In this document: one piece after another, positions 1 to 64,000 of the stretch
Layout: every line of letters begins with the position of its first letter
Numbering within the stretch: position 1 is the stretch's first letter
From: Desulfatibacillum sp.
GTDB lineage: Bacteria > Desulfobacterota > Desulfobacteria > Desulfobacterales > Desulfatibacillaceae
NCBI GenBank assembly: GCA_016342355.1
Contig: JAEINP010000011.1
Span: forward strand, 1-64,000
Direction: 5' to 3'
DNA: 64,000 nt
Made by a program: the position numbers and the translations under genes
Notes under the pieces: model-generated
What the model was told of the DNA's origin: nothing
Seen by the model: the letters and a program-made list of their open reading frames with translations, nothing else
The model's database searches: none

Positions 1-294
1 TTTCGCCAGACTGCCAATGGCCAAATATACACGATATTTAATCACAGTTCTATTGCTCAGGCCAAGAAATGGATTGTCTCAAAACACCAAAATGGGAACA
101 GGAATGATTATAATTAGCTAATAAAATCTTAAATTTAAATCTTGCAAGGAACCATTTTGGGGCCCGGCCAGATGTTCCTCTCCATAATGGCGCAAATAGA
201 AGGGAATCATCCCTTCCAAATTCAATTCCGCATATTGGCGCCTCGCCTGTTTACCAGGGAGGTCTTGAGGAAGCGCCCACCCGGATTCTTTACT
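1..294. other. No supported gene at left edge
   Basis: Short open frames occur on both strands but none has a ribosome binding site, and none resembles a known family. I see only the approach to the promoter at 295. Confidence 0.5.
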
Positions 295-323
295 TTGACC
301 TATTGGCGGCTGTGGTGTAATAC
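295..323 (+). promoter_or_regulatory. Sigma-70-type promoter of the hydrolase operon
   Basis: TTGACC (295-300), a 17-base spacer and TAATAC (318-323). The -10 box ends directly before an in-frame ATG at 324. Transcripts from this promoter would start near 330, so they could not contain that ATG. This supports ATG 384 as the hydrolase start. Confidence 0.6.
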
Positions 324-383
324 ATGGCTGACAGGATAGAGTTCCCCAACGGCGTTTTTTCACGGTTTTTGAACGGTGTGCAT

Positions 384-1235
384 ATGTTTTGGTTTGTTCT
401 TGCTCTTTGTGTTTATCTGGCCCTGACTCTGGTTGCAACCTATCTGGTGCATCAACTTCCCCGAAGGCCCGTATCAGAAAGCCCTGACTGGGGAACCCTG
501 GAAGACACCCGCATTCCCACCGTGGGCGGCGGATCTCTGGAAGTCTGGAAGGTGACCCCAAACAGCCCCAGCCGCGGGACCGTGGTTTTCGCCCATGGAT
601 GGAGCCGAAACCGGGATCGCATGGTGCCACGGGCAAGGCTTTTGGGCCGTATGGGTTTTACCACGGTCATGCATAGCGCCAGGGACCATGGCAAATCCAC
701 CCCCAAACGGTGGATGCAGGCGGCCCGGTTCGCCGAGGACATCGAGGCCGTGCTGGATTGGGTCAAGGAACCGGTGATCCTCTACGGGCATTCCGCAGGA
801 GCCGGGGGGGCGATCATTGCGGCCCACAACAAGCAGAACCAGGTAAAACTGCTCATCCTGGAAGGCTGTTATCCCCACACCCGGCGGGCGCTTTTTTTTC
901 TGTATACCAGCTTCAACAAAGCCTTTGGCCTGTTACTTGGCCCCATGGTTCTGTTATGGATGAGCCTGATCTACGGAAAAATGATCGACGCCCAAAGCCC
1001 GGGCAATCTGGCGAAGCAGATTTCCATGCCCGTGCTGCTGATCCACGGGGAGTTCGACGAAAAATTTCCCCTGTCCATGGCTCGGGAATTGCTGGGATAT
1101 TTCAAGCCGGGACAGGCTTCTCTGTTTATTGGCAAGGGCTCGGGTCATAGCGATTCGCCTGACGCCCCGGGATATGAAGACGCGGTACAAAACTTTGTGA
1201 ACAGTCACTGGAAAAATCGTGACACAAAAGGATAA
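384..1235 (+). CDS. Alpha/beta hydrolase, membrane-anchored
   Basis: A serine hydrolase of the alpha/beta fold, about 283 aa from ATG 384. The N-terminus is a hydrophobic helix (FWFVLALCVYLALTLVATYL), so the enzyme is probably held in the membrane. After it come an oxyanion-type HGWSRN motif, the nucleophile elbow GHSAGAGG, an acidic HGEFDEKF segment and a late GSGHSDSP that supplies the histidine. The frame is open from ATG 324, but that codon abuts the -10 box of the promoter at 295, so 384 is preferred even though its ribosome binding site is weak. The next gene starts 4 bases after the stop, so the two are probably co-translated. The substrate cannot be read from the sequence. Confidence 0.8.
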   Translation: MFWFVLALCVYLALTLVATYLVHQLPRRPVSESPDWGTLEDTRIPTVGGGSLEVWKVTPNSPSRGTVVFAHGWSRNRDRMVPRARLLGRMGFTTVMHSARDHGKSTPKRWMQAARFAEDIEAVLDWVKEPVILYGHSAGAGGAIIAAHNKQNQVKLLILEGCYPHTRRALFFLYTSFNKAFGLLLGPMVLLWMSLIYGKMIDAQSPGNLAKQISMPVLLIHGEFDEKFPLSMARELLGYFKPGQASLFIGKGSGHSDSPDAPGYEDAVQNFVNSHWKNRDTKG

Positions 1236-1238
1236 CCA

Positions 1239-1415
1239 TTGACCGGAATGGGAAACGACAAGGCGGAGAAAGAAAACACCACTTTCCGCTGGTGTGAAAA
1301 ACGAGAGCAAATGGTTGCCGTGACTGTTTGCAGGGTCATGGCCTCCAAGAAGAAATATTGCCTCAAATGTCTGGCTAAATACGACCAGTTATCCTTATTT
1401 CCGGGATTGAAATAG
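1239..1415 (+). CDS. Small cysteine-rich protein (58 aa)
   Basis: A 58-codon frame starting with TTG at 1239 (alternative ATG 1248). AAAGGA at 1227-1232 overlaps the end of the hydrolase gene and lies 6-7 bases before the TTG. The product has a WCEKREQ segment, a second cysteine 12 residues later (VTVCRVM), and a basic YCLKCLAKYDQ segment. Spacing is C-x11-C-x9-C-x2-C, which would suit a small metal site. It lies 3 bases after the hydrolase stop and 7 bases before the YkgJ-type gene, also a Cys-cluster protein, so a shared metal-related role is plausible. I do not recognise the family. Confidence 0.6.
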   Translation: MTGMGNDKAEKENTTFRWCEKREQMVAVTVCRVMASKKKYCLKCLAKYDQLSLFPGLK

Positions 1416-1422
1416 GCCCCCT

Positions 1423-2067
1423 ATGAATAAAAAGACCACCGCGCTCATGCGCCTGTATTCCCTGCTGGAACGTACCGCCGCGCCCTGGCCGGTTGTTTGC
1501 GAAAAAGGGTGCGCCTCGTGCTGCACCACCCATGTGACCATGACCACCCTGGAAGGCCAAGCCATCCTGGACTATCTTTTCAAGGCGGGCGATAAACCCG
1601 TGCCTCAAAACCAGGGGCTGGGAGAGCTCTTCAGGCCCGCCATCACCACCAACGGCCTGGCCCGGTGCTGCATGGAACGCAGGGAGCCCCCGGTGGAACA
1701 AAAACCGGATCACTTCAACCCCTGCCCGTTTTTGGAAGACAATGCCTGCACCATATATCCGGTCCGCCCCCTGGGATGCCGGGTTATGCTGTCCAGCAAA
1801 CGTTGCAGGGCCGGGGGATATGCTGAAATGGAAGACTACTGGCTGACGCTAAACCAGGTTTTCCTCCAGGCTGTGGAAGCCCTGGATTGCCCGGGGAAAT
1901 TCGGCAACATGTCCCTGGTTTTGAAATTCCTGGATTCCGGTCAGGAGGAGGAAGCGCTTCTCACCAATGAACCTGTCCCAGGGCTTATGATCCCCCGGGA
2001 ACACCAGGAGGATGCAGGTCCCGTGCTGGCGGAAATCAACCGCATTTTGGCCGGCGCCATGGGCTGA
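1423..2067 (+). CDS. YkgJ-family cysteine cluster protein
   Basis: A 214-aa protein of the YkgJ (CxxCxxCC zinc/iron-chelating) family. The N-terminal half carries CEKGCASCCTTH near residues 27-38. The middle has a CCMER pair and the family hallmark NPCPFLEDNACTIYPVRPLGCR. These cysteines are thought to bind a metal, but the cellular role of the family is poorly known. It is the third gene of the operon starting at 384. It converges on recD with only 5 bases between the stop codons, so the two transcription units share their 3' boundary. Confidence 0.88.
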   Translation: MNKKTTALMRLYSLLERTAAPWPVVCEKGCASCCTTHVTMTTLEGQAILDYLFKAGDKPVPQNQGLGELFRPAITTNGLARCCMERREPPVEQKPDHFNPCPFLEDNACTIYPVRPLGCRVMLSSKRCRAGGYAEMEDYWLTLNQVFLQAVEALDCPGKFGNMSLVLKFLDSGQEEEALLTNEPVPGLMIPREHQEDAGPVLAEINRILAGAMG

Positions 2068-2072
2068 GCTCC

Positions 2073-3848
2073 CTATTCGCTGTCAGGCGCCCATAAGGCG
2101 TCCTGCAACCCTGAAGGCCGGTGGGTCGGGCTTTGCACGGCCTTTCTCAAGGAAGGCAGGCTTCCCACAATGTGAAGCCCGGACCGGGCGCGTGTGATGG
2201 CGGTATAGAGCAATTCCCTGGTCAGCACAGGCGAGTTTTCCTGGGGCAGGATCAACAAAACAGAGGTGAATTCCGAACCCTGGCTTTTGTGCACGGTCAT
2301 AGCGAAAGCTGTGTCGTGGGCCGGGAGCATGGATCGGGCATAATGCCTGAATTCTCCCTGACCTCCTGGAAAAATCACCTGTCCCGCCATGTGAATTCCA
2401 TTATCCCCGTTGAATAGTTCCATCTCGCTGTCGTTCCGGTTGATGACCACAGGTCGCTTTTCAAACCATGGAAAATCCTGGGGGCGAATCACCCCCTCCT
2501 GCAAAAATATGGCTTCCACTTGGCTGTTGGCAGCGTTCACGCCCCACGGCCCCTGGCGCACCCCGCATAAAATGCGAAACCCGGTAAATTTTTCCAAAGC
2601 CTCCCGGGGTGTGCTCGCTTCCATGTATTGGGAAAAACCTTCCTTTAACGGAGCCGCCAGCAACGGGGGGAGGCTTTGGGGATTGCTGACAGGGCTGTAA
2701 ATGATTTCCCTGCCCTGGTGCAGACTCTCCACGGCTCCGGCCACATCGCCTTCCACCACAAACCTCGCCAGTTCGCCAATCCCCGAATCCTTGGAAAAAC
2801 GGTAATTTTTTGTAAGATGCACGATGCTGTCCGCGATGGGCGGAAGGCCATCCTCTTGTTGGACTTTTTGGCCTGTCACCTTGGTGATTGTCCGGGACCA
2901 TTCCGGAGAAAAACACCGGGCTCCGGGGCCGGAGCAAATGTCGCCCATGACCGACCCTGGCCCGACGGAGGCAAGCTGGTCCTTGTCGCCCAATAGAATC
3001 AATTTGGCATGGTCGGGAAGGGCTTCCATAAGCCGGGCCATAAGAGCCAAGTCCACCATGGAGGCTTCGTCCACAATGAGAATGTCGGCATGGAGCGGAT
3101 TTTTAGCGTGGTGCAAAAATTGGTTCGAGTTGAAACGCGCACCCATGAGCCGATGGATTGTTTTGGATCCCGAAGGGATGGCGTCCTGTAACTCCTTGGG
3201 GATGTCCAGCTTGCCCAACTCCTTGCCAAGGGATTCCAGCAGACGGGCGGCAGCCTTGCCCGTGGGCGCGGTAATGGCGATGGTTGGCGGTTTTTCTTTT
3301 GCCAGGGTTAACAACAGAAAGACAATACGAGCCACAATGGTGGTTTTTCCGGTACCGGGGCCGCCGGAAATCACGGAAAACCGGCGCAGGACAGCCGTTG
3401 CCGCAGCCACTTTTTGCCAGTCGGTTTCATTTTCAGGCAAAGGCGCGAAAAGCCGGTCCAACTCCCTGGTCAGCCCTGGTATATCTGCATACTGAGGGTC
3501 CGGCCCGCACCACGCACGGACTTTTTTCGCCACAAGGGCTTGGTCTTCGAAATACCTGTGCAGATACAGCCTGCCTGCATGATCCAGGATTAGGGGTTTG
3601 TAGTCCCCGGGCATGCCGACAACCGGGGATTTTCGCAGGGCCTGCACCCAACTGGAGGTGTCTTGCTGGAAATCTTGTTCAAGGAGCATGCCTGGCTTCA
3701 ACTCGGAGTCCAATTCCACGCAGGTGTGGCCTGCGCGGGTTTTTTGGGATGCCAGGGCTGCGGCTGAATGGAGTATGGGGTCACGGCCGCCTGCCAACCG
3801 TTCCAGAAAGGAAGCAAACCGAACATCTATCTCTTCAAATTCATTCAT
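2073..3848 (-). CDS. recD: Exodeoxyribonuclease V alpha subunit RecD
   Basis: The 5'-3' helicase motor of RecBCD, which processes double-strand ends for repair and destroys linear foreign DNA. The 591-aa product has Walker A GGPGTGKTT (162-170), the Walker B segment DILIVDEASMVD, a motif-III-like LLGDKDQLASVGPG and the C-terminal signature FAMTVHKSQGSEF followed by LLYTAITRA, all typical of RecD. The length is near the E. coli protein (608 aa). Its ATG overlaps the recB TGA by 4 bases (ATGA), so it is translationally coupled as the last gene of recC-recB-recD. Confidence 0.95.
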   Translation of the reverse strand: MNEFEEIDVRFASFLERLAGGRDPILHSAAALASQKTRAGHTCVELDSELKPGMLLEQDFQQDTSSWVQALRKSPVVGMPGDYKPLILDHAGRLYLHRYFEDQALVAKKVRAWCGPDPQYADIPGLTRELDRLFAPLPENETDWQKVAAATAVLRRFSVISGGPGTGKTTIVARIVFLLLTLAKEKPPTIAITAPTGKAAARLLESLGKELGKLDIPKELQDAIPSGSKTIHRLMGARFNSNQFLHHAKNPLHADILIVDEASMVDLALMARLMEALPDHAKLILLGDKDQLASVGPGSVMGDICSGPGARCFSPEWSRTITKVTGQKVQQEDGLPPIADSIVHLTKNYRFSKDSGIGELARFVVEGDVAGAVESLHQGREIIYSPVSNPQSLPPLLAAPLKEGFSQYMEASTPREALEKFTGFRILCGVRQGPWGVNAANSQVEAIFLQEGVIRPQDFPWFEKRPVVINRNDSEMELFNGDNGIHMAGQVIFPGGQGEFRHYARSMLPAHDTAFAMTVHKSQGSEFTSVLLILPQENSPVLTRELLYTAITRARSGLHIVGSLPSLRKAVQSPTHRPSGLQDALWAPDSE

Positions 3849-6800
3849 AAAAGATTGCTCTTAAGGTGTTGGATTGTTTCCCTGGATGGGCAGTCATGAA
3901 AAATACCGTATTCAGGCCCCTTACGTTTATCCACACCCCTCAAAAAAATGTAAAAGACACCGCCAAAGTCGCGTTCGTATGTATAGCCTTTCAGCCTTTG
4001 TTTAAGATGCAGGTCCAGGGCCAGAGTGTAGAGAAGGTATTGCAAATCGTACTTATGGTGCATCATGGCCCGGGCCAGGGATTCCTGACCATAATCCTCC
4101 ACCTGATTCCCCAGGTGGTTGGATTTCCAGTCCACAATGTAATACCGGCCTTCAAAACAAAAAACCATGTCCATGAAACCGCGGATAAAACCTTTTACCG
4201 GCGAGAAAAACAGCCTGCCGTTGTTTTTCTCGGGGCCTGTCCCAAACACCTCGGCAAAGGACCCGGGCGATATTTTTTTTATGGGAAAATAAAATTCCAT
4301 TTCATTGGACCGGGCGGACAAGGGAATGTGGCTGAGGGTGAAATCCTGCCCGCCATTTTGCAAAGGGCAGGATAAGACATTATCCACCATGTTTGTAACC
4401 GGGGAAATCCATTGTTCCTCAAATCCATAGACAGCCAGTTTTTCCGCCGCAAGGTCTTGGGGAAATCCCGGTTTCACTGAAGTAAAGTCCATGTTTTCAA
4501 AAAGATCATGAAGCATGATTCCCGGACCGGTCCCCCGAGGAAAGGTAAATATGTTGATGCCCTCCTCCTCGGATTCCGGCAAAATCTCTTGCTGCAAACC
4601 GGGGATGACGGCTTCGTCGTTGCCGGGTTCGGCCTTGCCGGGCTTGTCCATGGAAAGGGCCGAAAAACTGGTGACATTCCAGGAAAGGTCCGGGCTTCCC
4701 GCAAACTGCCTATGCTCCAACAGAGGGGCTGGGGCGCATCCCTCCAGGGAAGCGGGAAAAATTTCCTCCGGCGGCGCCAGAACACGTATGCAGCCATTGG
4801 AATCCCTGGCCAGCTCTTCCAGGTCACCGGGCAGGTCCTGGAGGACCATTGGGACGGACACCTTGCCTTTGTCTACACGGCCCCCGTGGAGGAGATAGGC
4901 CGGGGCGGATGTCCCCGCCTTGTTGATGGCGCCCCAAAGCACATAACACCGCTGTTTTGCCCGGGTAAGGGCAACGTAGGCAAGGCGCACGTTTTCGGCC
5001 AGGGTTTCCAATTGGGCGAGGTCTTTGTTAGGGGAAGATTCCCCCCGCAGGTCCAATGTCAGGCGTTCGTTGTTTTCCGGGTCATGAAAAGTGAGAGGTT
5101 CCCCTTTTCTGGGCAGAGAATCCTGGCAAAGGAACGGGCAGAAAACCACGGGGAACTCAAGCCCCTTGCTTCCGTGCATGGTCACCACCTGGACGGCCTG
5201 GGCATCGCTTTCCAAGCGCAGTTGGTGCTCCTCGCTCCGTGGCGTGGCCGGGTCCATCTGTCGGTCCAACCATTTTATGAGGCCCGAAACGCCGAGTTTT
5301 CTTTCCTTTTCCGCCTGATGGAGCACCTCGGCAAGGTGCATGATGTTAGTCAGACGCCGCTCCCCTTCCGGTAAGGACAAAAGGGTGGCTGGCGCGTCTT
5401 GTCCTCGCAGGAATGTCATGAACATGCGTATAAAACCATGCTGTTGCCAACTCTCATGCAAGCCGGAGAACAGACTGAGGACGGTTTCCACCTCGGCCTC
5501 GCCCGGAATCAGCCTTTCCAGCCTATGGGCCGGCCAGTTTAGCAAACTAGTGCTGAGGGCGGATTTAATGCCCGGGAGGCGGTTGTTGGCGATAGCCGCC
5601 AGAATTCTGCGGGTTTCCAGGGCTTCGGGTGTTTCGAAAAGATTGCCTGTCTTTTTTAAAACACTGTGGATTCCCGCTTGTCTGAGCCCTTCCTGCACTG
5701 CCAGAGCCTGGGAATTTTTCCGCACCAGAATGGCTATGTCTTCGGGAGAATACTCTCCTTTGTGCTTGCTGGACAACAAGCGGCTGATTTCCGAGGCTAC
5801 GGCCTGCACGGCAATGTCCTGGGCCATGCCAATTCCTACGGCCTTGCCATCCCGGGGAGGCAGCACCCAAATATCCATGGGCGGGCTCTGGCCTTTTTCC
5901 GGCCCCGTGCAGGGGGCAATATCCGGTTTGGGCAGCGCCGGGGTGAAACGGATTTCCTCAAGCACAAAGGGGTTTTTATTACGGGAAAAAATGCTGTTCA
6001 CAGCCTGGATCAGTGGGGGGGAGGAGCGCCAGTTATGAGTAAGCGTATAGTTTTTTTCCGCCTTTCTGGAAGCCTGAAGATAGGAAAAAAGATCGGCGCC
6101 GCGAAACGCATATATGGCCTGTTTGGGGTCCCCAATGAGAAAAAGCACCTGATTGCGCCCTGAAAACAGGGCTTGGAAAATTTCGTACTGGGCAGAGTCC
6201 GTGTCCTGAAATTCGTCGATAAGGGCGGCCAGATATTTTTTCCGAACAGTCGCCACCAGGGCAGGACCCATGGGGCTGGAAAGGGCGTTTTTAAAGTTAA
6301 TTACCAAATCATCGAAAAACCTTATGTCTTTGGCGTTTTTTCGTTTAGGAATGGTTTTCTCGCCAAACCGGAAGATCTCCCTATCCAGGTAAAGAAGAAA
6401 CTGGTCCAGTTCCTGCTCCATGTCTTGGGCTGCTGTTTGCAAATCCTGGCACAGGCGGAAGAATTCCAGGTCTGGCACGGTACAGTTCTTCTTTGTGCCG
6501 TCCTGTATACAATCCAAAGTAAAATATTTGAACTGCTCAAACAGGGGAAAGCCCATGCCCTCTTGGTTTACATAGGCTTCCATGGCCGTGATAAAGGCCT
6601 GGGCCTTGCCGTTTTCATCCGTAGGTTTACCGTACTGATTGGCTTTAAGGTTTCCGCTTTTAAGGACTGTCAACACCTGATCCCTGGACTGGGGCCAAGA
6701 TTGGGCCACCATCTTCCTGGCGTTTTCAAATTGGCTTTGGGCTGCAAGATCTGGCCGGTCTGCCTGGGGCGCCACTGCAATGCCCGGATATTTGGCGTGA

Positions 6801-7360
6801 TAAGCCAGCAATTTTGCATAATGGGAAGGGGTGCGGTTTTTTTGTATAGCATGGGCAATGAGGGATAAGGGGGCTTGGTAAAACTCCTTGCGCCAAAAAT
6901 CCTGAGCAATTTCCAGGAAAAAATCCCTGGTTTCCGTCACCAGGGCGGCGTCAAAGGAAACTCCCGATTCAAAAGCGCTTTCTCCCAGGATGCGTTGGCA
7001 AAACCCGTGTATGGTGAAAATGGCGGCTTCGTCAAACCTGCGGATGGCGTCTTCCACGCGCAGCCTGCTCAGGGTGGAATGGTTTTCCTGCACAATTTTT
7101 TCCACAAAGGGATCGTCCACAGGCAGGCCGGCAAAAGCATCCCGGGCGATTTTCAAACGTTGCCGTATGCGGTCCTTCAACTCCTGGGTGGCGGCTACCG
7201 TAAAGGTTACCACCAGGATTTGTTCTATAAACAGCCTTTTCTCAATGAGCAGACGCAAAAACAAGCTGGTGAGAGTGTATGTCTTGCCCGTGCCTGCCGA
7301 GGCCTCTATGAGATTCACCCCTTCCAGGGGGGCATATTGCGCTTCGGAAGCCTTTGCCAT
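3845..7360 (-). CDS. recB: Exodeoxyribonuclease V beta subunit RecB
   Basis: The 3'-5' helicase and nuclease subunit of RecBCD, about 1171 aa. Walker A is SAGTGKT at 21-27, followed by UvrD-like motifs: IDEFQDTDSAQYEIF (Walker B), LIGDPKQAIYAFRGAD, VVTMHGSKGLEFPVVF and RLAYVALTRAK. The C-terminal nuclease domain carries FIRGFMDMVFCFEGRYYIVDWKSNHLG, which includes the conserved D-x-K of RecB-type nucleases. ATG 7360 overlaps the recC stop as TAATG, so I prefer it to a GTG six bases upstream. All catalytic motifs look intact. Confidence 0.95.
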   Translation of the reverse strand: MAKASEAQYAPLEGVNLIEASAGTGKTYTLTSLFLRLLIEKRLFIEQILVVTFTVAATQELKDRIRQRLKIARDAFAGLPVDDPFVEKIVQENHSTLSRLRVEDAIRRFDEAAIFTIHGFCQRILGESAFESGVSFDAALVTETRDFFLEIAQDFWRKEFYQAPLSLIAHAIQKNRTPSHYAKLLAYHAKYPGIAVAPQADRPDLAAQSQFENARKMVAQSWPQSRDQVLTVLKSGNLKANQYGKPTDENGKAQAFITAMEAYVNQEGMGFPLFEQFKYFTLDCIQDGTKKNCTVPDLEFFRLCQDLQTAAQDMEQELDQFLLYLDREIFRFGEKTIPKRKNAKDIRFFDDLVINFKNALSSPMGPALVATVRKKYLAALIDEFQDTDSAQYEIFQALFSGRNQVLFLIGDPKQAIYAFRGADLFSYLQASRKAEKNYTLTHNWRSSPPLIQAVNSIFSRNKNPFVLEEIRFTPALPKPDIAPCTGPEKGQSPPMDIWVLPPRDGKAVGIGMAQDIAVQAVASEISRLLSSKHKGEYSPEDIAILVRKNSQALAVQEGLRQAGIHSVLKKTGNLFETPEALETRRILAAIANNRLPGIKSALSTSLLNWPAHRLERLIPGEAEVETVLSLFSGLHESWQQHGFIRMFMTFLRGQDAPATLLSLPEGERRLTNIMHLAEVLHQAEKERKLGVSGLIKWLDRQMDPATPRSEEHQLRLESDAQAVQVVTMHGSKGLEFPVVFCPFLCQDSLPRKGEPLTFHDPENNERLTLDLRGESSPNKDLAQLETLAENVRLAYVALTRAKQRCYVLWGAINKAGTSAPAYLLHGGRVDKGKVSVPMVLQDLPGDLEELARDSNGCIRVLAPPEEIFPASLEGCAPAPLLEHRQFAGSPDLSWNVTSFSALSMDKPGKAEPGNDEAVIPGLQQEILPESEEEGINIFTFPRGTGPGIMLHDLFENMDFTSVKPGFPQDLAAEKLAVYGFEEQWISPVTNMVDNVLSCPLQNGGQDFTLSHIPLSARSNEMEFYFPIKKISPGSFAEVFGTGPEKNNGRLFFSPVKGFIRGFMDMVFCFEGRYYIVDWKSNHLGNQVEDYGQESLARAMMHHKYDLQYLLYTLALDLHLKQRLKGYTYERDFGGVFYIFLRGVDKRKGPEYGIFHDCPSRETIQHLKSNLL

Positions 7361-10300
7361 TACCACCCTCCCTCTTGCTGATACTCCAGGACCGGCCCGA
7401 AAACCCGGGTTGCTATGGCCTGAAAATCCCGGGAAAGGGGGTTTTGGCCTTCAAAACACAAGGCTGAATAGGCGTTCAGGGACTCCCCGTTATTGTAAAA
7501 TCCAGGTTCCCACTTGCCCCGCGCTGCGCCAAGGGCTTTGGCATGGTCCCTGGACGTTGCCAGGGCTTTGGCGAAAGCAAAGGATGTCTCGGGGAAAAAA
7601 GGGACAGGTTTTTCCAGGCCTTGGGAGAAGATGGATAGTAGCTCCGCCAAATGCCTTAGGGCTTCATCCTCTGGCAGACCATCAAAACGCACTGTTTTGT
7701 CTATGCCCGCATAAAAAGTTTCCAGTCCGGACTCAGGCTTGGCAAGGCACAGTAAAAGATGCCGTATCCACGCGTTTAACCGGTCATAGGCCTTGACCGT
7801 GGCTGTCCGGTATAAAAAAAGGCCTTGGGGGCCTACGGGGTCCAGCCTTCCACGGACCCGGTATCCCTCCAGTTCCACCTCTGCATCAATGCGCCGGGTG
7901 GCGCTGGCGAGCCTGGAGGCTGTATTTTTTGCAAAGGAGGCCATTTGTTCCGCCAGTTGGTTAAAGGCCCATGTCCCCACGTTTCCATGGGGAAGTTCCC
8001 CTTGTGCTTTGGCCATGGGGAATAGATCCATAGGATGATGACCCTGAGCGGTTTTTTCCACCATAAGGCCAGCCATGCGATGCCTCTCCAGTCCGCCAAG
8101 ATTGAATGGCTCCGCGCTTTCCACAACGCCGGACAACTCATCCAGGACTAACCCAATCCTTTCCCGCAGGAAAAAGCGTGCGGGAAGCCTGAAAAAACTG
8201 CAAAGGGTTTCCAGGTCCACAGAGCGTTCGGCATCTTGGGGCATGGCAATGGATTGCTGGAAAAAAACCCGGGGAGACTTTCTACTTTTTTGCAACATTA
8301 TGGCTGCCTGGCAAAGCTGACGGGAATAACTGAAAAGGCCGGGCGTTTGTCCGGAAAAATAGGCAGGATCAAAAGCCTGCAACTTATGGATAGTTATTAG
8401 AGGACTTGCCTGGGAAAGATCAAAACCCGCCTCCACATAGTCGATCAACTCACTCACCAGGGGGGAGGGGCACAAAGGGGCGTTATCCTGTATGCCCTGG
8501 CCCACATAGGAAATATGAAGCGTCTTTTCCGCGTTAAGAATAGCTTGCAAAAAGGCGAACCGGTCATCCCCCCGAGGGGATCGGTCTCCCAGTTTTGGGG
8601 ATCGGGCCATGTAGTCAAACCCCAACGCTACTTCCTGCCGGGGAAAAGCGCCGTCATCCATCCCCACCAGGCAAATCAACGGCGATGGAATCCCCGCGCC
8701 CTGGCTGATGGAACAAAAATTGATGCCCCGCCTCATTATGCCTGCGCTGGGCATGCTTTTACCCAGAAGGTTTATGAGACCAGCCTTAACCACGGAAATC
8801 GACACCGGTTGGAAAAAACCGTGCTCTGTCTCAGCTGCGGATAATTTGGACAGGGCAATTTGCAGTAAATGGATGTCGTCGGTTTCCGGGCCAAGGAAAT
8901 CAAAAACCATTCCCTCCAGGATATTTACCCATTCCACAATGGTGTGGGGATGGGTCATTTTTTCAGATAAACTGACCAGGGAGGCGACAAAACCGGTAAA
9001 ACGGCCCAACAGGGGAGCATCCTCCATGGCAAGGTCGTCAAAGGGGCTGATGCCCTGGAAAAAATCCTCCTGGCTGCCGGACATGGCATAGCCCAGCAAA
9101 AGGCGATCCAGGCCGCTTTCCCAGGTGTTTTCCCCCATGCCGGGCAATCCAAGGGCCTGTCGGCTGTCCGCATTTGCCCCCCATCGGATGCGGGTCTGTG
9201 AGACCCATTGGGCAAGGGTGTCCTGGTCTGTTTCAAAAAAACCAAATTTTTCCGCCACCGGGGGCAGACCCGCTGCATCCAGGACTGAAACAGCTTCAAA
9301 ACGGCCCTGGCATAGCTCCATGATTTCCAGGAAGGCGTTGATGCCGGGGCTGATTGTCCGGATTTCCTTGTGGGCGATGCTATACGGAATGCGGGTTCCA
9401 TCGGACCCGGGGGAGGAAAAAACAGCCTCCACATAGGGAGCGTAAAGATCCATGTCCGGGGCCATGACCAGAATATCCCGAGGCTCCAGGCCAGGGTTTT
9501 CTTCCAGGAAACGGAGCACGTGATCATAAAGCACTTCCATTTCCCGCATGGGGCTGTGGCAATTATGGATGGATAGGGAGCGGTCTCCCTTGGGCGCCTG
9601 GCGTTTTTCCGGACTCTCTGCACCCGTCAAATCCAGTATTTCACCCTGAATCATTCCCAGCAATTCCACCCCAAAGGGTTCTGCGTAGATTTCCTCAGGA
9701 TGACAATCCCTGTCTATGAGCAGGCTTAAAAAATCCCGTCCAACCCCTCCCAGGGTGGCCAAAAGGGCATTGCCCTTTTCCAGATGCAATTCCTCGTGAG
9801 GGGTAAAAGGACTCTGGGATGTGATACGCGTTATCTGTCTGTTGGAAAGCGCATCGGCCCAATATTGCCTGCACGGACTGACATGGAAAAGATTTACAGG
9901 CAGGACTCGGCTTAAACCTGAAAAAATACTCAGGTGGTATGGCGGCATGCCCCATACCCCGAACAAGGAAATCCGTTTGGGAAGTGACTCCGGGGCGGGG
10001 GAAGATGTGTCCAAAGCCCTGAAAAAATCCTGTTGCAGGGCGGGTCTATGCTGCCGGGGGAAATCCCGGCTGATTTCCCGCCATAACAATGCCTGCCAAT
10101 GTTCCCCTTTGCCCTGATCCCAGTTCAAAACCATTCCTGGCCTGAACAGCAGGTAACGGTCAAAGACTCCTGCCACCCGGCTGCTTAGCCCAAAGCGCTT
10201 GCGTCCGTCCGGGTCGTCCTGCAGGTATCGTTGGATTTCCGTGAACGGAGGGGAATCCAGGAATCGGTCCAAGGCATCCATGATACGCCAGGTCATGGCC

Positions 10301-10608
10301 CAGGGAGAGAAGGGGGATTGCTCCTCGTTCCCGGCATGGGGGACAACTCTGGAGAATAACTCGTGCATGTAGGCATTGGGCATGGAGATACAAAGGTTGG
10401 CGCAACCCTGATTGATTTCAGCAAGCGTCAAGTGGAGCCAACGCCCCATGACCGGGTTTTGGACCAGGATCACTTCCGGTTCCAGGGGGGGCAGAGGCGC
10501 CTGGCCTATCAAGTCCGCCAATTTTCCGGCCAATACTCTGAGGCTGTTGCTGGCATAGACCCGAAGACATTCCTGGCCGTTTGTGAGTGCGTTTTGCGCC
10601 TGTGTCAT
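7360..10608 (-). CDS. recC: Exodeoxyribonuclease V gamma subunit RecC
   Basis: The scaffold subunit of RecBCD that in E. coli scans for Chi. The 1082-aa product begins with the RecC pattern LRVYASNSLRVLAGKLADLI, then VQNPVMGRWLHLTLAE. It contains the inactivated-helicase segments DILVMAPDMDLYAPYVEAVF, PYSIAHKE, GRFEAVSVLDA and a C-terminal RecB-nuclease-like fold. It is first in the recCBD operon behind the promoter at 10662-10690. An AAGGAATTC ribosome binding site precedes the ATG. Whether Chi recognition matches that of E. coli cannot be judged here. Confidence 0.93.
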   Translation of the reverse strand: MTQAQNALTNGQECLRVYASNSLRVLAGKLADLIGQAPLPPLEPEVILVQNPVMGRWLHLTLAEINQGCANLCISMPNAYMHELFSRVVPHAGNEEQSPFSPWAMTWRIMDALDRFLDSPPFTEIQRYLQDDPDGRKRFGLSSRVAGVFDRYLLFRPGMVLNWDQGKGEHWQALLWREISRDFPRQHRPALQQDFFRALDTSSPAPESLPKRISLFGVWGMPPYHLSIFSGLSRVLPVNLFHVSPCRQYWADALSNRQITRITSQSPFTPHEELHLEKGNALLATLGGVGRDFLSLLIDRDCHPEEIYAEPFGVELLGMIQGEILDLTGAESPEKRQAPKGDRSLSIHNCHSPMREMEVLYDHVLRFLEENPGLEPRDILVMAPDMDLYAPYVEAVFSSPGSDGTRIPYSIAHKEIRTISPGINAFLEIMELCQGRFEAVSVLDAAGLPPVAEKFGFFETDQDTLAQWVSQTRIRWGANADSRQALGLPGMGENTWESGLDRLLLGYAMSGSQEDFFQGISPFDDLAMEDAPLLGRFTGFVASLVSLSEKMTHPHTIVEWVNILEGMVFDFLGPETDDIHLLQIALSKLSAAETEHGFFQPVSISVVKAGLINLLGKSMPSAGIMRRGINFCSISQGAGIPSPLICLVGMDDGAFPRQEVALGFDYMARSPKLGDRSPRGDDRFAFLQAILNAEKTLHISYVGQGIQDNAPLCPSPLVSELIDYVEAGFDLSQASPLITIHKLQAFDPAYFSGQTPGLFSYSRQLCQAAIMLQKSRKSPRVFFQQSIAMPQDAERSVDLETLCSFFRLPARFFLRERIGLVLDELSGVVESAEPFNLGGLERHRMAGLMVEKTAQGHHPMDLFPMAKAQGELPHGNVGTWAFNQLAEQMASFAKNTASRLASATRRIDAEVELEGYRVRGRLDPVGPQGLFLYRTATVKAYDRLNAWIRHLLLCLAKPESGLETFYAGIDKTVRFDGLPEDEALRHLAELLSIFSQGLEKPVPFFPETSFAFAKALATSRDHAKALGAARGKWEPGFYNNGESLNAYSALCFEGQNPLSRDFQAIATRVFGPVLEYQQEGGW

Positions 10609-10661
10609 GAATTCCTTGAATGCCTATTGGAAACAAGCCTGATTGTTTAACAGATGGCTAC

Positions 10662-10690
10662 CTATTAAAACAACCGGGCCGACAATGCAA
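10662..10690 (-). promoter_or_regulatory. Sigma-70-type promoter of recCBD
   Basis: On the minus strand TTGCAT (10690-10685), a 17-base spacer and TAATAG (10667-10662). It lies about 54 bases before the recC ATG, in the gap after the histidine kinase gene, so recCBD can be transcribed separately from the sensor genes. Confidence 0.6.
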
Positions 10691-10698
10691 GGGGGCGG

Positions 10699-12300
10699 CT
10701 AATTGGCTGGAAGGATCACATGAAAGACTGCGCCCTGGCCAGGAGTGGACTCCACGGTGATATCGCCTCCGTGTTTTTTCACAATGGAAAGGCAGGTGGC
10801 AAGCCCCAAACCCATACCCCGTTGACTCCCTCGGCTCTTGGTGGAAAAATAGGGCTCAAATATTCGGGATTGGTCTTCTTGGGCAATTCCACAGCCCGTA
10901 TCTGAAAAGGAAATCCGGACATAAGGCCCGGGACTGAGTTGGAGGAGATTCTTCCCGTCCAGGACCTGGTTTTCGCCTCGAACGCTGAGTTCTCCCCCCG
11001 CTTCCATGGCCTCTTTAGCGTTTAGAACGATGTTTTGCACCACCTGTCCCATCTGAACACTATCAACCAACACGGGAAAAAGGCTTGGAGGCAAATCATA
11101 TTTGGCCTTGATGTCAGACCCTCCTAAAAGGGACTCACATCGCTGTTGTATAAGCTCGGATATGTCGGTTTCTTCTTTTAGAGGAGCGCCGCCGGAAGAA
11201 AAGGTCAATAGCCTGGCTGTCAGACTTCGGGCGTGTTCAATGGACTCGCAGGAATTCAAGAGAAGTTGTCGGTCCGGGTTGCCCGGAGCCATGTCTGCGG
11301 CTACCATTTCGGTATTTCCCAGGATAATTGTGAGTAGATTATTGAAATCATGGGCTATGCCGCCCGCAAGCACGCCAAGGGACTCCAACTGCCGGAGCTT
11401 TAATTGTTCCTCTTGCAATTGATGATGCTGGGTGACGTCCCGGATGACAAACACCCCTCCCACAATAACGCCCCGATTGTCCTTGACCGGCGCCCCACTC
11501 AGGCTGAGAAAACGTCTTTCTCCCTTTGTTGGGACAATATCATTGGGGAAAAGCAGTATTTCCCCCTGCAAAACAACTCTTTTGAAGAAGGAGGAAAGAA
11601 GTTCTGACTTTTTAAAATGGTCTGTGGAAAAAACAGCTTCCAGCAAACGTCCTTGAAGCACATCCTGGGGAATTCCAAGAATAACCTCCGCCCTCAGGTT
11701 GGCGGAAAGAATACGCAAATCCTTGTCAATGGTTATGACAGCGTCGCCAATGCCCTTTAAAATGGCGCTGGATTTTTCTTTTTCTTCATACAAATCCGCC
11801 AGAGCCCGGTTTAAGGCCCGGATGGGCAGACGGCGTAAGGTCCAAAAAGTGATGAAGCCCATCAGCAAACCGACCAATAGAGCCATGGCGGTTTTTTTAA
11901 GTAGCGGACGATACGAACGTTCCAAAACCACAAAACCCACGGGTTTTCCTGAAATCCAAAAATTTTTGCTCATGGTAATGGCGGGAAATTCCGTGTCATG
12001 GGGAATTTCCATGACCAGATTCATATCCTGGTCAAAAATTTTTTTGGAAACCCCCTCAGGGACATCTCCTCCGCCCCGAAGGACAATTTCTTCCAGACGC
12101 TCTTCCATAAAAGGCCACAGCCCTGGATATTGCGCAGCAAAATTGCTTGCGGTCCGGGTCGTTATTTCGGCGGCCGTGCTGACTACAGCGCTTTCATGTT
12201 GGAAGGCTGTTGCAAAGTATACAGTGGGTATTCCAAGGGCTATAAGCCCGGAGATGATTCCTGATAACAAGGTGGTGACAGCGCTAATGCGGTTTGGCAT
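10699..12300 (-). CDS. PAS-domain sensor histidine kinase
   Basis: A 533-aa membrane sensor kinase. An N-terminal hydrophobic helix (SGIISGLIALGIPTVYFA) and a second near residue 140 (MALLVGLLMGFITFW) flank a periplasmic sensor of about 110 residues. A PAS domain follows (ILKGIGDAVITIDKDLRILSAN onward). The H-box is GGIAHDFNNLL with His317, then NAKEAMEAGG (N box), DTGCGIAQ, FEPYFSTK and GMGLGLATCLSIVKKHGG. The H-box type (HDFNN) is that of NtrB-like kinases. It lies 20 bases after a periplasmic-binding-protein gene that probably supplies its ligand sensing. No response regulator gene is adjacent. Confidence 0.9.
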   Translation of the reverse strand: MPNRISAVTTLLSGIISGLIALGIPTVYFATAFQHESAVVSTAAEITTRTASNFAAQYPGLWPFMEERLEEIVLRGGGDVPEGVSKKIFDQDMNLVMEIPHDTEFPAITMSKNFWISGKPVGFVVLERSYRPLLKKTAMALLVGLLMGFITFWTLRRLPIRALNRALADLYEEKEKSSAILKGIGDAVITIDKDLRILSANLRAEVILGIPQDVLQGRLLEAVFSTDHFKKSELLSSFFKRVVLQGEILLFPNDIVPTKGERRFLSLSGAPVKDNRGVIVGGVFVIRDVTQHHQLQEEQLKLRQLESLGVLAGGIAHDFNNLLTIILGNTEMVAADMAPGNPDRQLLLNSCESIEHARSLTARLLTFSSGGAPLKEETDISELIQQRCESLLGGSDIKAKYDLPPSLFPVLVDSVQMGQVVQNIVLNAKEAMEAGGELSVRGENQVLDGKNLLQLSPGPYVRISFSDTGCGIAQEDQSRIFEPYFSTKSRGSQRGMGLGLATCLSIVKKHGGDITVESTPGQGAVFHVILPAN

Positions 12301-12320
12301 ATTGGCCCCTCAGGACGAAT

Positions 12321-13181
12321 TTAAGGCAGAAAGTGACCGGAAGACTCCAAAATTTCCCTGCCTTGGGCTGACAGAATGTATTCAACGAATTCCCGTGCAG
12401 TCGACGACATGTCCGGCCGAAATATCAGGTAGTAGGTTTTATAATAGGAATAGGCCGGGTTTACTTTGGCGTCAATCAAAGGCGGAATGCCTTCCAGGGC
12501 CAACACCTTGACGTTTCTTTGCTCTGCTATAATCTGCCCAAGAGATAGGGACGCCAGAGAACCTTTTATGGACTCCAACAGATCCGCTGTTTCCTGGTCT
12601 GTCACGGCAAACATCATGCCATTCCGTTTGAGTGCTTTGTCCATCGCCTTATCCATTTCCGAAGACATGGATCTGATAAGCAGGGTGTCCGATTCCTTGG
12701 GCGGTCGCACAATCAGGTGAATGGGACTGCCGTCCGGCCATGTGAGGGAATCCCCGGAATAAATATCCGCCAATTGCCTTTTCGTGACTCCCGACCCGGA
12801 GGAGGCAGCCGTAGTGGCGAAAACAAAGGGGGTCATGGCATAAGCAATGGAAGTCAGGCCCTGGACGAGTTCCCTTTTTTTCAGGGGACGCACACTCAAG
12901 GCAAGATCCACCTTTTTCTGCAGCAAGGCTTTGATGCCCCCGCTGCTTCCCAGGCTGGGCAAGACCTTGACCGCGACACCGGGGTTAGCTTCCATGAAGG
13001 CCTCACCCAATAAACGAGCCGCACCCAGGGAGGAACCGGTTCCTCCAATCACGATTTGAACCTTTGCACCCGAAGCCTCCTGGATTTCCGCCCAAGATTC
13101 CGTGGAAAGGGACAACACCAGCAAGACAGTCAAAAAAAGGCCCGTAAAGCGTGCAAACATCCTGATGGTTAAGGTCTGCAT
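12321..13181 (-). CDS. Phosphate-binding-like periplasmic protein (PstS-type fold)
   Basis: A 286-aa exported solute-binding protein. A signal peptide (FTGLFLTVLLVLSLSTESWA) ends near residue 31. The mature part has the PBP pattern GGTGSSLGAARLLGEAF, SLGSSGGIKALLQKKVDLALSVRPLKKRE and KRQLADIYSGDSLTWPDG, as in the PstS-like group. GGAGG precedes the ATG. No permease or ATPase genes follow. Its partner is the histidine kinase 20 bases downstream, which suggests that it presents an anion to the kinase and is not part of an uptake system. The ligand is unknown. Confidence 0.82.
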   Translation of the reverse strand: MQTLTIRMFARFTGLFLTVLLVLSLSTESWAEIQEASGAKVQIVIGGTGSSLGAARLLGEAFMEANPGVAVKVLPSLGSSGGIKALLQKKVDLALSVRPLKKRELVQGLTSIAYAMTPFVFATTAASSGSGVTKRQLADIYSGDSLTWPDGSPIHLIVRPPKESDTLLIRSMSSEMDKAMDKALKRNGMMFAVTDQETADLLESIKGSLASLSLGQIIAEQRNVKVLALEGIPPLIDAKVNPAYSYYKTYYLIFRPDMSSTAREFVEYILSAQGREILESSGHFLP

Positions 13182-13215
13182 ATTACCTCCGGGACAAGTG
13201 CGAGGTTAAAAACCG

Positions 13216-15132
13216 CTAATAAGACACCCGCCTAAGCACCGATCTGGGTAAAACCTCCAAAAACCGGGAGGGACGGTATAAATAGGTCATGGTTGCAGGA
13301 TCGAAAACATCCATGGGATGCACAAAAAAAAGCTCCTTTTTCGCTCTTGTGGCAGCCACGTACATGAGGCGCAACTCTTCTTCCAGGCTGTCTCCCTGTT
13401 TGGCCACAGCCTGGCGGGAAGGAAAGCGGCCTTCCAAGGTCCAGATCACAAAAACAGCCTCCCACTCCAACCCCTTGGCCGAATGGATGGTGGACAGGAC
13501 CATGCGGTCCGGCGGCGCCTCGCCTACGGATAGAACCTCCTCCACCGTACTGTTGGGAGGTTCCAGGGTCACGTCGTGAATAAACTTTTCAAGATCCGTG
13601 CCATACCTGTCCATCATGGTGACAAGCTGGTCCAGGTCTTTTTGCCGCTTGGGCCAATTGTCAAAATTGGTTTCCAGGTAAGGCTTGTAGTATTCCAGGA
13701 CCTTTTTGCCCAGGTCCGAAACCTTTTGACCTGGCCGGGAAAGGTCGAAAATAAAGTCCCGCAGGAGATTGAATCCTGATTTGATGGAAGGGGCGGGCTT
13801 GATGGACGCCAGATCCTGGCCCGAACAAATTTTATCCGTCAGTGTCTGGGCGGTTTTAGGACCTATCTTATTCAATAACATAAGCGCCCGGTTCCAGCTA
13901 AGGCGATCCGTGGGAAAGGCGGCAATCCTTAAATGCACCAGTACGTCCTTGATATGGGCGGATTCCATAAACTTGAACCCCCCGTATTTGACGAACTTAA
14001 TCCCTGCCCGGGTAAGCTCCACCTCCAGGTCAAAGGCCTGATAACCGGCGCGGAAAAGCACGGCGATTTCCTTTAAGGGAATCCCCTGGCTCTGCATCCT
14101 TTTGATTTCTTCCACCACAAAATTGGACTGGGAGTTTTCGTCCGGCGCACTCACCAGGGATGGAGCTGCGCCGCCCTGGAGATTGGTGAACAGGGTCTTG
14201 GTGTATTTTCTGGTAGCCTGCTTGACAATGCCGTTGGTCACATCCAAAACCGGCTGATAGGACCGGTAGTTTTCCTCAAGGCGAATAATTTTTGTATTGG
14301 GAAAGACCTCGGGAAAGCGCATGATGTTCTCAAAGTTGGCGCCCCGGAATCCGTAAATGCTTTGGCAGTCGTCCCCCACAACCATGACGTTCTGATGGCC
14401 CTGCCCCAGGTAACGCAAAATATCCGCCTGGATGGTATTGGTGTCCTGGTATTCGTCCACCATGATGTAGTCGTACTTTTTCGCCATGGCCTCGCGGATA
14501 TCCGGCTCCGTGGCTAATAAAATACGCATGTGGAGCAACAGGTCATCAAAGTCCATGAGGCTTTCGCGGGACTTGGTCAGGGCGTACTGGGTGAACATGT
14601 TGTCCAGGTAATCCTTATGGGGAATAAAATGGGTATATTCATCAAACAGGATTTTTTCCACGCTCATGCCCGTGTTGGCGCTTCGGCTGAAAATGGAGGC
14701 GACGGTCCCTTTTCGGGGGAAGTTCCGGGTGCCCTTGGGAACATATTCCTTACGCAGGCTGTCCACAAGGGCTTCGCAATCAGGGCGGTCCAGGATCACA
14801 AAGCCCGGATCAAACCCCAGTTTGTAGGCATAACGGCGCAACATCTGGTGGGAAAAAGAATGGAAGGTCCCCCCAGCCACCTCGTCGCAATTCATCTCCA
14901 ATAGCTGACCTGCCCGCCGGAGCATTTCTCCCGAAGCCTTGCGAGTGAACGTAAGAAGCAGGATGCGTTCAGGGGGTACGCCGCAATCCACCAGACGGGC
15001 CACCCTGTATGTAAGGGTCCGGGTTTTGCCGCTACCTGCCCCGGCAATGACCAGCATAGGGCCTTCCAGGGTGGTTACAGCATCATATTGGGACTCGTTC
15101 AGGTCCTTTTCGTATTGGATTTTGGGGGCCAT
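13216..15132 (-). CDS. UvrD/Rep-family ATP-dependent DNA helicase
   Basis: A superfamily 1A 3'-5' helicase of 638 aa, shorter than UvrD (about 720). Motifs in order are Q-motif LNESQYDAV, Walker A GAGSGKT (31-37), TFHSFSHQML, IMVDEYQDTNTIQADI, VVGDDCQSIYGFRGANFENI, RLEENYRS, LSTIHSAKGLEWEAVFV and RLMYVAATRAKKEL. It is closest in pattern to the PcrA/UvrD-like helicases of Deltaproteobacteria. Its start lies 2 bases after the stop of a 75-aa gene in the same operon. A role in repair or replication restart is likely but the exact subfamily is open. Confidence 0.9.
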   Translation of the reverse strand: MAPKIQYEKDLNESQYDAVTTLEGPMLVIAGAGSGKTRTLTYRVARLVDCGVPPERILLLTFTRKASGEMLRRAGQLLEMNCDEVAGGTFHSFSHQMLRRYAYKLGFDPGFVILDRPDCEALVDSLRKEYVPKGTRNFPRKGTVASIFSRSANTGMSVEKILFDEYTHFIPHKDYLDNMFTQYALTKSRESLMDFDDLLLHMRILLATEPDIREAMAKKYDYIMVDEYQDTNTIQADILRYLGQGHQNVMVVGDDCQSIYGFRGANFENIMRFPEVFPNTKIIRLEENYRSYQPVLDVTNGIVKQATRKYTKTLFTNLQGGAAPSLVSAPDENSQSNFVVEEIKRMQSQGIPLKEIAVLFRAGYQAFDLEVELTRAGIKFVKYGGFKFMESAHIKDVLVHLRIAAFPTDRLSWNRALMLLNKIGPKTAQTLTDKICSGQDLASIKPAPSIKSGFNLLRDFIFDLSRPGQKVSDLGKKVLEYYKPYLETNFDNWPKRQKDLDQLVTMMDRYGTDLEKFIHDVTLEPPNSTVEEVLSVGEAPPDRMVLSTIHSAKGLEWEAVFVIWTLEGRFPSRQAVAKQGDSLEEELRLMYVAATRAKKELFFVHPMDVFDPATMTYLYRPSRFLEVLPRSVLRRVSY

Positions 15133-15134
15133 AA

Positions 15135-15362
15135 TCAGGACCTGTCCTTATAATTGGACAGATCGGAAACAAAATCCATGAAATCCCTTTCAATCAGGAA
15201 TCGGGAGATCATTGTGTTGACTGCGTCGGAGGTGTCCACCCGGTACACACCCTTGGCATCCGCCCCGGCCGCTTCCTTGGCGCGGGCCACAATGGTTTTG
15301 AGGGCTTCCACCGGAATTTCGATGTTGGCGTTGATAAGTAACGTTTCATTGGAATCGTTCAT
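15135..15362 (-). CDS. Conserved-looking small protein of unknown function (75 aa)
   Basis: ATG 15362 has a good GGAG ribosome binding site, better than the ATG four codons upstream. The product is acidic, 75 aa, without cysteines or membrane segments, and reads IEIPVEALKTIVARAKEAAGADAKGVYRVDTSDAVNTMISRFL. It is the first gene of the helicase operon, 2 bases before the helicase start, and is driven by the strong promoter at 15417-15445. The tight coupling suggests a helicase partner, but nothing in the sequence proves this. Confidence 0.72.
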   Translation of the reverse strand: MNDSNETLLINANIEIPVEALKTIVARAKEAAGADAKGVYRVDTSDAVNTMISRFLIERDFMDFVSDLSNYKDRS

Positions 15363-15416
15363 GCGAGTCTCCATAATGTATTGTGGAAATAGCTTGTGGT
15401 CTTGCTTTGCCGGTCG

Positions 15417-15445
15417 ATAGTATGTAATCATTGGAACCCTGTCAA
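15417..15445 (-). promoter_or_regulatory. Near-consensus sigma-70 promoter of the helicase operon
   Basis: Minus strand: TTGACA (15445-15440), exactly 17 bases, TACTAT (15422-15417). The predicted leader is about 45-50 nt before the 75-aa gene. Confidence 0.75.
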
Positions 15446-15533
15446 GAAGGCGGACTATCCCCGATCCGATTGGTTATCATCCGGACCAAAAAATAAGCAA
15501 AGGCCTGATTGGGCAATACATACGGAGGCGAAC

Positions 15534-16739
15534 ATGGATTTTGAGTTATTGCAGAAATACGCGCAGGTATTGTGGTGGGGACTTTCTACCGCCAGGCTGG
15601 AGAAATATAAGAAAGGCGATATCATTCTGGTCCGGTATGACCGGCCAGCCCTTGAAATGGCCGAGGTCCTCCAGGCCATGCTTTTGAAAAAAGGTATGAA
15701 TCCGGTACTCAGATTGAGCTATACCCCCACCATGGAACGCCAGTTCTACGAGGATGCCAATTCCAAACAATTGGTTTTTATCGCCCCCGGGGATGAGGAG
15801 CTCTTCAGGAATATCAATGGGAGCGTCAGCCTTTTGGCGCCGGAATCCCTCACCCATCTGGCCCATATCGACTCTGCGAAAATGGGCAAGGCCGCCGTGG
15901 CCCGTAAACCTTTTCGGGATATCCTGGACAAAAGGGAGCAGCAAGGGAGCTTTGGCTGGACCCTTGGAATAATACCCACCCCGGAGCTTGCCAAACAAGC
16001 CCGCATGTCCCTTAAATCTTATACGGAACAATGGCTCAAGGCTTGTTTGCTGGACCATGAAGACCCCTCCGCCCAATGGAAGAAACTATTTGACCGGGCC
16101 ATTGCCCTTAAGGCGTGGCTTAACAACATGGATGTGGGATACTATCATGTGGAGTCTGCCAATATGGACCTCAGGGTCGCCCCGGGCGAAAAGCGCCGCT
16201 GGATAGGCATTTCCGGCCACAATATCCCCAGCTTCGAGCTGTTTCTTTCCCCGGACTGGCGCGGGACCGAAGGGGTTTATTATGCCAATCAGCCCTCCTT
16301 CAGGAGCGGCAACTACGTCAAGGGGGTCCGTCTGGAGTTCTCCAAGGGCAAAGTAAAAAAAGTCTCCGCCCTGGAAGGCGAGGACTTTGTGAAAAAACAG
16401 GTGGCCATGGACCAGGGGGCCGGCAGGCTGGGCGAGTTTTCCCTGACAGACAAGACCTTTTCCAAGATTGACAAATTCATGGCAAACACCTTGTTTGACG
16501 AAAACTACGGTGGCAAATTCGGCAACTGCCACGTGGCCATTGGCGCTTCGTACGCAGACACCTATGCCGGGGACGTAAAACAGCTTGACGCCGCCCTGAA
16601 AAAACAACTGGGTTTCAACGACTCGGCCCTGCACTGGGATTTGGTGAACACGGAAAAAAAGACGGTCACCGCCCATTTGCAATCCGGGGATTCCCTCATC
16701 ATATACAAGGACGGCGTATTTACCGGTCCGTTTGAATAA
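15534..16739 (+). CDS. M29-family aminopeptidase
   Basis: A 401-aa metallo-aminopeptidase of the thermophilic M29 (AmpS/AmpT) family, cytosolic, releasing N-terminal residues from peptides. Evidence is the N-terminal LLQKYAQVLWWGLSTARLEKYKKGDIILVRYDRPALEMAEVLQ, a GRLGEFSLTD segment supplying a metal-binding Glu, GNCHVAIG supplying a His and the C-terminal ALHWDLV with the His-x-Asp pair. ATG 15534 is chosen for its GGAGG site; the frame is open further upstream to 15396 without a site. The stop TAA overlaps the priA ATG (TAATG). Confidence 0.85.
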   Translation: MDFELLQKYAQVLWWGLSTARLEKYKKGDIILVRYDRPALEMAEVLQAMLLKKGMNPVLRLSYTPTMERQFYEDANSKQLVFIAPGDEELFRNINGSVSLLAPESLTHLAHIDSAKMGKAAVARKPFRDILDKREQQGSFGWTLGIIPTPELAKQARMSLKSYTEQWLKACLLDHEDPSAQWKKLFDRAIALKAWLNNMDVGYYHVESANMDLRVAPGEKRRWIGISGHNIPSFELFLSPDWRGTEGVYYANQPSFRSGNYVKGVRLEFSKGKVKKVSALEGEDFVKKQVAMDQGAGRLGEFSLTDKTFSKIDKFMANTLFDENYGGKFGNCHVAIGASYADTYAGDVKQLDAALKKQLGFNDSALHWDLVNTEKKTVTAHLQSGDSLIIYKDGVFTGPFE

Positions 16740-19213
16740 TGAAGCAGCCTGGAACAAAACAGGACAACTCCTCTGAACCGGACGCCTATCTGGAGGTGGC
16801 TGTTGCAGCTCCTCTGGACCATACCCTGACCTACAAGGTTTCGCCGGACCAGGCAAGTCTGGCCGAATCGGGAAAAAGAGTGCTGGTCCCCTTGGGGCGG
16901 CGAAGGGTCACAGGCTATATTCTGGGGACCGCCCCAAAGCCCCAAGAGTTTAAGGCCCGTTCGATCCTGGACATCCTGGACGAGACCCCCCTGTTCCCGG
17001 AAACCATGGTTCCCCTGTTCCGCTGGCTGTCTGACTACTACCTGTACCCCATCGGCCAAACCATTAAAGAATCTCTGCCTTCCGGGGTGAATGCCCTGGA
17101 ACTGGCCATGGTCCACCTATGCCCTCAAGGTCAGGAGGCTTTGGAACAGGGCGACGCCAACGCCAAGGAACACAGGCTTTTGGAAATCCTGGCGGCTGCT
17201 GGTCCCCAGGCCCAAAACCAATTGTTGAAAAAAGCGGGCAAGGGGGCCTCGGTTTCCACCATCCTGAGCATGCAGCGTAAAGGATATGTGGAAATCCGGC
17301 GGGTATTGCAACAGGGCCGGGTCAAATCAAAAACCGAAACCTATTTAAAGGCGGTGCTTGAAAAAAGCGATGCACCGGCCCGGCAGAAATCCCGGCATAA
17401 GATTTTGGAAATCCTGCCCCGCGAGGGGGATATGGCCCTGGGGGATTTGAAGAAAGAGGTCCCATCTGCACCTCGCTGGATCTGGGTCATGGAGGAGGCC
17501 GGGGAAATCGAGGTTTTTGAAAAAGAAGTCTACCGTGATCCCTTTGGAGAGCCCATCCCGCCTGATACCGAGCGCTTTACCCTTACCTCCGAGCAGGAAA
17601 ATTCCTACAATAGTATAGTCCAGGCTCTGGGCAAGGGGTACAAAACCTGCCTGCTTCACGGGGTTACAGGCAGCGGCAAGACCGAGGTTTATTTACGGAG
17701 TGTGGAAAAAGCTCTGGAAATGGGGTTATCGTCCATAATCCTGGTGCCGGAAATCGCCCTGATATCCCAGATGCAACGGAGTTTCCTGGCCCGGTTCGGG
17801 GATAAAGTGGCGGTGCTGCACTCCGGCTTGTCGGATGGTGAACGCCTGGACCAGTGGATGCGCATAATACGAGGCCAGGCGCCTATCTCCATGGGAGCCC
17901 GGTCTGCCATTTTCGCCCCGGTTAAGAATCTTGGCCTGGTGATCGTGGATGAAGAACACGATGAGTCGTATAAGCAGGACAATCGCCTGCGCTATCAGGC
18001 CCGGGACCTGGCGGTTATGCGCTGCCATATGGAAAAAGCTGTGACTGTGCTGGGTTCGGCCACTCCGTCCATATCCTCCCGGCATAACTGCACCACGGGC
18101 AAATTTAAAAAAATCTCCATCAAAAACCGGGTTGCCGAAAGGCCCTTTCCCGAGGTGACCCTGGTGGACTTGCGCAATGCCACCACAGGAACCAACCGCT
18201 CCCTGCTTACGGACGTTCTCAAACACCACCTTGCCCTGACCCTGGACAAGGGTGAACAGGCCCTCCTGTTTCTGAACAGGCGGGGATTCGCCAATTTTCC
18301 CGTTTGCCTGGAGTGCGGCGGAACCATTACATGCTGCCATTGCGATGTTTCCCTGACCTATCACCAGGGCGACGGAACCTTTCAGTGCCATTATTGCGGT
18401 TTTTGCCAGGATATCACCAAAGGATGCCCTTCCTGCGGCTCCCACAACCTGAAGATGATGGGCATGGGCACGGAAAAGATAGAGGACTCCCTGCACACCC
18501 TGTTTCCCCAGGCAACCATATCCCGCCTGGACAGGGACGTGGTCAGCAAAAAGGGGGCGCTGGTTTCCGTACTTAAAGGCCTCCGTGAGGAAACCACGGA
18601 CATTGTGGTGGGCACCCAGATGGTCACCAAAGGGCACGATTTTCCAAATATTACTCTGGTGGGTATTGTGTGCGCGGACTTGTCCATGGGATTCCCGGAT
18701 TTTCGGGCGGGAGAGCGGACTTTTCAACTTCTGGCCCAGGTGGCGGGAAGGGCGGGGCGCGGAGACAAACCCGGCCGCGTGATCTTGCAAACCTACAACC
18801 CGGAGCATTTTTGCATTGCCACGGCATGCAGCGGAGACTACGAGGCCTTTTGCGCCCAGGAATTGAAATTCAGACACCAGTTGAAATACCCGCCTTTTTC
18901 CCGCTTGGCCCAGATCCGTTTTTCCGGCAAGGATAACAAGGAGACCGCCGGGTTTGCAGGGGGTATCGGAGAAGAATGCCGCAAACTCCTGTGGGCGGAT
19001 AAATCCTTCAAGGATGCCATCCAGGTGCTGGGTCCCATTCCTTCGCCCATTGCCCGCATCGCCCAGCTGTACCGCTGGCAGATGCTGCTGAAAGGCCTGG
19101 ATCACAAGGCTTTCCGGGCCTATTTGAGGCAGGTGAACCGGATTATACAGTCCAGGACCACGGCCAATGGCCCGGGGGCTGTCATTGATGTGGACCCGGT
19201 GAACATGTTATGA
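16739..19213 (+). CDS. priA: Primosomal protein N' (replication restart helicase PriA)
   Basis: An 824-aa superfamily 2 helicase that restarts collapsed replication forks. An N-terminal DNA-binding domain (VAVAAPLDHTLTYKV, VLVPLGRRRVTGYI) precedes Walker A GVTGSGKT (308-315) and a DEEHDESYKQ Walker B. The zinc domain has CLECGGTITCCHCDVSL, CHYCGFC and CPSCGSHNL, which is eight metal-binding cysteines plus extras. GTQMVTKGHDFPNITLVGIV and QVAGRAGRGDKPG follow. The length is about 90 aa more than E. coli PriA (732), mostly in the region before the helicase core. It is coupled to the aminopeptidase gene by a TAATG overlap. Confidence 0.95.
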   Translation: MKQPGTKQDNSSEPDAYLEVAVAAPLDHTLTYKVSPDQASLAESGKRVLVPLGRRRVTGYILGTAPKPQEFKARSILDILDETPLFPETMVPLFRWLSDYYLYPIGQTIKESLPSGVNALELAMVHLCPQGQEALEQGDANAKEHRLLEILAAAGPQAQNQLLKKAGKGASVSTILSMQRKGYVEIRRVLQQGRVKSKTETYLKAVLEKSDAPARQKSRHKILEILPREGDMALGDLKKEVPSAPRWIWVMEEAGEIEVFEKEVYRDPFGEPIPPDTERFTLTSEQENSYNSIVQALGKGYKTCLLHGVTGSGKTEVYLRSVEKALEMGLSSIILVPEIALISQMQRSFLARFGDKVAVLHSGLSDGERLDQWMRIIRGQAPISMGARSAIFAPVKNLGLVIVDEEHDESYKQDNRLRYQARDLAVMRCHMEKAVTVLGSATPSISSRHNCTTGKFKKISIKNRVAERPFPEVTLVDLRNATTGTNRSLLTDVLKHHLALTLDKGEQALLFLNRRGFANFPVCLECGGTITCCHCDVSLTYHQGDGTFQCHYCGFCQDITKGCPSCGSHNLKMMGMGTEKIEDSLHTLFPQATISRLDRDVVSKKGALVSVLKGLREETTDIVVGTQMVTKGHDFPNITLVGIVCADLSMGFPDFRAGERTFQLLAQVAGRAGRGDKPGRVILQTYNPEHFCIATACSGDYEAFCAQELKFRHQLKYPPFSRLAQIRFSGKDNKETAGFAGGIGEECRKLLWADKSFKDAIQVLGPIPSPIARIAQLYRWQMLLKGLDHKAFRAYLRQVNRIIQSRTTANGPGAVIDVDPVNML

Positions 19214-19250
19214 TTGCCGCCACCATAAACTATTAAGGAAAGGTTTTGAT

Positions 19251-19721
19251 ATGGATACCAAGTTGGAGGCTTTTCAGGACTATTATCCCGACGACTACGC
19301 CCACTGCTACGGCTGCGGTCGTCTGAACGAACACGGCATGCAAATCAAGAGCTATTGGGACGGAGACGAAAGCGTATGCCATGTGAAGCCCCGGGATCAT
19401 TATACCGGCGGCATGAAGCACATTCTCTACGGTGGGCTTATTGCGTCTCTTATCGATTGCCATGCGGCAGGCACGGCTGCTGCCGCCAAGGCCAGGGAAG
19501 AGGGCATTCAACTGGCTCCGGGCGCCATGCCCCGCTTTGTCACGGCATCTTTGAAGGTGGATTATGTGGCGCCCACTCCTGTGGGTGTGGAGGTGGAGCT
19601 TCGGGGCAAGGTGCTGGAAATCAAGGGACGCAAGGTGACCATTGGTGTGGATCTGCTGGCCGAAGGCAAAGTATGCGCCAAGGGGCAGGCCCTCATGATT
19701 CAGATTAAGGAAACCGTCTGA
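19251..19721 (+). CDS. PaaI-type hotdog-fold thioesterase
   Basis: A 156-aa acyl-CoA thioesterase of the 4HBT/PaaI superfamily. It has CYGCGRLNEHGMQIKSYWDGDESVC at the start, then HYTGGMKHILYGGLIASLIDCHAAGTA, the hotdog helix with the usual G-G-x2-A/D pattern, and a C-terminal strand VEVELRGKVLEIKGRKVTIGVDLLAEGKVCAKGQALMI. The N-terminal C-x2-C is common in one branch of this family. It is third in the aminopeptidase-priA operon and ends at a strong terminator. The physiological acyl-CoA is unknown. Confidence 0.85.
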   Translation: MDTKLEAFQDYYPDDYAHCYGCGRLNEHGMQIKSYWDGDESVCHVKPRDHYTGGMKHILYGGLIASLIDCHAAGTAAAAKAREEGIQLAPGAMPRFVTASLKVDYVAPTPVGVEVELRGKVLEIKGRKVTIGVDLLAEGKVCAKGQALMIQIKETV

Positions 19722-19742
19722 GATTCTGTTGCATTAAAAAAA

Positions 19743-19782
19743 AACGGAAAGGATAGCCCGGTGGCCGTCCTTTCCGTTTTTT
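19743..19782 (+). terminator. Rho-independent terminator (bidirectional)
   Basis: Stem AACGGAAAGGA (19743-19753) pairs with TCCTTTCCGTT (19768-19778), followed by a T run. A-tracts precede it, so it can also stop minus-strand transcripts. It sits between the converging thioesterase and formylglycine-enzyme-like genes. Confidence 0.88.
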
Positions 19783-19805
19783 AAAATCACACAAAACCGT
19801 TAGGT

Positions 19806-20600
19806 CTATTCAATATCCTTGACCAGACGAAATCCGATGAATTTCTGGGAACTGAGGCTGTTGTTCCTGGCTGCCGAAGTGCAGAACTGGGCCTTGGAAT
19901 ACCAACCGCCGCCACGCACGACTCTGGGGGGCGCTTTTCTGGCTTTGGGGTCAGCTTCAATGCCTTTGGGGTCCAGTGCGGGACTGTCCTTGTAATATTC
20001 CTGGCCGTAAAAATCCTGGCACCATTCAAACACGTTTCCGTACATGTCGTAAAGGCCCCAGGCATTGGGCTTAAGCTGGCCTACGGGCTGGGTGTATGCC
20101 GCGTTGGCGTAATACCAGGCGTATTCCCCCAGTTTAGCCAGATCATCCCCGAAAAAACAGGCGGAAGCAGAGCCTGCCCGGGCAGCGTATTCCCATTCAG
20201 CTTCCGTAGGCAGTCTATAGGCTTCCGTGCCTTCCAGCTTGTTCAGCTTAAGCAGAAAAAGCTGCACGTCTTCATAAGTGACTTCTTCCACAGGATTGTC
20301 CGGATTGGATACCTTTTCAGGATTCTGGCCCATAACCTTGGCCCATTGCTTGCGGGTGATCTCGAATTTCCCCAAAAAAAAGGGATTGGATACAGTCACA
20401 TTGTGGGCAGGCTGGGCATCTTCATACATATCCCCCTCGGGGGCGCCCATTTGAAAGGATCCTGCCTCAATTTTAACAAACTCCATGCCAAGCATATTGG
20501 TGAATTCATCCTGCCCGGCCAGTGCGGCAGCAGGGGCTAAAACCATGCATATGGCCGCAAAAAAAGAAAAAATCGATAATAATTTAACTGTCCTTGTCAC
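19806..20600 (-). CDS. Exported formylglycine-generating-enzyme-like (SUMF1) domain protein
   Basis: About 264 aa from GTG 20600, chosen because GGAGGAG lies 7 bases upstream and inside the longer TTG-started frame. A signal peptide (LSIFSFFAAICMVLAPAAALA) precedes a single FGE-sulfatase domain: MEFVKIEAGSFQMGAPEGD, NPVEEVTYEDVQLFL, YRLPTEAEWEYAARAG, GNVFEWCQDFY, RVVRGGGWYS and NSLSSQKFIGFRLV. The two active-site cysteines of true FGE are not both evident, and no sulfatase lies nearby. A binding or structural role is therefore as likely as sulfatase maturation. Confidence 0.85.
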   Translation of the reverse strand: MTRTVKLLSIFSFFAAICMVLAPAAALAGQDEFTNMLGMEFVKIEAGSFQMGAPEGDMYEDAQPAHNVTVSNPFFLGKFEITRKQWAKVMGQNPEKVSNPDNPVEEVTYEDVQLFLLKLNKLEGTEAYRLPTEAEWEYAARAGSASACFFGDDLAKLGEYAWYYANAAYTQPVGQLKPNAWGLYDMYGNVFEWCQDFYGQEYYKDSPALDPKGIEADPKARKAPPRVVRGGGWYSKAQFCTSAARNNSLSSQKFIGFRLVKDIE

Positions 20601-20657
20601 AATATCTCCTCCCAAGCTCTGTCGAAATTGTCAGCGTCTATATTTCCATGCACCAGC

Positions 20658-20677
20658 GTTTTGCGTGTTTGCAAAAC
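20658..20677. promoter_or_regulatory. Inverted repeat upstream of the SUMF1-domain gene
   Basis: GTTTTGC and GCAAAAC arms of 7 bases around a 6-base spacer, about 60 bases before the GTG start. It could be an operator; no factor is assigned. Confidence 0.35.
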
Positions 20678-20822
20678 TATCGGATTCGGAAAAAATTTCT
20701 CTAAAAAAAAATTGCATAACGGAGCAAAGTATTGCCCAATGCGGCTTTATCTTGCTCTTCCGGCTTTTTTTTTCGGGACTTCTCCCGAGGCATCACGATA
20801 ATAAATCATAGGGTGGATTGCA

Positions 20823-20838
20823 AGTGATAAAGATCACA
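20823..20838. promoter_or_regulatory. CRP-like site
   Basis: AGTGA-N6-TCACA at 20823-20838 matches the E. coli CRP half-sites TGTGA/TCACA except for one base. It lies just after glnE and about 225 bases before the SUMF1-domain start. A Crp/Fnr-family gene is in the window at 25.8 kb, but no direct link is shown. Confidence 0.35.
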
Positions 20839-20854
20839 AGATCCGATTTCCAAG

Positions 20855-23764
20855 CTATTTTCCGAAAAAATGCTTCCAGGCCGCCATGACAGTCTCACGA
20901 ACCTCCGCCACTTCTTCCTCCGCCACCAGGGCTGGCTTGTCCTCCCTTGCCAGGGCATGCACATGGCCCCGTAAAACCAGATAGGCCTCCTTGAGCGCAG
21001 AGGACATGGTTTCCGGCATTAGCTGGGCTGCGGTGATGGCTTCCAACAGACGCATGTTATCCGTCCAGTCGGTAAGGCTGGGAATGTCATGAGCCCGGGA
21101 AAGAACCAGGTACTGGACCAGGAATTCAATGTCCACAATACCACCGGCGCCCTGCTTGATGTCAAAAAGGCCTGGTTTCTTCTTTTCCAGCTCTTTTTTC
21201 ATGAGGTTGCGCATTTTAACAACTTCGGTTTTTAGGCTTGTGTCATTGCGATAGGTGCAAAGCACTTCCCGTCTGATCCGGTAAAATCGGCTGGCCATGC
21301 CCACGTCTCCGGTCACGGGGCGGGCTCGCACCAAAGCCTGGTGCTCCCAGGATCTGGCCTGATTGCGCTGGTAATCGTTAAAGGCTTCCACATGACTCAC
21401 CAACAGACCCCCGCCTCCGCTGGGGCGCAAACGCATGTCCGTTTCATAACAAATTCCGGAAGAGGTATGGGCGCCCAGAATATGTATGACGCGTTGGCCC
21501 AAACGGGCGAAAAAAGCCGCGTTATACAAGGGGTTGGAGCTTTTTGTCATTTCTCCTGTAATTCCGGCATGGAGAAAAACCATGTCCAGGTCCGACCCGT
21601 AGCTCAACTCAATGCCTCCCAGTTTTCCGTAAGCCACCACCGAAAAGCCCCTTTGACACTGGCAATGGCTCAACAGGCAGGTGGGTTCGCCGTGTTTCTT
21701 CACCACATGATTCCATGCCATATCCAAAGATTTGGACAAAATGCATTCGGCAATTTCGGTAAGGTGGTCGCTCACCCTCATGAGGGGCAGGCTTCCTGTG
21801 ACATCCGCGGCAATAACCCGCAGAACATTGACCTGTTTGAACATCCTGAGTTGTTCCAGGAATTCCTCTTCATCCTCGGGATTGAGTCCCTTCATGCGCA
21901 GATGGAGATCCCTGTCCAATTCCCACCGGTCCAAGGGATTGTATAGGATTTTCGGGTCCATCAATTCATCCAGCAAGGCGGGATAGCGTGTCACCAGAGA
22001 AGCTATCAGGGGACTGGAATCGCACAGCATGATCAGGCGTTTTAAAACTTCGGGGTTCTCCACCATCAGGGAAAGATAGGCGGTGCGCCGGGTAACGGCC
22101 TCCACCAGGGTGAGAACCCTTTTCAGGGCCAACTCCGGCTGGCTTGCCTGCCCCGCATCAGCCAGAACAGCAGGGATCAGCCTGTCCAGTTGCAGCCGGG
22201 CATGTTCCGTAAGGTTTCGGCCCTGGGGTGATTTTTTCAGGTCCGATATCTGCGACTCCGCCTGTTCAGGATCATCAAACCCCGCCAGAGCAAGCATTTC
22301 AATCGCCTGCTCCCGGGAGACTGTCTGATGCCAGACCCACAAAAGCGCCTGGGTGTCTCCGCCTATGGCGGATCGTTCCTCGGGCTCGGCAAGGAGTTCT
22401 TCAAAATGGCTCTGGACCTTTTGCCTCTGGCGGCTGAGAAAATGCTCAAAATCCTCCCAAGCCCAAAAACCCATGGAAAGGGCCAGACACATTTGTTCGG
22501 TCAGGGTTCGGGGTATCTTATGTTCCTGGCGATCTCCAAATTCCTGTATGCGATTTTCCGTGCGGCGCAGGACCACATAAGCCTTGGCCAGGTCCTCGCA
22601 AACATCCAATGGCAGAAGGTTATGCTCTTTCAGGATCTCCAGGATCTCCAGGATGCCCGGCTCCTGCAAGGCAGGCATAATTCCCCCCCGGATGAGCTGC
22701 ATGACCTGGCCCATGAATTCGATTTCCCGAATCCCACCGGGACCAATTTTTATATTGTGCTCCAAGCCCTTGCGTTTAACTTCCTGGGAGATCATGCGTT
22801 TCATCTCCCTCAGGGCTTCGAACACGGTGTAATCCAGGTATTTCCGGTACAGGAAGGGTTTTAAAATCTGCAGAAGTTCCTTGCCTGCTTCAATATCCCC
22901 GGCCACTGGCCTTGCCTTGATCCATGCATAGCGCTCCCATTCCCGGCCCTGGTACTGATAATAGTGCTCCATGGCGGAAAAGGGCATAACAATGGGGCCG
23001 TTTTCACCGTCCGGCCGCAGTCTGATGTCCACCCGAAAAACGTGCCCCAGTTCCGTGGTGGCTCCAATGGTCTGGACAAGGTCTTTGCACAACTTGGTGA
23101 AAAATTCCAGATTGGTGATGCTTTTGTTCCCGCCTGCGGTGTTTCCGTTTTGTTTGTAGGCAAAGATGAGGTCAATGTCGGATGAAAAGTTCAATTCCCG
23201 GGCGCCCAGCTTGCCCATGCCCATGACCACCAAACCCACTTCCTCGCCGCCCGGTCCTGTGGGTGCTCCCCAGGTTTTAATCAGCCATCCCCTTAGTTTT
23301 ACAATGGCTTGATCCAGGCAGATCCTGGCCAGAGCGCTCAGGCTGTGCAAGGTATGCGTAAGATCGTCCCAGCCCGCCAAATCCCTCCATGCAATACGCA
23401 CCATCTCCCGATTACGAAAACGCCTCAGCGCGCCCATGAGTTCGGTTTTGTCCTCTACATCCTTGCAGAGTTCTTCCAAGTCATGGCGCATGTGCTCTTC
23501 TTCGCGCCCCTGGAGCAGATCATGCCGGGCAAGCTCGCAAAAGGCCTCCGGCCTACGGAGACAATACTGGTACACAAAGTCACTGCAAGTAAAAATCAGG
23601 GGCAGAACCTCTTGAACCTGCTCCTCGTCGGGAGGCGCCAACCCTGCGCCTTGCAATTCCAGGGCAAAGGCGTCCACCCTTTCCTCCATCCTGGCTGTCA
23701 ATGCTGCTGGAAGATCGACCGTCTTTACTTGTTCCGCCCACGTTGTATATCTGTTTTTTTCCAA
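20855..23764 (-). CDS. glnE: Bifunctional glutamine synthetase adenylyltransferase/deadenylase
   Basis: GlnE switches glutamine synthetase by adding or removing AMP according to nitrogen status. The 969-aa product has the two duplicated nucleotidyltransferase domains. The first has VVMGMGKLGARELNFSSDIDLIFAY and RVDIRLRPDGENGPIVMPFSAMEHYYQYQGREWERYAWIKARPVAGD. The second has VVAYGKLGGIELSYGSDLDMVFLH and ETDMRLRPSGGGGLLVSH. Both G-x11-D-x-D metal sites are intact. GIREIEFMGQVMQLIRGG and GGIVDIEFLVQYLVL mark the central and C-terminal helical parts. The start is TTG 23764 with AGAGG closely upstream; no better start is nearby. No glnA or glnB is in the window. Confidence 0.95.
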   Translation of the reverse strand: MEKNRYTTWAEQVKTVDLPAALTARMEERVDAFALELQGAGLAPPDEEQVQEVLPLIFTCSDFVYQYCLRRPEAFCELARHDLLQGREEEHMRHDLEELCKDVEDKTELMGALRRFRNREMVRIAWRDLAGWDDLTHTLHSLSALARICLDQAIVKLRGWLIKTWGAPTGPGGEEVGLVVMGMGKLGARELNFSSDIDLIFAYKQNGNTAGGNKSITNLEFFTKLCKDLVQTIGATTELGHVFRVDIRLRPDGENGPIVMPFSAMEHYYQYQGREWERYAWIKARPVAGDIEAGKELLQILKPFLYRKYLDYTVFEALREMKRMISQEVKRKGLEHNIKIGPGGIREIEFMGQVMQLIRGGIMPALQEPGILEILEILKEHNLLPLDVCEDLAKAYVVLRRTENRIQEFGDRQEHKIPRTLTEQMCLALSMGFWAWEDFEHFLSRQRQKVQSHFEELLAEPEERSAIGGDTQALLWVWHQTVSREQAIEMLALAGFDDPEQAESQISDLKKSPQGRNLTEHARLQLDRLIPAVLADAGQASQPELALKRVLTLVEAVTRRTAYLSLMVENPEVLKRLIMLCDSSPLIASLVTRYPALLDELMDPKILYNPLDRWELDRDLHLRMKGLNPEDEEEFLEQLRMFKQVNVLRVIAADVTGSLPLMRVSDHLTEIAECILSKSLDMAWNHVVKKHGEPTCLLSHCQCQRGFSVVAYGKLGGIELSYGSDLDMVFLHAGITGEMTKSSNPLYNAAFFARLGQRVIHILGAHTSSGICYETDMRLRPSGGGGLLVSHVEAFNDYQRNQARSWEHQALVRARPVTGDVGMASRFYRIRREVLCTYRNDTSLKTEVVKMRNLMKKELEKKKPGLFDIKQGAGGIVDIEFLVQYLVLSRAHDIPSLTDWTDNMRLLEAITAAQLMPETMSSALKEAYLVLRGHVHALAREDKPALVAEEEVAEVRETVMAAWKHFFGK

Positions 23765-24047
23765 GATTCCTCTTTAATGGAGAATTCATAGGGTTAGTCT
23801 GTCATTCGGTATCAGATTATTTTTATGCCACTTTGCCATTGTGAATCAAGGAAAAGATATGAAGCGGCCATACTCCTGTCTCCGGCTGAACTACAGAAAG
23901 GACAAACGGGGATAGGCTTCAGGCCAGGCATGGAGAAAGCGTGAGGGGCTTCTGCGGTTCAAAATATCCCGAAAGGCTGGCAATAAGAACAGTTCTTAAT
24001 TCCCCTAAAAAACGGCAAATTTTTTCAGGGCCAAGAAAAGTTGTTAG

Positions 24048-24977
24048 CTATTTTTTCATGTCTTTTACAGGCCTTCTGCCCACCGAGCCCATATAGATGG
24101 CCGCCAATGCCAGAACAGCCCCGGCGATACGCACCGGGCCTGCTGGAAGGTCGAAAAACACAATGTCCCATACAAAAGCCAGGGTGGGTTGAATCAGGAT
24201 AATGAGTCCGGCAACCGAAGCCCGCATCCCGGGCAGTCCCGAGGAAATCAACAGCCACCCCAAAGCCTGAGGGCCGATCCCGTAAACCACCAGGATCAGA
24301 AAGCCGGACGCGCCCCCCACGGAGAAATCCGCACCCCGTGTCAGGGCGGTTACGCCCACAAAAAAGGCCGTGGCCAGGGATATCCAGGCCATGTTGGTCA
24401 CGGCGGGCAGTTTGCCCATTCTCCCCAGGCTGTTGCGCACGGCAAGAATGTACAGTGAATACCACAGGGCCGCACCCAGGCCCCAGGCCACCCCTATGAC
24501 CATGCTTCGGGGCAGGGCCGAGACATCCACGCCCACCAGAAACCACAGGCCCACAAAGGCCATTATGATAGATATTGCCAGGAAGGGCGTCACCCGTTCC
24601 TTAAAAAGGATTACGCCGAACACGGCCAATATGACGGCCTGGAAATTGGTGATGATAGTAGCCAGGCCGGGCCCTACGTAGCCTATGCACACATGCCAGA
24701 ATTCCAGATCCAGGCAAAATAGTATGCCGCACAGGGATAAAAGGGGCAGAACTCCCTTGCCTCGTAAGGCCCTGAAAGGCTTTTCTTTTCTAATGAGCGC
24801 CAGAATCAGGAGAAAAATCCCGCCGAATATGGTTCTGCCAAAAGAGCCCGCCGTGGGCGAGGCCCCTGAGATTTTGAACAATACCGGAGAAAAACTGATG
24901 ATGACGCCGCCTGAAAAAACCTTTGCCATGGAGGCCAGTTCAGGACTGAGGCGTTTGTTCCGGCCCGGGTTATTCAC
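24048..24977 (-). CDS. DMT-superfamily (EamA) transporter
   Basis: An inner-membrane permease with ten predicted hydrophobic helices in two EamA repeats. The first begins MAKVFSGGVIISFSPVLFKI, and the second begins VAWGLGAALWYSLYILAVRN with LGWLLISSGLPGMRASVAGLIILIQPTLAFVWDIVFF near the end. The last segment is the typical EamA ending before a short basic tail. I prefer GTG 24977 because AAAGGA lies 8 bases upstream; GTG 25007 is also in frame but has no site. The exported or imported compound is unknown. Confidence 0.85.
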   Translation of the reverse strand: MNNPGRNKRLSPELASMAKVFSGGVIISFSPVLFKISGASPTAGSFGRTIFGGIFLLILALIRKEKPFRALRGKGVLPLLSLCGILFCLDLEFWHVCIGYVGPGLATIITNFQAVILAVFGVILFKERVTPFLAISIIMAFVGLWFLVGVDVSALPRSMVIGVAWGLGAALWYSLYILAVRNSLGRMGKLPAVTNMAWISLATAFFVGVTALTRGADFSVGGASGFLILVVYGIGPQALGWLLISSGLPGMRASVAGLIILIQPTLAFVWDIVFFDLPAGPVRIAGAVLALAAIYMGSVGRRPVKDMKK

Positions 24978-25021
24978 AACAAAAATCCTTTGCCAAGGCT
25001 TCTGCACAGGGAGTCTTGGCT

Positions 25022-25771
25022 CTATTGTTCCTTGAACAGGATGTCGCCGTAAAAGGACACGGCATTATCGCCGGTGTTGTCCGTGTCGGTCATGATGGCC
25101 ACGCCTGCAATCAGGGGCGGTTCCTCGCCAAAGGCTTTACGGTAATCCTCCAGGATGTTCCGCTCTTCCACAACCCGGGTTCCCAGGCCTTCCTGACCGC
25201 TTTCCACGGCAATCATCATAACCTTGTCGGTATAGGGGTTGGGCGCAACAGTTCCCTTGGGGGCGTTGCTTGCCCAAATGTAGTTGATGGCGCTATGGGG
25301 AGGGTATTCCCCATACATGAGCTTGGCGGCCTTGTATTTGGTCCGGTCCCAGAGGCCCAACCGGGAAGGATCGTACTTGAAACTCACATAGATCCTGGCC
25401 GGATAATCGTCCCCGCTCTTTTTGGTGACATCGCCCTTTGCGAAAACCTTGGTCACCTTCCAACTCCATTGAATGACCGGGTACTTTTGGGGGTCGATTT
25501 CCATTTTGCGAATCATGCCGGAAGAAGACGCCTGGCTTTCCGCCCGGACAACCACTGCGCCCTCATCCTCCACAAGGGTGTATTGGGTGTGTTCCTTGAT
25601 TTTCGGGAAAAACAGGGGCTCCCATCCTTCCGGAAAAACACCACCGGCCGAGGCCTTGGAAAAGGGACCCAGGTCCAGGGTGGGCAGGCCTGCAGCCAGG
25701 GCCACGGCCAGTCCCGCGCAAAACATTCCAGTCAAAAGTACGGTTCCCACAATTTTTTTTCTGAATGCCAT
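25022..25771 (-). CDS. Exported DUF3047 protein
   Basis: About 249 aa from ATG 25771, which has a GGAG site. A signal peptide (KIVGTVLLTGMFCAGLAVALAAG) is followed by a beta-rich domain: VVRAESQASSSGMIRKMEIDPQKYPVIQWSWKV, DYPARIYVSFKYDP, YIWASNAPKGTVAPNPYTDKVMMIAVESG and IAGVAIMTDTDNTGDNAVSFYGDILF. I recognise this as DUF3047, a periplasmic family with a lectin-like beta-sandwich look but no known function. It starts 33 bases after the Crp/Fnr-type regulator and may be one of its targets or simply co-transcribed. Confidence 0.78.
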   Translation of the reverse strand: MAFRKKIVGTVLLTGMFCAGLAVALAAGLPTLDLGPFSKASAGGVFPEGWEPLFFPKIKEHTQYTLVEDEGAVVVRAESQASSSGMIRKMEIDPQKYPVIQWSWKVTKVFAKGDVTKKSGDDYPARIYVSFKYDPSRLGLWDRTKYKAAKLMYGEYPPHSAINYIWASNAPKGTVAPNPYTDKVMMIAVESGQEGLGTRVVEERNILEDYRKAFGEEPPLIAGVAIMTDTDNTGDNAVSFYGDILFKEQ

Positions 25772-25803
25772 GGTCCATGGCTCCTTGATCGGCTTTGCCG
25801 CTT

Positions 25804-26517
25804 TTAGTCGTCCGTGTCCCCATTGCCGCCGTTTGAGCAATCTTGCAAGCCCTGGCGGTCCAGGAGCCGTATTTCCCGTTTGTCCACCTGGATAAGTCCA
25901 TTGTCCCTCAATCGCGCCAGGGAACGGGAAAGAGTTTCGGGTATGGTGCCCAAAAGGCTGGCCAAATGGGCCTTTGAAATGTGAAGGATCACCAGGTCAT
26001 CATGCCCTTGTTCGGCGGCCATATGGAGCAGGTATCCGGCCACCCTGCCGTCCACTTCCTTGAGGGAAAGGTTTTCCACCTGCACCGTGAATTCCCGCAG
26101 CCTTTTCGCCAGAACCGCCAGCATGTTCAGGGCTATGGGCGGGCTTTGGTTGATAAGGTTCACAATGCCTTTGCGGGAAAAATACAGGCATTGAGTCTTG
26201 ACCAAAGCCTGGGCGTTGGCAGGATAGGACCCGCCGGAAAAAACAGGCACCTCGCCAAAAGGCTCCCCGGGGCCGAACACGTGGAAGATCTGCTCCTTGC
26301 CTTCGGGAGAGATTTTGTAAATTTTTACCTGGCCTTCCAAGGCTGCATAAAAGCCCTCGGCCTTGTCTCCGTCATAAAACATGAACTGGCCTTTTTCAAA
26401 GGACACTTCCGTGGCCATGTTGCGCACCAGCACAAGCTGGTCGTCATCCAGGCCCGAGAAAAACGGGATGTGCGTGATGATCTCGAATACCTTGTCCAGG
26501 GGCTTATCCAATCCCAA
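25804..26517 (-). CDS. Crp/Fnr-family transcriptional regulator
   Basis: A 237-aa cAMP-receptor-type regulator. The N-terminal cyclic-nucleotide-binding beta-barrel has FEKGQFMFYDGDKAEGFYAALEGQVKIYKISPEGKEQIFHVFGPGEPFGEVPVFSGGSYPANAQAL. A long dimer helix follows, then a winged helix with HISKAHLASLLGTIPETLSRSLARLRDNGLIQV. There is no FNR-type Cys cluster, so direct O2 sensing through Fe-S is unlikely. It starts with TTG 26517 (GGAG upstream) inside the end of the DedA-like gene, so the two are translationally coupled. The effector is unknown. Confidence 0.9.
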   Translation of the reverse strand: MGLDKPLDKVFEIITHIPFFSGLDDDQLVLVRNMATEVSFEKGQFMFYDGDKAEGFYAALEGQVKIYKISPEGKEQIFHVFGPGEPFGEVPVFSGGSYPANAQALVKTQCLYFSRKGIVNLINQSPPIALNMLAVLAKRLREFTVQVENLSLKEVDGRVAGYLLHMAAEQGHDDLVILHISKAHLASLLGTIPETLSRSLARLRDNGLIQVDKREIRLLDRQGLQDCSNGGNGDTDD

Positions 26518-26953
26518 AATCCACTCCAGCCAGTATAAGAAAATAACGGGCGCCCTTGCCCAGGACCACCCAAAAGATAAACGAAAGCAAACTCACTCGT
26601 AATATACCCGCTACCACGGTAAGGGGGTCGCCCACAATAGGCAGCCACGCAAAAAAGAGGACGGGCGAACCCCACCGGCCAAAAACTCTCTCCGCCTGTT
26701 CCAGACTGTTGGTCTCGGCTTGGACATATTTTTTTAGAATAAATTTCCGGCCCCATTTTCCGGCGTAATAGTTGACCAGGGCGCCCAGAGAATTGCCGGT
26801 CGTCGCCACTATCAATACCATGGCCGGGTCAAAGCCTGTGGCGGCCATCAGGGCCACGGCCGCCTCGGACCCCAGAGGAAGGAGGGTGGCCGCCAGAAAA
26901 CTGACTGCAAAAAGGCCTGCATATCCAAATTGGACAAACAATGTTTCGTTCAT
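26504..26953 (-). CDS. YqaA/DedA-like small membrane protein
   Basis: A 149-aa inner-membrane protein of the YqaA branch of the DedA (SNARE-associated/VTT) family. It shows FAVSFLAATLLPLGSEAAVALMAATGF, VATTGNSLGALVNYYAGKWG and FGRWGSPVLFFAWLPIVGDPLTVVAGILRVSLLSFIFWVVLGKGARYFLILAG. The F/L-P-x-G-S-E and G-x3-N-Y-x2-G motifs fit the family, whose larger members flip phospholipids. It overlaps the next gene by 14 bases. Confidence 0.85.
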   Translation of the reverse strand: MNETLFVQFGYAGLFAVSFLAATLLPLGSEAAVALMAATGFDPAMVLIVATTGNSLGALVNYYAGKWGRKFILKKYVQAETNSLEQAERVFGRWGSPVLFFAWLPIVGDPLTVVAGILRVSLLSFIFWVVLGKGARYFLILAGVDFGIG

Positions 26954-27053
26954 TGATAAAGGCCGAATCGTCCGAATCGGACTGGATGCAAATCGTTCAT
27001 CGCCCTGGCGCGACCGGGGTAGGAGGAAATTCCAGCCTCATCGCGGGCTGGCG

Positions 27054-27746
27054 TCATGCGGGTTGAGCGAGCCACGCCAGTGTTTTTTCCAGTATCTCGG
27101 CGTATACCGCCTGCTTATCCCTGTCAGCGCTTTTGAGCAGCTTAAAAGAATGATCGCCCCCTTCCACAATTTCCAATTTCGGAGGCGTGGGAATCAGGAC
27201 CAAATTCCGCCTGAGTGTCTTCAGGTCGCATAAGGAGTCCCGGGTTCCTGCAAAAAATAAGGAAGGCGTGTTAATATTTTTGAAGTGAGGGCATCGGGGC
27301 TCCTCTTTCTTGCCAGGAGCGTGAAGGGGATATCCGTACAAGATCAGACGATTGGCTTCCAATACCCCGTCAGCCTGAAGTTGGGAGGCCACCCGGCCGC
27401 CCATGGACTTGCCTGCGGCGACCATGTTTTGAGGTCGGAAATTAGGATGGTTTTTCAGATAACGAAACGCAGCCAACCAGGCTTGCTCTAGCCTTTTCTG
27501 GCCGTCGGGCCTTTTTCTTCCCTCCTCCCGGTAGGGAAAATTAAAACGCATGGCAAGATGCCCTGCCCGGGCAAGGCCAGTAGCCAGAGCTTCCATCATG
27601 GAGTGATTCATGTCGTTGCCTGCGCCGTGGGCAAGCACGATAGCCCATTTTTCCGGCCGAAACCCGTTTTCCGGAGCGGAAATAACAGCGGATACGGGAT
27701 TGGAGTCGGGGATCTGCACCTTTGCCTGGATTTCGATAACTGACAC
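27054..27746 (-). CDS. Alpha/beta hydrolase of the KANSL3/TEX30-like group
   Basis: About 230 aa from GTG 27746, which has AGGAGG 6 bases upstream and inside the longer frame. The fold is recognised from AIVLAHGAGNDMNHSMMEALATGLARAGHLAMRFNFPYREEGRKRPD, the nucleophile elbow AAGKSMGGRVAS, LYGYPLHAPGK, FFAGTRDSLCDL with the acidic residue, and GGDHSFKLLKS with the histidine. This group of dienelactone-hydrolase-like proteins is of unknown function in bacteria. It is cytosolic, with no signal peptide. Confidence 0.82.
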   Translation of the reverse strand: MSVIEIQAKVQIPDSNPVSAVISAPENGFRPEKWAIVLAHGAGNDMNHSMMEALATGLARAGHLAMRFNFPYREEGRKRPDGQKRLEQAWLAAFRYLKNHPNFRPQNMVAAGKSMGGRVASQLQADGVLEANRLILYGYPLHAPGKKEEPRCPHFKNINTPSLFFAGTRDSLCDLKTLRRNLVLIPTPPKLEIVEGGDHSFKLLKSADRDKQAVYAEILEKTLAWLAQPA

Positions 27747-27805
27747 GTCCTGCCTCCTGTGTGATGACAACAGCCCGATTTGCTGATTTTAGCCTCGCCT
27801 TTGTG

Positions 27806-28828
27806 CTATGAAAATCGATTGAAAATGCGGCCTAAAAAACTCTTGGGCTCCTCCTTCAATGCAAACATAATGTATGGAGTAGTTGAATATACTCCCACGG
27901 GAATATTGGGACAATCATCAAAAACTCCAGCTTCTTCAACTCTCAAGGACTCATGCAGATTTTTAGGTTCAAACCTTTTTGCCAATTCAAAAGCTTGGTC
28001 CGGATTTTTTGCGACGACATTATATGATGTAAAAAATCCAACGCCTTCGGTCCCATGGCCTGAAGATACGGGCATTACCCCTTCTATTACCAATTGGAAT
28101 GATTTGGCTTCGCTTGAAAATTGGTTTTCAAGTTCCCGAATTAAGAACATTGCATTCTGGTTTGTTTTGTCCAGTTCAATGGATTTCCAAAGATACTCAA
28201 AGGCCTGATTATTCTCCGTTAGCTTCCACATTGTTGTGGCAAAGGAGTCATACAGCGCCGACAGTTCCTTCGGAAAAGCATCGACATGGGAAATATCCTT
28301 TAACAGTGAAAGGCCAAAATCATAAGCCTTTTTAAATTCATTAAGTTCATTGAAGATTGTAATATTGGTTTGAGATGCCAAAAGGAGCAGTTTGTATGAT
28401 TCTTTCCTTAAAAGTTCCTTAAAATTGACTTGTTCAATTTGTTTTTGGGCCTCAATATACTTATTTTCCCGAATATATGCCAAGGCGGAGTTGTATCTGA
28501 TTGAGTCTTCATCCGTGCTCTCGCATTGAAGCGCCTTTTCGTAACTTGTTTGCGCTTCGCTGAAATTATTCAAATCTGATTGAAGATTGCCCAACAACTG
28601 CCAAAGGACCCAGAGGTCAGGTGCTATCCTGAGGCCCTTCTTCAAAATCTTGATAGCCTTTTTCGGCTTACCCTTTTGGCTATATGCAAGACCCAAAATT
28701 TCAAATGCCGATGTGTTTCTTAATCGCCTAATTTTTCTGCCGATTTTAATGGCGGCTTTGAAGTCGCAGTCCTCCAGAGCCTGAAAGCCGGCCTCCATCA
28801 ACTGTTTTTTTTTCTGATTATTATCCAT
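27806..28828 (-). CDS. TPR-repeat protein, AT-rich
   Basis: A 340-aa protein. Residues 1-220 carry tetratricopeptide-type helical hairpins (AFEILGLAYSQKGKPKKAIKILKKGLRIAP, LWQLLGNLQSDLNNFSEAQTSYEKALQCE). A distinct C-terminal domain follows (SFQLVIEGVMPVSSGHGTEGVGFFTSYNVVAKNPDQAFELAKRFEP) that I do not recognise. The gene is visibly AT-rich in third positions compared with both neighbours, which suggests recent acquisition. The ribosome binding site is weak. Its role is unknown; TPRs indicate protein binding. Confidence 0.75.
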   Translation of the reverse strand: MDNNQKKKQLMEAGFQALEDCDFKAAIKIGRKIRRLRNTSAFEILGLAYSQKGKPKKAIKILKKGLRIAPDLWVLWQLLGNLQSDLNNFSEAQTSYEKALQCESTDEDSIRYNSALAYIRENKYIEAQKQIEQVNFKELLRKESYKLLLLASQTNITIFNELNEFKKAYDFGLSLLKDISHVDAFPKELSALYDSFATTMWKLTENNQAFEYLWKSIELDKTNQNAMFLIRELENQFSSEAKSFQLVIEGVMPVSSGHGTEGVGFFTSYNVVAKNPDQAFELAKRFEPKNLHESLRVEEAGVFDDCPNIPVGVYSTTPYIMFALKEEPKSFLGRIFNRFS

Positions 28829-29062
28829 GGTATTCTATCGGCAGGAGCTCCAATTTCAATTTTATCAGGTTTGCTAAACTTCAGCTTGAAGACGCTTCGA
28901 GAGATTGTTCCTTTTCTTGGTGACTTTTTTTGATCGCTATTATTACACTATTATCCAGACATAACAAGAGCCTGCTTGTCAATTCCATTGAAGCTCAATA
29001 TCGTGAAAAATGCAGGAAAGTTGCTTGAGAGACATTTGAATTGAAAATCTTACTGTACATGC

Positions 29063-29093
29063 AAAAAAAAGGGATAGCTTTGGGCGCTATCCC
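29063..29093 (-). terminator. Rho-independent terminator of the metallo-hydrolase gene
   Basis: On the minus strand GGGATAGC (29093-29086) pairs with GCTATCCC (29078-29071), followed by a run of eight T. It begins 32 bases after the stop of the gene at 29126. Confidence 0.88.
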
Positions 29094-29125
29094 GAGATTG
29101 AATGAACTAATAGGGAAAAGAAAAA

Positions 29126-30277
29126 TTACTTCGCATTGACGACGATTTGGGCTAGGTTCGAAGGAACCTCTCGCCACCAACATGTCTGGGGCAGGGATTC
29201 TCCGGGATAAAAAGGCTCGCCCATGATGGGGGTGGCCACTGTCACCTGGTTTTGCCGGGCCGCTGCCAAGGCCCGTTCCACGGGTTCGTTCCAGGGGTGG
29301 AGGCTCAGGTTGAACTTGCCCCAATGGATGGGCATGAGCACCTTGCCACCCAAATCCATGTGGGCCTGGACAGTCTGTTCCGGCATCATATGGATATAGG
29401 GCCAATAGGGGCTGTATGCTCCGCATTCCACCAAAGCAAGGTCAAAGGGTCCGAATTTCTGTCCAATTGTCCGAAATACGTCAAAATACCCGGAATCCCC
29501 GCCGAAAAACACCTTGTGGCCGCTTCCCTCAATCACCCACGAACACCACAGAGTCCGGTAGGCATCCAGGCCTGCCCGTCCTGAAAAATGCCGGGCCGGT
29601 GTGGCGGTAAAACGCAGGCTTCCCAGTTCAAAGCCTTGCCACCAGTCCAGTTCCGTAATCTTTTCGGGGGATATACCCCATTTTTCCAAATGCGCGCCCA
29701 CGCCAAGGGGGACGAAAAACATTTCCGTCCTGCCTTCCAGAGCCATAATGGTTCCATAATCCAGATGGTCGTAATGATCGTGGGAAATCACAATAGCTTT
29801 GATGTCGGGAAAATCCTCCGCATTGAGGGGCGCCTCGTCATTAAATTGCTTGGGCCCTGCAAAGGGTATGGGAGAAGCCCGCCTGCCAAGCATGGGGTCC
29901 GTGAGAATCACCTGACCGTCCATTTCCAGAATCACCGTGGAATGGCCCAGCCATGTTACCCGAAGGGATTCAGGGGAGGCCTTGCCAATGGTTTGGGGAT
30001 CTACCTTAACAAAGGGCAGCGGATGGGAAGGCTCTCTGTTATTTCCCTTAAATGCGAATTCCCAAAAGGATTTCAGGGAGCCGGTAAAGGACTCCTGAAT
30101 GGTGGTCTCCACAGGATTGCAAAACTTTCCGTCCTTGAAATGGTCCGATTGTTCCATGATGGCGAGCCTGTCTCCGTTGGGTCTTCCTCCCAACTGGGGC
30201 GCGCAGGAATAAAAAATCACGCAAGCCCCCACGAGTATACTCAGAATAACCAAAGCCACCTTGCTTCTCCTTCCCAT
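29126..30277 (-). CDS. Metallo-beta-lactamase-fold hydrolase (UlaG/NAPE-PLD-like), lipoprotein-like N-terminus
   Basis: A 383-aa MBL-fold enzyme. The N-terminus is a hydrophobic segment ending in a cysteine (VALVILSILVGACVIFYSCAP), so it is exported and may be a lipoprotein. The core has VTWLGHSTVILEMDGQVILTDPMLGRRASP, the metal motif SHDHYDHLD, ATPARHFSGRAGLDAYRTLWCSWVIEG, GGDSGYFDVF and a final MPIHWGKFNLSLHPWNEPVERA. These are typical of the NAPE-PLD/UlaG-like group, which cleaves phosphodiester or lactone bonds. It is divergent from a tetR-type gene with palindromic operators between them, so it is probably induced by a small molecule. Confidence 0.86.
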   Translation of the reverse strand: MGRRSKVALVILSILVGACVIFYSCAPQLGGRPNGDRLAIMEQSDHFKDGKFCNPVETTIQESFTGSLKSFWEFAFKGNNREPSHPLPFVKVDPQTIGKASPESLRVTWLGHSTVILEMDGQVILTDPMLGRRASPIPFAGPKQFNDEAPLNAEDFPDIKAIVISHDHYDHLDYGTIMALEGRTEMFFVPLGVGAHLEKWGISPEKITELDWWQGFELGSLRFTATPARHFSGRAGLDAYRTLWCSWVIEGSGHKVFFGGDSGYFDVFRTIGQKFGPFDLALVECGAYSPYWPYIHMMPEQTVQAHMDLGGKVLMPIHWGKFNLSLHPWNEPVERALAAARQNQVTVATPIMGEPFYPGESLPQTCWWREVPSNLAQIVVNAK

Positions 30278-30327
30278 GATTACGCTTCCCCGAAAATGCG
30301 CCCTTTGGGCTTTTGGGTTGAAAAAAT

Positions 30328-30346
30328 AAACTACACAGTGTAGTTT
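30328..30346. promoter_or_regulatory. TetR-type operator (19-bp palindrome)
   Basis: Perfect arms AAACTACAC and GTGTAGTTT around one base. It lies immediately downstream of the predicted -10 box of the metallo-hydrolase promoter, where a bound repressor would block initiation. Confidence 0.72.
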
Positions 30347-30350
30347 TATG

Positions 30351-30378
30351 AATATAACATGAATCGAAGATATGTAAA
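30351..30378 (-). promoter_or_regulatory. Promoter of the metallo-hydrolase gene
   Basis: Minus strand TTTACA (30378-30373), 16 bases, TATATT (30356-30351). Its -35 box lies inside the second palindrome (30372-30393). Confidence 0.5.
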
Positions 30379-30393
30379 CTCAAAAGTTTACAT
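30372..30393. promoter_or_regulatory. Second palindrome in the divergent regulatory region
   Basis: Perfect 9-base arms ATGTAAACT and AGTTTACAT around CAAA. It overlaps the -35 of the metallo-hydrolase promoter and lies about 24 bases before the tetR start, so it could control both genes. Its arms differ in sequence from the operator at 30328, apart from a shared AAACT/AGTTT. Confidence 0.55.
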
Positions 30394-30416
30394 TTTTTTC
30401 GGGAATGGAAAGAATC

Positions 30417-31028
30417 ATGAAATTGTCGGAACGCAAGAGGGCGGATATTTTGGAGGCCGCCGTGGAGGAATTCCGGTCCGGAGGATTCCAAGGGACCAGC
30501 ATGGACCGTATTGCCGCCACGGCGAAAGTATCCAAGCGGACGGTTTACAACCATTTCGCCAGCAAGAAGGAATTGTTCCGGGCCATATTGGTGGAGTTGG
30601 TCAAAAGAGGCATGGATGTTTCCGCCCTTGCCTATGATTCTTCCCTCTCGCTGGAATCACAACTAACTGATATTGCAAAAAATGAGCTGGCTTTGTTTGC
30701 GTCCCAGGATTTTCTGGATCTGGCCCGGGTGACCCTGGCGGAATACGTGATGTCGCCGGACATGGCCCGCCGGGCCTTTGACGAGATGCATGAAAAGGAA
30801 TTGGGTGTGCTCACATGGATCAGGGAGGCCGCCCGTGACGGCCGGTTGCATGTGGATGACCCGGAGATAGCGGCCCATCAGTTTTTAGGATTGATCAAAA
30901 CCTTTATGTTTTGGCCTCAATTAGTAGGTGGCCAACCTCTGCTTTCCAGGGAAGAGGGGGATCAGGTTATTCACTCTGCCGTAAGCATGTTTTTGGACCA
31001 CTACGGAAAGCCTTCCCGGGACTTTTGA
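30417..31028 (+). CDS. TetR/AcrR-family transcriptional regulator
   Basis: About 203 aa. The N-terminal helix-turn-helix is classical: RADILEAAVEEFRSGGFQGTSMDRIAATAKVSKRTVYNHFASKKELFRAIL. The C-terminal part (LAEYVMSPDMARRAFDEMHEKELGVLTWIREAARDGRL ... LIKTFMFWPQLVGG) resembles the AefR-like ligand domain. ATG 30417 is preferred for its GGAAAG; ATG 30405 is in frame but has no spacing for a site. It is divergent from the metallo-hydrolase, the likely target, and two palindromes lie between them. Confidence 0.9.
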   Translation: MKLSERKRADILEAAVEEFRSGGFQGTSMDRIAATAKVSKRTVYNHFASKKELFRAILVELVKRGMDVSALAYDSSLSLESQLTDIAKNELALFASQDFLDLARVTLAEYVMSPDMARRAFDEMHEKELGVLTWIREAARDGRLHVDDPEIAAHQFLGLIKTFMFWPQLVGGQPLLSREEGDQVIHSAVSMFLDHYGKPSRDF

Positions 31029-31040
31029 TTTTTTTGCCAG

Positions 31041-31946
31041 TTAACTGCGGATACCTGCAACTATCCCATTATCCCTTATGATTTGAGCCAGGCGTTCCAC
31101 ATGCTCGTCATCCGGCGTGTGTCCCACGAATCCTGGAGACTTGAGCCCTACCTGCGCCCACTTGGGCTCGCCTCCCTGGTGAAAGGGCAGGAGGGATATT
31201 TTTTCCACGCCCCATTCCCTGGCCATGGCCGCAACACGTGAAATTTCTTCCTCACTGTCGTTGACGCCTCCCATAAGGGGAAGGCGAAACCAGGTCCGGG
31301 TTATATTGGCGGCAAGCCGGGCGTTTTCCAGGATCAGCTTGTTGTCCACGCCCGTCAGGATTTTGTGTTGGGCGGGGTCCAGGTGCTTGATGTCGAAAAG
31401 AGCCAAATCCGCCAGGGGCAGGATTTTTTCCAAAACCCGGGGAGGAGCATGGCCTGTGGTATCCAGGGCTGTGTGAAAGCCTTCCTGCCTGCACGCGGCC
31501 AGGACCTCATAAAGAAAATCGTGCTGGACCAGGGGTTCCCCCCCCGAAAAGGTTACTCCACCCCCGGAATTGCGGTAAAAAACCTCATCCCTTTTAACCG
31601 TCTCCATCACGGATTCCGGGGTTTTTAATTCTCCGGCCACAGAAAGGGCCTTGTAAAGGCATGCGTCCACGCATTCAAAGCACAGGTCGCATTGGTCCCT
31701 GTGGATGATGCGCCCATGGTCCACAGACAAAACAATGGCCCCGCGGGAACAGGCTTCCACACATGCGCCGCATCCTGTGCATTTGATGTCCCTTGTCATG
31801 AGTTGGGGGGCCAAAACCTGGGACTCGGGATTGGCGCACCACAGGCAACGCAAGGGACAGCCTTTTAAAAAAACGGTGGTGCGGATGCCCGGGCCGTCGT
31901 GGGTGCTGAAACGTTGAATATTGAAAACTGTGCCTTGCAACGGCAT
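31041..31946 (-). CDS. Glycyl-radical enzyme activating enzyme (radical SAM)
   Basis: A 301-aa activase that uses a 4Fe-4S cluster and S-adenosylmethionine to place the glycyl radical on its partner. HDGPGIRTTVFLKGCPLRCLWC gives the radical-SAM C-x3-C-x2-C (Cys30, 34, 37). A ferredoxin-like insert follows with CTGCGACVEACSRGAI and CDLCFECVDACLYKAL, as in the activases of non-PFL glycyl-radical enzymes. Then come GGGVTFSGGEPLVQHDFL and DTTGHAPPRVLEKILPLADLALFDIKHLD. It lies 69 bases after glycyl-radical enzyme 1 and is the only activase in the window, so it presumably serves both paralogues. Confidence 0.94.
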   Translation of the reverse strand: MPLQGTVFNIQRFSTHDGPGIRTTVFLKGCPLRCLWCANPESQVLAPQLMTRDIKCTGCGACVEACSRGAIVLSVDHGRIIHRDQCDLCFECVDACLYKALSVAGELKTPESVMETVKRDEVFYRNSGGGVTFSGGEPLVQHDFLYEVLAACRQEGFHTALDTTGHAPPRVLEKILPLADLALFDIKHLDPAQHKILTGVDNKLILENARLAANITRTWFRLPLMGGVNDSEEEISRVAAMAREWGVEKISLLPFHQGGEPKWAQVGLKSPGFVGHTPDDEHVERLAQIIRDNGIVAGIRS

Positions 31947-31972
31947 GGGCTTCCTTTCAGTTTATCCGGCAA

Positions 31973-31991
31973 GGGGGGCTTTGCGCCCCCC
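31973..31991 (-). other. GC-rich intercistronic hairpin between enzyme 1 and activase
   Basis: GGGGGGC and GCCCCCC arms of 7 bases around a 5-base loop, in the 69-base gap, with extra C residues on the plus strand. No T run follows on the minus strand, so it is not a standard terminator. It could stabilise the upstream message or reduce read-through into the activase. Confidence 0.5.
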
Positions 31992-32015
31992 CCCCGGGGT
32001 TTTCCTTAAAAAAAT

Positions 32016-34424
32016 CTAAAAACTTTGGTCGGTGCGCGCAATGATGGAATCCTGGAGGCCTTTGGAAAGGTCCACAAAATAGGCGCTATACCCGGCCACC
32101 CGGACCAGGAGGTCGGGATAATCCTCGGGTTTTTCCTGGGCGGCCAGGAGGGTTTGCTTGTCCACCACGTTGAACTGGATCTGGCTGATTCCCAAATCCC
32201 CCCAGGAGCGGATATAATCCACAAAAACCTCTTTCATATTCCCTTCCAGGGCCTGGGGCAGGAATTTCTGGTTCATGAGGTGATTATAGGAGTCCACGGT
32301 GGATGTCTTGGACGCCGATTTCAGCACGGCCGTGGGGCCGTTCTGGTCCATGCCGAACACAGGGGAAAGGGTGGCGTCGGCAAAAGGCTCTCCCGAATAC
32401 CGGCCCTCCGGCGTGGCGGGAATGATAGAGCCTGCGGCGTATGTTGCGGAAAGGCCGCTCCCGTCTCCCCGGCATGGGAGGCCAAACCGGGTTTTTGCCT
32501 TGGCCATGGCCTGGGCGGTCCTGGTCTGTACCTGGGCGGAGATGGCGTCCGCATAATCGTCGTCATTCCCGTATTTGGGGGCGTTCACCATGAGCTGGCG
32601 AATGTCTTCATATCCTTTCCAATTGGCGTCCATGGCTTTCAGGAGGGCGTCCATGGAGACCTTTTTGTCGTCAAAAACCACCTTTTTTACAGCTGTGATG
32701 GAATCCCCTACATTGGTGGGGCCGATCATGATGCACAGGTTGACTACAGCCGAAGGATAAGTGAATTTTTTGCTTTCCTTGCCCTGTTCGATGCACCCCT
32801 CCAAAAGGGCCGAGTAAAAGGGCCTGGGGAGATATTTTTCGTACAAGGTCTGGCTAGTGTTTTCCAGGGTGCACAGGCGCTTTGCAAAGAACTCCACCTG
32901 GGCGCTGTAGGCGTCCATGAGGTCGTCCGCGGACTGGAAGGTCCTGGGATCGGGGGTTTTGGCGCCCACAATCTTGCCCGTAAACTGGCTTTTGCCCTGA
33001 TTCAGGGCATAATACAGGGCCGCAGGCAGTACAATTCCCCCGTATGCCCGGCGGGCAATGTTTTTGCCCGGGATTTCCAGATACACGCAACCGCTTATGG
33101 CGTAATCCCGACTGTCCTTCAGGGGTGCGTCCCATTTTTTCAAAAGGGGCAAAATGGCCTTGTCATTGAAAAAGGACGGATAGCCGATGCCGGTTTTAAT
33201 CACGTCTGTGGCCCTGGACAAAAGCTCCCTGGGGGTTCCGTCGTGATAACGCAGAGCTATGGTAGGCTCGGGGGTGCGCATGGTTTCGGCGCACTCCAGC
33301 ACCAGATACGTCATGTCGTTGGTCACGTCCTCTCCGTTTTCATCCACCCCGCCCAGGGTGATGGCCTGGAGAGAGGCGACCCCTCCGTATATGGCGGACA
33401 AGCTGGGGGAATAAATAAGGCCCAGTTCATGAAATTTGACCCACAGGAGTTGAAGGAGTTCCAGGGCCTGATCCCTGGTCAGGACGCCGTTCTTGAGGTC
33501 CTTTTCCAGGTAAGGCCCGAAAACCTTGTCAAAGCGTACTCCAATGCCCAGAGTCGAATATTCGATATACCGGATCACATGGAGGAAAAAAAAGGACTGG
33601 AGCGCCTCCTGCAAGGTCTGGGGGGGATGCTCCGGGACCCTGGAACAGGTGCGGGCGATGGATTCCAGCCGGGCCTTGTCTTCAGGGTCTGTGGCTGCCG
33701 CCGCCTTTTCCAGGGCCAGGGCGCCATAGCGCTTCGCATATTTGAGGGTGGCCTCCATGGAGATGAGCACGGCCTGGAGGAATTCCTTTTGGTCCACATA
33801 GTCCGGGGGCACGGTCCGGTCAATTTCATCCAGTCTGGCCCGGGCTTGATCCATCAGGCCTTTCACCCCGACTTTAAACACCTTTTCATAATCCGGGATG
33901 CCCAACTCCGACCAGTGGGACCAGGACATGGCGCCGCTGTTCTCAAATTTCCAGCTTTCCAGTATCTCCCCGGTAAAGGTTTTTTGCTGGATGTCGCTCA
34001 TGGCCTTGCCGTCCCAGTATGCAATGAGCTCGTCCAGGGTTTTCCGGCCTGCGTCATCCAGAAGGCTTTTGCCTTCCTCCTGGTCCACAACCCGCCGCAC
34101 CGAGCGCCAGGCCATGTCGATGCCAAAGTACAGGCCGCTGGGTGTGGACACATTGTTGCCCACAATGCGTTCATGGTCCTGGATATACAAGTCCATGCTG
34201 CTGAGGATTTTATCCAAAGCCTTGGCTCTCCTCAGAACCATGGGCTGGCCTTCGGTTTCCCGGTAGGCCTGGGTAAGAAGCACGGAACGCTGCAGGTCCA
34301 GCTTGACGCCGGGCTGGTACATGGATTTTCCCGGGTCTTCCTGGTTGCCTCCCTTGCGGATATTGCGCACGGCCTTGTTGACCAGTTTGTCCTGGATATT
34401 TCCTTTGGGTCTCATGGTGGTCAT
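32016..34424 (-). CDS. Glycyl-radical enzyme 1 (PFL-like superfamily, substrate unknown)
   Basis: An 802-aa glycyl-radical enzyme. The C-terminal radical site is RVAGYSAYFVDLSKGLQDSIIART with Gly778, and the thiyl residue is Cys446 in AISGCVYLEIPGKN. Known eliminases of the family (choline, glycerol and diol types) carry Cys-Val-Glu; here the residues after Cys are Val-Tyr-Leu-Glu, so the usual base is absent or shifted. No small subunits of benzyl- or alkylsuccinate-synthase type are encoded nearby. It starts at ATG 34424 with AAAGAGG upstream and has a strong sigma-54 promoter. It is clearly paralogous to the enzyme at 38010, with long near-identical stretches such as ERIVGNNVSTP and PPDYVDQKEFL. 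Confidence 0.93.
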   Translation of the reverse strand: MTTMRPKGNIQDKLVNKAVRNIRKGGNQEDPGKSMYQPGVKLDLQRSVLLTQAYRETEGQPMVLRRAKALDKILSSMDLYIQDHERIVGNNVSTPSGLYFGIDMAWRSVRRVVDQEEGKSLLDDAGRKTLDELIAYWDGKAMSDIQQKTFTGEILESWKFENSGAMSWSHWSELGIPDYEKVFKVGVKGLMDQARARLDEIDRTVPPDYVDQKEFLQAVLISMEATLKYAKRYGALALEKAAAATDPEDKARLESIARTCSRVPEHPPQTLQEALQSFFFLHVIRYIEYSTLGIGVRFDKVFGPYLEKDLKNGVLTRDQALELLQLLWVKFHELGLIYSPSLSAIYGGVASLQAITLGGVDENGEDVTNDMTYLVLECAETMRTPEPTIALRYHDGTPRELLSRATDVIKTGIGYPSFFNDKAILPLLKKWDAPLKDSRDYAISGCVYLEIPGKNIARRAYGGIVLPAALYYALNQGKSQFTGKIVGAKTPDPRTFQSADDLMDAYSAQVEFFAKRLCTLENTSQTLYEKYLPRPFYSALLEGCIEQGKESKKFTYPSAVVNLCIMIGPTNVGDSITAVKKVVFDDKKVSMDALLKAMDANWKGYEDIRQLMVNAPKYGNDDDYADAISAQVQTRTAQAMAKAKTRFGLPCRGDGSGLSATYAAGSIIPATPEGRYSGEPFADATLSPVFGMDQNGPTAVLKSASKTSTVDSYNHLMNQKFLPQALEGNMKEVFVDYIRSWGDLGISQIQFNVVDKQTLLAAQEKPEDYPDLLVRVAGYSAYFVDLSKGLQDSIIARTDQSF

Positions 34425-34495
34425 GGGTTTGCCTCTTTAGAGTATGGGTGATTAGGCGCAAGGCCGGGTGGCGGCCTTGAGTTGATCCTTGAATA

Positions 34496-34511
34496 AGCAA
34501 TGTTGGCGCCA
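34496..34511 (-). promoter_or_regulatory. Sigma-54 promoter of glycyl-radical enzyme 1
   Basis: Minus strand TGGCGCCAACATTGCT: GG and GC elements with exact -24/-12 spacing and one deviation from TGGCAC-N5-TTGCT. It lies 72 bases before the ATG. Confidence 0.85.
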
Positions 34512-34566
34512 CAAATCACATTTCTAATGATATAGGAGTGTTGTCTGAAGTGAAATATGTCATGCG

Positions 34567-34610
34567 AAACGGTATGGTTGATATATCGATGGTAAGGCGA
34601 GATACCGTTT
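34567..34610. promoter_or_regulatory. Inverted repeat with internal ATATATCGAT element (putative activator/operator site)
   Basis: Arms AAACGGTAT (34567-34575) and ATACCGTTT (34602-34610) enclose GATATATCGAT (34580-34590). The same 11-mer occurs in the palindrome at 37793 before enzyme 2. The element is 56-99 bases upstream of the -24 box of enzyme 1 and abuts the -35 box of the divergent regulator promoter. It is well placed both to activate enzyme 1 and to autoregulate the regulator. Confidence 0.65.
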
Positions 34611-34616
34611 TGTAGG

Positions 34617-34645
34617 TTGACCCCGGCGCCAGGCCAGGTTATACT
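34617..34645 (+). promoter_or_regulatory. Sigma-70-type promoter of the sigma-54 activator gene
   Basis: TTGACC (34617-34622), 17 bases, TATACT (34640-34645), ending 31 bases before the ATG at 34677. The -35 box starts 6 bases after the inverted repeat. Confidence 0.7.
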
Positions 34646-34676
34646 GCCAACTCCACGACCCGGAATAGGAGACAGC

Positions 34677-37600
34677 ATGACCAGGATCCCCATGGATACG
34701 GAAGCGAACATCCTCAGAATGGCGGCTCTTTTTCACCAGGATTTCTCCATTGACTGGCTTATCACCCTCTCAGGGAGCAAGGCTTCCACCATCCTGGAAA
34801 TTCTGGAAGAGGCCATAGGCAAGGGGCTTCTGGTTAAAAAAGATTTTTCCCGATACTGCTTTCAGGAACCGGAAAGGAAAGAGGCCTTTGTTCAAGGGCT
34901 TTCCCCGGAAGAGACCCGGGACCTGAAAGGGCGCATTGTTCGCCTGTTGCTGGAGGAATTGCCGGATAACGAGGAAAAGGCCAGGCGGGTTTCAGGGTAT
35001 CTCCTGGATATCCCCAATAACCTGGAGCAGTGCCGATGGCTGGCGGCCGCCGGAGAGGTCTTCTCGGGTTCGTACAAACACCAAAAAGCCTTTGCCTGTT
35101 ATCTCAAGGCCCTTGGAGATCTGGAGGAGATTCAGGCCCCCGAGGCTGAAAGCCTTTTTATAGAAACCGTCCTGAAGTATTCCCGGATAGCGGATTTCCA
35201 GTTCGACATCCGAAAAACATCGAATTTGCTGAACAAAGCCTTGAAAATGGCCGGGAATCACCAGGACCTTCGGTCCCAGGCCCTTTTACAGATGCACATG
35301 GCCAAGAATGAATGGTATCGATCCAATTATGCCGAGGCGGAGGACCTGTTTCAAAAAGGCTGGGCGATTTCCGAAACCATGGCCGATCCCCGTCTCCGGC
35401 GTTCAGCCCTCACTTTCAGCACCTTCTTTCACTATTGGCAGGGCTATTTTCAGGAAGCAGTCAATATTTACGAGTCTGAAGTCATCAGTCCGGAGGAAAA
35501 TACTCCGGGCCGGTTTCCTTTTATGGCCGAATGCACCATGGGCAATTGCTACAATTTTATCGGACAGGCCGCCCAGGGATTTGGCATTATTGATGCCGTC
35601 CGATCCCGTAGCAAACTTGCCGGGGATACTTTCATGGAAGGGTTTAGCGGCATTGTTATGGCTATCTCCCTCATGAACATCCAGCGGTTCGGCGAAGCCA
35701 TGGAGCACCTGGAAGCGGCCCGAAGGGAGGCCAGAAAGTGGCCTAAAAGTCCCCTTTCCATGATTTTAAACCTCATCACAGCATACGGCCATTTCCAGGG
35801 GGGAGACATTGCCAGGACCGGGCGGCATTTGAAAAAGTTTCTGGCGTTGCGGGAGCAGATCCAGGTGTCCATGTGGCCCTATCCCTATTTGTTGGAACTC
35901 TGTTGGGCCATGGAGGAAGATCGCCTTCCTCCAATCGCGGGCCTTTTTCTGGACAAGGAGATACGCCTTGCCAAACAGGGAAAAAACGTGTTCATGGAGG
36001 GGATCGCTTGTCGGTTCGAGGCCCTGGCCATGCAGAAAACCAACGCCCCGCCCCAAACTGTTCATGACGCCCTCCTCGCCTCGGAGCAATTTCTGGCAAA
36101 GTCAGGACACTTAATGGAATTGTTCCGGACACGCTTGCTCATGGCCAATCACCACCTGTCGCAAGGCCGGGACAAAGAAGCCGCCGCCATTCGAGGAGAC
36201 TTGTCTCAGGCCCTTTCCTCCATACCCGTCTCCATGATTCCTGCGGACCTCTTGCCGCTGCGCATGGAATGCTCCGGGCGCGAAAACCTGGCCAGAGACC
36301 TTTCCCAAGTGGCCGCCAATGTTTCGAAAATCAGGGATTCCGAAACATTGGCGCATCATCTTATCACCACATCCAGCCGAATGATCGGGGCGGAAAGGGG
36401 GGCTGTTTTCCTGTTCCATGGCCCTCCCGGCAACCGGGCTCTGTCATTGTATGCGTCACGCAATCTTGGGCCGGAGCAGGTGGCGGAACCGGGCTTTCAG
36501 CCAGCCCTTGACGCCATCAAAACGGCGGCCAGAACAGGGGAAGGGGTGATCCTGAGCCAAACCCAGATGCCTGATTCAGGATCGGACAAGCCCATTCGTT
36601 CCCTGTTATGCGCCCCCCTTGTGTTGGAGGGCAGGGTCCTGGGGGTGCTGTACCACGACAACCGCATGCTCCTGGACCTGTTTAGGGATTCCCACCTCAA
36701 GCAAATGCGCTATTTTACAGCAATTCTGGCCCTGGTGCTGGGCCTTGGCCAAGCTAAAGAAGAGTTGCAGGCCATCAAGGAGGGCGCCTTGGAAATTCAG
36801 CCTCCAAGGAAGCATCGGTCCCACGGAATGGTGGGCCAAAGCCAGCCGTTGGAAAGGGTCCTGGCCCATGTGCGCCAAGTCGCCGCTACCGAGGCGACGG
36901 TTCTCATCCTGGGAGAAACCGGGGTGGGCAAGGAACTGGTGGCCAAAGCCATTCATGAGGCCAGCGGCCGGAGTCAGGGGCCTTTTATTTCCGTAAACTG
37001 CAACGCCCTGCCGGATTCTCTCATCAGCAGCGAACTTTTCGGACATGAAAAAGGATCTTTCACCGGAGCGATAAACCGGCGCATGGGGCGTTTTGAACTG
37101 GCGACCGGAGGGACCCTGTTCCTGGATGAAATCGGGGAACTGCCCATGGAGACCCAGGTTAAACTCTTGCGCGTACTCCAAACCCGGGAGTTTGAACGCA
37201 TCGGAGGCGCCCAAACCCTGCGGTCTGATTTTCGGCTTATCGCCGCCACCAACCGGAATTTGGAGTCCCGGGTGGAAGAAGGTCTGTTCCGCGCTGATCT
37301 GTTTTACCGTCTGAATGTATTTCCCATCCCTGTTCCTTCCCTGCGTCATCGCAAGGAGGATATACCCCTGCTGGCCCGGCATTTTCTCCAGGTGTTTTCC
37401 CTTCGGACAGGCAAACGTTTCACCAGTTTTCCGGAATACGAAATGGAAAAACTCATGCGCCATGACTGGCCGGGGAATGTGCGGGAACTGGAAAACGTCA
37501 TGGAGCGGGGCGCCATATTGAGCCGGAGTTCCATTTTTCAGGTTCCTGAACTGGATAAGGACCCGGAGTTTTCATCGCTTGTCCCCGCTACGCCGGGCAT

Positions 37601-37775
37601 GAGCCTGCGAGAGGTGGAGCGGAATCACATCCTTCAGACCCTGGAAAGCACGCGCGGTAAGATTCGGGGCCCTGGCGGGGCTTCGGAATTATTGGATATC
37701 CATCCTTCCACCCTGTATTCGAGGATGAAAAAACTGGGGATTTCGCCCGGCGGACAGGTGTCCGTCTCGGAATAG
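34677..37775 (+). CDS. Sigma-54-dependent activator with wHTH-TPR-GAF-AAA+-Fis architecture
   Basis: A 1032-aa regulator. Residues 5-75 look like the winged helix that follows a STAND ATPase (MAALFHQDFSIDWLITLSGSKASTILEILEEAIGKGLL). TPR-like helices fill about 100-500 and a GAF-like domain about 560-700. The AAA+ domain has Walker A GETGVGKE (746-753), the sigma-54 contact loop GSFTGA (793-798), GGTLFLDEIGELPMETQVKLLRVL, AATNRNLE and DWPGNVRELENVMERGAIL. A Fis-type helix-turn-helix (GGASELLDIHPSTLYSRMKKLGI) ends it. AGGAG precedes ATG 34677. Two divergent sigma-54 promoters flank the gene, so it almost certainly controls both glycyl-radical enzymes. The GAF or TPR part should sense the inducer. 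Confidence 0.93.
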   Translation: MTRIPMDTEANILRMAALFHQDFSIDWLITLSGSKASTILEILEEAIGKGLLVKKDFSRYCFQEPERKEAFVQGLSPEETRDLKGRIVRLLLEELPDNEEKARRVSGYLLDIPNNLEQCRWLAAAGEVFSGSYKHQKAFACYLKALGDLEEIQAPEAESLFIETVLKYSRIADFQFDIRKTSNLLNKALKMAGNHQDLRSQALLQMHMAKNEWYRSNYAEAEDLFQKGWAISETMADPRLRRSALTFSTFFHYWQGYFQEAVNIYESEVISPEENTPGRFPFMAECTMGNCYNFIGQAAQGFGIIDAVRSRSKLAGDTFMEGFSGIVMAISLMNIQRFGEAMEHLEAARREARKWPKSPLSMILNLITAYGHFQGGDIARTGRHLKKFLALREQIQVSMWPYPYLLELCWAMEEDRLPPIAGLFLDKEIRLAKQGKNVFMEGIACRFEALAMQKTNAPPQTVHDALLASEQFLAKSGHLMELFRTRLLMANHHLSQGRDKEAAAIRGDLSQALSSIPVSMIPADLLPLRMECSGRENLARDLSQVAANVSKIRDSETLAHHLITTSSRMIGAERGAVFLFHGPPGNRALSLYASRNLGPEQVAEPGFQPALDAIKTAARTGEGVILSQTQMPDSGSDKPIRSLLCAPLVLEGRVLGVLYHDNRMLLDLFRDSHLKQMRYFTAILALVLGLGQAKEELQAIKEGALEIQPPRKHRSHGMVGQSQPLERVLAHVRQVAATEATVLILGETGVGKELVAKAIHEASGRSQGPFISVNCNALPDSLISSELFGHEKGSFTGAINRRMGRFELATGGTLFLDEIGELPMETQVKLLRVLQTREFERIGGAQTLRSDFRLIAATNRNLESRVEEGLFRADLFYRLNVFPIPVPSLRHRKEDIPLLARHFLQVFSLRTGKRFTSFPEYEMEKLMRHDWPGNVRELENVMERGAILSRSSIFQVPELDKDPEFSSLVPATPGMSLREVERNHILQTLESTRGKIRGPGGASELLDIHPSTLYSRMKKLGISPGGQVSVSE

Positions 37776-37792
37776 GCGAAAAATAGATGCCT

Positions 37793-37810
37793 TAATCGAT
37801 ATATCGATTA
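37793..37810. promoter_or_regulatory. 18-bp perfect palindrome, putative activator site of enzyme 2
   Basis: TAATCGATATATCGATTA is fully self-complementary and contains GATATATCGAT, also present before enzyme 1. It lies about 140 bases upstream of the sigma-54 promoter at 37949, a normal distance for an enhancer-binding protein. Confidence 0.7.
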
Positions 37811-37948
37811 TCCGGAAAGGCGAATCCACGATTTCTCTCCGATCATGCAGGTCCATCCTTTTGTGCCTTTAATAATAATCTCATGAATTCAATGTGATAT
37901 CCTATCTGCTACAGGACGTTGAACCCCATGCCGCTCTTTCCCTCCTCC

Positions 37949-37964
37949 TGGCACAGCCGTTGCT
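37949..37964 (+). promoter_or_regulatory. Sigma-54 promoter of glycyl-radical enzyme 2
   Basis: TGGCACAGCCGTTGCT matches TGGCAC-N5-TTGCT exactly. It lies 46 bases before the ATG at 38010. Confidence 0.93.
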
Positions 37965-38009
37965 ATACCCATGGCAACCATCCCTTTCACCTGACAAAGG
38001 AGCTGCTCC

Positions 38010-40406
38010 ATGAGAATGGAAATATCTGACCTGAAGAAAAAACTCACTGTAAAAGCCGTGCGTAATGTGCGCCGGGGCTATGAAAAAGACCAGGCTTCCA
38101 GGGGCATGTACCGCCCGGGCATCCGACTGGACCTCCAACGGTCCCGACTGCTCACCCAATCCTACAAGGAAACAGAGGGCCTGCCCATGGCGCTGCGCAG
38201 GGCCCGGGCCTTGGAGAAAATCCTCTCCCACATGGAAATCTATATCCAGGATTGGGAACGGATTGTGGGAAACAATGTGTCCACCCCGAACGGTCTGTAT
38301 TTTGGCATCGACATGAACTGGCGGAGCGTCAAGCGGATCGTCAATGGAGAAGAAGGGCGGTCCTTGCTGGATGAAGAGGGCCGCCAGGAACTGGGGGAGA
38401 TGATCAGGTATTGGGACGGCAAGTCCATGAGCGATATTCATAACCGGTTTTTTACAGGGGACATCCTAAAATATTGGAAATATGAAGGCACCTTTATATG
38501 GACCCATTGGTCTGAACTGGGTATCCCGGATCACGAGAAAATTCTGGCCGTGGGCTTTGAGGGGCTGATCAACCAGGCCAAAGCGCGCCTGGAAGAAATT
38601 GATCGCATTGTGCCCCCGGATTACGTGGACCAAAAGGAATTCCTGGAAGCCGCCATTATTGCACTGGAAGCAGGCATCACCTTTGCCCGGCGTTATGCGG
38701 ATATGGCCAGGGAACAGGCGGCGGCGACCACAGACGCAGCTGACAAGGCCCGCCTGGAAAGGATCGCCGCCATCTGCGACAGGGTTCCTGAAAAACCTCC
38801 CCGCACCCTGGAAGAGGCCCTCCAATGTTTTTTCTTTGTCCATATCATCCGGTATATAGAATACTCCTCCGTGGGCATTGGAGTACGCTTTGACAAGGTC
38901 TTTGGCCCCTTTCTGGAAAAAGACATCCAGGACGGCGTTCTGACCCGGGACGAAGGCCTCCGCCTTCTCCAACTCCTATGGATGAAATTCAACGAACTGG
39001 GCCTGGTATACTCCCCCCTCCTGTCCTCGATCTACGGAGGCGTCGCCGCGGTGCAGGCAATCACCCTGGGCGGCGTGGACGAGCACGGCCAGGATGTGAC
39101 CAACGCCATGACCCATCTTGTCCTGGACACCGCCGAAACCATGCAGACCCTGGAGCCCAGCATCTGCATGCGATATCACCAGGGAACGCCGGACGCGGTC
39201 CTGAACCGGTGCGCGGACGTCATCCGAACGGGCGTGGGGTATCCCTCTTTTTTTAACGACACCTCCATCCTTCCCCTCCTGGAAAAATGGGATGTCCCCG
39301 TCAAGGACGCCCGGGACTATGGAGTTACCGGATGCGTGTACCTGGAGATTCCCGGCAAGAATATCGTGCGCCGGGCTTACGGGGGAATCCATCTGCCCAA
39401 AATCCTGTGGTGGGCCATGAACCAAGGCGTGGACCCCAAAACCGGCGCGCAATGGGGGGCCCCCACCCCGGACCCCCGATCCTTCACGTCGGTGGACGAT
39501 CTCATGGACGCCTATTGCCAGCAGTTTGATTTCTTTATGGAGCGGTTTGTGAAAATTGAAAATACTTCCAGGGCCTTGTATGAAAAATACCTCCCCAGAC
39601 CATACTATTCGGCCATTGTGGAAGGATGCATGGAACAGGGCAAGGATTGCCGCACCTGGCAATACCCCTCCATGGTTCATGATATTTGCATTGTGGTGGG
39701 CGCCTCCAATGTCGCCGACGCCCTGGCCGCCATTAAAAAGAACGTGTTTGAAGATAAAACCGTCGGCATGGAACAGCTATTGAACGCCCTGGCGGCCAAC
39801 TGGGAAGGCTTTGAGGATGTCAGGCAAATTATGATCAGCGCTCCCAAGTATGGAAATGACGACGATTACGCGGATTCCATCGCCGCTGAAGTTCACCGGA
39901 AGACAGCCCGGGTCATGGCCCGGCATAAAAACCGCTTCGGATACCCCGCCCGCGGGGATGGAAGCGGCACCTCCGGCACCTATGGAGCGGCTATGGCTTG
40001 CCCGGCCACTCCGGACGGTCGGCGCAATGGAGAAGCCTTTGCCGACGCCACCTTGTCTCCCGTATTCGGCATGGATCAGCAAGGCCCTACAGCGGTCCTT
40101 AAATCCGCCGCCAAGATTGATACCCTTCAGACCTACAACCATCTCCTCAACCAGAAATTTCTTCCCCAGGCCTTGGAAGGGGACATGAAAAAGATCTTTG
40201 TGAGTTATCTCAGATCCTGGGGGGAACTGGGCATCAGCCATGTCCAGTTTAATGTGGTGGATAAGGAAACCCTGTTGGACGCCCAGGCCCACCCGGAAAA
40301 CCACTTGGATCTCATCGTCCGGGTTGCGGGGTACAGCGCCTATTTCGCCGATTTGTCCAAGGGTCTCCAGGACACCATCATCGCCCGAACTGAACAGGTT
40401 CTGTAA
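38010..40406 (+). CDS. Glycyl-radical enzyme 2 (PFL-like superfamily, paralogue of enzyme 1)
   Basis: A 798-aa glycyl-radical enzyme. The radical glycine is Gly774 in RVAGYSAYFADLSKGLQDTIIART, and the thiyl residue is Cys442 in GVTGCVYLEIPGKN. The loop is the same as in enzyme 1 and lacks the eliminase Cys-x-Glu. The conserved block GIGVRFDKVFGPFLEKD and the segment GYPSFFND before the Cys loop are shared. AAAGGAG lies 8 bases before the ATG. No activase follows, so it must share the one at 31041. Differences from enzyme 1 are concentrated around 150-160 and 455-480, regions that could affect substrate choice. An acyl-CoA dehydrogenase gene lies 195 bases downstream on the same strand. Confidence 0.93.
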   Translation: MRMEISDLKKKLTVKAVRNVRRGYEKDQASRGMYRPGIRLDLQRSRLLTQSYKETEGLPMALRRARALEKILSHMEIYIQDWERIVGNNVSTPNGLYFGIDMNWRSVKRIVNGEEGRSLLDEEGRQELGEMIRYWDGKSMSDIHNRFFTGDILKYWKYEGTFIWTHWSELGIPDHEKILAVGFEGLINQAKARLEEIDRIVPPDYVDQKEFLEAAIIALEAGITFARRYADMAREQAAATTDAADKARLERIAAICDRVPEKPPRTLEEALQCFFFVHIIRYIEYSSVGIGVRFDKVFGPFLEKDIQDGVLTRDEGLRLLQLLWMKFNELGLVYSPLLSSIYGGVAAVQAITLGGVDEHGQDVTNAMTHLVLDTAETMQTLEPSICMRYHQGTPDAVLNRCADVIRTGVGYPSFFNDTSILPLLEKWDVPVKDARDYGVTGCVYLEIPGKNIVRRAYGGIHLPKILWWAMNQGVDPKTGAQWGAPTPDPRSFTSVDDLMDAYCQQFDFFMERFVKIENTSRALYEKYLPRPYYSAIVEGCMEQGKDCRTWQYPSMVHDICIVVGASNVADALAAIKKNVFEDKTVGMEQLLNALAANWEGFEDVRQIMISAPKYGNDDDYADSIAAEVHRKTARVMARHKNRFGYPARGDGSGTSGTYGAAMACPATPDGRRNGEAFADATLSPVFGMDQQGPTAVLKSAAKIDTLQTYNHLLNQKFLPQALEGDMKKIFVSYLRSWGELGISHVQFNVVDKETLLDAQAHPENHLDLIVRVAGYSAYFADLSKGLQDTIIARTEQVL

Positions 40407-40486
40407 ATCCAATAATCAACAGATCAGGCAGGGAATTCCGGGAATGGCATGGGAGAGATTTTCCGGATTTCCCTGCGCGACATTAT

Positions 40487-40550
40487 GTTGATTTTTTTTA
40501 GAAACACATATATTACACAATTAGATCTATGGTAAATAAATATGTAATAT
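40487..40550 (+). promoter_or_regulatory. Promoter region of the acyl-CoA dehydrogenase gene
   Basis: TTGATT followed after 17 bases by TATTAC is a weak promoter candidate. ATATTACA (40510-40517) and TGTAATAT (40543-40550) form an 8-base inverted repeat around the expected start site. The stretch is markedly AT-rich. No sigma-54 element is present here. Confidence 0.4.
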
Positions 40551-40601
40551 TCGGACGAAGAATCAAGCCGTCCGCAACACCATGCAAGAAAGGACAACAC
40601 C

Positions 40602-42455
40602 ATGGCCCAACTGATCGCAGACCGCAGGGACATAAATTTTGTATTGTATGAACAACTGGATGTGGACAGCCTGAAGAACACGCCTCGCTACCAAGGCCAA
40701 AACCGGAAGATGTTTGACATGGTCATCAACGAGGCTCGCAATTTTGGCGTTAAGGAGGTCTTGCCCCTTAATGAACTGGGCGACAGGGAAGGGGTTACCC
40801 TGGACAAGGACGGGGTGCGCCTGCCGGAATCTTTTCATCGGGCCTGGAAACTGTTGCGGGAAGGGGAGTGGATTTCCATGACCGAAGACCCGGAATATGG
40901 CGGTCAGGCTCTTCCCCATGTGGTGGCTAAGGCTGCAGCCGAATATATCGTGGGGGCCGACATATCCTTTTGGATTCTGGCCACCCTGTGCCATGGAGCG
41001 GGCAAAATGGTGGAGGTTTTCGGCACGGACAGGCAAAAAGAGCTTTTCCTGAAAAAACTGTACACCGGAGAATGGGGCGGCACCATGGTGCTGACGGAAC
41101 CCGATGCTGGATCGGATTTGGGAAATCTCACCACCTCGGCCAGAAAAAACACGGATGGAACCTACTCCATATCCGGCAACAAGATTTTTATTACAGATGC
41201 GGACCAGGATCTTACGGAAAACATCATCCATCCTGTTCTGGCCCGTATTGAAGGCGCGCCCCGGGGGGCGGGAGGCATTTCCCTGTTTCTGGTTCCCAAA
41301 TTCCGGGTGAGCGAGGACGGCGGCCCGGGTGAACATAACGACGTGGTGGTCACGGCCATTGAGGAAAAGATGGGTCTCCACGGAAGCCCTACCTGCCAAG
41401 TCACCTTTGGAGGCAAGGGCCAGTGCCAGGGAGAGCTTTTGGGTGAGGAGAACAAGGGCATGCGGGTCATGTTTCACATGATGAACGAGGCCCGTTTAGG
41501 CGTGGGGTCCGTGGGCATGTTCCAGGGATCGGCCGCCTATCTGTATGCGCTGGACTATGCCCGTCAGCGAGTCCAGGGCCGGGACATCTCCCAGGTGATG
41601 GAAAAGGACGCCAAACCGGTTCCCATTATTCAGCATCCTGACATCCGCCGCATGCTTTTGTGGATGAAGGCCCATGTGGAGGGAATGCGGAGTTTTGTCT
41701 ATTATACGGCGCACTTGTTCGACCTGGAAACGTGCTCAGAGAATGCCGAGGAAAAGCAGAGGATTAATGGCCTCATTGAACTGCTTACCCCCGTGCTCAA
41801 AGCCTATAATTCAGACAAGGGATTTGACGCCACGGTATGGGCCATGCAGATTTATGGCGGGGCCGGATATACCAAGGATTATCCCATTGAACGTCTGTGC
41901 AGGGATTCCAAGATCAATTCCATCTTCGAAGGCTCCAACGGCATACAGGCAATGGACTTATTGGGCCGCAAGCTGGGTATGCTGGGCGGAGCAGTGTTTA
42001 TGGGATTCATCGAGGAAATCTTGAAGGCCGTGGCGAAGGCGCAGAAAACCGGGCTGGAGGACTTGGCGCAGGAAGTGGAGACAGCCGCCAACCAGTTAAG
42101 CCAAACCGCTCTTTCTTTGGGCAAGATGGCGGGCTCGGGGGGACTTCGGGCGGCCTTTGGCTTTGCCTATCCTTTCCAGGATGTCATGGGCGATTTGATT
42201 ATGGCATGGATGCTCTTATGGCGGGCGACAATCGCCCGTCCCGCCCTGGACGCCATCCTGGATGGACTGGACAAGGATGCACGGGATGCAAAAATCATTA
42301 AGGACAAAAACGCCGCCTTCTATATGGGCCAAGTCAAGTCTGCGGAGTATTTCATATATTCTCTGCTGCCAGCAACTCTGGGAAAGATGGCAGCTATCCG
42401 AAGGGGGCATGCCGCCGTTGTGAATATTCCCGAGGCGTCCTTTGGTGGTCTGTAA
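40602..42455 (+). CDS. Large acyl-CoA dehydrogenase (about 600-aa type)
   Basis: A 617-aa FAD-dependent acyl-CoA dehydrogenase of the long form with an extra C-terminal domain, the group that includes DmdC-like enzymes. It has GGTMVLTEPDAGSDLGNLTTSA, GNKIFITDADQD, the FAD segment YGGAGYTKDYPIERLCRDSKINSIFEGSNGIQAMDLLGRKL and a further domain of about 150 residues. It oxidises an acyl-CoA to the 2-enoyl-CoA and passes electrons to electron-transfer flavoprotein. It lies 195 bases after glycyl-radical enzyme 2 but has its own AT-rich promoter region, so a metabolic link is suggestive, not proven. Confidence 0.93.
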   Translation: MAQLIADRRDINFVLYEQLDVDSLKNTPRYQGQNRKMFDMVINEARNFGVKEVLPLNELGDREGVTLDKDGVRLPESFHRAWKLLREGEWISMTEDPEYGGQALPHVVAKAAAEYIVGADISFWILATLCHGAGKMVEVFGTDRQKELFLKKLYTGEWGGTMVLTEPDAGSDLGNLTTSARKNTDGTYSISGNKIFITDADQDLTENIIHPVLARIEGAPRGAGGISLFLVPKFRVSEDGGPGEHNDVVVTAIEEKMGLHGSPTCQVTFGGKGQCQGELLGEENKGMRVMFHMMNEARLGVGSVGMFQGSAAYLYALDYARQRVQGRDISQVMEKDAKPVPIIQHPDIRRMLLWMKAHVEGMRSFVYYTAHLFDLETCSENAEEKQRINGLIELLTPVLKAYNSDKGFDATVWAMQIYGGAGYTKDYPIERLCRDSKINSIFEGSNGIQAMDLLGRKLGMLGGAVFMGFIEEILKAVAKAQKTGLEDLAQEVETAANQLSQTALSLGKMAGSGGLRAAFGFAYPFQDVMGDLIMAWMLLWRATIARPALDAILDGLDKDARDAKIIKDKNAAFYMGQVKSAEYFIYSLLPATLGKMAAIRRGHAAVVNIPEASFGGL

Positions 42456-42513
42456 GCATGGTTGATGGATGGAAATTAAAGGCCGGCGTTTCTCACTATC
42501 GGATCAATGCCGT

Positions 42514-42555
42514 TAAAAAAACCCGCCCTTCGGGAATAGAACCCCGGAGGGCGGG
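42514..42555 (-). terminator. Rho-independent terminator of the kor operon
   Basis: On the minus strand CCCGCCCT (42555-42548) pairs with AGGGCGGG (42529-42522), with a further CCGGGG/CCCG core, then a run of seven T. It ends 33 bases after the korC stop. Confidence 0.9.
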
Positions 42556-42587
42556 CTGGTTGCAATTGTTGGCCTGATTGCGGCCTT

Positions 42588-43142
42588 TTAGTTCATGAAA
42601 TTTTCATAGGGGGCGGCCATATCATAGCCCAGTTCCAGAGCCTTCTGGTTCATTTCCAGAAACCCTCTGGGGATACGGGTTTCCAACACCTTCATGATGG
42701 ATTCCGGCTTGACAATCCCGATAATCCGGGCCACAGCCCCCAGCATGCACACATTGTAGACAATGGGCTTGCCGATCTCATCCATGACACCCTGGTACAT
42801 GGGTAATTGTATGGCGATGGCATCCACTTTTTTTTCGGTATTCACAAACTTGGGGTCGGAAATGAGGATTCCACCAGGCCGCAGGATAGGATAGTTGAGA
42901 GAATAGGCTTCCTGGGTAAGGGAAACCAGGAGGTTGGGCTGTAAAACCTTGGGAAACAGGATTTCACTTTTTGCAATAATGACGTCAGCCCGCGTGGAGC
43001 CGCCCCTGGCTGCGGCGCCGTAGGTTTGGGACTGGACTGCCACCAGCCCTTCGTGGAGGACCGCTGTTTCGGCAAGGATGACGGCAGCCGTGATCACACC
43101 CTGCCCCCCCGATCCCGTGAAAACAAGATTATGTCGTTCCAT
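42588..43142 (-). CDS. korC: 2-oxoacid:ferredoxin oxidoreductase gamma subunit
   Basis: A 184-aa gamma subunit of the KGOR/VOR type. It has the pattern NLVFTGSGGQGVITAAVILAETAVLHEGLVAVQSQTYGAAARGGSTRADVIIAKSEILFPKV, the G-x-G-G-Q-G motif of all gamma subunits. With KorA, KorB and KorD it converts a 2-oxoacid plus CoA to the acyl-CoA and reduced ferredoxin, or runs the reverse carboxylation. It starts 2 bases after korB. The four-gene order and subunit sizes fit the 2-oxoglutarate enzyme, but another 2-oxoacid cannot be excluded. Confidence 0.88.
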   Translation of the reverse strand: MERHNLVFTGSGGQGVITAAVILAETAVLHEGLVAVQSQTYGAAARGGSTRADVIIAKSEILFPKVLQPNLLVSLTQEAYSLNYPILRPGGILISDPKFVNTEKKVDAIAIQLPMYQGVMDEIGKPIVYNVCMLGAVARIIGIVKPESIMKVLETRIPRGFLEMNQKALELGYDMAAPYENFMN

Positions 43143-43144
43143 GC

Positions 43145-43948
43145 TTATGCTCCCCCTTGGGCCCGTTCAATGATCTTGTCATATTCGGCGCAATATTCCG
43201 GCAGGTCTTTTTCCACAAATACGCCCCGTTCAATGAGTCCCGGGTTTTCCTGTTTGGCTTTGGACCCTATGGGGGTGGTGATGTCCTTGAACTCCTTGAT
43301 CATTTCGGCAGGCCCGCCTTTTTTGTTTTTCCGGCCATAATGGGTGGGACATTGGGTCATGATTTCCACCACGGAAAATCCGTCGTGAAGAATGGCGTCG
43401 TGGATCATCTGGGTGCATTCCTGGGCATGGAAGGCCGTGGACCGGGCCACATAGGTCGCTCCCGCCGCCTTGGCCAGCTCCACCACGTCAAAGCTCCTGT
43501 CTATGCTGGCGTAAGGGGCGGTGGTAGCCATGCCGCCGACCCCGGTGAGGGGTGAAAACTGTCCCCCTGTCATGCCGTAAATTTTGTTGTTCATGACGAT
43601 GGCTGTCATTGCGATGTTGCGGCGTGCTGCGTGGATAAAGTGGTTCCCGCCGATTGCCAGGGCGTCGCCGTCCCCCATGGGAACGATGACGTTCAACTCG
43701 GGTTTGGAGAGCTTGACCCCTGTGGCAAAGGCCAGAGCCCGGCCATGGAGGGTGTGGAGAGTGTGGAAATCCACATACCCGGAAATGCGGGCCGAACACC
43801 CAATTCCCGAAACCACGACGATTTCGTTCTTACTCATGCCCAGTTGCTCCACGGCCCTCAAGAGGCTGTTAAGCACGGTGCCATGGCCGCAGCCCGGGCA
43901 CCACATGTGGGGGAAAAAACGCTCGCGAATATAATCCTTGATGGGCAT
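43145..43948 (-). CDS. korB: 2-oxoacid:ferredoxin oxidoreductase beta subunit (TPP-binding)
   Basis: The 267-aa thiamine-pyrophosphate subunit. MWCPGCGHGTVLNSLLRAVEQ gives the Cys pair that helps bind the 4Fe-4S cluster. GIGCSARISGYVDFHTLHTLHGRALAFATGVKL is the family core, and GDGDALAIGGNHFIHAARRNIAMTAIVMNN is the TPP/Mg motif (G-D-G-x26-N-N). YGMTGGQFSPLTG follows. It is third in the korDABC order. Confidence 0.92.
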   Translation of the reverse strand: MPIKDYIRERFFPHMWCPGCGHGTVLNSLLRAVEQLGMSKNEIVVVSGIGCSARISGYVDFHTLHTLHGRALAFATGVKLSKPELNVIVPMGDGDALAIGGNHFIHAARRNIAMTAIVMNNKIYGMTGGQFSPLTGVGGMATTAPYASIDRSFDVVELAKAAGATYVARSTAFHAQECTQMIHDAILHDGFSVVEIMTQCPTHYGRKNKKGGPAEMIKEFKDITTPIGSKAKQENPGLIERGVFVEKDLPEYCAEYDKIIERAQGGA

Positions 43949-43951
43949 GGT

Positions 43952-45100
43952 CTACACCCCCTTTCCCTGGATGAGCCTGAGAATTTTATAAATATCAGGA
44001 GGCGTGATGTACTCGCCGTCCACCCGGTTGGCCAGAAACACATTGTCGGGCTGGTCCACTGCCTTTTTTACTTCATGGAGTATCTGGCCCATGTTCATTT
44101 CCACCACAATGACGGATTTCTTTCCCACGCACCGGTCCCGCACGATCTCGGCCGGGAAGGGCCACAGGGTCTGGAGTTCCAAAAGCCCCAGTTTTTCCCC
44201 ACGCAGGCGGCGGTCCTTGACCACATGGAGGGCGGACCGGGCCGAGCAACCGTAGCTCACCATGATCCTTTCCGCATCCTCCAGGAAATATTCCTTGTAA
44301 CGGGCCAGCACATTCACCCGGTTTTCAATTTTATCATGGAGGTGGCGAATGAGGCCATGGACCATTTTGGGGTCCGAGGTGGGGAATCCCCACATATCGT
44401 GGTACAGCCCGGTTACGTTATACCGGTGTACGCCTCCGAAGTCGGACATGGGCAGGCGACCATCCTCCCGGGGAAGATAGGGGTGATAGTTCACCCCATC
44501 CCGGACCGAGGTCCTCAGCCTTTCCACCAGTGGCAATTCCCCCGGCTCGGGGATCTCCAGTTTTTCCCGCATATGCCCTATGGCCTCGTCCAGAAGCAGG
44601 ATAACAGGGGTCCGGTAGGTTTCGGCGATATTAAAGGCTTCCACGGTCATTTCAAAAACGTCCTGATGAGAAGAGGCGGTGAGGGCCACAATGGAATGGT
44701 CCCCATGGACTCCCCACCGGGCCTGCATCACATCTCCCTGGCCTCCGTGGGTGGGCAGACCGGTGGACGGGCCGCCCCGCATTACGTCCACGATCACGCA
44801 GGGGATTTCCGTCATGACCGCATAGCCCAGGCCTTCCTGCATCAGGGAGAAGCCGGGACCGCTGGTGGCTGTCATGACTTTGTGTCCTGTGAGGGACGCA
44901 CCAATAATGGCGCAGATAGAGGATATCTCGTCCTCCATCTGAATGAATTTGCCGCCCACGGCAGGCAGGCGCAGGGCCAGGCCTTCGGTTATTTCGCTGG
45001 ACGGGGTGATGGGATACCCGGCATAAAACTGGAGCCCTGCATACAGAGCCCCTTCCAGGCACGCTTCATTTCCTTGTACAAACTTGACCTGTCTGCTCAT
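43952..45100 (-). CDS. korA: 2-oxoacid:ferredoxin oxidoreductase alpha subunit
   Basis: The 382-aa alpha subunit that carries the pyrimidine-binding and CoA-interaction domains. FVQGNEACLEGALYAGLQFYAGYPITPSSEITEGLA at the start is the diagnostic GN-A-x-G-AG-x-YPITPSSE block. MEDEISSICAIIGASLTGHKVMTATSGPGFSLMQEGLGYAVMTEIPCVIVDVMRGGPSTGLPTHGGQGD continues it. Its ATG overlaps the korD stop by 4 bases. Confidence 0.93.
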   Translation of the reverse strand: MSRQVKFVQGNEACLEGALYAGLQFYAGYPITPSSEITEGLALRLPAVGGKFIQMEDEISSICAIIGASLTGHKVMTATSGPGFSLMQEGLGYAVMTEIPCVIVDVMRGGPSTGLPTHGGQGDVMQARWGVHGDHSIVALTASSHQDVFEMTVEAFNIAETYRTPVILLLDEAIGHMREKLEIPEPGELPLVERLRTSVRDGVNYHPYLPREDGRLPMSDFGGVHRYNVTGLYHDMWGFPTSDPKMVHGLIRHLHDKIENRVNVLARYKEYFLEDAERIMVSYGCSARSALHVVKDRRLRGEKLGLLELQTLWPFPAEIVRDRCVGKKSVIVVEMNMGQILHEVKKAVDQPDNVFLANRVDGEYITPPDIYKILRLIQGKGV

Positions 45101-45312
45101 TTTTCATCCGGCTCCGTGATGATTTCAATGGCAAGATCCGGGCAGCGTATCTCGCACAGTTTACAGGCAATACAGTCCTCGGGCCGCACAGCCACGGCTT
45201 TTTCCTCTGCGTCCAGCTCCAGGACCTTTTTGGGACACAATTCCACGCAAATTCCGCATCCCTTGCACCAGTCGCGGTTGATCCGGTGTTCCTTGAGTTT
45301 GGCTTTGCCCAT
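45097..45312 (-). CDS. korD: 2-oxoacid:ferredoxin oxidoreductase delta subunit (2x4Fe-4S ferredoxin)
   Basis: A 71-aa ferredoxin-like subunit with two clusters: CKGCGICVELCPKKV and CIACKLCEIRCPDLA. It passes electrons from the TPP site to soluble ferredoxin. It is first in the operon and is preceded by a promoter that overlaps a Fur-like palindrome. Confidence 0.93.
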   Translation of the reverse strand: MGKAKLKEHRINRDWCKGCGICVELCPKKVLELDAEEKAVAVRPEDCIACKLCEIRCPDLAIEIITEPDEK

Positions 45313-45363
45313 GTGGCGCTCCCATAAAAATATTATTGTTTAAACCGGGGCTTTTCTATTTAA

Positions 45364-45399
45364 TGATAATCTATATCATGGCGCGTCTGCTTAGGGCAA
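45364..45399 (-). promoter_or_regulatory. kor operon promoter overlapping a Fur-like palindrome
   Basis: Minus strand TTGCCC (45399-45394), 18 bases, TATAGA (45375-45370). TGATAATCTATATCA at 45364-45378 covers the -10 box and resembles the Fur 7-1-7 motif (TGATAAT-N-ATTATCA) with two mismatches. Iron control of an Fe-S-rich enzyme would make sense, but this is only a pattern match. Confidence 0.45.
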
Positions 45400-45409
45400 A
45401 CCCAAGGGG

Positions 45410-45470
45410 ACGCATTTTTCATTCCCTTTTGATTAAAAGGGTTGCATTGATGCGTGACGACTTGTATATT
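45410..45470 (+). promoter_or_regulatory. uspA-type promoter with nested palindrome
   Basis: TTGCAT (45442-45447), 17 bases, TATATT (45465-45470). Just upstream and overlapping are nested inverted repeats: ACGCAT/ATGCGT (45410-45415 and 45450-45455) enclosing CCCTTTT/AAAAGGG (45424-45430 and 45435-45441). The palindrome could be an operator for the stress protein gene. Confidence 0.55.
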
Positions 45471-45563
45471 TTTTCCCTATGAAATTAGTCAGGAAAAGGG
45501 TGCGCCATCATTCATTTGAGGGCTGTCCGTGTTCGCGGGCAGCGAGGGGGAGCTGACTACACA

Positions 45564-46082
45564 ATGAAATCCATTAAGAAAATCCTGTTTGTGACTGACC
45601 TTTCCGATCATGCGGCCCATGCTTACCAATATGCTGTCGCCATGGCCGAACGCTTTGGCGCGGGTATCGTGGTCCTGCATGTCCTGGAAGGCACCTCGTC
45701 GGTTAACGAGGAAGTACTTGGCAAGTGGATAGGCGCCAGGCGCATGTCCGAGCTAAAGGCCAAGGCCCGGGAAGAAGCCAGGGATCTCCTCATCGGGAAA
45801 AAGCGCCACGGCGTCATTGTCCAAGAGGCCCTGGAATGCTTTTGTTCGGAGGTTCAACAAGGGTGCGAGGAAGAGTCCCGGGTGTCCTCGGACGCCATTG
45901 TCATCACCGAAGGCAAAGTGGTGGACGGCATTCTGAATACGTGCAAAGAAACCGATTGCGACATGATCGTCATGGCCCATCCTGTGCGAAGGGTCATTGA
46001 TGAACCGCTTTTTGGAGCCACCACAAGGGGGGTGCTGAGAAAAAGCACCCATCCTGTTCTTTTGGTGCCGCCCCCGCAATAA
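45564..46082 (+). CDS. Universal stress protein (UspA family)
   Basis: A 172-aa single-domain UspA-fold protein. KSIKKILFVTDLSDHAAHAYQYAVAMAERFGAGIVVLHVLEG is the N-terminal strand-helix with the ATP-contacting Asp. The C-terminal CDMIVMAHPVRRVIDEPLFGATTRGVLRKSTHPVLLVPP keeps the G-x-T-x-R-x9-PVLLV tail, although the usual G-x2-G is altered. ATG 45564 has a GGGGGAG site somewhat far upstream. It lies 24 bases before an ACT-domain gene, and the pair ends at a terminator. Confidence 0.88.
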   Translation: MKSIKKILFVTDLSDHAAHAYQYAVAMAERFGAGIVVLHVLEGTSSVNEEVLGKWIGARRMSELKAKAREEARDLLIGKKRHGVIVQEALECFCSEVQQGCEEESRVSSDAIVITEGKVVDGILNTCKETDCDMIVMAHPVRRVIDEPLFGATTRGVLRKSTHPVLLVPPPQ

Positions 46083-46106
46083 CAAGTAATAAATTTGGAG
46101 GTTTTT

Positions 46107-46589
46107 ATGGTCAGGACCGAAATCAGGCTTTTCTTGCGAAATAAGCCGGGAGAACTGGGGCGTCTGTCCAATTTATTGGCGGATAACGGCATCAATGTAG
46201 ATGCCCTTACCATACAGGATGCTTCGGACTATGTGAGAGAACTTTTCAAGGCCCGGGGCAAGTCCATCCGACGGATAGCCTCGGCTTCCAATTACAACTC
46301 CATGCAAAAGGATTCCTTGGAATACGCCCTGATCCGGCTGGTAGTCAGTGATACGGACAAGGCCGTGGACTTGCTCTCCAGGGAAGAGTACCTCTTTGAT
46401 TTTATTCCGGTCATCGCCCTGGAAATGGACAACAAACCGGGAAGCCTTGCAGAATTCGCCAACACTCTGGGCGAGCAAGGGATAAATATACACTACGTGT
46501 ATGGGTCCGCAGTGCCGGGGACAGGCCAGGCCCTGTTTGTTTTTTGTCCTGAAGACATTGATCAGGCGATTAAGATTTTCAAGGAATGA
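46107..46589 (+). CDS. Tandem ACT-domain protein
   Basis: A 160-aa protein consisting of two ACT ligand-binding domains. The first is EIRLFLRNKPGELGRLSNLLADNGINVDALTIQD and the second is VIALEMDNKPGSLAEFANTLGEQGINIHYVYGSA. It has no catalytic domain, so it is probably a regulatory amino-acid sensor. ATG 46107 follows TTTGGAGG; a TTG at 46095 is too early for that site. It ends before the terminator at 46644. Confidence 0.85.
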   Translation: MVRTEIRLFLRNKPGELGRLSNLLADNGINVDALTIQDASDYVRELFKARGKSIRRIASASNYNSMQKDSLEYALIRLVVSDTDKAVDLLSREEYLFDFIPVIALEMDNKPGSLAEFANTLGEQGINIHYVYGSAVPGTGQALFVFCPEDIDQAIKIFKE

Positions 46590-46643
46590 TTGGGAAATAA
46601 GCACTGGTTACGATGTGCCAGGGGCCGGAATTGCTATCAGAAT

Positions 46644-46681
46644 AAAGGGCAGGGGGAGAAATCGCACCCCTGCCCTTTTTT
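46644..46681 (+). terminator. Rho-independent terminator after the ACT-domain gene
   Basis: AAAGGGCAGGGG (46644-46655) pairs with the CCCCTGCCCTTT segment at 46667-46678, then T residues. Confidence 0.9.
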
Positions 46682-46775
46682 GTTGGATTCAGAAACCCTG
46701 AGATGCCCAGGGAGGGCAGCACATTGTTTGGCAGGGAAACTCACGCGCCAATTCTATGGCAATTCGCCAAAAAAA

Positions 46776-47045
46776 TTAACGCCGTTTGGTACCCTTGCAA
46801 CGCATGGGCACCGTCTTGCCGTCCCGCTCCTCATAAACCTGGATGGCATGGATACCTGCACCTGCACTGGCCCCAAGCACAAAACTCACCAAAAAAACAT
46901 GCCCCTCCGCGCAAATGGTTTTTACCAGCCATCCGCTCAGTTCAGAGGGAAGTTTGTCCTCGTTGAGGATTTCAAAGCTCTCTGCAAAGGCGCTGCTTCC
47001 GGCCAGGTAAAACAGCACAACACAAAATACCAGGATCTTTTTCAT
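46776..47045 (-). CDS. Small exported protein of unknown function (89 aa)
   Basis: An 89-aa product with a signal peptide (KKILVFCVVLFYLAGSSAFA), cleaved near residue 21. The mature part of about 68 residues has one hydrophobic stretch (GHVFLVSFVLGASAGAGIHA), two cysteines and a very basic end (KGTKRR). A GGGGGTGAG site precedes the ATG. I do not recognise the family. It stands alone, divergent from the 108-aa gene at 47241. Confidence 0.6.
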   Translation of the reverse strand: MKKILVFCVVLFYLAGSSAFAESFEILNEDKLPSELSGWLVKTICAEGHVFLVSFVLGASAGAGIHAIQVYEERDGKTVPMRCKGTKRR

Positions 47046-47240
47046 AAACTCACCCCCACTTGATTATAATTATACGGAATTCCCTTCAGGCCAAGGATAG
47101 AAGACTCATGTTGCATGAAAAGCCTGCTTCTGTCAAGGCGCGATCCCTCCGTTTCTCAATCCGTTTGCCCAAACCCAAAAAATGGCATGAAGCCTGCAAG
47201 ATAAAATGCCCCATACCACAACTTAAAAAAGGAGTAGCGG

Positions 47241-47567
47241 ATGACACCAGGGGATATCCTGAAGAAATGCCATTCCCTATCTGTGGCCAAAACCCGGGAA
47301 ATGGGCGATGAATATGCGGAACTGGTCTTTTTCAGCAAGGACTTGGAAAAATGGGACGAGGTCCTATCCGAAGTGCTGGGGCCTGCGGAAAAGAAAAGGG
47401 ATGCCCGCCCTTCCAGGGAACAGCAGGGGCTGACTCGAAAGTTGGGCGGCGTTCGCCATGGACAGACCCTGTTCGCCAAAAAATGCGTCCAGGGCACCGT
47501 AGTGGCCATGTATTGGCCTTGGCGCGACAGGACCCACATCACTCTGAAACTGGGTCTGATTGCCTGA
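47241..47567 (+). CDS. Hypothetical protein (108 aa)
   Basis: AAAAAAGGAG lies just upstream of the ATG, a strong ribosome binding site. The product is mixed alpha/beta, rich in charged residues, and ends VVAMYWPWRDRTHITLKLGLIA. There is no signal peptide or cysteine cluster. I do not recognise it. It lies about 120 bases before the promoter of the cold-shock gene. Confidence 0.6.
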   Translation: MTPGDILKKCHSLSVAKTREMGDEYAELVFFSKDLEKWDEVLSEVLGPAEKKRDARPSREQQGLTRKLGGVRHGQTLFAKKCVQGTVVAMYWPWRDRTHITLKLGLIA

Positions 47568-47684
47568 GAAGGGAAAACCTGCAAAATACCATTATTATGG
47601 TGATTTCTGCTTGCAAAACGGAATCCGGTGATCAGGGTATGATTCGCCGTTTCAGGACCTCGCCACTCCCCGTGATAAAAAATC

Positions 47685-47713
47685 TTGAATGGATGAAAAA
47701 TTGGTGCTAAACT
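47685..47713 (+). promoter_or_regulatory. Promoter upstream of the cold-shock gene
   Basis: TTGAAT (47685-47690), 17 bases, TAAACT (47708-47713). It would give a leader of about 325 nt before the cold-shock start codon. Confidence 0.55.
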
Positions 47714-47719
47714 GCTACT

Positions 47720-48047
47720 ATGGTTGTGTATTCATGGCGGTAGCGCGTGTCTCTGCCCGAAACCTTCCAGGGCATATCCCATATATGCCTTCCCATCTGT
47801 TTTTAATGCAGCGTCCGGGTCTTCCACCGGGCCTTGGATTATAGAAGTCACTTGCCGGAAACTCTATTCCCGTTGGGAAATATATTATTGTAGGACCTCC
47901 TGTTCGCCCTGCCGGACGTGTTTGGGACGGACGCCCGAGGTTTATCATGCTGACAAGGTTTTTCGCCCTGAATCCTGTGGGCTGTTTTTGTGGATGAGTT
48001 AATCGTTTAACCCCTGTCAGAAGTACAATAGCCAAAGGAAGTTGATT
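47720..48047 (+). other. Long structured 5' leader of the cold-shock gene
   Basis: No convincing gene fits in this stretch. It holds several short inverted repeats, for example GGCATAT/ATATGCC near 47770 and TTCCC/GGGAA near 47870. Long leaders that refold with temperature are known for cspA in enterobacteria. A similar role here is inferred from position only. Confidence 0.4.
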
Positions 48048-48257
48048 ATGCCAGAGCATGAGATGGGAACGGTCAAGTGGTTTAACGACAAAAAGGGTTT
48101 TGGCTTTATTGAGCGCGAAGCAGGCGGGGATGTTTTCGTGCACTACAGCGCCATTGTGGGGTCCGGATTCCGGTCCCTTACCGAGGGACAGCGTGTGAAG
48201 TTCACCGTGGTGCAGGGGGCTAAGGGACCCGCAGCAGAAGAGGTGTCTTCCGAGTAA
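48048..48257 (+). CDS. Cold-shock-domain protein (CspA family)
   Basis: A 69-aa RNA-binding protein with the two ribonucleoprotein motifs: [16 protein letters not shown] (RNP1, KGFGFI) and DVFVHYSAI (RNP2, VFVHY). It melts RNA secondary structure. ATG 48048 has an AAAGGAAG site. It ends [12 protein letters not shown], as in many stand-alone Csp proteins. No terminator follows closely. Confidence 0.95.
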
Positions 48258-48449
48258 CTATTTCCCCCCTTCCGCCTCTGGGGAACCGGATCAGTAGGGG
48301 CGGCGGGGAAGTCGTGTTTTTCAACCGGCCGGGTTTGATCTTCACTTGAGGGAGAGTGCGTTTATGGTCTGGAACGCACAGGGAGTTTTGCGCCCTGGCA
48401 TCCCAGCCCCGCCCCAGACTACTATATTCCTGAAAAAAATAGGCAGAGC

Positions 48450-48476
48450 TAAAGATTAGGCATAGAAAGCCGATAA
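48450..48476 (+). promoter_or_regulatory. Sigma-28 (FliA-type) promoter of a putative small RNA
   Basis: TAAAGATT (48450-48457), exactly 11 bases, GCCGATAA (48469-48476). This matches TAAAGTTT-N11-GCCGATAA in 15 of 16 positions. No coding frame with a ribosome binding site follows before the terminator at 48592. Confidence 0.75.
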
Positions 48477-48481
48477 TAATA

Positions 48482-48630
48482 ATGGACTGCGGGAAACCTG
48501 CCCCAATACGGTCCATCCTATTTCTTCGGGAAGCCCCTGGGAGTTTCTCCCCCCTTCCCCCGCACCTTATTCCGGGGGCTTCGTCATCCCTCCAATGAAT
48601 GGGCTTATGGCCTGTTCATTGGTTTTTTTT
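48482..48630 (+). ncRNA. Putative sigma-28-dependent small RNA of about 150 nt
   Basis: The segment runs from the expected start after the sigma-28 promoter to a strong terminator. Helices seen are ATGGAC/GTCCAT (48482-48516, with an inner GCGGG/CCTGC), GGGAG/CTCCC (48539-48551), CCCCCG/CGGGGG (48557-48578) and the terminator CCAATGAA/TTCATTGG (48592-48622) followed by eight T. Single-stranded C-rich stretches could pair with GGGG-type ribosome binding sites. GGA triplets also occur, so CsrA binding is an alternative. It lies between the cold-shock gene and the converging fabH-type gene. Confidence 0.6.
48592..48630 (+). terminator. Rho-independent terminator of the putative small RNA
   Basis: CCAATGAA (48592-48599) pairs with TTCATTGG (48615-48622), then eight T. 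Confidence 0.88.
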
Positions 48631-48770
48631 GCGCCAGAGTCTATAAAAATTCAGGAACCGTGCATAATAATGGGAAGATTATTTTCCATGGATGATGTGT
48701 GCTTGCCTTCCCTGGAAAACAAGGGATCCGGAGCCCTTCCAATGAATCTTCCTGATTGCTCAAGGCACTC

Positions 48771-49766
48771 CTACCACCGCATCAGGTTGGCGCCCCAAGT
48801 GAACCCGGCCCCAAAGCCCAGCATCATCAAAAGGTCTCCACGCTCCAACATTCCGGCCCGATAGGTCTCGTCCAACAAAAGCGGAATGGACGCCGCCGTG
48901 GTATTTCCGTAATTCTGCATATTATGGAGAAATTTTTCCCTGGGAATCCCCAACTTGTCAGCCACGATTTGGTTGATCCGCATGTTGGCCTGATGGGGGA
49001 TGAAATATTTGATATCCTCGGAGGTTACGTTCTGAGTCCTCAAGGTGTTTTCCACGGTTTCCACCAGTCTGGTGACGGCATGCTTGAAAACAGTTCTCCC
49101 GTCCATGATGGGATGAATATCCTTGTTGTCGATGGAAGCATGAGACATATAAGGCTTCCTGGACATGTCCCATATATCCAGGTACAAGGCCCGGGCATGT
49201 TTTCCGTCCGCGTGGAGCTCGGAATAAAGAAGGCCCCGGTTGGGGTCCTCGCAAGGAGAAACCACCACCGCTCCGGCGCCGTCCCCAAAAAGCACGGTCA
49301 CATCCCTGCCCGGAGTGGAAAAATCCAGGGCGCTGGAATGGACCTCGGCTCCTACCACCAAAATGTTTTTGTACTGCCCGGCTCGCACAAAAGCGTCTGC
49401 TATGGATAGGGAATACAGAAATCCCGTGCACTGGTTCCGGACATCCAGACACCCCTGTCCCTCCATGCCCAACTTGGCCTGCAGATAACACCCGGTTCCG
49501 GGGAAATGATAATCCGGTGAAAGGGTGGCGAAAATCAGAAAATCCACGTCCTGCATTGTTATCCCGGCGTCTTCCACGGCCCTTTTGCAGGCTTCCACCG
49601 CCAAGTCGGAACAAAAAACGCCATCCACAGCATACCGTCTTTCCTGGATTCCCGTCCTTGTTTGAATCCATTCATCGTCGGTATCCATAAACTGGGCCAG
49701 ATCATCATTGGTGATCACTGTGGGAGGCACATAACTCCCAATACCGGATATCACACTTCGAATCAT
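48771..49766 (-). CDS. 3-oxoacyl-ACP synthase III-like protein (FabH family)
   Basis: A 331-aa KAS III. The catalytic triad is Cys113 in DVRNQCTGFLYSL, His258 in FIPHQANMR and Asn288 in NYGNTTAAS. The family ending GAGFTWGANLMRW is present. GGAGG precedes the ATG. The motif around the nucleophile (R-N-Q-C-T-G-F) differs from the A-A-C-S-G-F of housekeeping FabH and resembles KAS III branches used in specialised metabolism. No other fatty-acid genes adjoin it. It may condense an unusual acyl starter. Confidence 0.88.
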   Translation of the reverse strand: MIRSVISGIGSYVPPTVITNDDLAQFMDTDDEWIQTRTGIQERRYAVDGVFCSDLAVEACKRAVEDAGITMQDVDFLIFATLSPDYHFPGTGCYLQAKLGMEGQGCLDVRNQCTGFLYSLSIADAFVRAGQYKNILVVGAEVHSSALDFSTPGRDVTVLFGDGAGAVVVSPCEDPNRGLLYSELHADGKHARALYLDIWDMSRKPYMSHASIDNKDIHPIMDGRTVFKHAVTRLVETVENTLRTQNVTSEDIKYFIPHQANMRINQIVADKLGIPREKFLHNMQNYGNTTAASIPLLLDETYRAGMLERGDLLMMLGFGAGFTWGANLMRW

Positions 49767-49988
49767 TTATTTTGTCCTCCGAATAAAAACAGACACGAGC
49801 ACGTGCAGACAGGCCTTTGTTAAACCCTGTTTAAAAAAAGGCAGGGCTCTTGTCAATGAACTTAGTATGGAAACAAGCGGGCGCCGCGGCGTTTTGATAG
49901 TCCCGGAAGACAGGATTTTTTCCTGCCAATCAAGACATGCCTCCCTGAAAATCATCACATCATAACCGCCATTTCGCCAATTTTTACC

Positions 49989-50015
49989 TAAAGTTTTTCC
50001 ATGAAAAGCCGAAAA
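49989..50015 (+). promoter_or_regulatory. Sigma-28 (FliA-type) promoter upstream of the GEMM riboswitch
   Basis: TAAAGTTT (49989-49996), exactly 11 bases, GCCGAAAA (50008-50015): 15 of 16 positions of the sigma-28 consensus. It lies about 95 bases before the riboswitch and 195 before the ATG at 50211, and nothing else is encoded between. Confidence 0.75.
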
Positions 50016-50111
50016 ATACTTAAGACATAACCAATGGATCTTTGACAACAAGCGAGGAATACACTCGGAAAGCTCCTTTTTGAACAGCGCCGTCATGCTG
50101 TTTTTAGTTCT

Positions 50112-50181
50112 CATTGCCAAACCTGTTGCAAAACAGGGACGGAAAGCCACGGGTCCGCGCCTGCGGATAGCCGGGTTACCT
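50112..50181 (+). promoter_or_regulatory. GEMM-I (cyclic-di-GMP class I) riboswitch
   Basis: The conserved core reads GCCAAACC, a hairpin CCTGTT-GCAA-AACAGG with a GNRA tetraloop, GGACGGAAAGCCACGGGTC, a second stem CCGC/GCGG, then GATAGCC and GGGTTACC. All GEMM-I landmarks, including tetraloop receptor and binding-site A residues, are in order. By eye, the base at the position equivalent to G20 of the Vibrio Vc2 RNA is G, which favours cyclic-di-GMP over cyclic-GMP-AMP. A small hairpin GCAGGT/ACCTGC lies between the aptamer and the AAAGGGG ribosome binding site and may be the expression platform. Confidence 0.85.
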
Positions 50182-50210
50182 GCAGGTGCAACCTGCTGAA
50201 AGGGGACATC

Positions 50211-50567
50211 ATGAAGAAAATGGTAGTTTTGATCACAATTATTTTTGTCGTAATAGGGTGTGTGCCGACAATGGCCCAAATGGTGGAACTGGGTGACTCC
50301 GAATTGGAATTGATCACCGGCCAGGCTTCGAGTATCGGTGTCCCCCAAACCTTTGCAGGCGTGGACACCAGCCAGGTTAGATACAACATCCAAATGGATT
50401 CCCTGGACATGGATACCCTTGCCCAAGGTCTCCAAGGTTCGGAATTTGAAATGGCCAGGACCATCATCACCATCGATTCCATTTCCACCCATTCCATGTT
50501 CGGACAAGTGGAAGCCAGGGGTATCACGGTGGATATGGAAGCCGGCACCACAGTGCGCTTTTTTTAA
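50211..50567 (+). CDS. Small exported protein with ELxxITGQA motif
   Basis: A 118-aa protein. A signal peptide (KKMVVLITIIFVVIGCVPTMA) ends near residue 22. The mature start MVELGDSELELITGQASS matches the L-x-D-S-E-L-x2-I-T-G-Q-A pattern seen at the start of mature parts of many small exported proteobacterial proteins of unknown function. The rest is acidic, threonine- and serine-rich and probably beta-structured. AAAGGGG precedes the ATG. Control by a sigma-28 promoter and a cyclic-di-GMP riboswitch points to a role at the cell surface in motility or attachment. This is inference from regulation only. Confidence 0.75.
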   Translation: MKKMVVLITIIFVVIGCVPTMAQMVELGDSELELITGQASSIGVPQTFAGVDTSQVRYNIQMDSLDMDTLAQGLQGSEFEMARTIITIDSISTHSMFGQVEARGITVDMEAGTTVRFF

Positions 50568-50869
50568 CATATGAGACGGTGCGGCAGTCTGACGGTGCTG
50601 TTGAGAAAGGATTTTTTCCGGGAATTTCATCCTATATAACAGCTTTATATTATATTAAAAATATAAAAAAATTAATAATTTAAGATAGTTATAGCTATGG
50701 TCAGGGGGCACGGGTTTTGCATCCCTAAAAAACGCCGAATCTGCCCATGTTTGGCGGGGGAACCAAACGCCGGCCAAGATCGTTAATGCAGAACCTCCAT
50801 TTTTCACCATAATCCCGGCCAAAACTCCCCCAGGCATATTTCAATAAGAGAATCCGGAAGGACAGACCC
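50568..50869. other. Gene-free AT-rich stretch with a fragment resembling part of a ydaO (c-di-AMP) riboswitch
   Basis: Bases 50640-50695 are very AT-rich. At 50733-50765 the plus strand reads ACGCCGAATCTGCC, a short loop, then GGCGGGGGAACCA. This resembles the first part of the ydaO aptamer. The later conserved parts (a GGGGTGAATC-like block and a GACAGCTAAC-like block) are not found. It may be a remnant or chance similarity. Confidence 0.25.
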
Positions 50870-51763
50870 ATGACAACCATGTCCGTGCAAGACTGCGCTG
50901 GTTCCGCACCGCCTTGGGAAAACCAGCAAGTAAAAAATGCAGGCGCCCTAAGGGAACTGCTCCAGGAGGCCTCCCGCGATAGCCTTTATCCAAAGACCAT
51001 TCAATGCATCCTCGATATCCAGGAAGAACCCTGGGAAAACGGCTTGCCCGCCGAAGCGCTTTCCAAAGCGCTGTCCGGGCTTTTTCAGTCGGCGGTCCGC
51101 CATGTGCCGCCCGGCGGGCATGTCCAGGTTACCGTGGCCAATGTCACTCTTTCAGGCCAGGACTCCCTTCTGTCCAATGTGGAGCCCGGAGCCTATGTGA
51201 AGATCTGCATTACCAACAGCGGGCCAGAAATGGAAAGCCCCCCGGCAAACGGGGCAAATATCATCAATCTCCCGGGCTTGGTCCATATACCCGGTCCCGA
51301 CGGCAGCATCACGTTTTTTCTGCCAGTCCTGGAAATTAAAACCCCGTCCCCAAAACAGGAAACTCCCGCCAAACAGCGGATCCTCATAATGGATGACGAC
51401 GAAGCCGTGTGCGAAATCGCCTCCCAAATGCTTAAATTCATTGGCTTCGAGGCGGCAGTCTCCATGGATGGGGATGAAGCCATTTCCATGTACCAGGAAG
51501 CCCGGAACCAGGGACAACCCTTTGCCGCAGTCATCCTGGACCTCACCGTCCCCGATGGCCCGGGGGCCGAAGAAACCGTCAAGCGCCTGACGGCCCTGGA
51601 CCCCAACGTGGTGGCCCTGATTTCATCGGGCTATTTTGACGACCCTGCAGTGAGCCAATTCCAGGAACACGGTTTTTCCGGAGCCATTGCCAAGCCCTTC
51701 CGCATCAAGGCCCTGGCCAGTGCGCTCAAGGCCGCCCTGACGGGAAACCCGGAATGCCCCTGA
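50870..51763 (+). CDS. Receiver-domain protein with degenerate kinase ATPase remnant
   Basis: A 297-aa protein. Residues about 60-140 resemble part of a histidine-kinase ATPase domain: ALSGLFQSAVRHVPPGGHVQVTVANVTLSGQD ... VEPGAYVKICITNSGPEME. The usual Asn of the N box is replaced (FQSAVRH) and the G1/G2 boxes are missing, so it cannot be an active kinase. Residues about 168-290 are a full receiver domain: RILIMDDDEAVCEI, VILDLTVPDGPG with the phospho-acceptor Asp, ALISSGYFDDPAV and AIAKPF with the conserved Lys. There is no output domain. It looks like the tail of a hybrid kinase that has become a stand-alone gene. Confidence 0.82.
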   Translation: MTTMSVQDCAGSAPPWENQQVKNAGALRELLQEASRDSLYPKTIQCILDIQEEPWENGLPAEALSKALSGLFQSAVRHVPPGGHVQVTVANVTLSGQDSLLSNVEPGAYVKICITNSGPEMESPPANGANIINLPGLVHIPGPDGSITFFLPVLEIKTPSPKQETPAKQRILIMDDDEAVCEIASQMLKFIGFEAAVSMDGDEAISMYQEARNQGQPFAAVILDLTVPDGPGAEETVKRLTALDPNVVALISSGYFDDPAVSQFQEHGFSGAIAKPFRIKALASALKAALTGNPECP

Positions 51764-51805
51764 TGCCCTTTTTCGCGTTTTGAATTATTTTTTGATTCTT
51801 TTTGC

Positions 51806-51843
51806 TTGACTAAAATTTTTTAACTGGTACACTGGTCAGACCA
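51806..51843 (+). promoter_or_regulatory. Promoter and FadR-type operator of the GntR-family gene
   Basis: TTGACT (51806-51811), 16 bases, TACACT (51828-51833). TGGTCAGACCA at 51833-51843 is a perfect palindrome that matches the TGGTC-N-GACCA core of FadR-subfamily sites and covers the start point. Autoregulation is the simplest reading. Confidence 0.7.
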
Positions 51844-51861
51844 TCAGATGAGAGGATGATT

Positions 51862-52575
51862 ATGCTAAAACCCGTGGAAAAACAAAGCCTGTCCAACCAG
51901 GTCTTCACCCAAATCAGAGACTTTATCCTGAACGAACAATACCATCCAGGCGACAAACTGCCCTCGGAACGGGAACTTTGCGACCTCATGCAGATCAACC
52001 GCAGCTCTGTGCGGGAAGCCCTCAAACGCCTGGAACAAGCCCGGCTTATTGAAATCCGCCACGGTGAGGGGTCCGTGGTCCTGGATTTCCGGTATCACGG
52101 GGGCTTTGATCTCATACGCCATATGGTGGAGCCGGGAAAACCCCTGAACTACATCACCGTACGAAGCCTGTGCGAGGTCCGGTCCGTGGTGTGCCGGGAA
52201 ATCGCCCGTCTGGCGGCCCTGCGCATTCAAAAGGCCGAACTGGATGAACTGGCCGGACTGGTGAGCCAAATCCAAACCTGCACCCGGGAGGAAGGCAGCC
52301 CGCTCCAGGACCTGGATTTCGAGTTCCATTACACCCTGGCCAAGGCCAGCGAAAACGTAGCCTTTATGCTTATGCTTAACTCCATCCGGGAGGTTTACCT
52401 GCCCATCACACAGGCCTTTGCAGCCATGTTCGAGCACGTGATTGCCGACCCCGGAGTGTATCAGGATATATATCAGGCGGTGGAGGGGGGGGATTCCGAG
52501 CAGGCAGCGGTCCTTACAAGCCGATTGATAGAGGACGGAAACCGGATTTTTTTGAAATTGTATAAGGAAGCCTGA
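51862..52575 (+). CDS. GntR-family regulator, FadR subfamily
   Basis: About 237 aa. The winged helix is typical: LSNQVFTQIRDFILNEQYHPGDKLPSERELCDLMQINRSSVREALKRLEQARLIEIRHGEGSVV. The all-helical FCD ligand domain follows, with VRSLCEVRSVVCREIARLAALR, DLDFEFHYTLAKASENVAFMLMLNSI and a late EGGDSEQAAVLTSRLIEDGN. ATG 51862 has AGAGG six bases upstream; the ATG at 51856 is too close to it. It is followed 35 bases later by an SDR gene, so it probably senses an acyl or carboxylic effector of that pathway. Confidence 0.9.
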   Translation: MLKPVEKQSLSNQVFTQIRDFILNEQYHPGDKLPSERELCDLMQINRSSVREALKRLEQARLIEIRHGEGSVVLDFRYHGGFDLIRHMVEPGKPLNYITVRSLCEVRSVVCREIARLAALRIQKAELDELAGLVSQIQTCTREEGSPLQDLDFEFHYTLAKASENVAFMLMLNSIREVYLPITQAFAAMFEHVIADPGVYQDIYQAVEGGDSEQAAVLTSRLIEDGNRIFLKLYKEA

Positions 52576-52610
52576 TCCAACCAGGCTCCCGGTGCGGAAA
52601 GGACGCAATC

Positions 52611-53444
52611 ATGCCGAATTTGCAAGGAAAAAGAGTTTTGATCACCGGCGCCGCCAACGGAATAGGCCGCTCCATGGCAGGGTATTTCGCCAAAGCGGGC
52701 TGTACGCTCATTCTCACGGACCTGGACAGCCAGGCCCTGGAAGCCGCGGCGGAAGAACTCCGCCAGGACGGTGTCCGCATTTACACCCATCAGGTGGACG
52801 TTTCCAAGTCAGACGAAGTGGACAGAATGGCCGCCAAGGTCATCGCCAATCCCGGCATTGACATCCTGATAAATAACGCGGGCATAGGCCATAACGGGGA
52901 GATTATCGAAACCCCACTGACCAAGTGGAAAGCCCTCATGGATGTGAATTTTTGGGGACCCCTGTACCATGTCTACGCGTTCATGCCCCAGATGATCAAG
53001 CAGGGCAACGGGCATATTGTGAACGTGTCGTCGGGGCAGGCGTTTTTCCGCCTTCCCACCTGGGGACCCTACGCCACCATCAAACTGGCCTTGGGGGGAT
53101 TTTCCGAGCTCCTGCGGGTGGAAGCGAAAAAATTCGGCATCAAGGTCACCACGGTCTATCCTTTTATGGTGAACACGGGCTTTTACAAGGAAATCGATGG
53201 AGAGACTTTTGGAACCAAATTGTCCATGAAGCTCCTGCCTTTTTATTCCATGAGTCCTGACAAGGTGGCCAAAATCATCTTCAAGGCCGTGAAAAAGGAA
53301 AAATCCGTGGAAATGGTAAGTATGGTGAATGATCTTGGCTATATAACTCGGCTGTTGCCGCCGGTTTCCAATCTGGTGAGCAGGGCGTCCCTGCTTTTTC
53401 TGGGTAAGGACGCCGCCACACTCCGCCAGGAACAGGGCATATAA
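52611..53444 (+). CDS. Short-chain dehydrogenase/reductase
   Basis: A 277-aa classical SDR. The NAD(P)-binding motif is GAANGIGRS near the start, then LINNAGIGH, the serine segment VNVSSGQAFF and YATIK with Tyr154 and Lys158. DLDSQ after strand 2 favours NAD over NADP. The C-terminal LPPVSNLVSRASLLFLGKDA is longer than in FabG, which hints at membrane association. It lies between a FadR-type regulator and the 167-aa gene, probably one operon. The substrate is unknown, perhaps a fatty or sterol-like alcohol. Confidence 0.9.
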   Translation: MPNLQGKRVLITGAANGIGRSMAGYFAKAGCTLILTDLDSQALEAAAEELRQDGVRIYTHQVDVSKSDEVDRMAAKVIANPGIDILINNAGIGHNGEIIETPLTKWKALMDVNFWGPLYHVYAFMPQMIKQGNGHIVNVSSGQAFFRLPTWGPYATIKLALGGFSELLRVEAKKFGIKVTTVYPFMVNTGFYKEIDGETFGTKLSMKLLPFYSMSPDKVAKIIFKAVKKEKSVEMVSMVNDLGYITRLLPPVSNLVSRASLLFLGKDAATLRQEQGI

Positions 53445-53490
53445 GGCCGAAATTTTTTTTCTGCAACCAATATCGATAGCGAGGTGTGGA

Positions 53491-53994
53491 ATGGGACGTA
53501 TAAACGATTTGATCACCATGGCGAAGGAACGCCGCGTGGGATTTGTGATGGACGAAATCATGAGCGGAGACCACGCTTTTGAACCGGGAATGGGGCCGGA
53601 AGGCCGCCGCCCCTTTGAGTTCCGAGTCACCTGGGGACCTAAAAATCTGATTAAATGGATCAATCCCCTGGGGAAGGGATTCATGACACAGCCTTTGGAC
53701 GGGACGGTGACCGTGGGGGGAATGTGCACCAGGGTTCCCTGTGCGGGAACCCTGGAACTGGCCTATTTTACCGAGGGCAAAATACGGTACACCTTTGAGT
53801 TCGTGTATGGGGGAAAAACCTACCATTTTGTGGGCGAAAAAGTCCACATCCGGCCTTGGAACCTGCCTGTCAGCCACACCACCTGTTTCGGAACCCTTAC
53901 GGAAAAGGACTCGGGCAAGCTGGTTTCCAGGTCCCTGACCCATTTCCGGTTCCGGACCACCCCCGCCTTTATAGCCAGCCTCCGCCTTGCCTGA
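53491..53994 (+). CDS. Conserved-looking protein of unknown function (167 aa)
   Basis: A cytosolic beta-rich protein: FEPGMGPEGRRPFEFRVTWGPKNLIKWINPLGKGFMTQPLDGTVTVGGMC, YTFEFVYGGKTYHFVGEKVHIRPWNLPVSHTTCFGTL and a C-terminal SRSLTHFRFRTTPAFIASLRLA. The last segment recalls domains attached to some GMC-type oxidoreductases, but I am not sure. A GAGGTG site lies before the ATG. It follows the SDR gene by 46 bases and precedes a strong terminator, so it ends the regulator-SDR operon. Confidence 0.75.
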   Translation: MGRINDLITMAKERRVGFVMDEIMSGDHAFEPGMGPEGRRPFEFRVTWGPKNLIKWINPLGKGFMTQPLDGTVTVGGMCTRVPCAGTLELAYFTEGKIRYTFEFVYGGKTYHFVGEKVHIRPWNLPVSHTTCFGTLTEKDSGKLVSRSLTHFRFRTTPAFIASLRLA

Positions 53995-54055
53995 GGCCCT
54001 GCCGCAGCATCTGAAACACCGCCAGTCCAATTCCGCCCATGGACGAATCAATATC

Positions 54056-54096
54056 AGCCCGGCTGAAAACGCCTTTTTTCAGCCGGGCTTTTTTTT
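54056..54096 (+). terminator. Rho-independent terminator of the GntR-SDR operon
   Basis: AGCCCGGCTGAAAA (54056-54069) pairs with TTTTCAGCCGGGCT (54076-54089), then T residues: a 14-bp stem. Confidence 0.95.
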
Positions 54097-54209
54097 AACA
54101 AACATGAAAAAAAGACGCCCCCGGCGGGACGTTTTCTAAAAATACAAACGGCGCGGCAAGCCGCGCAGCTACATAGGGTTGAAAAGAGTGTCCGACTTCT
54201 TGTTACTAC

Positions 54210-54492
54210 GCCGCAGGGCTTGCCCCTACGCGGCGTCCTTCCTGCGACCCCGCCCGCGTTTTTTGTTTTGTCATTCCCGAATGTTTCTCTCGGGAATCCA
54301 GGGGCCTGGTTTTTTTGCCGTAGGGGCGCGGCTTGCGGCGCACTTGGGGTTGGGTCCCCCAACCCCCTGGCAGGGAAACCCTGCCCGCGGCGTCCTTCCC
54401 GCGACCCCGCCCGCGTTTTTTTGTTTTGTCATTCCCGAATGTTTCCGTCGGGAATCCAGGGTTCTTGTTTTTGTAGCCGCAGGGCTTGCCCT
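54210..54492. repeat. Duplicated intergenic repeat with internal hairpin
   Basis: Copy 1 (54230-54302) and copy 2 (54387-54460) share a GGCGTCCTTCC-CGACCCCGCCCGCG start, a T-rich TTTTGTTTTGTCATTCCCGAATGTTT middle and a TCGGGAATCCAGG end, with a few substitutions and one inserted T. Each contains the inverted repeat ATTCCCGA/TCGGGAAT. The pair is flanked by GCCGCAGGGCTTGCCC at 54210 and again at 54476. This has the look of a REP-type dispersed element; whether it recurs elsewhere in the genome cannot be seen here. Confidence 0.8.
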
Positions 54493-55305
54493 GCCTGTTG
54501 TTTATAGGAAGCAGGCCCCCGTCCTGCACTTTCTTTGGTGGGTGCTCCCGGGGACTTTTTGCCAGGGCGAAGCGTATTAAGGGCGACCCCAAATGATTTT
54601 TGAATCAGGGAATGGAAGGCGGCCCAAAGAGGAGGATTGAATCCTGGCTTCGGTGATGAGAGTCGGTTCGCTGCAGGGCATTGGGATTTGGTAACGCTTC
54701 GGTCGACCTACTGTCCGGACCCCGGCAACAAGTTGCCCGGAGGAATCTCGGAATCGGGGGAATCTCGGGAACGTCCTATAGTACCTCCTGTCAATAGGAA
54801 AAATGAATTTTTAAAAATCGTATGATTTCAGACCGATACAGTTTTGGTCGGTTATGGGGCGCACCGATCCTGCGGCTGGATTCTGCGTTCAGTCCGGGAG
54901 CCTGGCTGGCTTTGGTATAGGTGTTGACCACGTTGAACATGGAGGAGGGAAGTTCCATTTCCTGGGGATAATCCGGCTAAAACCATCGCCCCCGAGGGGA
55001 AGACAAACCGTTATGCCTACGACCTGGAAGTGTTAACGGTCGTGTAGAATGGATTCATCCAGGGACTGAAAACAGTGTTCCGGATAGTCCGGGCGATACT
55101 TGCAAATGCGAAAAAGCGATTCCTGGAAGGGATTCCTGGAAGGGATTCCTGGAAGGGATTCGTGCAGATTAAACCCTCCGCTTCACCCCGAGTCACTGCC
55201 GTCCTCAGGGTGAAGCGATCAATTTCCTTCCTGTACGATTCCAAGGATGAGGGTTATTGGACTTCTCCACGTACTGCATCTCCAAGAGGCATTTCAATGT
55301 CCCGT
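54493..55305. other. Gene-free region
   Basis: No frame here has both a ribosome binding site and protein-like composition. Apart from the tandem repeat at 55118 I see no ordered structure. It may be decayed sequence between the terminator at 54056 and the molybdoenzyme operon end. Confidence 0.5.
55118..55160. repeat. 13-bp tandem repeat, 3.3 copies
   Basis: The unit GATTCCTGGAAGG is repeated three times without change, then GATT begins a fourth copy. Each unit contains TTCCTGGAA, nearly a palindrome. Confidence 0.85.
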
Positions 55306-55866
55306 CTATTGGGGATTTTTCATTTTCAAAATCACAGCCGGTTTGGTCCGGTTTGAATACTTGAAAAGTCGGGCTTCCGTACCGCCCCCGTATTTGGCTT
55401 TCAGTTCATCCAAAGGCCCCACATCAAGGGCGCGGGTGTAGCAACTTTCCACACAGGACGGAACCTTTCCTTCGGCCAGCCGGTCGTGGCATAGATTGCA
55501 CTTGCCCATTTTCGCCTGGGGTTCGGGGCCGAATTGAGGCGCGTCGTACGGGCAGGCCTTCAAGCATTTGGCGCCGCATTCCTCCTTGCCCAGGCAAGCC
55601 TCCCGGTCCACGAAGACCAACCCGTCCTCCGGGCGTTTTGTAATGGCGTTGGCCGGGCAGGCGTCGGCGCAGACCGGTGATTCGCAGTGAAAGCAAGGGT
55701 GCACCATGTAAGCCACGAACACGTCCGGGGTTTCGCCCTGTTCCAGATATCCCAGGCGCATCCAGTTTTCCGGCCCTGCGGGCACATCGTTCCAGTCCTT
55801 GCATGCCACGCGGCAGGCGTTGCATCCGGTACAGCGGGTTTGATCAAAATAAAATCCCATCTGCAT
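55306..55866 (-). CDS. 4Fe-4S electron-transfer subunit of the molybdopterin oxidoreductase (DmsB-like)
   Basis: A 186-aa ferredoxin subunit with four cysteine clusters: CTGCNACRVACKDW, CFHCESPVCADACPANAI, CLGKEECGAKCLKACPYDAP and CNLCHDRLAEGKVPSCVESCYTRAL. This is the DmsB/NrfC pattern of four clusters. It takes electrons from or gives them to the molybdenum subunit encoded 13 bases upstream. GGAG precedes the ATG. No membrane anchor gene follows. Confidence 0.9.
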   Translation of the reverse strand: MQMGFYFDQTRCTGCNACRVACKDWNDVPAGPENWMRLGYLEQGETPDVFVAYMVHPCFHCESPVCADACPANAITKRPEDGLVFVDREACLGKEECGAKCLKACPYDAPQFGPEPQAKMGKCNLCHDRLAEGKVPSCVESCYTRALDVGPLDELKAKYGGGTEARLFKYSNRTKPAVILKMKNPQ

Positions 55867-55879
55867 ATCTTTATCTCCT

Positions 55880-58093
55880 TCAGGCCCTGGCGACCTGGAC
55901 CAGTGAAGTGTTCATGACAGCGGCGCCGCCTCCGGAATAAGCATCCTTGGTGAGGGTGTTGGCGCAGGCGCCCCGATCCACCCCGGACTTGTCGGGCTGG
56001 TACCAGGCGCCTTCAAAAAGGCTGACCACGCCGGGCTTGATGCGCCGGGTGACAAAGGCTGTAATGGAAACTCGGCCCCGGCCGTTGAAAACCTCTATCT
56101 TGTCCCCGTCAACCACCCCGCGGGCCTCCGCATCCTCCGGGTGTATCCAGAGCCGGTGAGGTTCCACTTCCGCCAGCCACTCCACCTTGTACAGTTCCGA
56201 GTGGACCCGGTTTCTGGGATGGGGGGTCAGCAATTGGAGCGGATATTTTTCGAACAGAGGATCGTTCCTGTCTTCAAAGGTCGGCATGTATTTGGGTATG
56301 GGCGGACATTGAGGTTTGTTCATATCAGCCACTCTTTGCGAGTAAATTTCGATCTTACCGGAAGGCGTCTCAAAGGGGTTGTTCTCCGGGTCTTCAATCT
56401 GCTTGCGAAAGGCGATGTAGGGCTTGTCCATCTTCACGCGGTGGATGCCGTCGTTCTTGAATTTGTCAAAGTCGGTGACGTATTTGCTGGTGACCGGGTT
56501 CTGGGCGACCATGAGCTTTAATATTTCTTCTTCCGCACCCAGCCGGAAATTCTCAATGTCCAGGCGCTCAGCCAGCATGTCGCAGATTTCCAGGTCTGAC
56601 TTGCATTCGCCCAGGGGCTCGATAGCCCGGTTGACATAGGTGTAATAAGGCCCGGACGGCCAGGCATAGGTCAGGTCGCTTCTTTCGGCGGCGGTGGTTA
56701 CGGGCAGGAGCAGGTCGGCATACCGGGCCTGGGCGGTCAAAAAAAGCTCGTTGACCGCAAAGAAAGGCAATTTTTTCAAAGCCAAATCGCCCTTGTTTGA
56801 ATTGCCGATCTGGTTGAGATAATTGTTGCACACAGACCAGGCCATTTGAATATCCGCCGGATATCCGCCTTGTTTTCCCTCCAGCATGGCCTCCCAGAGT
56901 TTGTTGATATGGATGCGTTTGATAACCCGGTCCCGTATGTCCAGGGTGCCCTTGATCTTGGGACCTGTCATTTCCACCGGATTTTTACCGGGCGGAATGG
57001 CGGACATGCGGAACATATGCCCGATGGGAATACCCATAAGCCCGCCGCAGGCTGAGCCGCCTTCTTTGCCCACGTTGCCGGTCATGGCCGAAAGGGTGGC
57101 GGCGAAGCGGTTGTATTGTTCGCCCATGGCGCTTCGGGCCGGACCCTGGCAATCCATTAAGGCAGCAGGTTTGGCTGTTGCATATACCCGGGCGACCTCG
57201 GTTATAGTATGGGCCGGAACCCCGCAGATGGCCTCCGCCCACTCAGGGGTCTTGGCCTGACCATCTTCTTTACCCAGGATGTAGTCCTTGAACAGATCAA
57301 AACCCACGGTGTATTTGTCCAGAAAATCCTGATCATGAAGATTTTCAGTGATCATGACATAGGCCATGGCCGCCATCATGGCCGTGTCCGTTCCCGGATA
57401 AATGGGAATCCACTGGTCCGCGACCGTGGCGGCGGTGTCTGTGTAACGGGGTTCGATGGAAATCACCCTGGCCCCGTTCTCCTTGGCCTTGATCAGGTGA
57501 TGCATGGTGTTGGTCCCGGATATCATGCGGGCCGGGTCCCAGCCCCAGAGAATGATCACCTTGGAATTCAGCATATCTTCCCGGCCATGGCCCACCATGA
57601 CACTGCCGTACTGAACCAGGGAGGCCCACACCGCGCCCTCCGACGATAAGTTGCCGTAATGGGTGGTGTATCCGCCAAACTGGTTGAGCAGCCGTGAGGC
57701 GGCTAAGGACCCGTTGTGGAGGCTGGCGAGATAGGCGCCGCCCGTCATGAGCAGGATGGAGGCCGGGCCGTATTTGTCCTTGGTCTCTTTCAGTTTGGCG
57801 GCCAAAATGCCCAGGGCCTCGTCCCAGGAAATACGCTGGAATTTGCCTTCGCCCTTCTCGCCGATCCGCTTTTGCGGGTACATGAGTCGCTCGGGATGGT
57901 GGACGTATTTTCTATAGGCGCGACACCTCAGACAGGTGCGGAGCTGTTTGTTGGAGTCGGGGTGATCGTCGCCTTCCACGCGAATGATGGTGTTGCCTTT
58001 CACATGGAGGCGCAAAGGACAGCGCCCGCCGCAATCAAAGGCGGACGTGGCCCGGACTATGCGGACTTCATTGGATTCTTGTGGATTTGACAA
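55880..58093 (-). CDS. Molybdopterin oxidoreductase catalytic subunit (DMSO reductase family)
   Basis: A 737-aa bis-MGD enzyme. The N-terminal iron-sulfur region reads SAFDCGGRCPLRLHVKG and LRTCLRCRAYRKYV; a serine stands where most relatives have the first cysteine of the cluster. GKFQRISWDEALGILAAKL, HYGNLSSEG (candidate Mo-ligand serine), ILWGWDPARMISGTN, IPIYPGTDTAMMAAMAYVMI and LLTPHPRNRVHSELYKVEWL follow the DmsA layout. There is no twin-arginine signal, so it is probably cytoplasmic or carried by a partner. The start is TTG 58093 with AAGGAGG upstream. The substrate is unknown. Confidence 0.92.
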   Translation of the reverse strand: MSNPQESNEVRIVRATSAFDCGGRCPLRLHVKGNTIIRVEGDDHPDSNKQLRTCLRCRAYRKYVHHPERLMYPQKRIGEKGEGKFQRISWDEALGILAAKLKETKDKYGPASILLMTGGAYLASLHNGSLAASRLLNQFGGYTTHYGNLSSEGAVWASLVQYGSVMVGHGREDMLNSKVIILWGWDPARMISGTNTMHHLIKAKENGARVISIEPRYTDTAATVADQWIPIYPGTDTAMMAAMAYVMITENLHDQDFLDKYTVGFDLFKDYILGKEDGQAKTPEWAEAICGVPAHTITEVARVYATAKPAALMDCQGPARSAMGEQYNRFAATLSAMTGNVGKEGGSACGGLMGIPIGHMFRMSAIPPGKNPVEMTGPKIKGTLDIRDRVIKRIHINKLWEAMLEGKQGGYPADIQMAWSVCNNYLNQIGNSNKGDLALKKLPFFAVNELFLTAQARYADLLLPVTTAAERSDLTYAWPSGPYYTYVNRAIEPLGECKSDLEICDMLAERLDIENFRLGAEEEILKLMVAQNPVTSKYVTDFDKFKNDGIHRVKMDKPYIAFRKQIEDPENNPFETPSGKIEIYSQRVADMNKPQCPPIPKYMPTFEDRNDPLFEKYPLQLLTPHPRNRVHSELYKVEWLAEVEPHRLWIHPEDAEARGVVDGDKIEVFNGRGRVSITAFVTRRIKPGVVSLFEGAWYQPDKSGVDRGACANTLTKDAYSGGGAAVMNTSLVQVARA

Positions 58094-58518
58094 AGCGGCC
58101 TCCTTAAAGGTTGTGCATGATTGCTTTCCCTCTGAATCGGATCATGGAAGATTTCACTGAGTCATTAAATCATGGGTTATGCGGCATGGCAATTTTGGAG
58201 CAATCAAAGGGGGCGGGAAAGACTAACACAGGGTCAAATCACTTAGTAATTACAATTTTTACGGATATGAAATGATTTATTATAACCATTGAGGCCCGTC
58301 CGTGTCGTTCTGTCTTTTTGGCTAGCACGGTCGTGTAAAATCGGGCCAAGGGCAAACCCCTCACGGGGCATGGGTCCAATCTTTATTTGCTGTTTGAGGA
58401 TATTTGGCTATTGGAAAAATGAAATCAGCCCATTGAGATATAAAGCCGTGACAACTCTCTACCAAAGCCCAATAAAGGCGGCCGGAAACGGCCTTTCGAA
58501 GCAGAAAAGGGGCGAATA
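58094..58518. other. Gene-free spacer between molybdoenzyme and dehydrogenase genes
   Basis: It should contain the promoter of the molybdoenzyme operon, but no clear -35/-10 or -24/-12 pair stands out. A 76-codon plus frame at 58289 has no ribosome binding site and no protein-like features. Confidence 0.4.
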
Positions 58519-58563
58519 AGGCGGGAGAAACCTCCATTAGATTTCCATGGAGATTTCTCCGCC
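58519..58563 (-). terminator. Hairpin after the aldehyde/alcohol dehydrogenase gene
   Basis: GGCGGGAGAAACCTCCAT and ATGGAGATTTCTCCGCC arms form a long, slightly imperfect stem around nine bases. The T run on the minus side is poor (TTATT), so it may act as a weak terminator or a 3' stabilising structure. Confidence 0.5.
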
Positions 58564-58595
58564 TGGTTTTTCAAAAAATTCAATTCAGTTCAGAT

Positions 58596-61256
58596 TTAGA
58601 AAACCTGTTTATACAACTCCACAATGTCGTTGGGGTCGACTACCGGCCGGGCGTTAAACAGGGTCGGCGTGTCGGCAATGGCATGGAAAGGCGCCATTAA
58701 CAAGGCGTCTTCCGTGACTCCCACCTGACTCAGGCGCATGGGGTGCCCGGTGGATTCCATGAGTTTTTCCACGGCGTCTGCGGCTGCCAGGGCCGCCTCG
58801 CGTTTGTCCATAGCGCCGATGCTCACGCCCATGGCCTGGGCGATCAGGGCCAGTTTGTCGGTTGCATGATCCACGTTGTAGCGCATGACCGCGGGAAGCA
58901 CGATGCCGCAGGCTGCTCCATGGGGCACGTTACAGAGCATGCCCACGGTGTGGGCCATGGAGTGGGCCAGACCCACCTGGGCGATGGAGAAGGCCCACCC
59001 GGCGGTGGTGGCGCCGATCTGCAGATTGAGGCGGGCGTCTTCATCCTTTCCGTTAGCGATGGCCCGGGGCAGGTTTGCTGCAATCAGGCGAATGGCCTGG
59101 AGGGCGTGGCCGTCGCAGATGGCGTTGGACATGGTGCTGGTAAGGGCCTCCACAGCGTGGGTCATGGCGTCCATGGCCGTGGTGGCGGTGAGGCCGGGAG
59201 GCAGGGACAGGGTGAATATGGGGTCCAGAATGGCTGTGTTGGGCACAATATAATTATCGATAATATAGACTTTGCGTCCGGCGGTGTTGCTTTTGATAAC
59301 CGCGGCGCTGGTTACCTCGCTTCCCGTGCCCGAGGTGGTGGGGATGCAGATATGGGGAATCTGGGGTTCGGTCAGGCGCATAAGCGCTATATGGTCGTCC
59401 GCCTTGCCTCCGTTTTTCAGGGTCACGCAGACGGCCTTGGCCGTGTCGATCACGCTGCCTCCGCCCACGCTCACAATGAGGTCCGCGCCCTTTTCCCGGG
59501 CCGCGGCCACGGCTGCGTCCACGGTGGCCAAGTCGGAATCCTGGGAGATTTCATCAAAGACGCCTGCGCAGAAACTTCCCAAAGCGTCCTCAACCAGCTT
59601 GACCAGCCCGGCCCCGCGCACTCCGGCATCGCTTAGGATCAGGGCCTTGTGGCCTCCCAGGCGAACCACTTCCCGGCTTATGGAAGGCAGGCATCCATGG
59701 CCAGCAATGACCAGGGTGGGGGTCATGTACTGGACAAAGGGGATTTTTAGATCATCGGAAAAGAGCTTCATGGTGAAATTGCTGTTATGGTCGGCGCTGG
59801 CGGACACATGGACCCGTTTGATCTGGGTGTATTCGGCCAGGCCTGCATGGCCCAGCTCGCGGCCCACGCCGGACTGTTTGTAGCCGCCAAAGGGGCAGAA
59901 GTCGCCGAAGGCGTGATAGTTGTTGATCCACATGGTGCCGGTGTTGATCTGATGGGCGATGCGTTCGGCCCGCGCCGTGCTCCGGGAGAACACTCCGCCA
60001 GCCAGGCCGTAGTCGGAATCGTTGGCCATGGACACGGCTTCCTCTTCGGTATCGTACTTGAGCACGCACACCACGGGTCCGAATATTTCCTCCCGGGCGA
60101 CGCGCATGCTGTTATTGACTCCGGCGAAAATAGTGGGGCGATAGTAAAAGCCCCCGTCCAGGCCTTCCACATGGGCGCGCTCGCCGCCGGTAACCACCTG
60201 GGCGCCTTCATCCCGTCCGATCTGAACATAGCGTTCCACTGTGGCCAATTGGGATCCATTGGCCAGGGGGCCTTGCTGGGAGGCCGGGTCCAGTTGATAC
60301 CCAATCCGGAGTTGCTCGGCCCGGGATTTCATCTTGCCCAGGAATTCATCGTAAATTTTGGAGGCAACAAGGACACGGGTGCCGGACTCGCACACCTGGC
60401 CTTGATGGAAGAAGGTTCCGAACAAAGCGCCTTCCACGGCCAAGTCGATGTCCGCGTCATCACAAATAATGTTGGCGGATTTGCCGCCCAACTCCAGGGT
60501 GACCTTTTTCACCGTGTCGGCGGCCATTTTCATAATTTGCCTGCCCACCTGGGTGCTGCCTGTAAAGGCGATTTTATCCACGGCCTTGTGGGTGCACAGG
60601 GTGTGGCCCAGTTCGCCGCCAGGACCGGCTATGACGTTGACTACGCCAGGGGGGATGCCGGCGGCCTTGGCGCATTCGGCGATGATCAAAGCGCCCAGGG
60701 GCGTGGAGGTGGCGGGCTTGAGGACAATGGTGTTGCCCATGGCGATGGCCTGGCCGATCTTCCAGAAGGCCATGCTCATGGGAAAATTCCATGGAATGAT
60801 GCCTACGCATACCCCTATGGGTTCGCGGCGGATGTAATCACGGCCCGGGGCAAATACGTTTCCGGCGTAGGGGATATCCTCTTCCCAGGGGAACTTGGTG
60901 GCCGAGTAATGGGCGAAATTCCGCAGCAATTGGGAGCCGAGCATGCCCCAATATTTGGCGAGGCCGATGACCTGGCCCGAGTCCATGGATTCGGTGATGG
61001 CCATGCGCAGGGTTTGTTGGGTGACCTGATCGGCGAATGCGTTGAGTTTTTCGGCCCTGGCGGCGGGGGAAATACGGCTCCATACGCCGCTGTCAAAGGC
61101 TTGGCGGGCGGCCAGGATGGCGGCTTCCGCGTCTACGGCTCCGGCCATGGCGACCTGGGCGACGGGAACGCCTGTGCCCGGATCGATGGATTCAAAGGTA
61201 TCGCCGCTGGCGGCATCCACAAATTCTCCGTTGATGAATAATTTGTACTGTTCCAT
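58596..61256 (-). CDS. Fusion of a classical aldehyde dehydrogenase and an iron-type alcohol dehydrogenase
   Basis: An 886-aa two-domain enzyme. Residues 1-490 are a classical NAD(P) aldehyde dehydrogenase: EQYKLFINGEFVDAASGDTFESIDP, IIPWNFPMSMAFWKIGQA, FTGSTQVGRQIM, LELGGKSANII and FFHQGQVCESGTRVLV with Cys289. Residues about 510-886 are a group III (iron-type) alcohol dehydrogenase: GGGSVIDTAKAV, PTTSGTGSEVTSAAVI, DAMTHAVEAL and HSMAHTVGMLCNVPHGAACG with metal-binding histidines. AdhE has the same order but its aldehyde domain is CoA-acylating and of another subfamily. This enzyme would interconvert alcohol and acid through a channelled aldehyde. AGGAG lies 8 bases before ATG 61256; the frame is open 30 codons further upstream without a site. 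Confidence 0.9.
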   Translation of the reverse strand: MEQYKLFINGEFVDAASGDTFESIDPGTGVPVAQVAMAGAVDAEAAILAARQAFDSGVWSRISPAARAEKLNAFADQVTQQTLRMAITESMDSGQVIGLAKYWGMLGSQLLRNFAHYSATKFPWEEDIPYAGNVFAPGRDYIRREPIGVCVGIIPWNFPMSMAFWKIGQAIAMGNTIVLKPATSTPLGALIIAECAKAAGIPPGVVNVIAGPGGELGHTLCTHKAVDKIAFTGSTQVGRQIMKMAADTVKKVTLELGGKSANIICDDADIDLAVEGALFGTFFHQGQVCESGTRVLVASKIYDEFLGKMKSRAEQLRIGYQLDPASQQGPLANGSQLATVERYVQIGRDEGAQVVTGGERAHVEGLDGGFYYRPTIFAGVNNSMRVAREEIFGPVVCVLKYDTEEEAVSMANDSDYGLAGGVFSRSTARAERIAHQINTGTMWINNYHAFGDFCPFGGYKQSGVGRELGHAGLAEYTQIKRVHVSASADHNSNFTMKLFSDDLKIPFVQYMTPTLVIAGHGCLPSISREVVRLGGHKALILSDAGVRGAGLVKLVEDALGSFCAGVFDEISQDSDLATVDAAVAAAREKGADLIVSVGGGSVIDTAKAVCVTLKNGGKADDHIALMRLTEPQIPHICIPTTSGTGSEVTSAAVIKSNTAGRKVYIIDNYIVPNTAILDPIFTLSLPPGLTATTAMDAMTHAVEALTSTMSNAICDGHALQAIRLIAANLPRAIANGKDEDARLNLQIGATTAGWAFSIAQVGLAHSMAHTVGMLCNVPHGAACGIVLPAVMRYNVDHATDKLALIAQAMGVSIGAMDKREAALAAADAVEKLMESTGHPMRLSQVGVTEDALLMAPFHAIADTPTLFNARPVVDPNDIVELYKQVF

Positions 61257-61680
61257 GCTAAAATCTCCTGTTTTGGTGGGTTTGGGGTTTTGAGGAAAAA
61301 AGTCCATTTTGGGTTTTGGGTTGCAACTCCGCTTCAGGGCGGGCATGAGACAATAGGCTTACACGGCAGCTTCCGGCCCCATCATGAAACAGGAGTATTC
61401 TAAAAATTTATGTTTATTCCTGAAATTACTTTTTACTCCAATCCTTTTCAGCCTGTTATTACGCTTAAATAATTGGTATTTATTTAATATGTCCGTTTTC
61501 AACCACTCCGCGCCACAGCACGACGAAAAGGCGGATGCAACCTTTATGCAAAGGCAATCCCAAGCCACATAAGCATGCTCAAGTAGTCGAATTTAATTTG
61601 GAACTTTTTAGTTGGGCGGTGGACAACGCCCCAGAATGGGCGTCCCAACTCGCAGAATGGAGATAGTTTAAACCACCAAT
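61257..61680. other. Gene-free divergent region
   Basis: Short frames on both strands (61359-61572) lack ribosome binding sites. The stretch should contain the promoter of the fusion dehydrogenase on the minus strand; I cannot point to it. Confidence 0.4.
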
Positions 61681-61749
61681 GAAACAGATGTCAAATATTT
61701 GGTCTGTTTCATAAAAACTATCGTTTTAGGCTAAAACATTGCAATGTTT
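61681..61749 (+). promoter_or_regulatory. Cluster of palindromes upstream of the right-end gene
   Basis: GAAACAGA/TCTGTTTC (61681-61688 and 61703-61710), TTTTAG/CTAAAA (61724-61736) and the perfect 16-bp palindrome AAACATTGCAATGTTT (61734-61749). They lie 35-105 bases before the ATG at 61785 and look like operator sites. Confidence 0.5.
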
Positions 61750-61784
61750 CCCATCTTGTTTTACAAATAAGGAGGATTTGTAAA

Positions 61785-64000
61785 ATGGACCCAACCTTTC
61801 GGGAGATACCCCATAAAAACAGCATCATGGAGAACAACATGCCTTCTATGCCCCCCCGCATTGTTTCGGCCCTCATGGCGGTCTTTCCCACGCCCGGCAG
61901 CTTTCACCAATTCGCAGGAAACAGCGAAAATACCAAGGCCCTGGCGTCGTTCACATCATTTGCCGCCCAAAATGGAATCCTTGAAACAGACGAGGTTTCC
62001 TCCTTTGAAAAGTTCGTCGCCGGGAATGCCAGACCCAAAGAGGCCTGCAAACCGCCTTATCAAATGAATTTTGGAGACTTTTTCGACCAAAAAGAGACCC
62101 TGCTTGAGTTGAACATCTCCGTGCGCGCCTTGACGGACCGCATCAATGCCCTGCTGGATCTGTACGGAATTGATTTGCCCAGGGTGGGCAACTCCATGCT
62201 ATCCAGACTGAAAAAGGAAAAAGCGGACACGACTCACAAACAAAATGTACTCAGGAGCCTGGCTTTTTGGCTGGGGCATGACCGGGGCCATTTGGGGCCG
62301 CAATGGAATTATGAAACCCTTATGGAGCTTTGCCGGGGCGGAAGGCAGCAGGTGGACCATAAGGAGGGGGTGAGAATCGGCTTTGCCCTGTACAGCCGGG
62401 GTGATGTGATTGATCATGAAACCGTGGGATGGTTAAAGGGGGAGCTTAAAGGCTATATACAGCAGTCCATCGGGCGCTTTGTTTACGGCAAATGGGGCAA
62501 GGTGCGTTCCCACGATATAACCACCCTGTATGTGGATCTCCCCAAGGAGGAGCAAGTTAGTAATCCGGCCTCGTATCGGCAGTGCCTGCGCAGCGCGCTT
62601 TCCCTGGCCCATCAGATTGCCATCCGGTGGGCCTTGTCAAAATATTATTCCCAGAATCGTTTTTTGTCCATTGGCGTTGCGGCCGGGAATTTTGACAGCC
62701 TGGACAACTACCTGCTGCCCATCCTGAACGCCAAACTTCCCGGCGATCCCGCCATTCGCCTGACCGACTATGCCCGGCAATGCGCTTTGATCAATGACAT
62801 CCGCGCCCTGCTATGCCCGGGCCCTGCGGAGATCACCCTTTTTAACGATGAAGCGCTAACGATCTGGTGGGTGGTGGGGGTATGGAGCACCCTGTATTTT
62901 GATTTCATACCGGACCTGTTGAAAGATAAGACACTTCAGAACGACCCGGCTTCCACAACACTCTTTTTCACCACGCTCTATCCTTCGGTCGTGAGCGCCC
63001 AGGATGTCGACGGCGGGGACCAGCCCAACGCTCTTTCCACCTTTCTCCGGTTTCCCCACAACTCCCTGCTTGGCCTGGAAATCGCCAAGACGCTATACTA
63101 CCGCCGAAGGTTCTGGGACGCCAACGAGATCCTGAGAATTATCCTCAGCCTCAACCCCACCCACTTGAACGCCAGAACCCTGCGCATGGTTTTATTGCGC
63201 AATCTGGCCCTGGACGCCCCTTCCTATGCCATTGCCGAAGGAATGTTTGAACAAGCCCATTTGGAGGCGGCGTTCATTCTGGAAAACTGCGCCTTTCTTT
63301 CCGAGGATTTCTATTGCGAGCACGCCGTGCTCTTCCTGGCCCAGGCCATGACAACCCTGCGCTATCTGCGCAAAGGAAATGGTGCGATTGAAGGCGAGGC
63401 AAACGCCGATCACCACAAAAGAAAAATATTCGCCGGGTTGGAAAAAGCGGATAGTGCATTTATGAACGGCATGACAGTTTCCCCCACGGGTGTCAGGGCC
63501 AACTATCTGCTTAATTCTGTCAAGGTGATCAAAAGCGTTTTAAAAAACGACGACAGGATCTTCTCGGACCCGAACAGGCCCGTTGACGGCCCGCCCTCCA
63601 CTGTGCGCAAACCCATCTATGACTTGCAATGGCAACTGGGATACCTGCGGGAAGATTTGCCTCAAACAAGGCCATATGAATTGATGGAGAATGTTTTTAA
63701 ATTATACACGGAGGTTCATGACGACTCCATTTCTCTCCAGGCTTACCGCCCAACCACCTACTATTGTACGGCTGTGGTTTGGTGGGATCTTTTCCCGGAG
63801 CGAACAGTCGCCTGCGCCCGGCGCACCATAAGACTGCTGGAAGGCGCCGCGGATCTTGCCAGGGAAATGGACAAAAAGGATGTTTGCATATACGCCTTCA
63901 CACGCACTTACGGCGAAATGATTCCCGCCCAGGAATTTGTAAGGCATATCGAGAAAATGCTGCGGGTGGTGCACGCCTATGTGGGGGCGGATCTGTCCGC
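61785..64000 (+). CDS. Large protein of unknown function, truncated by window end
   Basis: The frame stays open from ATG 61785 to the last base, at least 738 codons. AAGGAGG lies 9 bases before the ATG. The product is alpha-helical in character, without signal peptide or obvious membrane helices. An early region has a LNISVRALTDRINALLDLYGIDLPRVG stretch and later AFWLGHDRGHLGPQWNYETLMELC. It has many aromatic and Leu-rich helical segments, reminiscent of a repeat scaffold, but no motif that I can assign. Its codon usage resembles the neighbouring genes. The C-terminus is not seen. Confidence 0.8.
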   Translation, partial: MDPTFREIPHKNSIMENNMPSMPPRIVSALMAVFPTPGSFHQFAGNSENTKALASFTSFAAQNGILETDEVSSFEKFVAGNARPKEACKPPYQMNFGDFFDQKETLLELNISVRALTDRINALLDLYGIDLPRVGNSMLSRLKKEKADTTHKQNVLRSLAFWLGHDRGHLGPQWNYETLMELCRGGRQQVDHKEGVRIGFALYSRGDVIDHETVGWLKGELKGYIQQSIGRFVYGKWGKVRSHDITTLYVDLPKEEQVSNPASYRQCLRSALSLAHQIAIRWALSKYYSQNRFLSIGVAAGNFDSLDNYLLPILNAKLPGDPAIRLTDYARQCALINDIRALLCPGPAEITLFNDEALTIWWVVGVWSTLYFDFIPDLLKDKTLQNDPASTTLFFTTLYPSVVSAQDVDGGDQPNALSTFLRFPHNSLLGLEIAKTLYYRRRFWDANEILRIILSLNPTHLNARTLRMVLLRNLALDAPSYAIAEGMFEQAHLEAAFILENCAFLSEDFYCEHAVLFLAQAMTTLRYLRKGNGAIEGEANADHHKRKIFAGLEKADSAFMNGMTVSPTGVRANYLLNSVKVIKSVLKNDDRIFSDPNRPVDGPPSTVRKPIYDLQWQLGYLREDLPQTRPYELMENVFKLYTEVHDDSISLQAYRPTTYYCTAVVWWDLFPERTVACARRTIRLLEGAADLAREMDKKDVCIYAFTRTYGEMIPAQEFVRHIEKMLRVVHAYVGADLS

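What the first reader, a model, noticed from the sequence alone, without database searches (positions are those of the whole stretch)
49989..50567. Flagellar-sigma promoter plus cyclic-di-GMP riboswitch controlling one small exported protein
TAAAGTTT-N11-GCCGAAAA is followed by a full GEMM-I aptamer (GNRA tetraloop, receptor and binding-site bases) and then an exported 118-aa protein with a LxDSELxxITGQA motif. Joint sigma-28 and second-messenger control of a single gene suggests a surface factor tuned at the motile-sessile switch. I know of no described function for such proteins.
Basis: partly seen in the sequence, partly recalled or inferred. Interest (0 to 1): 0.8.

Follow-up and report, generated by a model that had tools for sequence, protein, structure and literature searches.

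The report
Riboswitch-controlled secreted surface-fibre protein gene
A sulfate-reducing bacterium controls a small secreted protein with a flagellar-type promoter, an anti-termination signal like that of ribosomal RNA genes and a sensor for the signal molecule cyclic-di-GMP, and related bacteria often keep the same gene beside a machine that probably builds surface fibres.

Summary
A c-di-GMP-I aptamer lies at 50106-50183 (Rfam 62.9 bits). A flagellar (sigma-28) promoter match lies at 49989-50015, is conserved in Desulfatibacillum alkenivorans and resembles an own flagellin promoter. The 118-aa exported ORF is conserved there at 66%.

The gene is not a one-off. Twenty-five riboswitch-led genes of this family, the window's included, were examined. 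In 12 of 12 loci from three other families of the order it lies beside a FilB-FilC-FilD-like cassette related to the Fap amyloid exporter. Seven loci of a family outside the order and Desulfatibacillum itself lack that linkage.

The same 11-mer occurs in an rRNA spacer of the order. Five loci carry four tandem aptamers.

Best reading: a small secreted component of a Fil/Fap-like surface-fibre system under sigma-28, Nus-factor and c-di-GMP control. Ligand binding, Nus binding, processing and secretion are inferred, not shown.

The parts
49989..50015 (+). sigma-28-type promoter, TAAAGTTT-N11-GCCGAAAA
   Evidence: shuffle p=0.003; conserved in D. alkenivorans; an own flagellin gene has TAAAGTTC-N11-TCCGATAC upstream
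50037..50047 (+). boxA-like antitermination site GATCTTTGACA, about 15 nt after the inferred transcription start
   Evidence: 13 of 16 leaders of the family against 0 of 80 controls; the same kind of sequence in an rRNA operon
50053..50067 (+). small hairpin after boxA (CGAG...CTCG)
   Evidence: fold; a hairpin at this place covaries in 10 distant relatives; weak in this genus
50073..50080 (+). candidate anti-Shine-Dalgarno CUCCUUUU, pairs with 50198-50205
   Evidence: minimum-energy fold; not conserved in the sister species
50106..50183 (+). c-di-GMP-I (GEMM-I) riboswitch aptamer
   Evidence: RF01051 62.9 bits; R1 86.9 bits
50182..50196 (+). hairpin between aptamer and ribosome-binding site, GCAGGT-GCA-ACCTGC
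   Evidence: sequence, fold; hairpins with other bases at this place in relatives, by eye
50200..50205 (+). Shine-Dalgarno AAGGGG, 5 nt before ATG
   Evidence: sequence; conserved
50211..50567 (+). ORF of 118 aa, small exported protein, distant relative of DUF6160/FilA-like substrates
50211..50276 (+). signal peptide, residues 1-22 (A22 invariant in the 16 aligned proteins)
   Evidence: alignment A2; cleavage site inferred; the VIGC before it weakly resembles a lipobox (E 0.99)
50289..50327 (+). leader-like motif LGDSELELITGQA, candidate recognition site of a periplasmic C39 peptidase
   Evidence: same place in 16 of 16 aligned proteins; processing inferred

Best explanation
The gene encodes a small secreted component, a minor subunit or modulator, of a Fil/Fap-like surface-fibre system and is controlled at three levels. 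(1) A sigma-28 promoter ties it to the flagellar programme (sequence and conservation shown; use inferred). (2) A boxA at the start of the RNA recruits the NusB/S10 complex so that RNA polymerase crosses the long untranslated leader without Rho termination (sequence, position and the identical rrn motif in a relative shown; Nus binding inferred). (3) One to four c-di-GMP-I aptamers set translation. An anti-Shine-Dalgarno stretch 5' of the aptamer and the Shine-Dalgarno 3' of it are placed to close the folded aptamer, which would make it an OFF switch with high c-di-GMP lowering synthesis (folding only; direction about 60% likely). The protein leaves by Sec. The segment LxDxELxxITGQA, which resembles the leader read by C39 peptidases, is cut by the FilB-like periplasmic C39 peptidase. 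The rest crosses the outer membrane through the FilC (FapF-like) or FilD (FadL-like) barrels (guilt by association; inferred).
For: Aptamer. Conservation in the sister genome. Riboswitch-led paralogue in both genomes. All 13 places with E up to 1.6e-6 of the 5-protein HMM in 291 genomes have GEMM aptamers or cores upstream. FilB, FilC and FilD relatives in 12 of 12 loci from three other families of the order, plus G028 and G054; their identity. The own genome keeps the cassette with DUF6160-type genes on contig C21, and the 16-protein HMM reaches those proteins at E about 1e-5. boxA. Hairpin covariation. In five loci the large Fil substrate gene also has a c-di-GMP-I aptamer (34-79 bits). FapD, a periplasmic C39 peptidase, is essential for FapC secretion and its target is unclear (PMC5557850, passages). 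Folding for the OFF switch.
Against: In Desulfatibacillum neither the window gene, its sister nor the own-genome paralogue is linked to the Fil cassette, and 0 of 7 loci of family f102, outside the order, show it in 20-kb stretches. The window protein scores only 15.9 bits for DUF6160 (cut-off 27). Own-genome FilB/C/D matches are far below the NCBIfam cut-offs (177 vs 475, 167 vs 630, 329 vs 970). Three single-aptamer leaders (G183, G153, G205) lack boxA and any clear sigma-28 site. Linker:Shine-Dalgarno duplexes are mostly not significant against shuffles one by one (9 arrays, p 0.046-0.53). The window's CUCCUUUU is not kept in the sister. In three f102 arrays CCTCCT precedes the second of three aptamers, not the last, and in the D. 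alkenivorans paralogue the stronger linker is that of the first of two aptamers. The structure model was too poor to use (pLDDT 48.8).
Confidence: 0.55

Rival explanations
1. Same architecture but an ON switch: without ligand the 3' end of the aptamer pairs with the Shine-Dalgarno as an extension of the 3' hairpin; c-di-GMP needs those bases (C92), frees the site and raises synthesis, as expected of a biofilm fibre gene.
For: In the minimum-energy fold of the sister leader the aptamer's GGUU and CCU pair with the GACC and AGG of the Shine-Dalgarno region; unconstrained pairing of the Shine-Dalgarno to that side in G001w is 0.75 (only its constrained half had an off-by-one P3 register).
Against: Holding the aptamer folded does not free the Shine-Dalgarno in most leaders: pairing with the linker rises in 13 of 16 (in the own paralogue and G205 by 0.03 or less) and is unchanged in G025, G183 and G153; the clearest freeing is G001_par with a 24-nt linker, 0.46 to 0.66, which reverses with 60 nt.
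Confidence: 0.35
2. The protein has nothing to do with fibres: it is a small free periplasmic or surface protein, and its neighbourhood with FilBCD in other families is historical.
For: Unlinked in Desulfatibacillum and in 7 of 7 f102 loci; not a DUF6160 member by the curated cut-off.
Against: 12 of 12 linkage in three other families of the order, the shared N-terminal motif with the cassette's large substrates and the riboswitch before the large substrate gene in five loci.
Confidence: 0.25
3. TCTTTGACA is not boxA but the -35 box (TTGACA) of a sigma-70 promoter.
For: TTGACA is the textbook -35 hexamer (recalled).
Against: No hexamer 16-18 nt downstream matches TATAAT at more than 3 of 6 positions in any of 22 boxA-bearing leaders. 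The conserved part begins upstream of TTGACA, a covarying hairpin follows in many, and the same 11-mer sits in an rRNA spacer.
Confidence: 0.07
4. The sigma-28 match is chance and transcription starts elsewhere.
For: The motif is no commoner in the genome than its reversed control; 10 of 16 genes of the family score under 29.
Against: Conserved as TAAAGTTC-N11-GCCGAAAG in the sister, as TAAAGRTT-N12-TCCGATG in both paralogues and as TAAAGGTT-N11-GCCGATAA in G054.
Confidence: 0.15

Closest known systems
c-di-GMP-I (GEMM-I) riboswitches, single and tandem (RF01051; PMC9481103)
   Same: Aptamer sequence and fold; tandem arrays known (347 doublets, 12 triplets in PMC9481103; passages read)
   Different: Led by boxA; arrays of four, which the passages read of PMC9481103 and PMC12452182 do not report for this class (literature search)
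rrn boxA / Nus-factor antitermination; [quoted passage not shown]
   Same: GYTCTTTGACA resembles the gamma-proteobacterial consensus GYTCTTTAANA (passages); the same 11-mer in an rRNA spacer of the order
   Different: Placed ahead of riboswitch arrays; the word riboswitch has 0 occurrences in that paper's main text
Acinetobacter Fil putative pilus system and Pseudomonas Fap functional amyloid (NCBIfam FilA-D, FapD, FapF; PMC5557850, PMC3792158, passages)
   Same: C39 peptidase, FapF-like and FadL-like outer-membrane proteins, exported substrates
   Different: All scores far below the curated cut-offs; substrates differ from FapB/C; c-di-GMP riboswitch control. The link of Fil to Acinetobacter is recalled
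DUF6160 (PF19657)
   Same: Signal peptide followed by a DxxLxxITGQA-type motif; 15 of 16 aligned proteins match at E up to 0.1, best 1e-8
   Different: Window protein under the cut-off; the only paper found with the name is about a CRISPR system (listing)
Bdellovibrio merRNA and FliA-controlled attack-phase genes (PMC3627812)
   Same: A c-di-GMP riboswitch and a FliA (sigma-28) regulon active in the motile phase (passages)
   Different: merRNA has no conserved downstream ORF and is not marked as FliA-driven in the table seen; here a protein gene follows

Membership tests
c-di-GMP-I riboswitch | Covariance model score over the gathering threshold | tested here: met
   62.9 vs 35 bits
c-di-GMP-I riboswitch | Ligand-contact bases G20, A47, C92 (recalled numbering) | tested here: met
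   Read by me from the alignments
c-di-GMP-I riboswitch | Binds c-di-GMP | not testable with these tools
   needs in-line probing
sigma-28 promoter | TAAAGTTT-N11-GCCGATAA (recalled E. coli consensus) | tested here: met
   15 of 16 positions; shuffle p=0.003; kept in the sister
sigma-28 promoter | FliA-dependent start at the predicted place | not testable with these tools
   flagellin genes present; fliA itself was not searched for
rrn-type boxA | Sequence of the lineage's rrn boxA | tested here: met
   GTTCTTTGACA between tRNA and 23S in G294 (G294 is listed with 8% contamination); window GATCTTTGACA; a 16S leader of G294 has GATCTTTGAAAA. The own rrn operon was not seen: 16S was found in 1 of 13 genomes
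rrn-type boxA | NusB/S10 binding and antitermination | not testable with these tools
   needs binding and readthrough assays
DUF6160 (PF19657) | Pfam gathering score 27 bits | tested here: not met
   15.9 bits, E 0.016; the G175 relative has 31 bits
Fil/Fap system | C39 peptidase, FilC/FapF-like and FilD/FadL-like genes in the genome | tested here: met
   own contig C21
Fil/Fap system | NCBIfam cut-offs for FilB, FilC, FilD, FapD, FapF | tested here: not met
   own genome 177 vs 475, 167 vs 630, 329 vs 970, 118 vs 330, 59 vs 700: Fil-like, not Fil in the strict sense
C39 (double-glycine-type) leader | LSxxELxxIxGG-like leader (recalled) | tested here: inconclusive
   MSDxELxxITGQ in relatives; weak match of the G175 protein to a bacteriocin-like peptide family, E 0.0068; GQ or AQ instead of GG

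The most novel reading that the evidence does not exclude
A new composite regulatory RNA: an rrn-type boxA, a covarying hairpin and (in 14 of the 22 boxA-bearing leaders) the block GGGUAAAAGAG, fused to one to four c-di-GMP riboswitches. It couples Nus-factor antitermination to second-messenger sensing in front of small substrates of a periplasmic-C39 fibre system, whose N-terminal ELxxITGQA segment is the still unknown recognition site of such periplasmic C39 peptidases.
Probability: 0.4. Interest if true: 0.78.

Novelty: new variant of a known kind. Interest (0 to 1): 0.62.

Why it matters
It would put rRNA-type antitermination, thought of mainly as a ribosome-synthesis device, in front of riboswitch arrays, and give a concrete reason: long untranslated sensor leaders need protection from Rho. 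It links c-di-GMP to a poorly studied fibre-export system in sulfate reducers, and it offers a testable answer to what periplasmic C39 peptidases of the FapD/FilB kind recognise, which PMC5557850 states is unclear (passage).

Tried and rejected
AlphaFold2 model of the window protein from 16 sequences: mean pLDDT 48.8, so no fold search was run. NCBIfam hits to riboflavin synthase and a beta-lactamase for the window protein: far below cut-offs, rejected. In a search of 301 bases the Rfam variant model c-di-GMP-I-GGC was kept over RF01051 for the window, but under its own cut-off (57.6 vs 59); A47 is A, so I keep the canonical type. A genome-wide excess of GYTCTTTGACA over its reversed control in five genomes (13/2, 18/2, 19/2, 25/9, 15/3) looked like support for boxA, but 26 of 30 matches looked at fall in open frames of at least 150 codons (a loose test: one of them is the leader of the window's orthologue), so it is not used. 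My first constrained folds had the P3 helix one base out of register; one search replaces them. A genome-contig scan for relatives gave only 2 loci. The 80 control riboswitch loci are each one strong hit from the capped list, one per genome, so they are biased to strong aptamers; one of them, L171, turned out to precede a protein with a similar motif. Four-aptamer counts first rested on a regular expression; overlap rules of cmscan and cmsearch hid some copies, which were then scored on sub-stretches. Of the nine later leaders, G638 was taken up because a boxA was seen before its aptamers were, so it is not an unbiased case for boxA. G336 (L227) has a riboswitch core near its hit but could not be oriented and was not followed.

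Full report
What is there. The window belongs to the same genus as Desulfatibacillum alkenivorans DSM 16219 (G001 is that genome by its matching contig). Reading the + strand, TAAAGTTT-N11-GCCGAAAA is at 49989-50015, GATCTTTGACA at 50037-50047, a c-di-GMP-I aptamer at 50106-50183, a short hairpin at 50182-50196, AAGGGG at 50200-50205 and a 118-codon ORF at 50211-50567. The aptamer is the only Rfam match of the window at gathering scores. The genome has four c-di-GMP-I matches: this one, one before a secreted lipase-like gene, and a tandem pair directly before a 116-aa paralogue of the window protein (30% identity, E 6.8e-7). D. alkenivorans keeps the orthologue (66%) with promoter, leader blocks, aptamer, hairpin and ribosome-binding site, and keeps the paralogue with its tandem aptamers.

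Family. A 5-protein HMM found relatives in 28 of 291 genomes of the order at E up to 0.01. All 13 places with E up to 1.6e-6 have riboswitch aptamers or cores upstream. Of the weaker places that I looked at, only those in G175 (9264), G294 (1134457), G260 and G054 do; not all of the weaker places were looked at. Large DUF6160-type proteins of 200-440 aa, and the 150-170 aa DUF6160-type proteins of the own-genome cluster, mostly lack a core. I took 16 riboswitch-led genes (the 13, G175, G294, G260) for study. A 16-protein HMM over 394 genomes of the phylum hit 19 genomes at E up to 0.001. Nine further riboswitch-led relatives were taken: seven from family f102 outside the order (G427, G638, G371, G569, G493, G473, G513) and two from the order (G028; and G054). 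The oriented hits in family f100 show no core.

Tandem arrays. Five loci of the order (G089, G025, G134, G209, G175) carry four aptamers; the copies hidden by overlap rules score 75.7-84.6 bits when searched alone. G125 has three cores. A secreted lipase gene in G047 also has four, each found by Rfam at 71.5-80.5 bits. The review PMC9481103 reports 347 doublets and 12 triplets for this class; in the passages read, quadruplets are named for glycine only. The triple array of Bacillus thuringiensis is PMC4759541 (listing only). PMC12452182 (passages) reports enrichment of tandem c-di-GMP riboswitches in Thermodesulfobacteriota.

boxA. [ACGT]TCTTTGA[CA]A ends 62-81 nt before the conserved CCAAACC of the first aptamer in 13 of 16 leaders, occurs in 0 of 80 control riboswitch loci of the same order within 350 nt, and is expected 0.007 times per 350 nt (Fisher p 1e-13, relatedness ignored). 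It is present in all 9 further leaders, at 55-160 nt. The three without it (G183, G153, G205) are single-aptamer genes of genus g97, whose members G125 and G169 have it. In an rRNA operon of G294 the 11-mer GTTCTTTGACA lies between a tRNA and the 23S gene, and a 16S leader of G294 has GATCTTTGAAAA. In 10 leaders the hairpin after boxA shows 6 of 13 pairs changed on both sides and 91.5% paired cells, against at most 59.2% for slid partners (the structure was drawn by me from these sequences). The block GGGTAAAAGAG follows it in 14 of the 22 boxA-bearing leaders; the Desulfatibacillum leaders, G294, G260, G028 and G054 lack it. No TATAAT-like hexamer follows at sigma-70 spacing in any of the 22 (at most 3 of 6). 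The listings show no paper whose title or abstract joins boxA and c-di-GMP riboswitches; the papers themselves were not all opened.

Promoter. Scores of at least 29 for a sigma-28-like site: 6 of 16 genes of the family, 5 of 80 controls. G054 has TAAAGGTT-N11-GCCGATAA, and three f102 species share TAATGTTT-N11-ATCGATAC (score 27). The other later leaders score 24-26. Flagellin genes exist, and one own flagellin gene has TAAAGTTC-N11-TCCGATAC upstream.

Neighbours. In 12 of 12 loci of the first set outside Desulfatibacillum (families f18, f35, f30), relatives of FilB, FilC and FilD lie within 10 kb; in 11 the riboswitch-led gene is downstream of filD on the same strand, and in G209 it is divergent on the filB side. 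The cassette is also present in G028 and G054, but in 0 of 7 f102 loci and not around the window, its sister or the own paralogue (the sister's paralogue was not checked). Pfam and NCBIfam identify the G175 genes as a C39 peptidase (FilB 1.4e-58, FapD 4e-30), FilC (7.9e-49; FapF 4.1e-13) and an OmpP1/FadL protein (FilD 1e-64), all under the NCBIfam cut-offs; the own genome has all three on contig C21. In five loci a large Fil substrate gene also follows a c-di-GMP-I aptamer (34.4-79.2 bits) without boxA in 350 nt. So the riboswitch link extends to the system itself.

How it may work. Transcription from a flagellar promoter, Nus-assisted passage through an untranslated leader, then translation set by c-di-GMP. 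In 9 of 9 arrays of the order outside Desulfatibacillum, the linker that pairs best with the Shine-Dalgarno is the one before the last aptamer, by eye because it reads CCTCC; single-locus p values are 0.046-0.53. In the D. alkenivorans paralogue it is the linker before the first aptamer, and in three f102 arrays CCTCCT stands before the second of three. Fixing the last aptamer in its bound fold raises linker pairing of the Shine-Dalgarno in 13 of 16 leaders (for example 0.77 to 0.97 in G175, 0.72 to 0.91 in the window with a 24-nt linker; by 0.03 or less in two) and leaves it unchanged in G025, G183 and G153. This favours an OFF switch, about 60 to 35 over ON. The protein's LxDxELxxITGQA segment sits at the same place in 16 of 16, just after the signal peptide, where a periplasmic C39 peptidase could read it; in Pseudomonas that peptidase (FapD) is needed for secretion and its target is unclear (PMC5557850, passages). 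Secretion, cleavage and fibre membership are inference.

Verdict. Known parts, unusual combination, conserved across two groups of the phylum: a new variant of a known kind.

Noticed in passing
L294 7438-7794 (-) (= L179, G047); L002 1501-1578; L015: Secreted lipase-like genes under c-di-GMP-I control: one aptamer in the own genome and in D. alkenivorans, four in tandem in G047; the own and G047 proteins are 34% identical, E 7e-46.
   Followed up: partly
L079 18378-18456, L092 18963-19041, L084 13674-13837 (all -); L083 5676-5737, L081 10472-10547 (+): Single c-di-GMP-I aptamers before large Fil substrate genes, without boxA.
   Followed up: partly
L188, L147, L192, L171 upstream of the aptamer: Strong sigma-28-like sites also precede other c-di-GMP-I riboswitches of the order.
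   Followed up: no
L171 (G090 C60), downstream of the aptamer: A control locus whose exported protein carries LDEKEFATVSGQ, like the TGQ motif, with a sigma-28-like site (score 32) but no boxA; perhaps a more distant relative.
   Followed up: no
L179 2917-2963 (+) and 3067-3113 (-): Two Acido-Lenti-1 RNA matches near the quadruple riboswitch.
   Followed up: no
G000 C125:107056-107080 (-), locus L006: The only other TAAAGTTT-N10-12-GCCGA match of the genome; not examined.
   Followed up: no
L285, L287, L288 leaders: The hairpin after boxA carries a second boxA-like CTCTTTGG or TTCTTTGA in its 5' arm or loop.
   Followed up: no
L273 1177-1246 (genome G169, Desulfoluna limicola by its contig): Group II intron match.
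   Followed up: no
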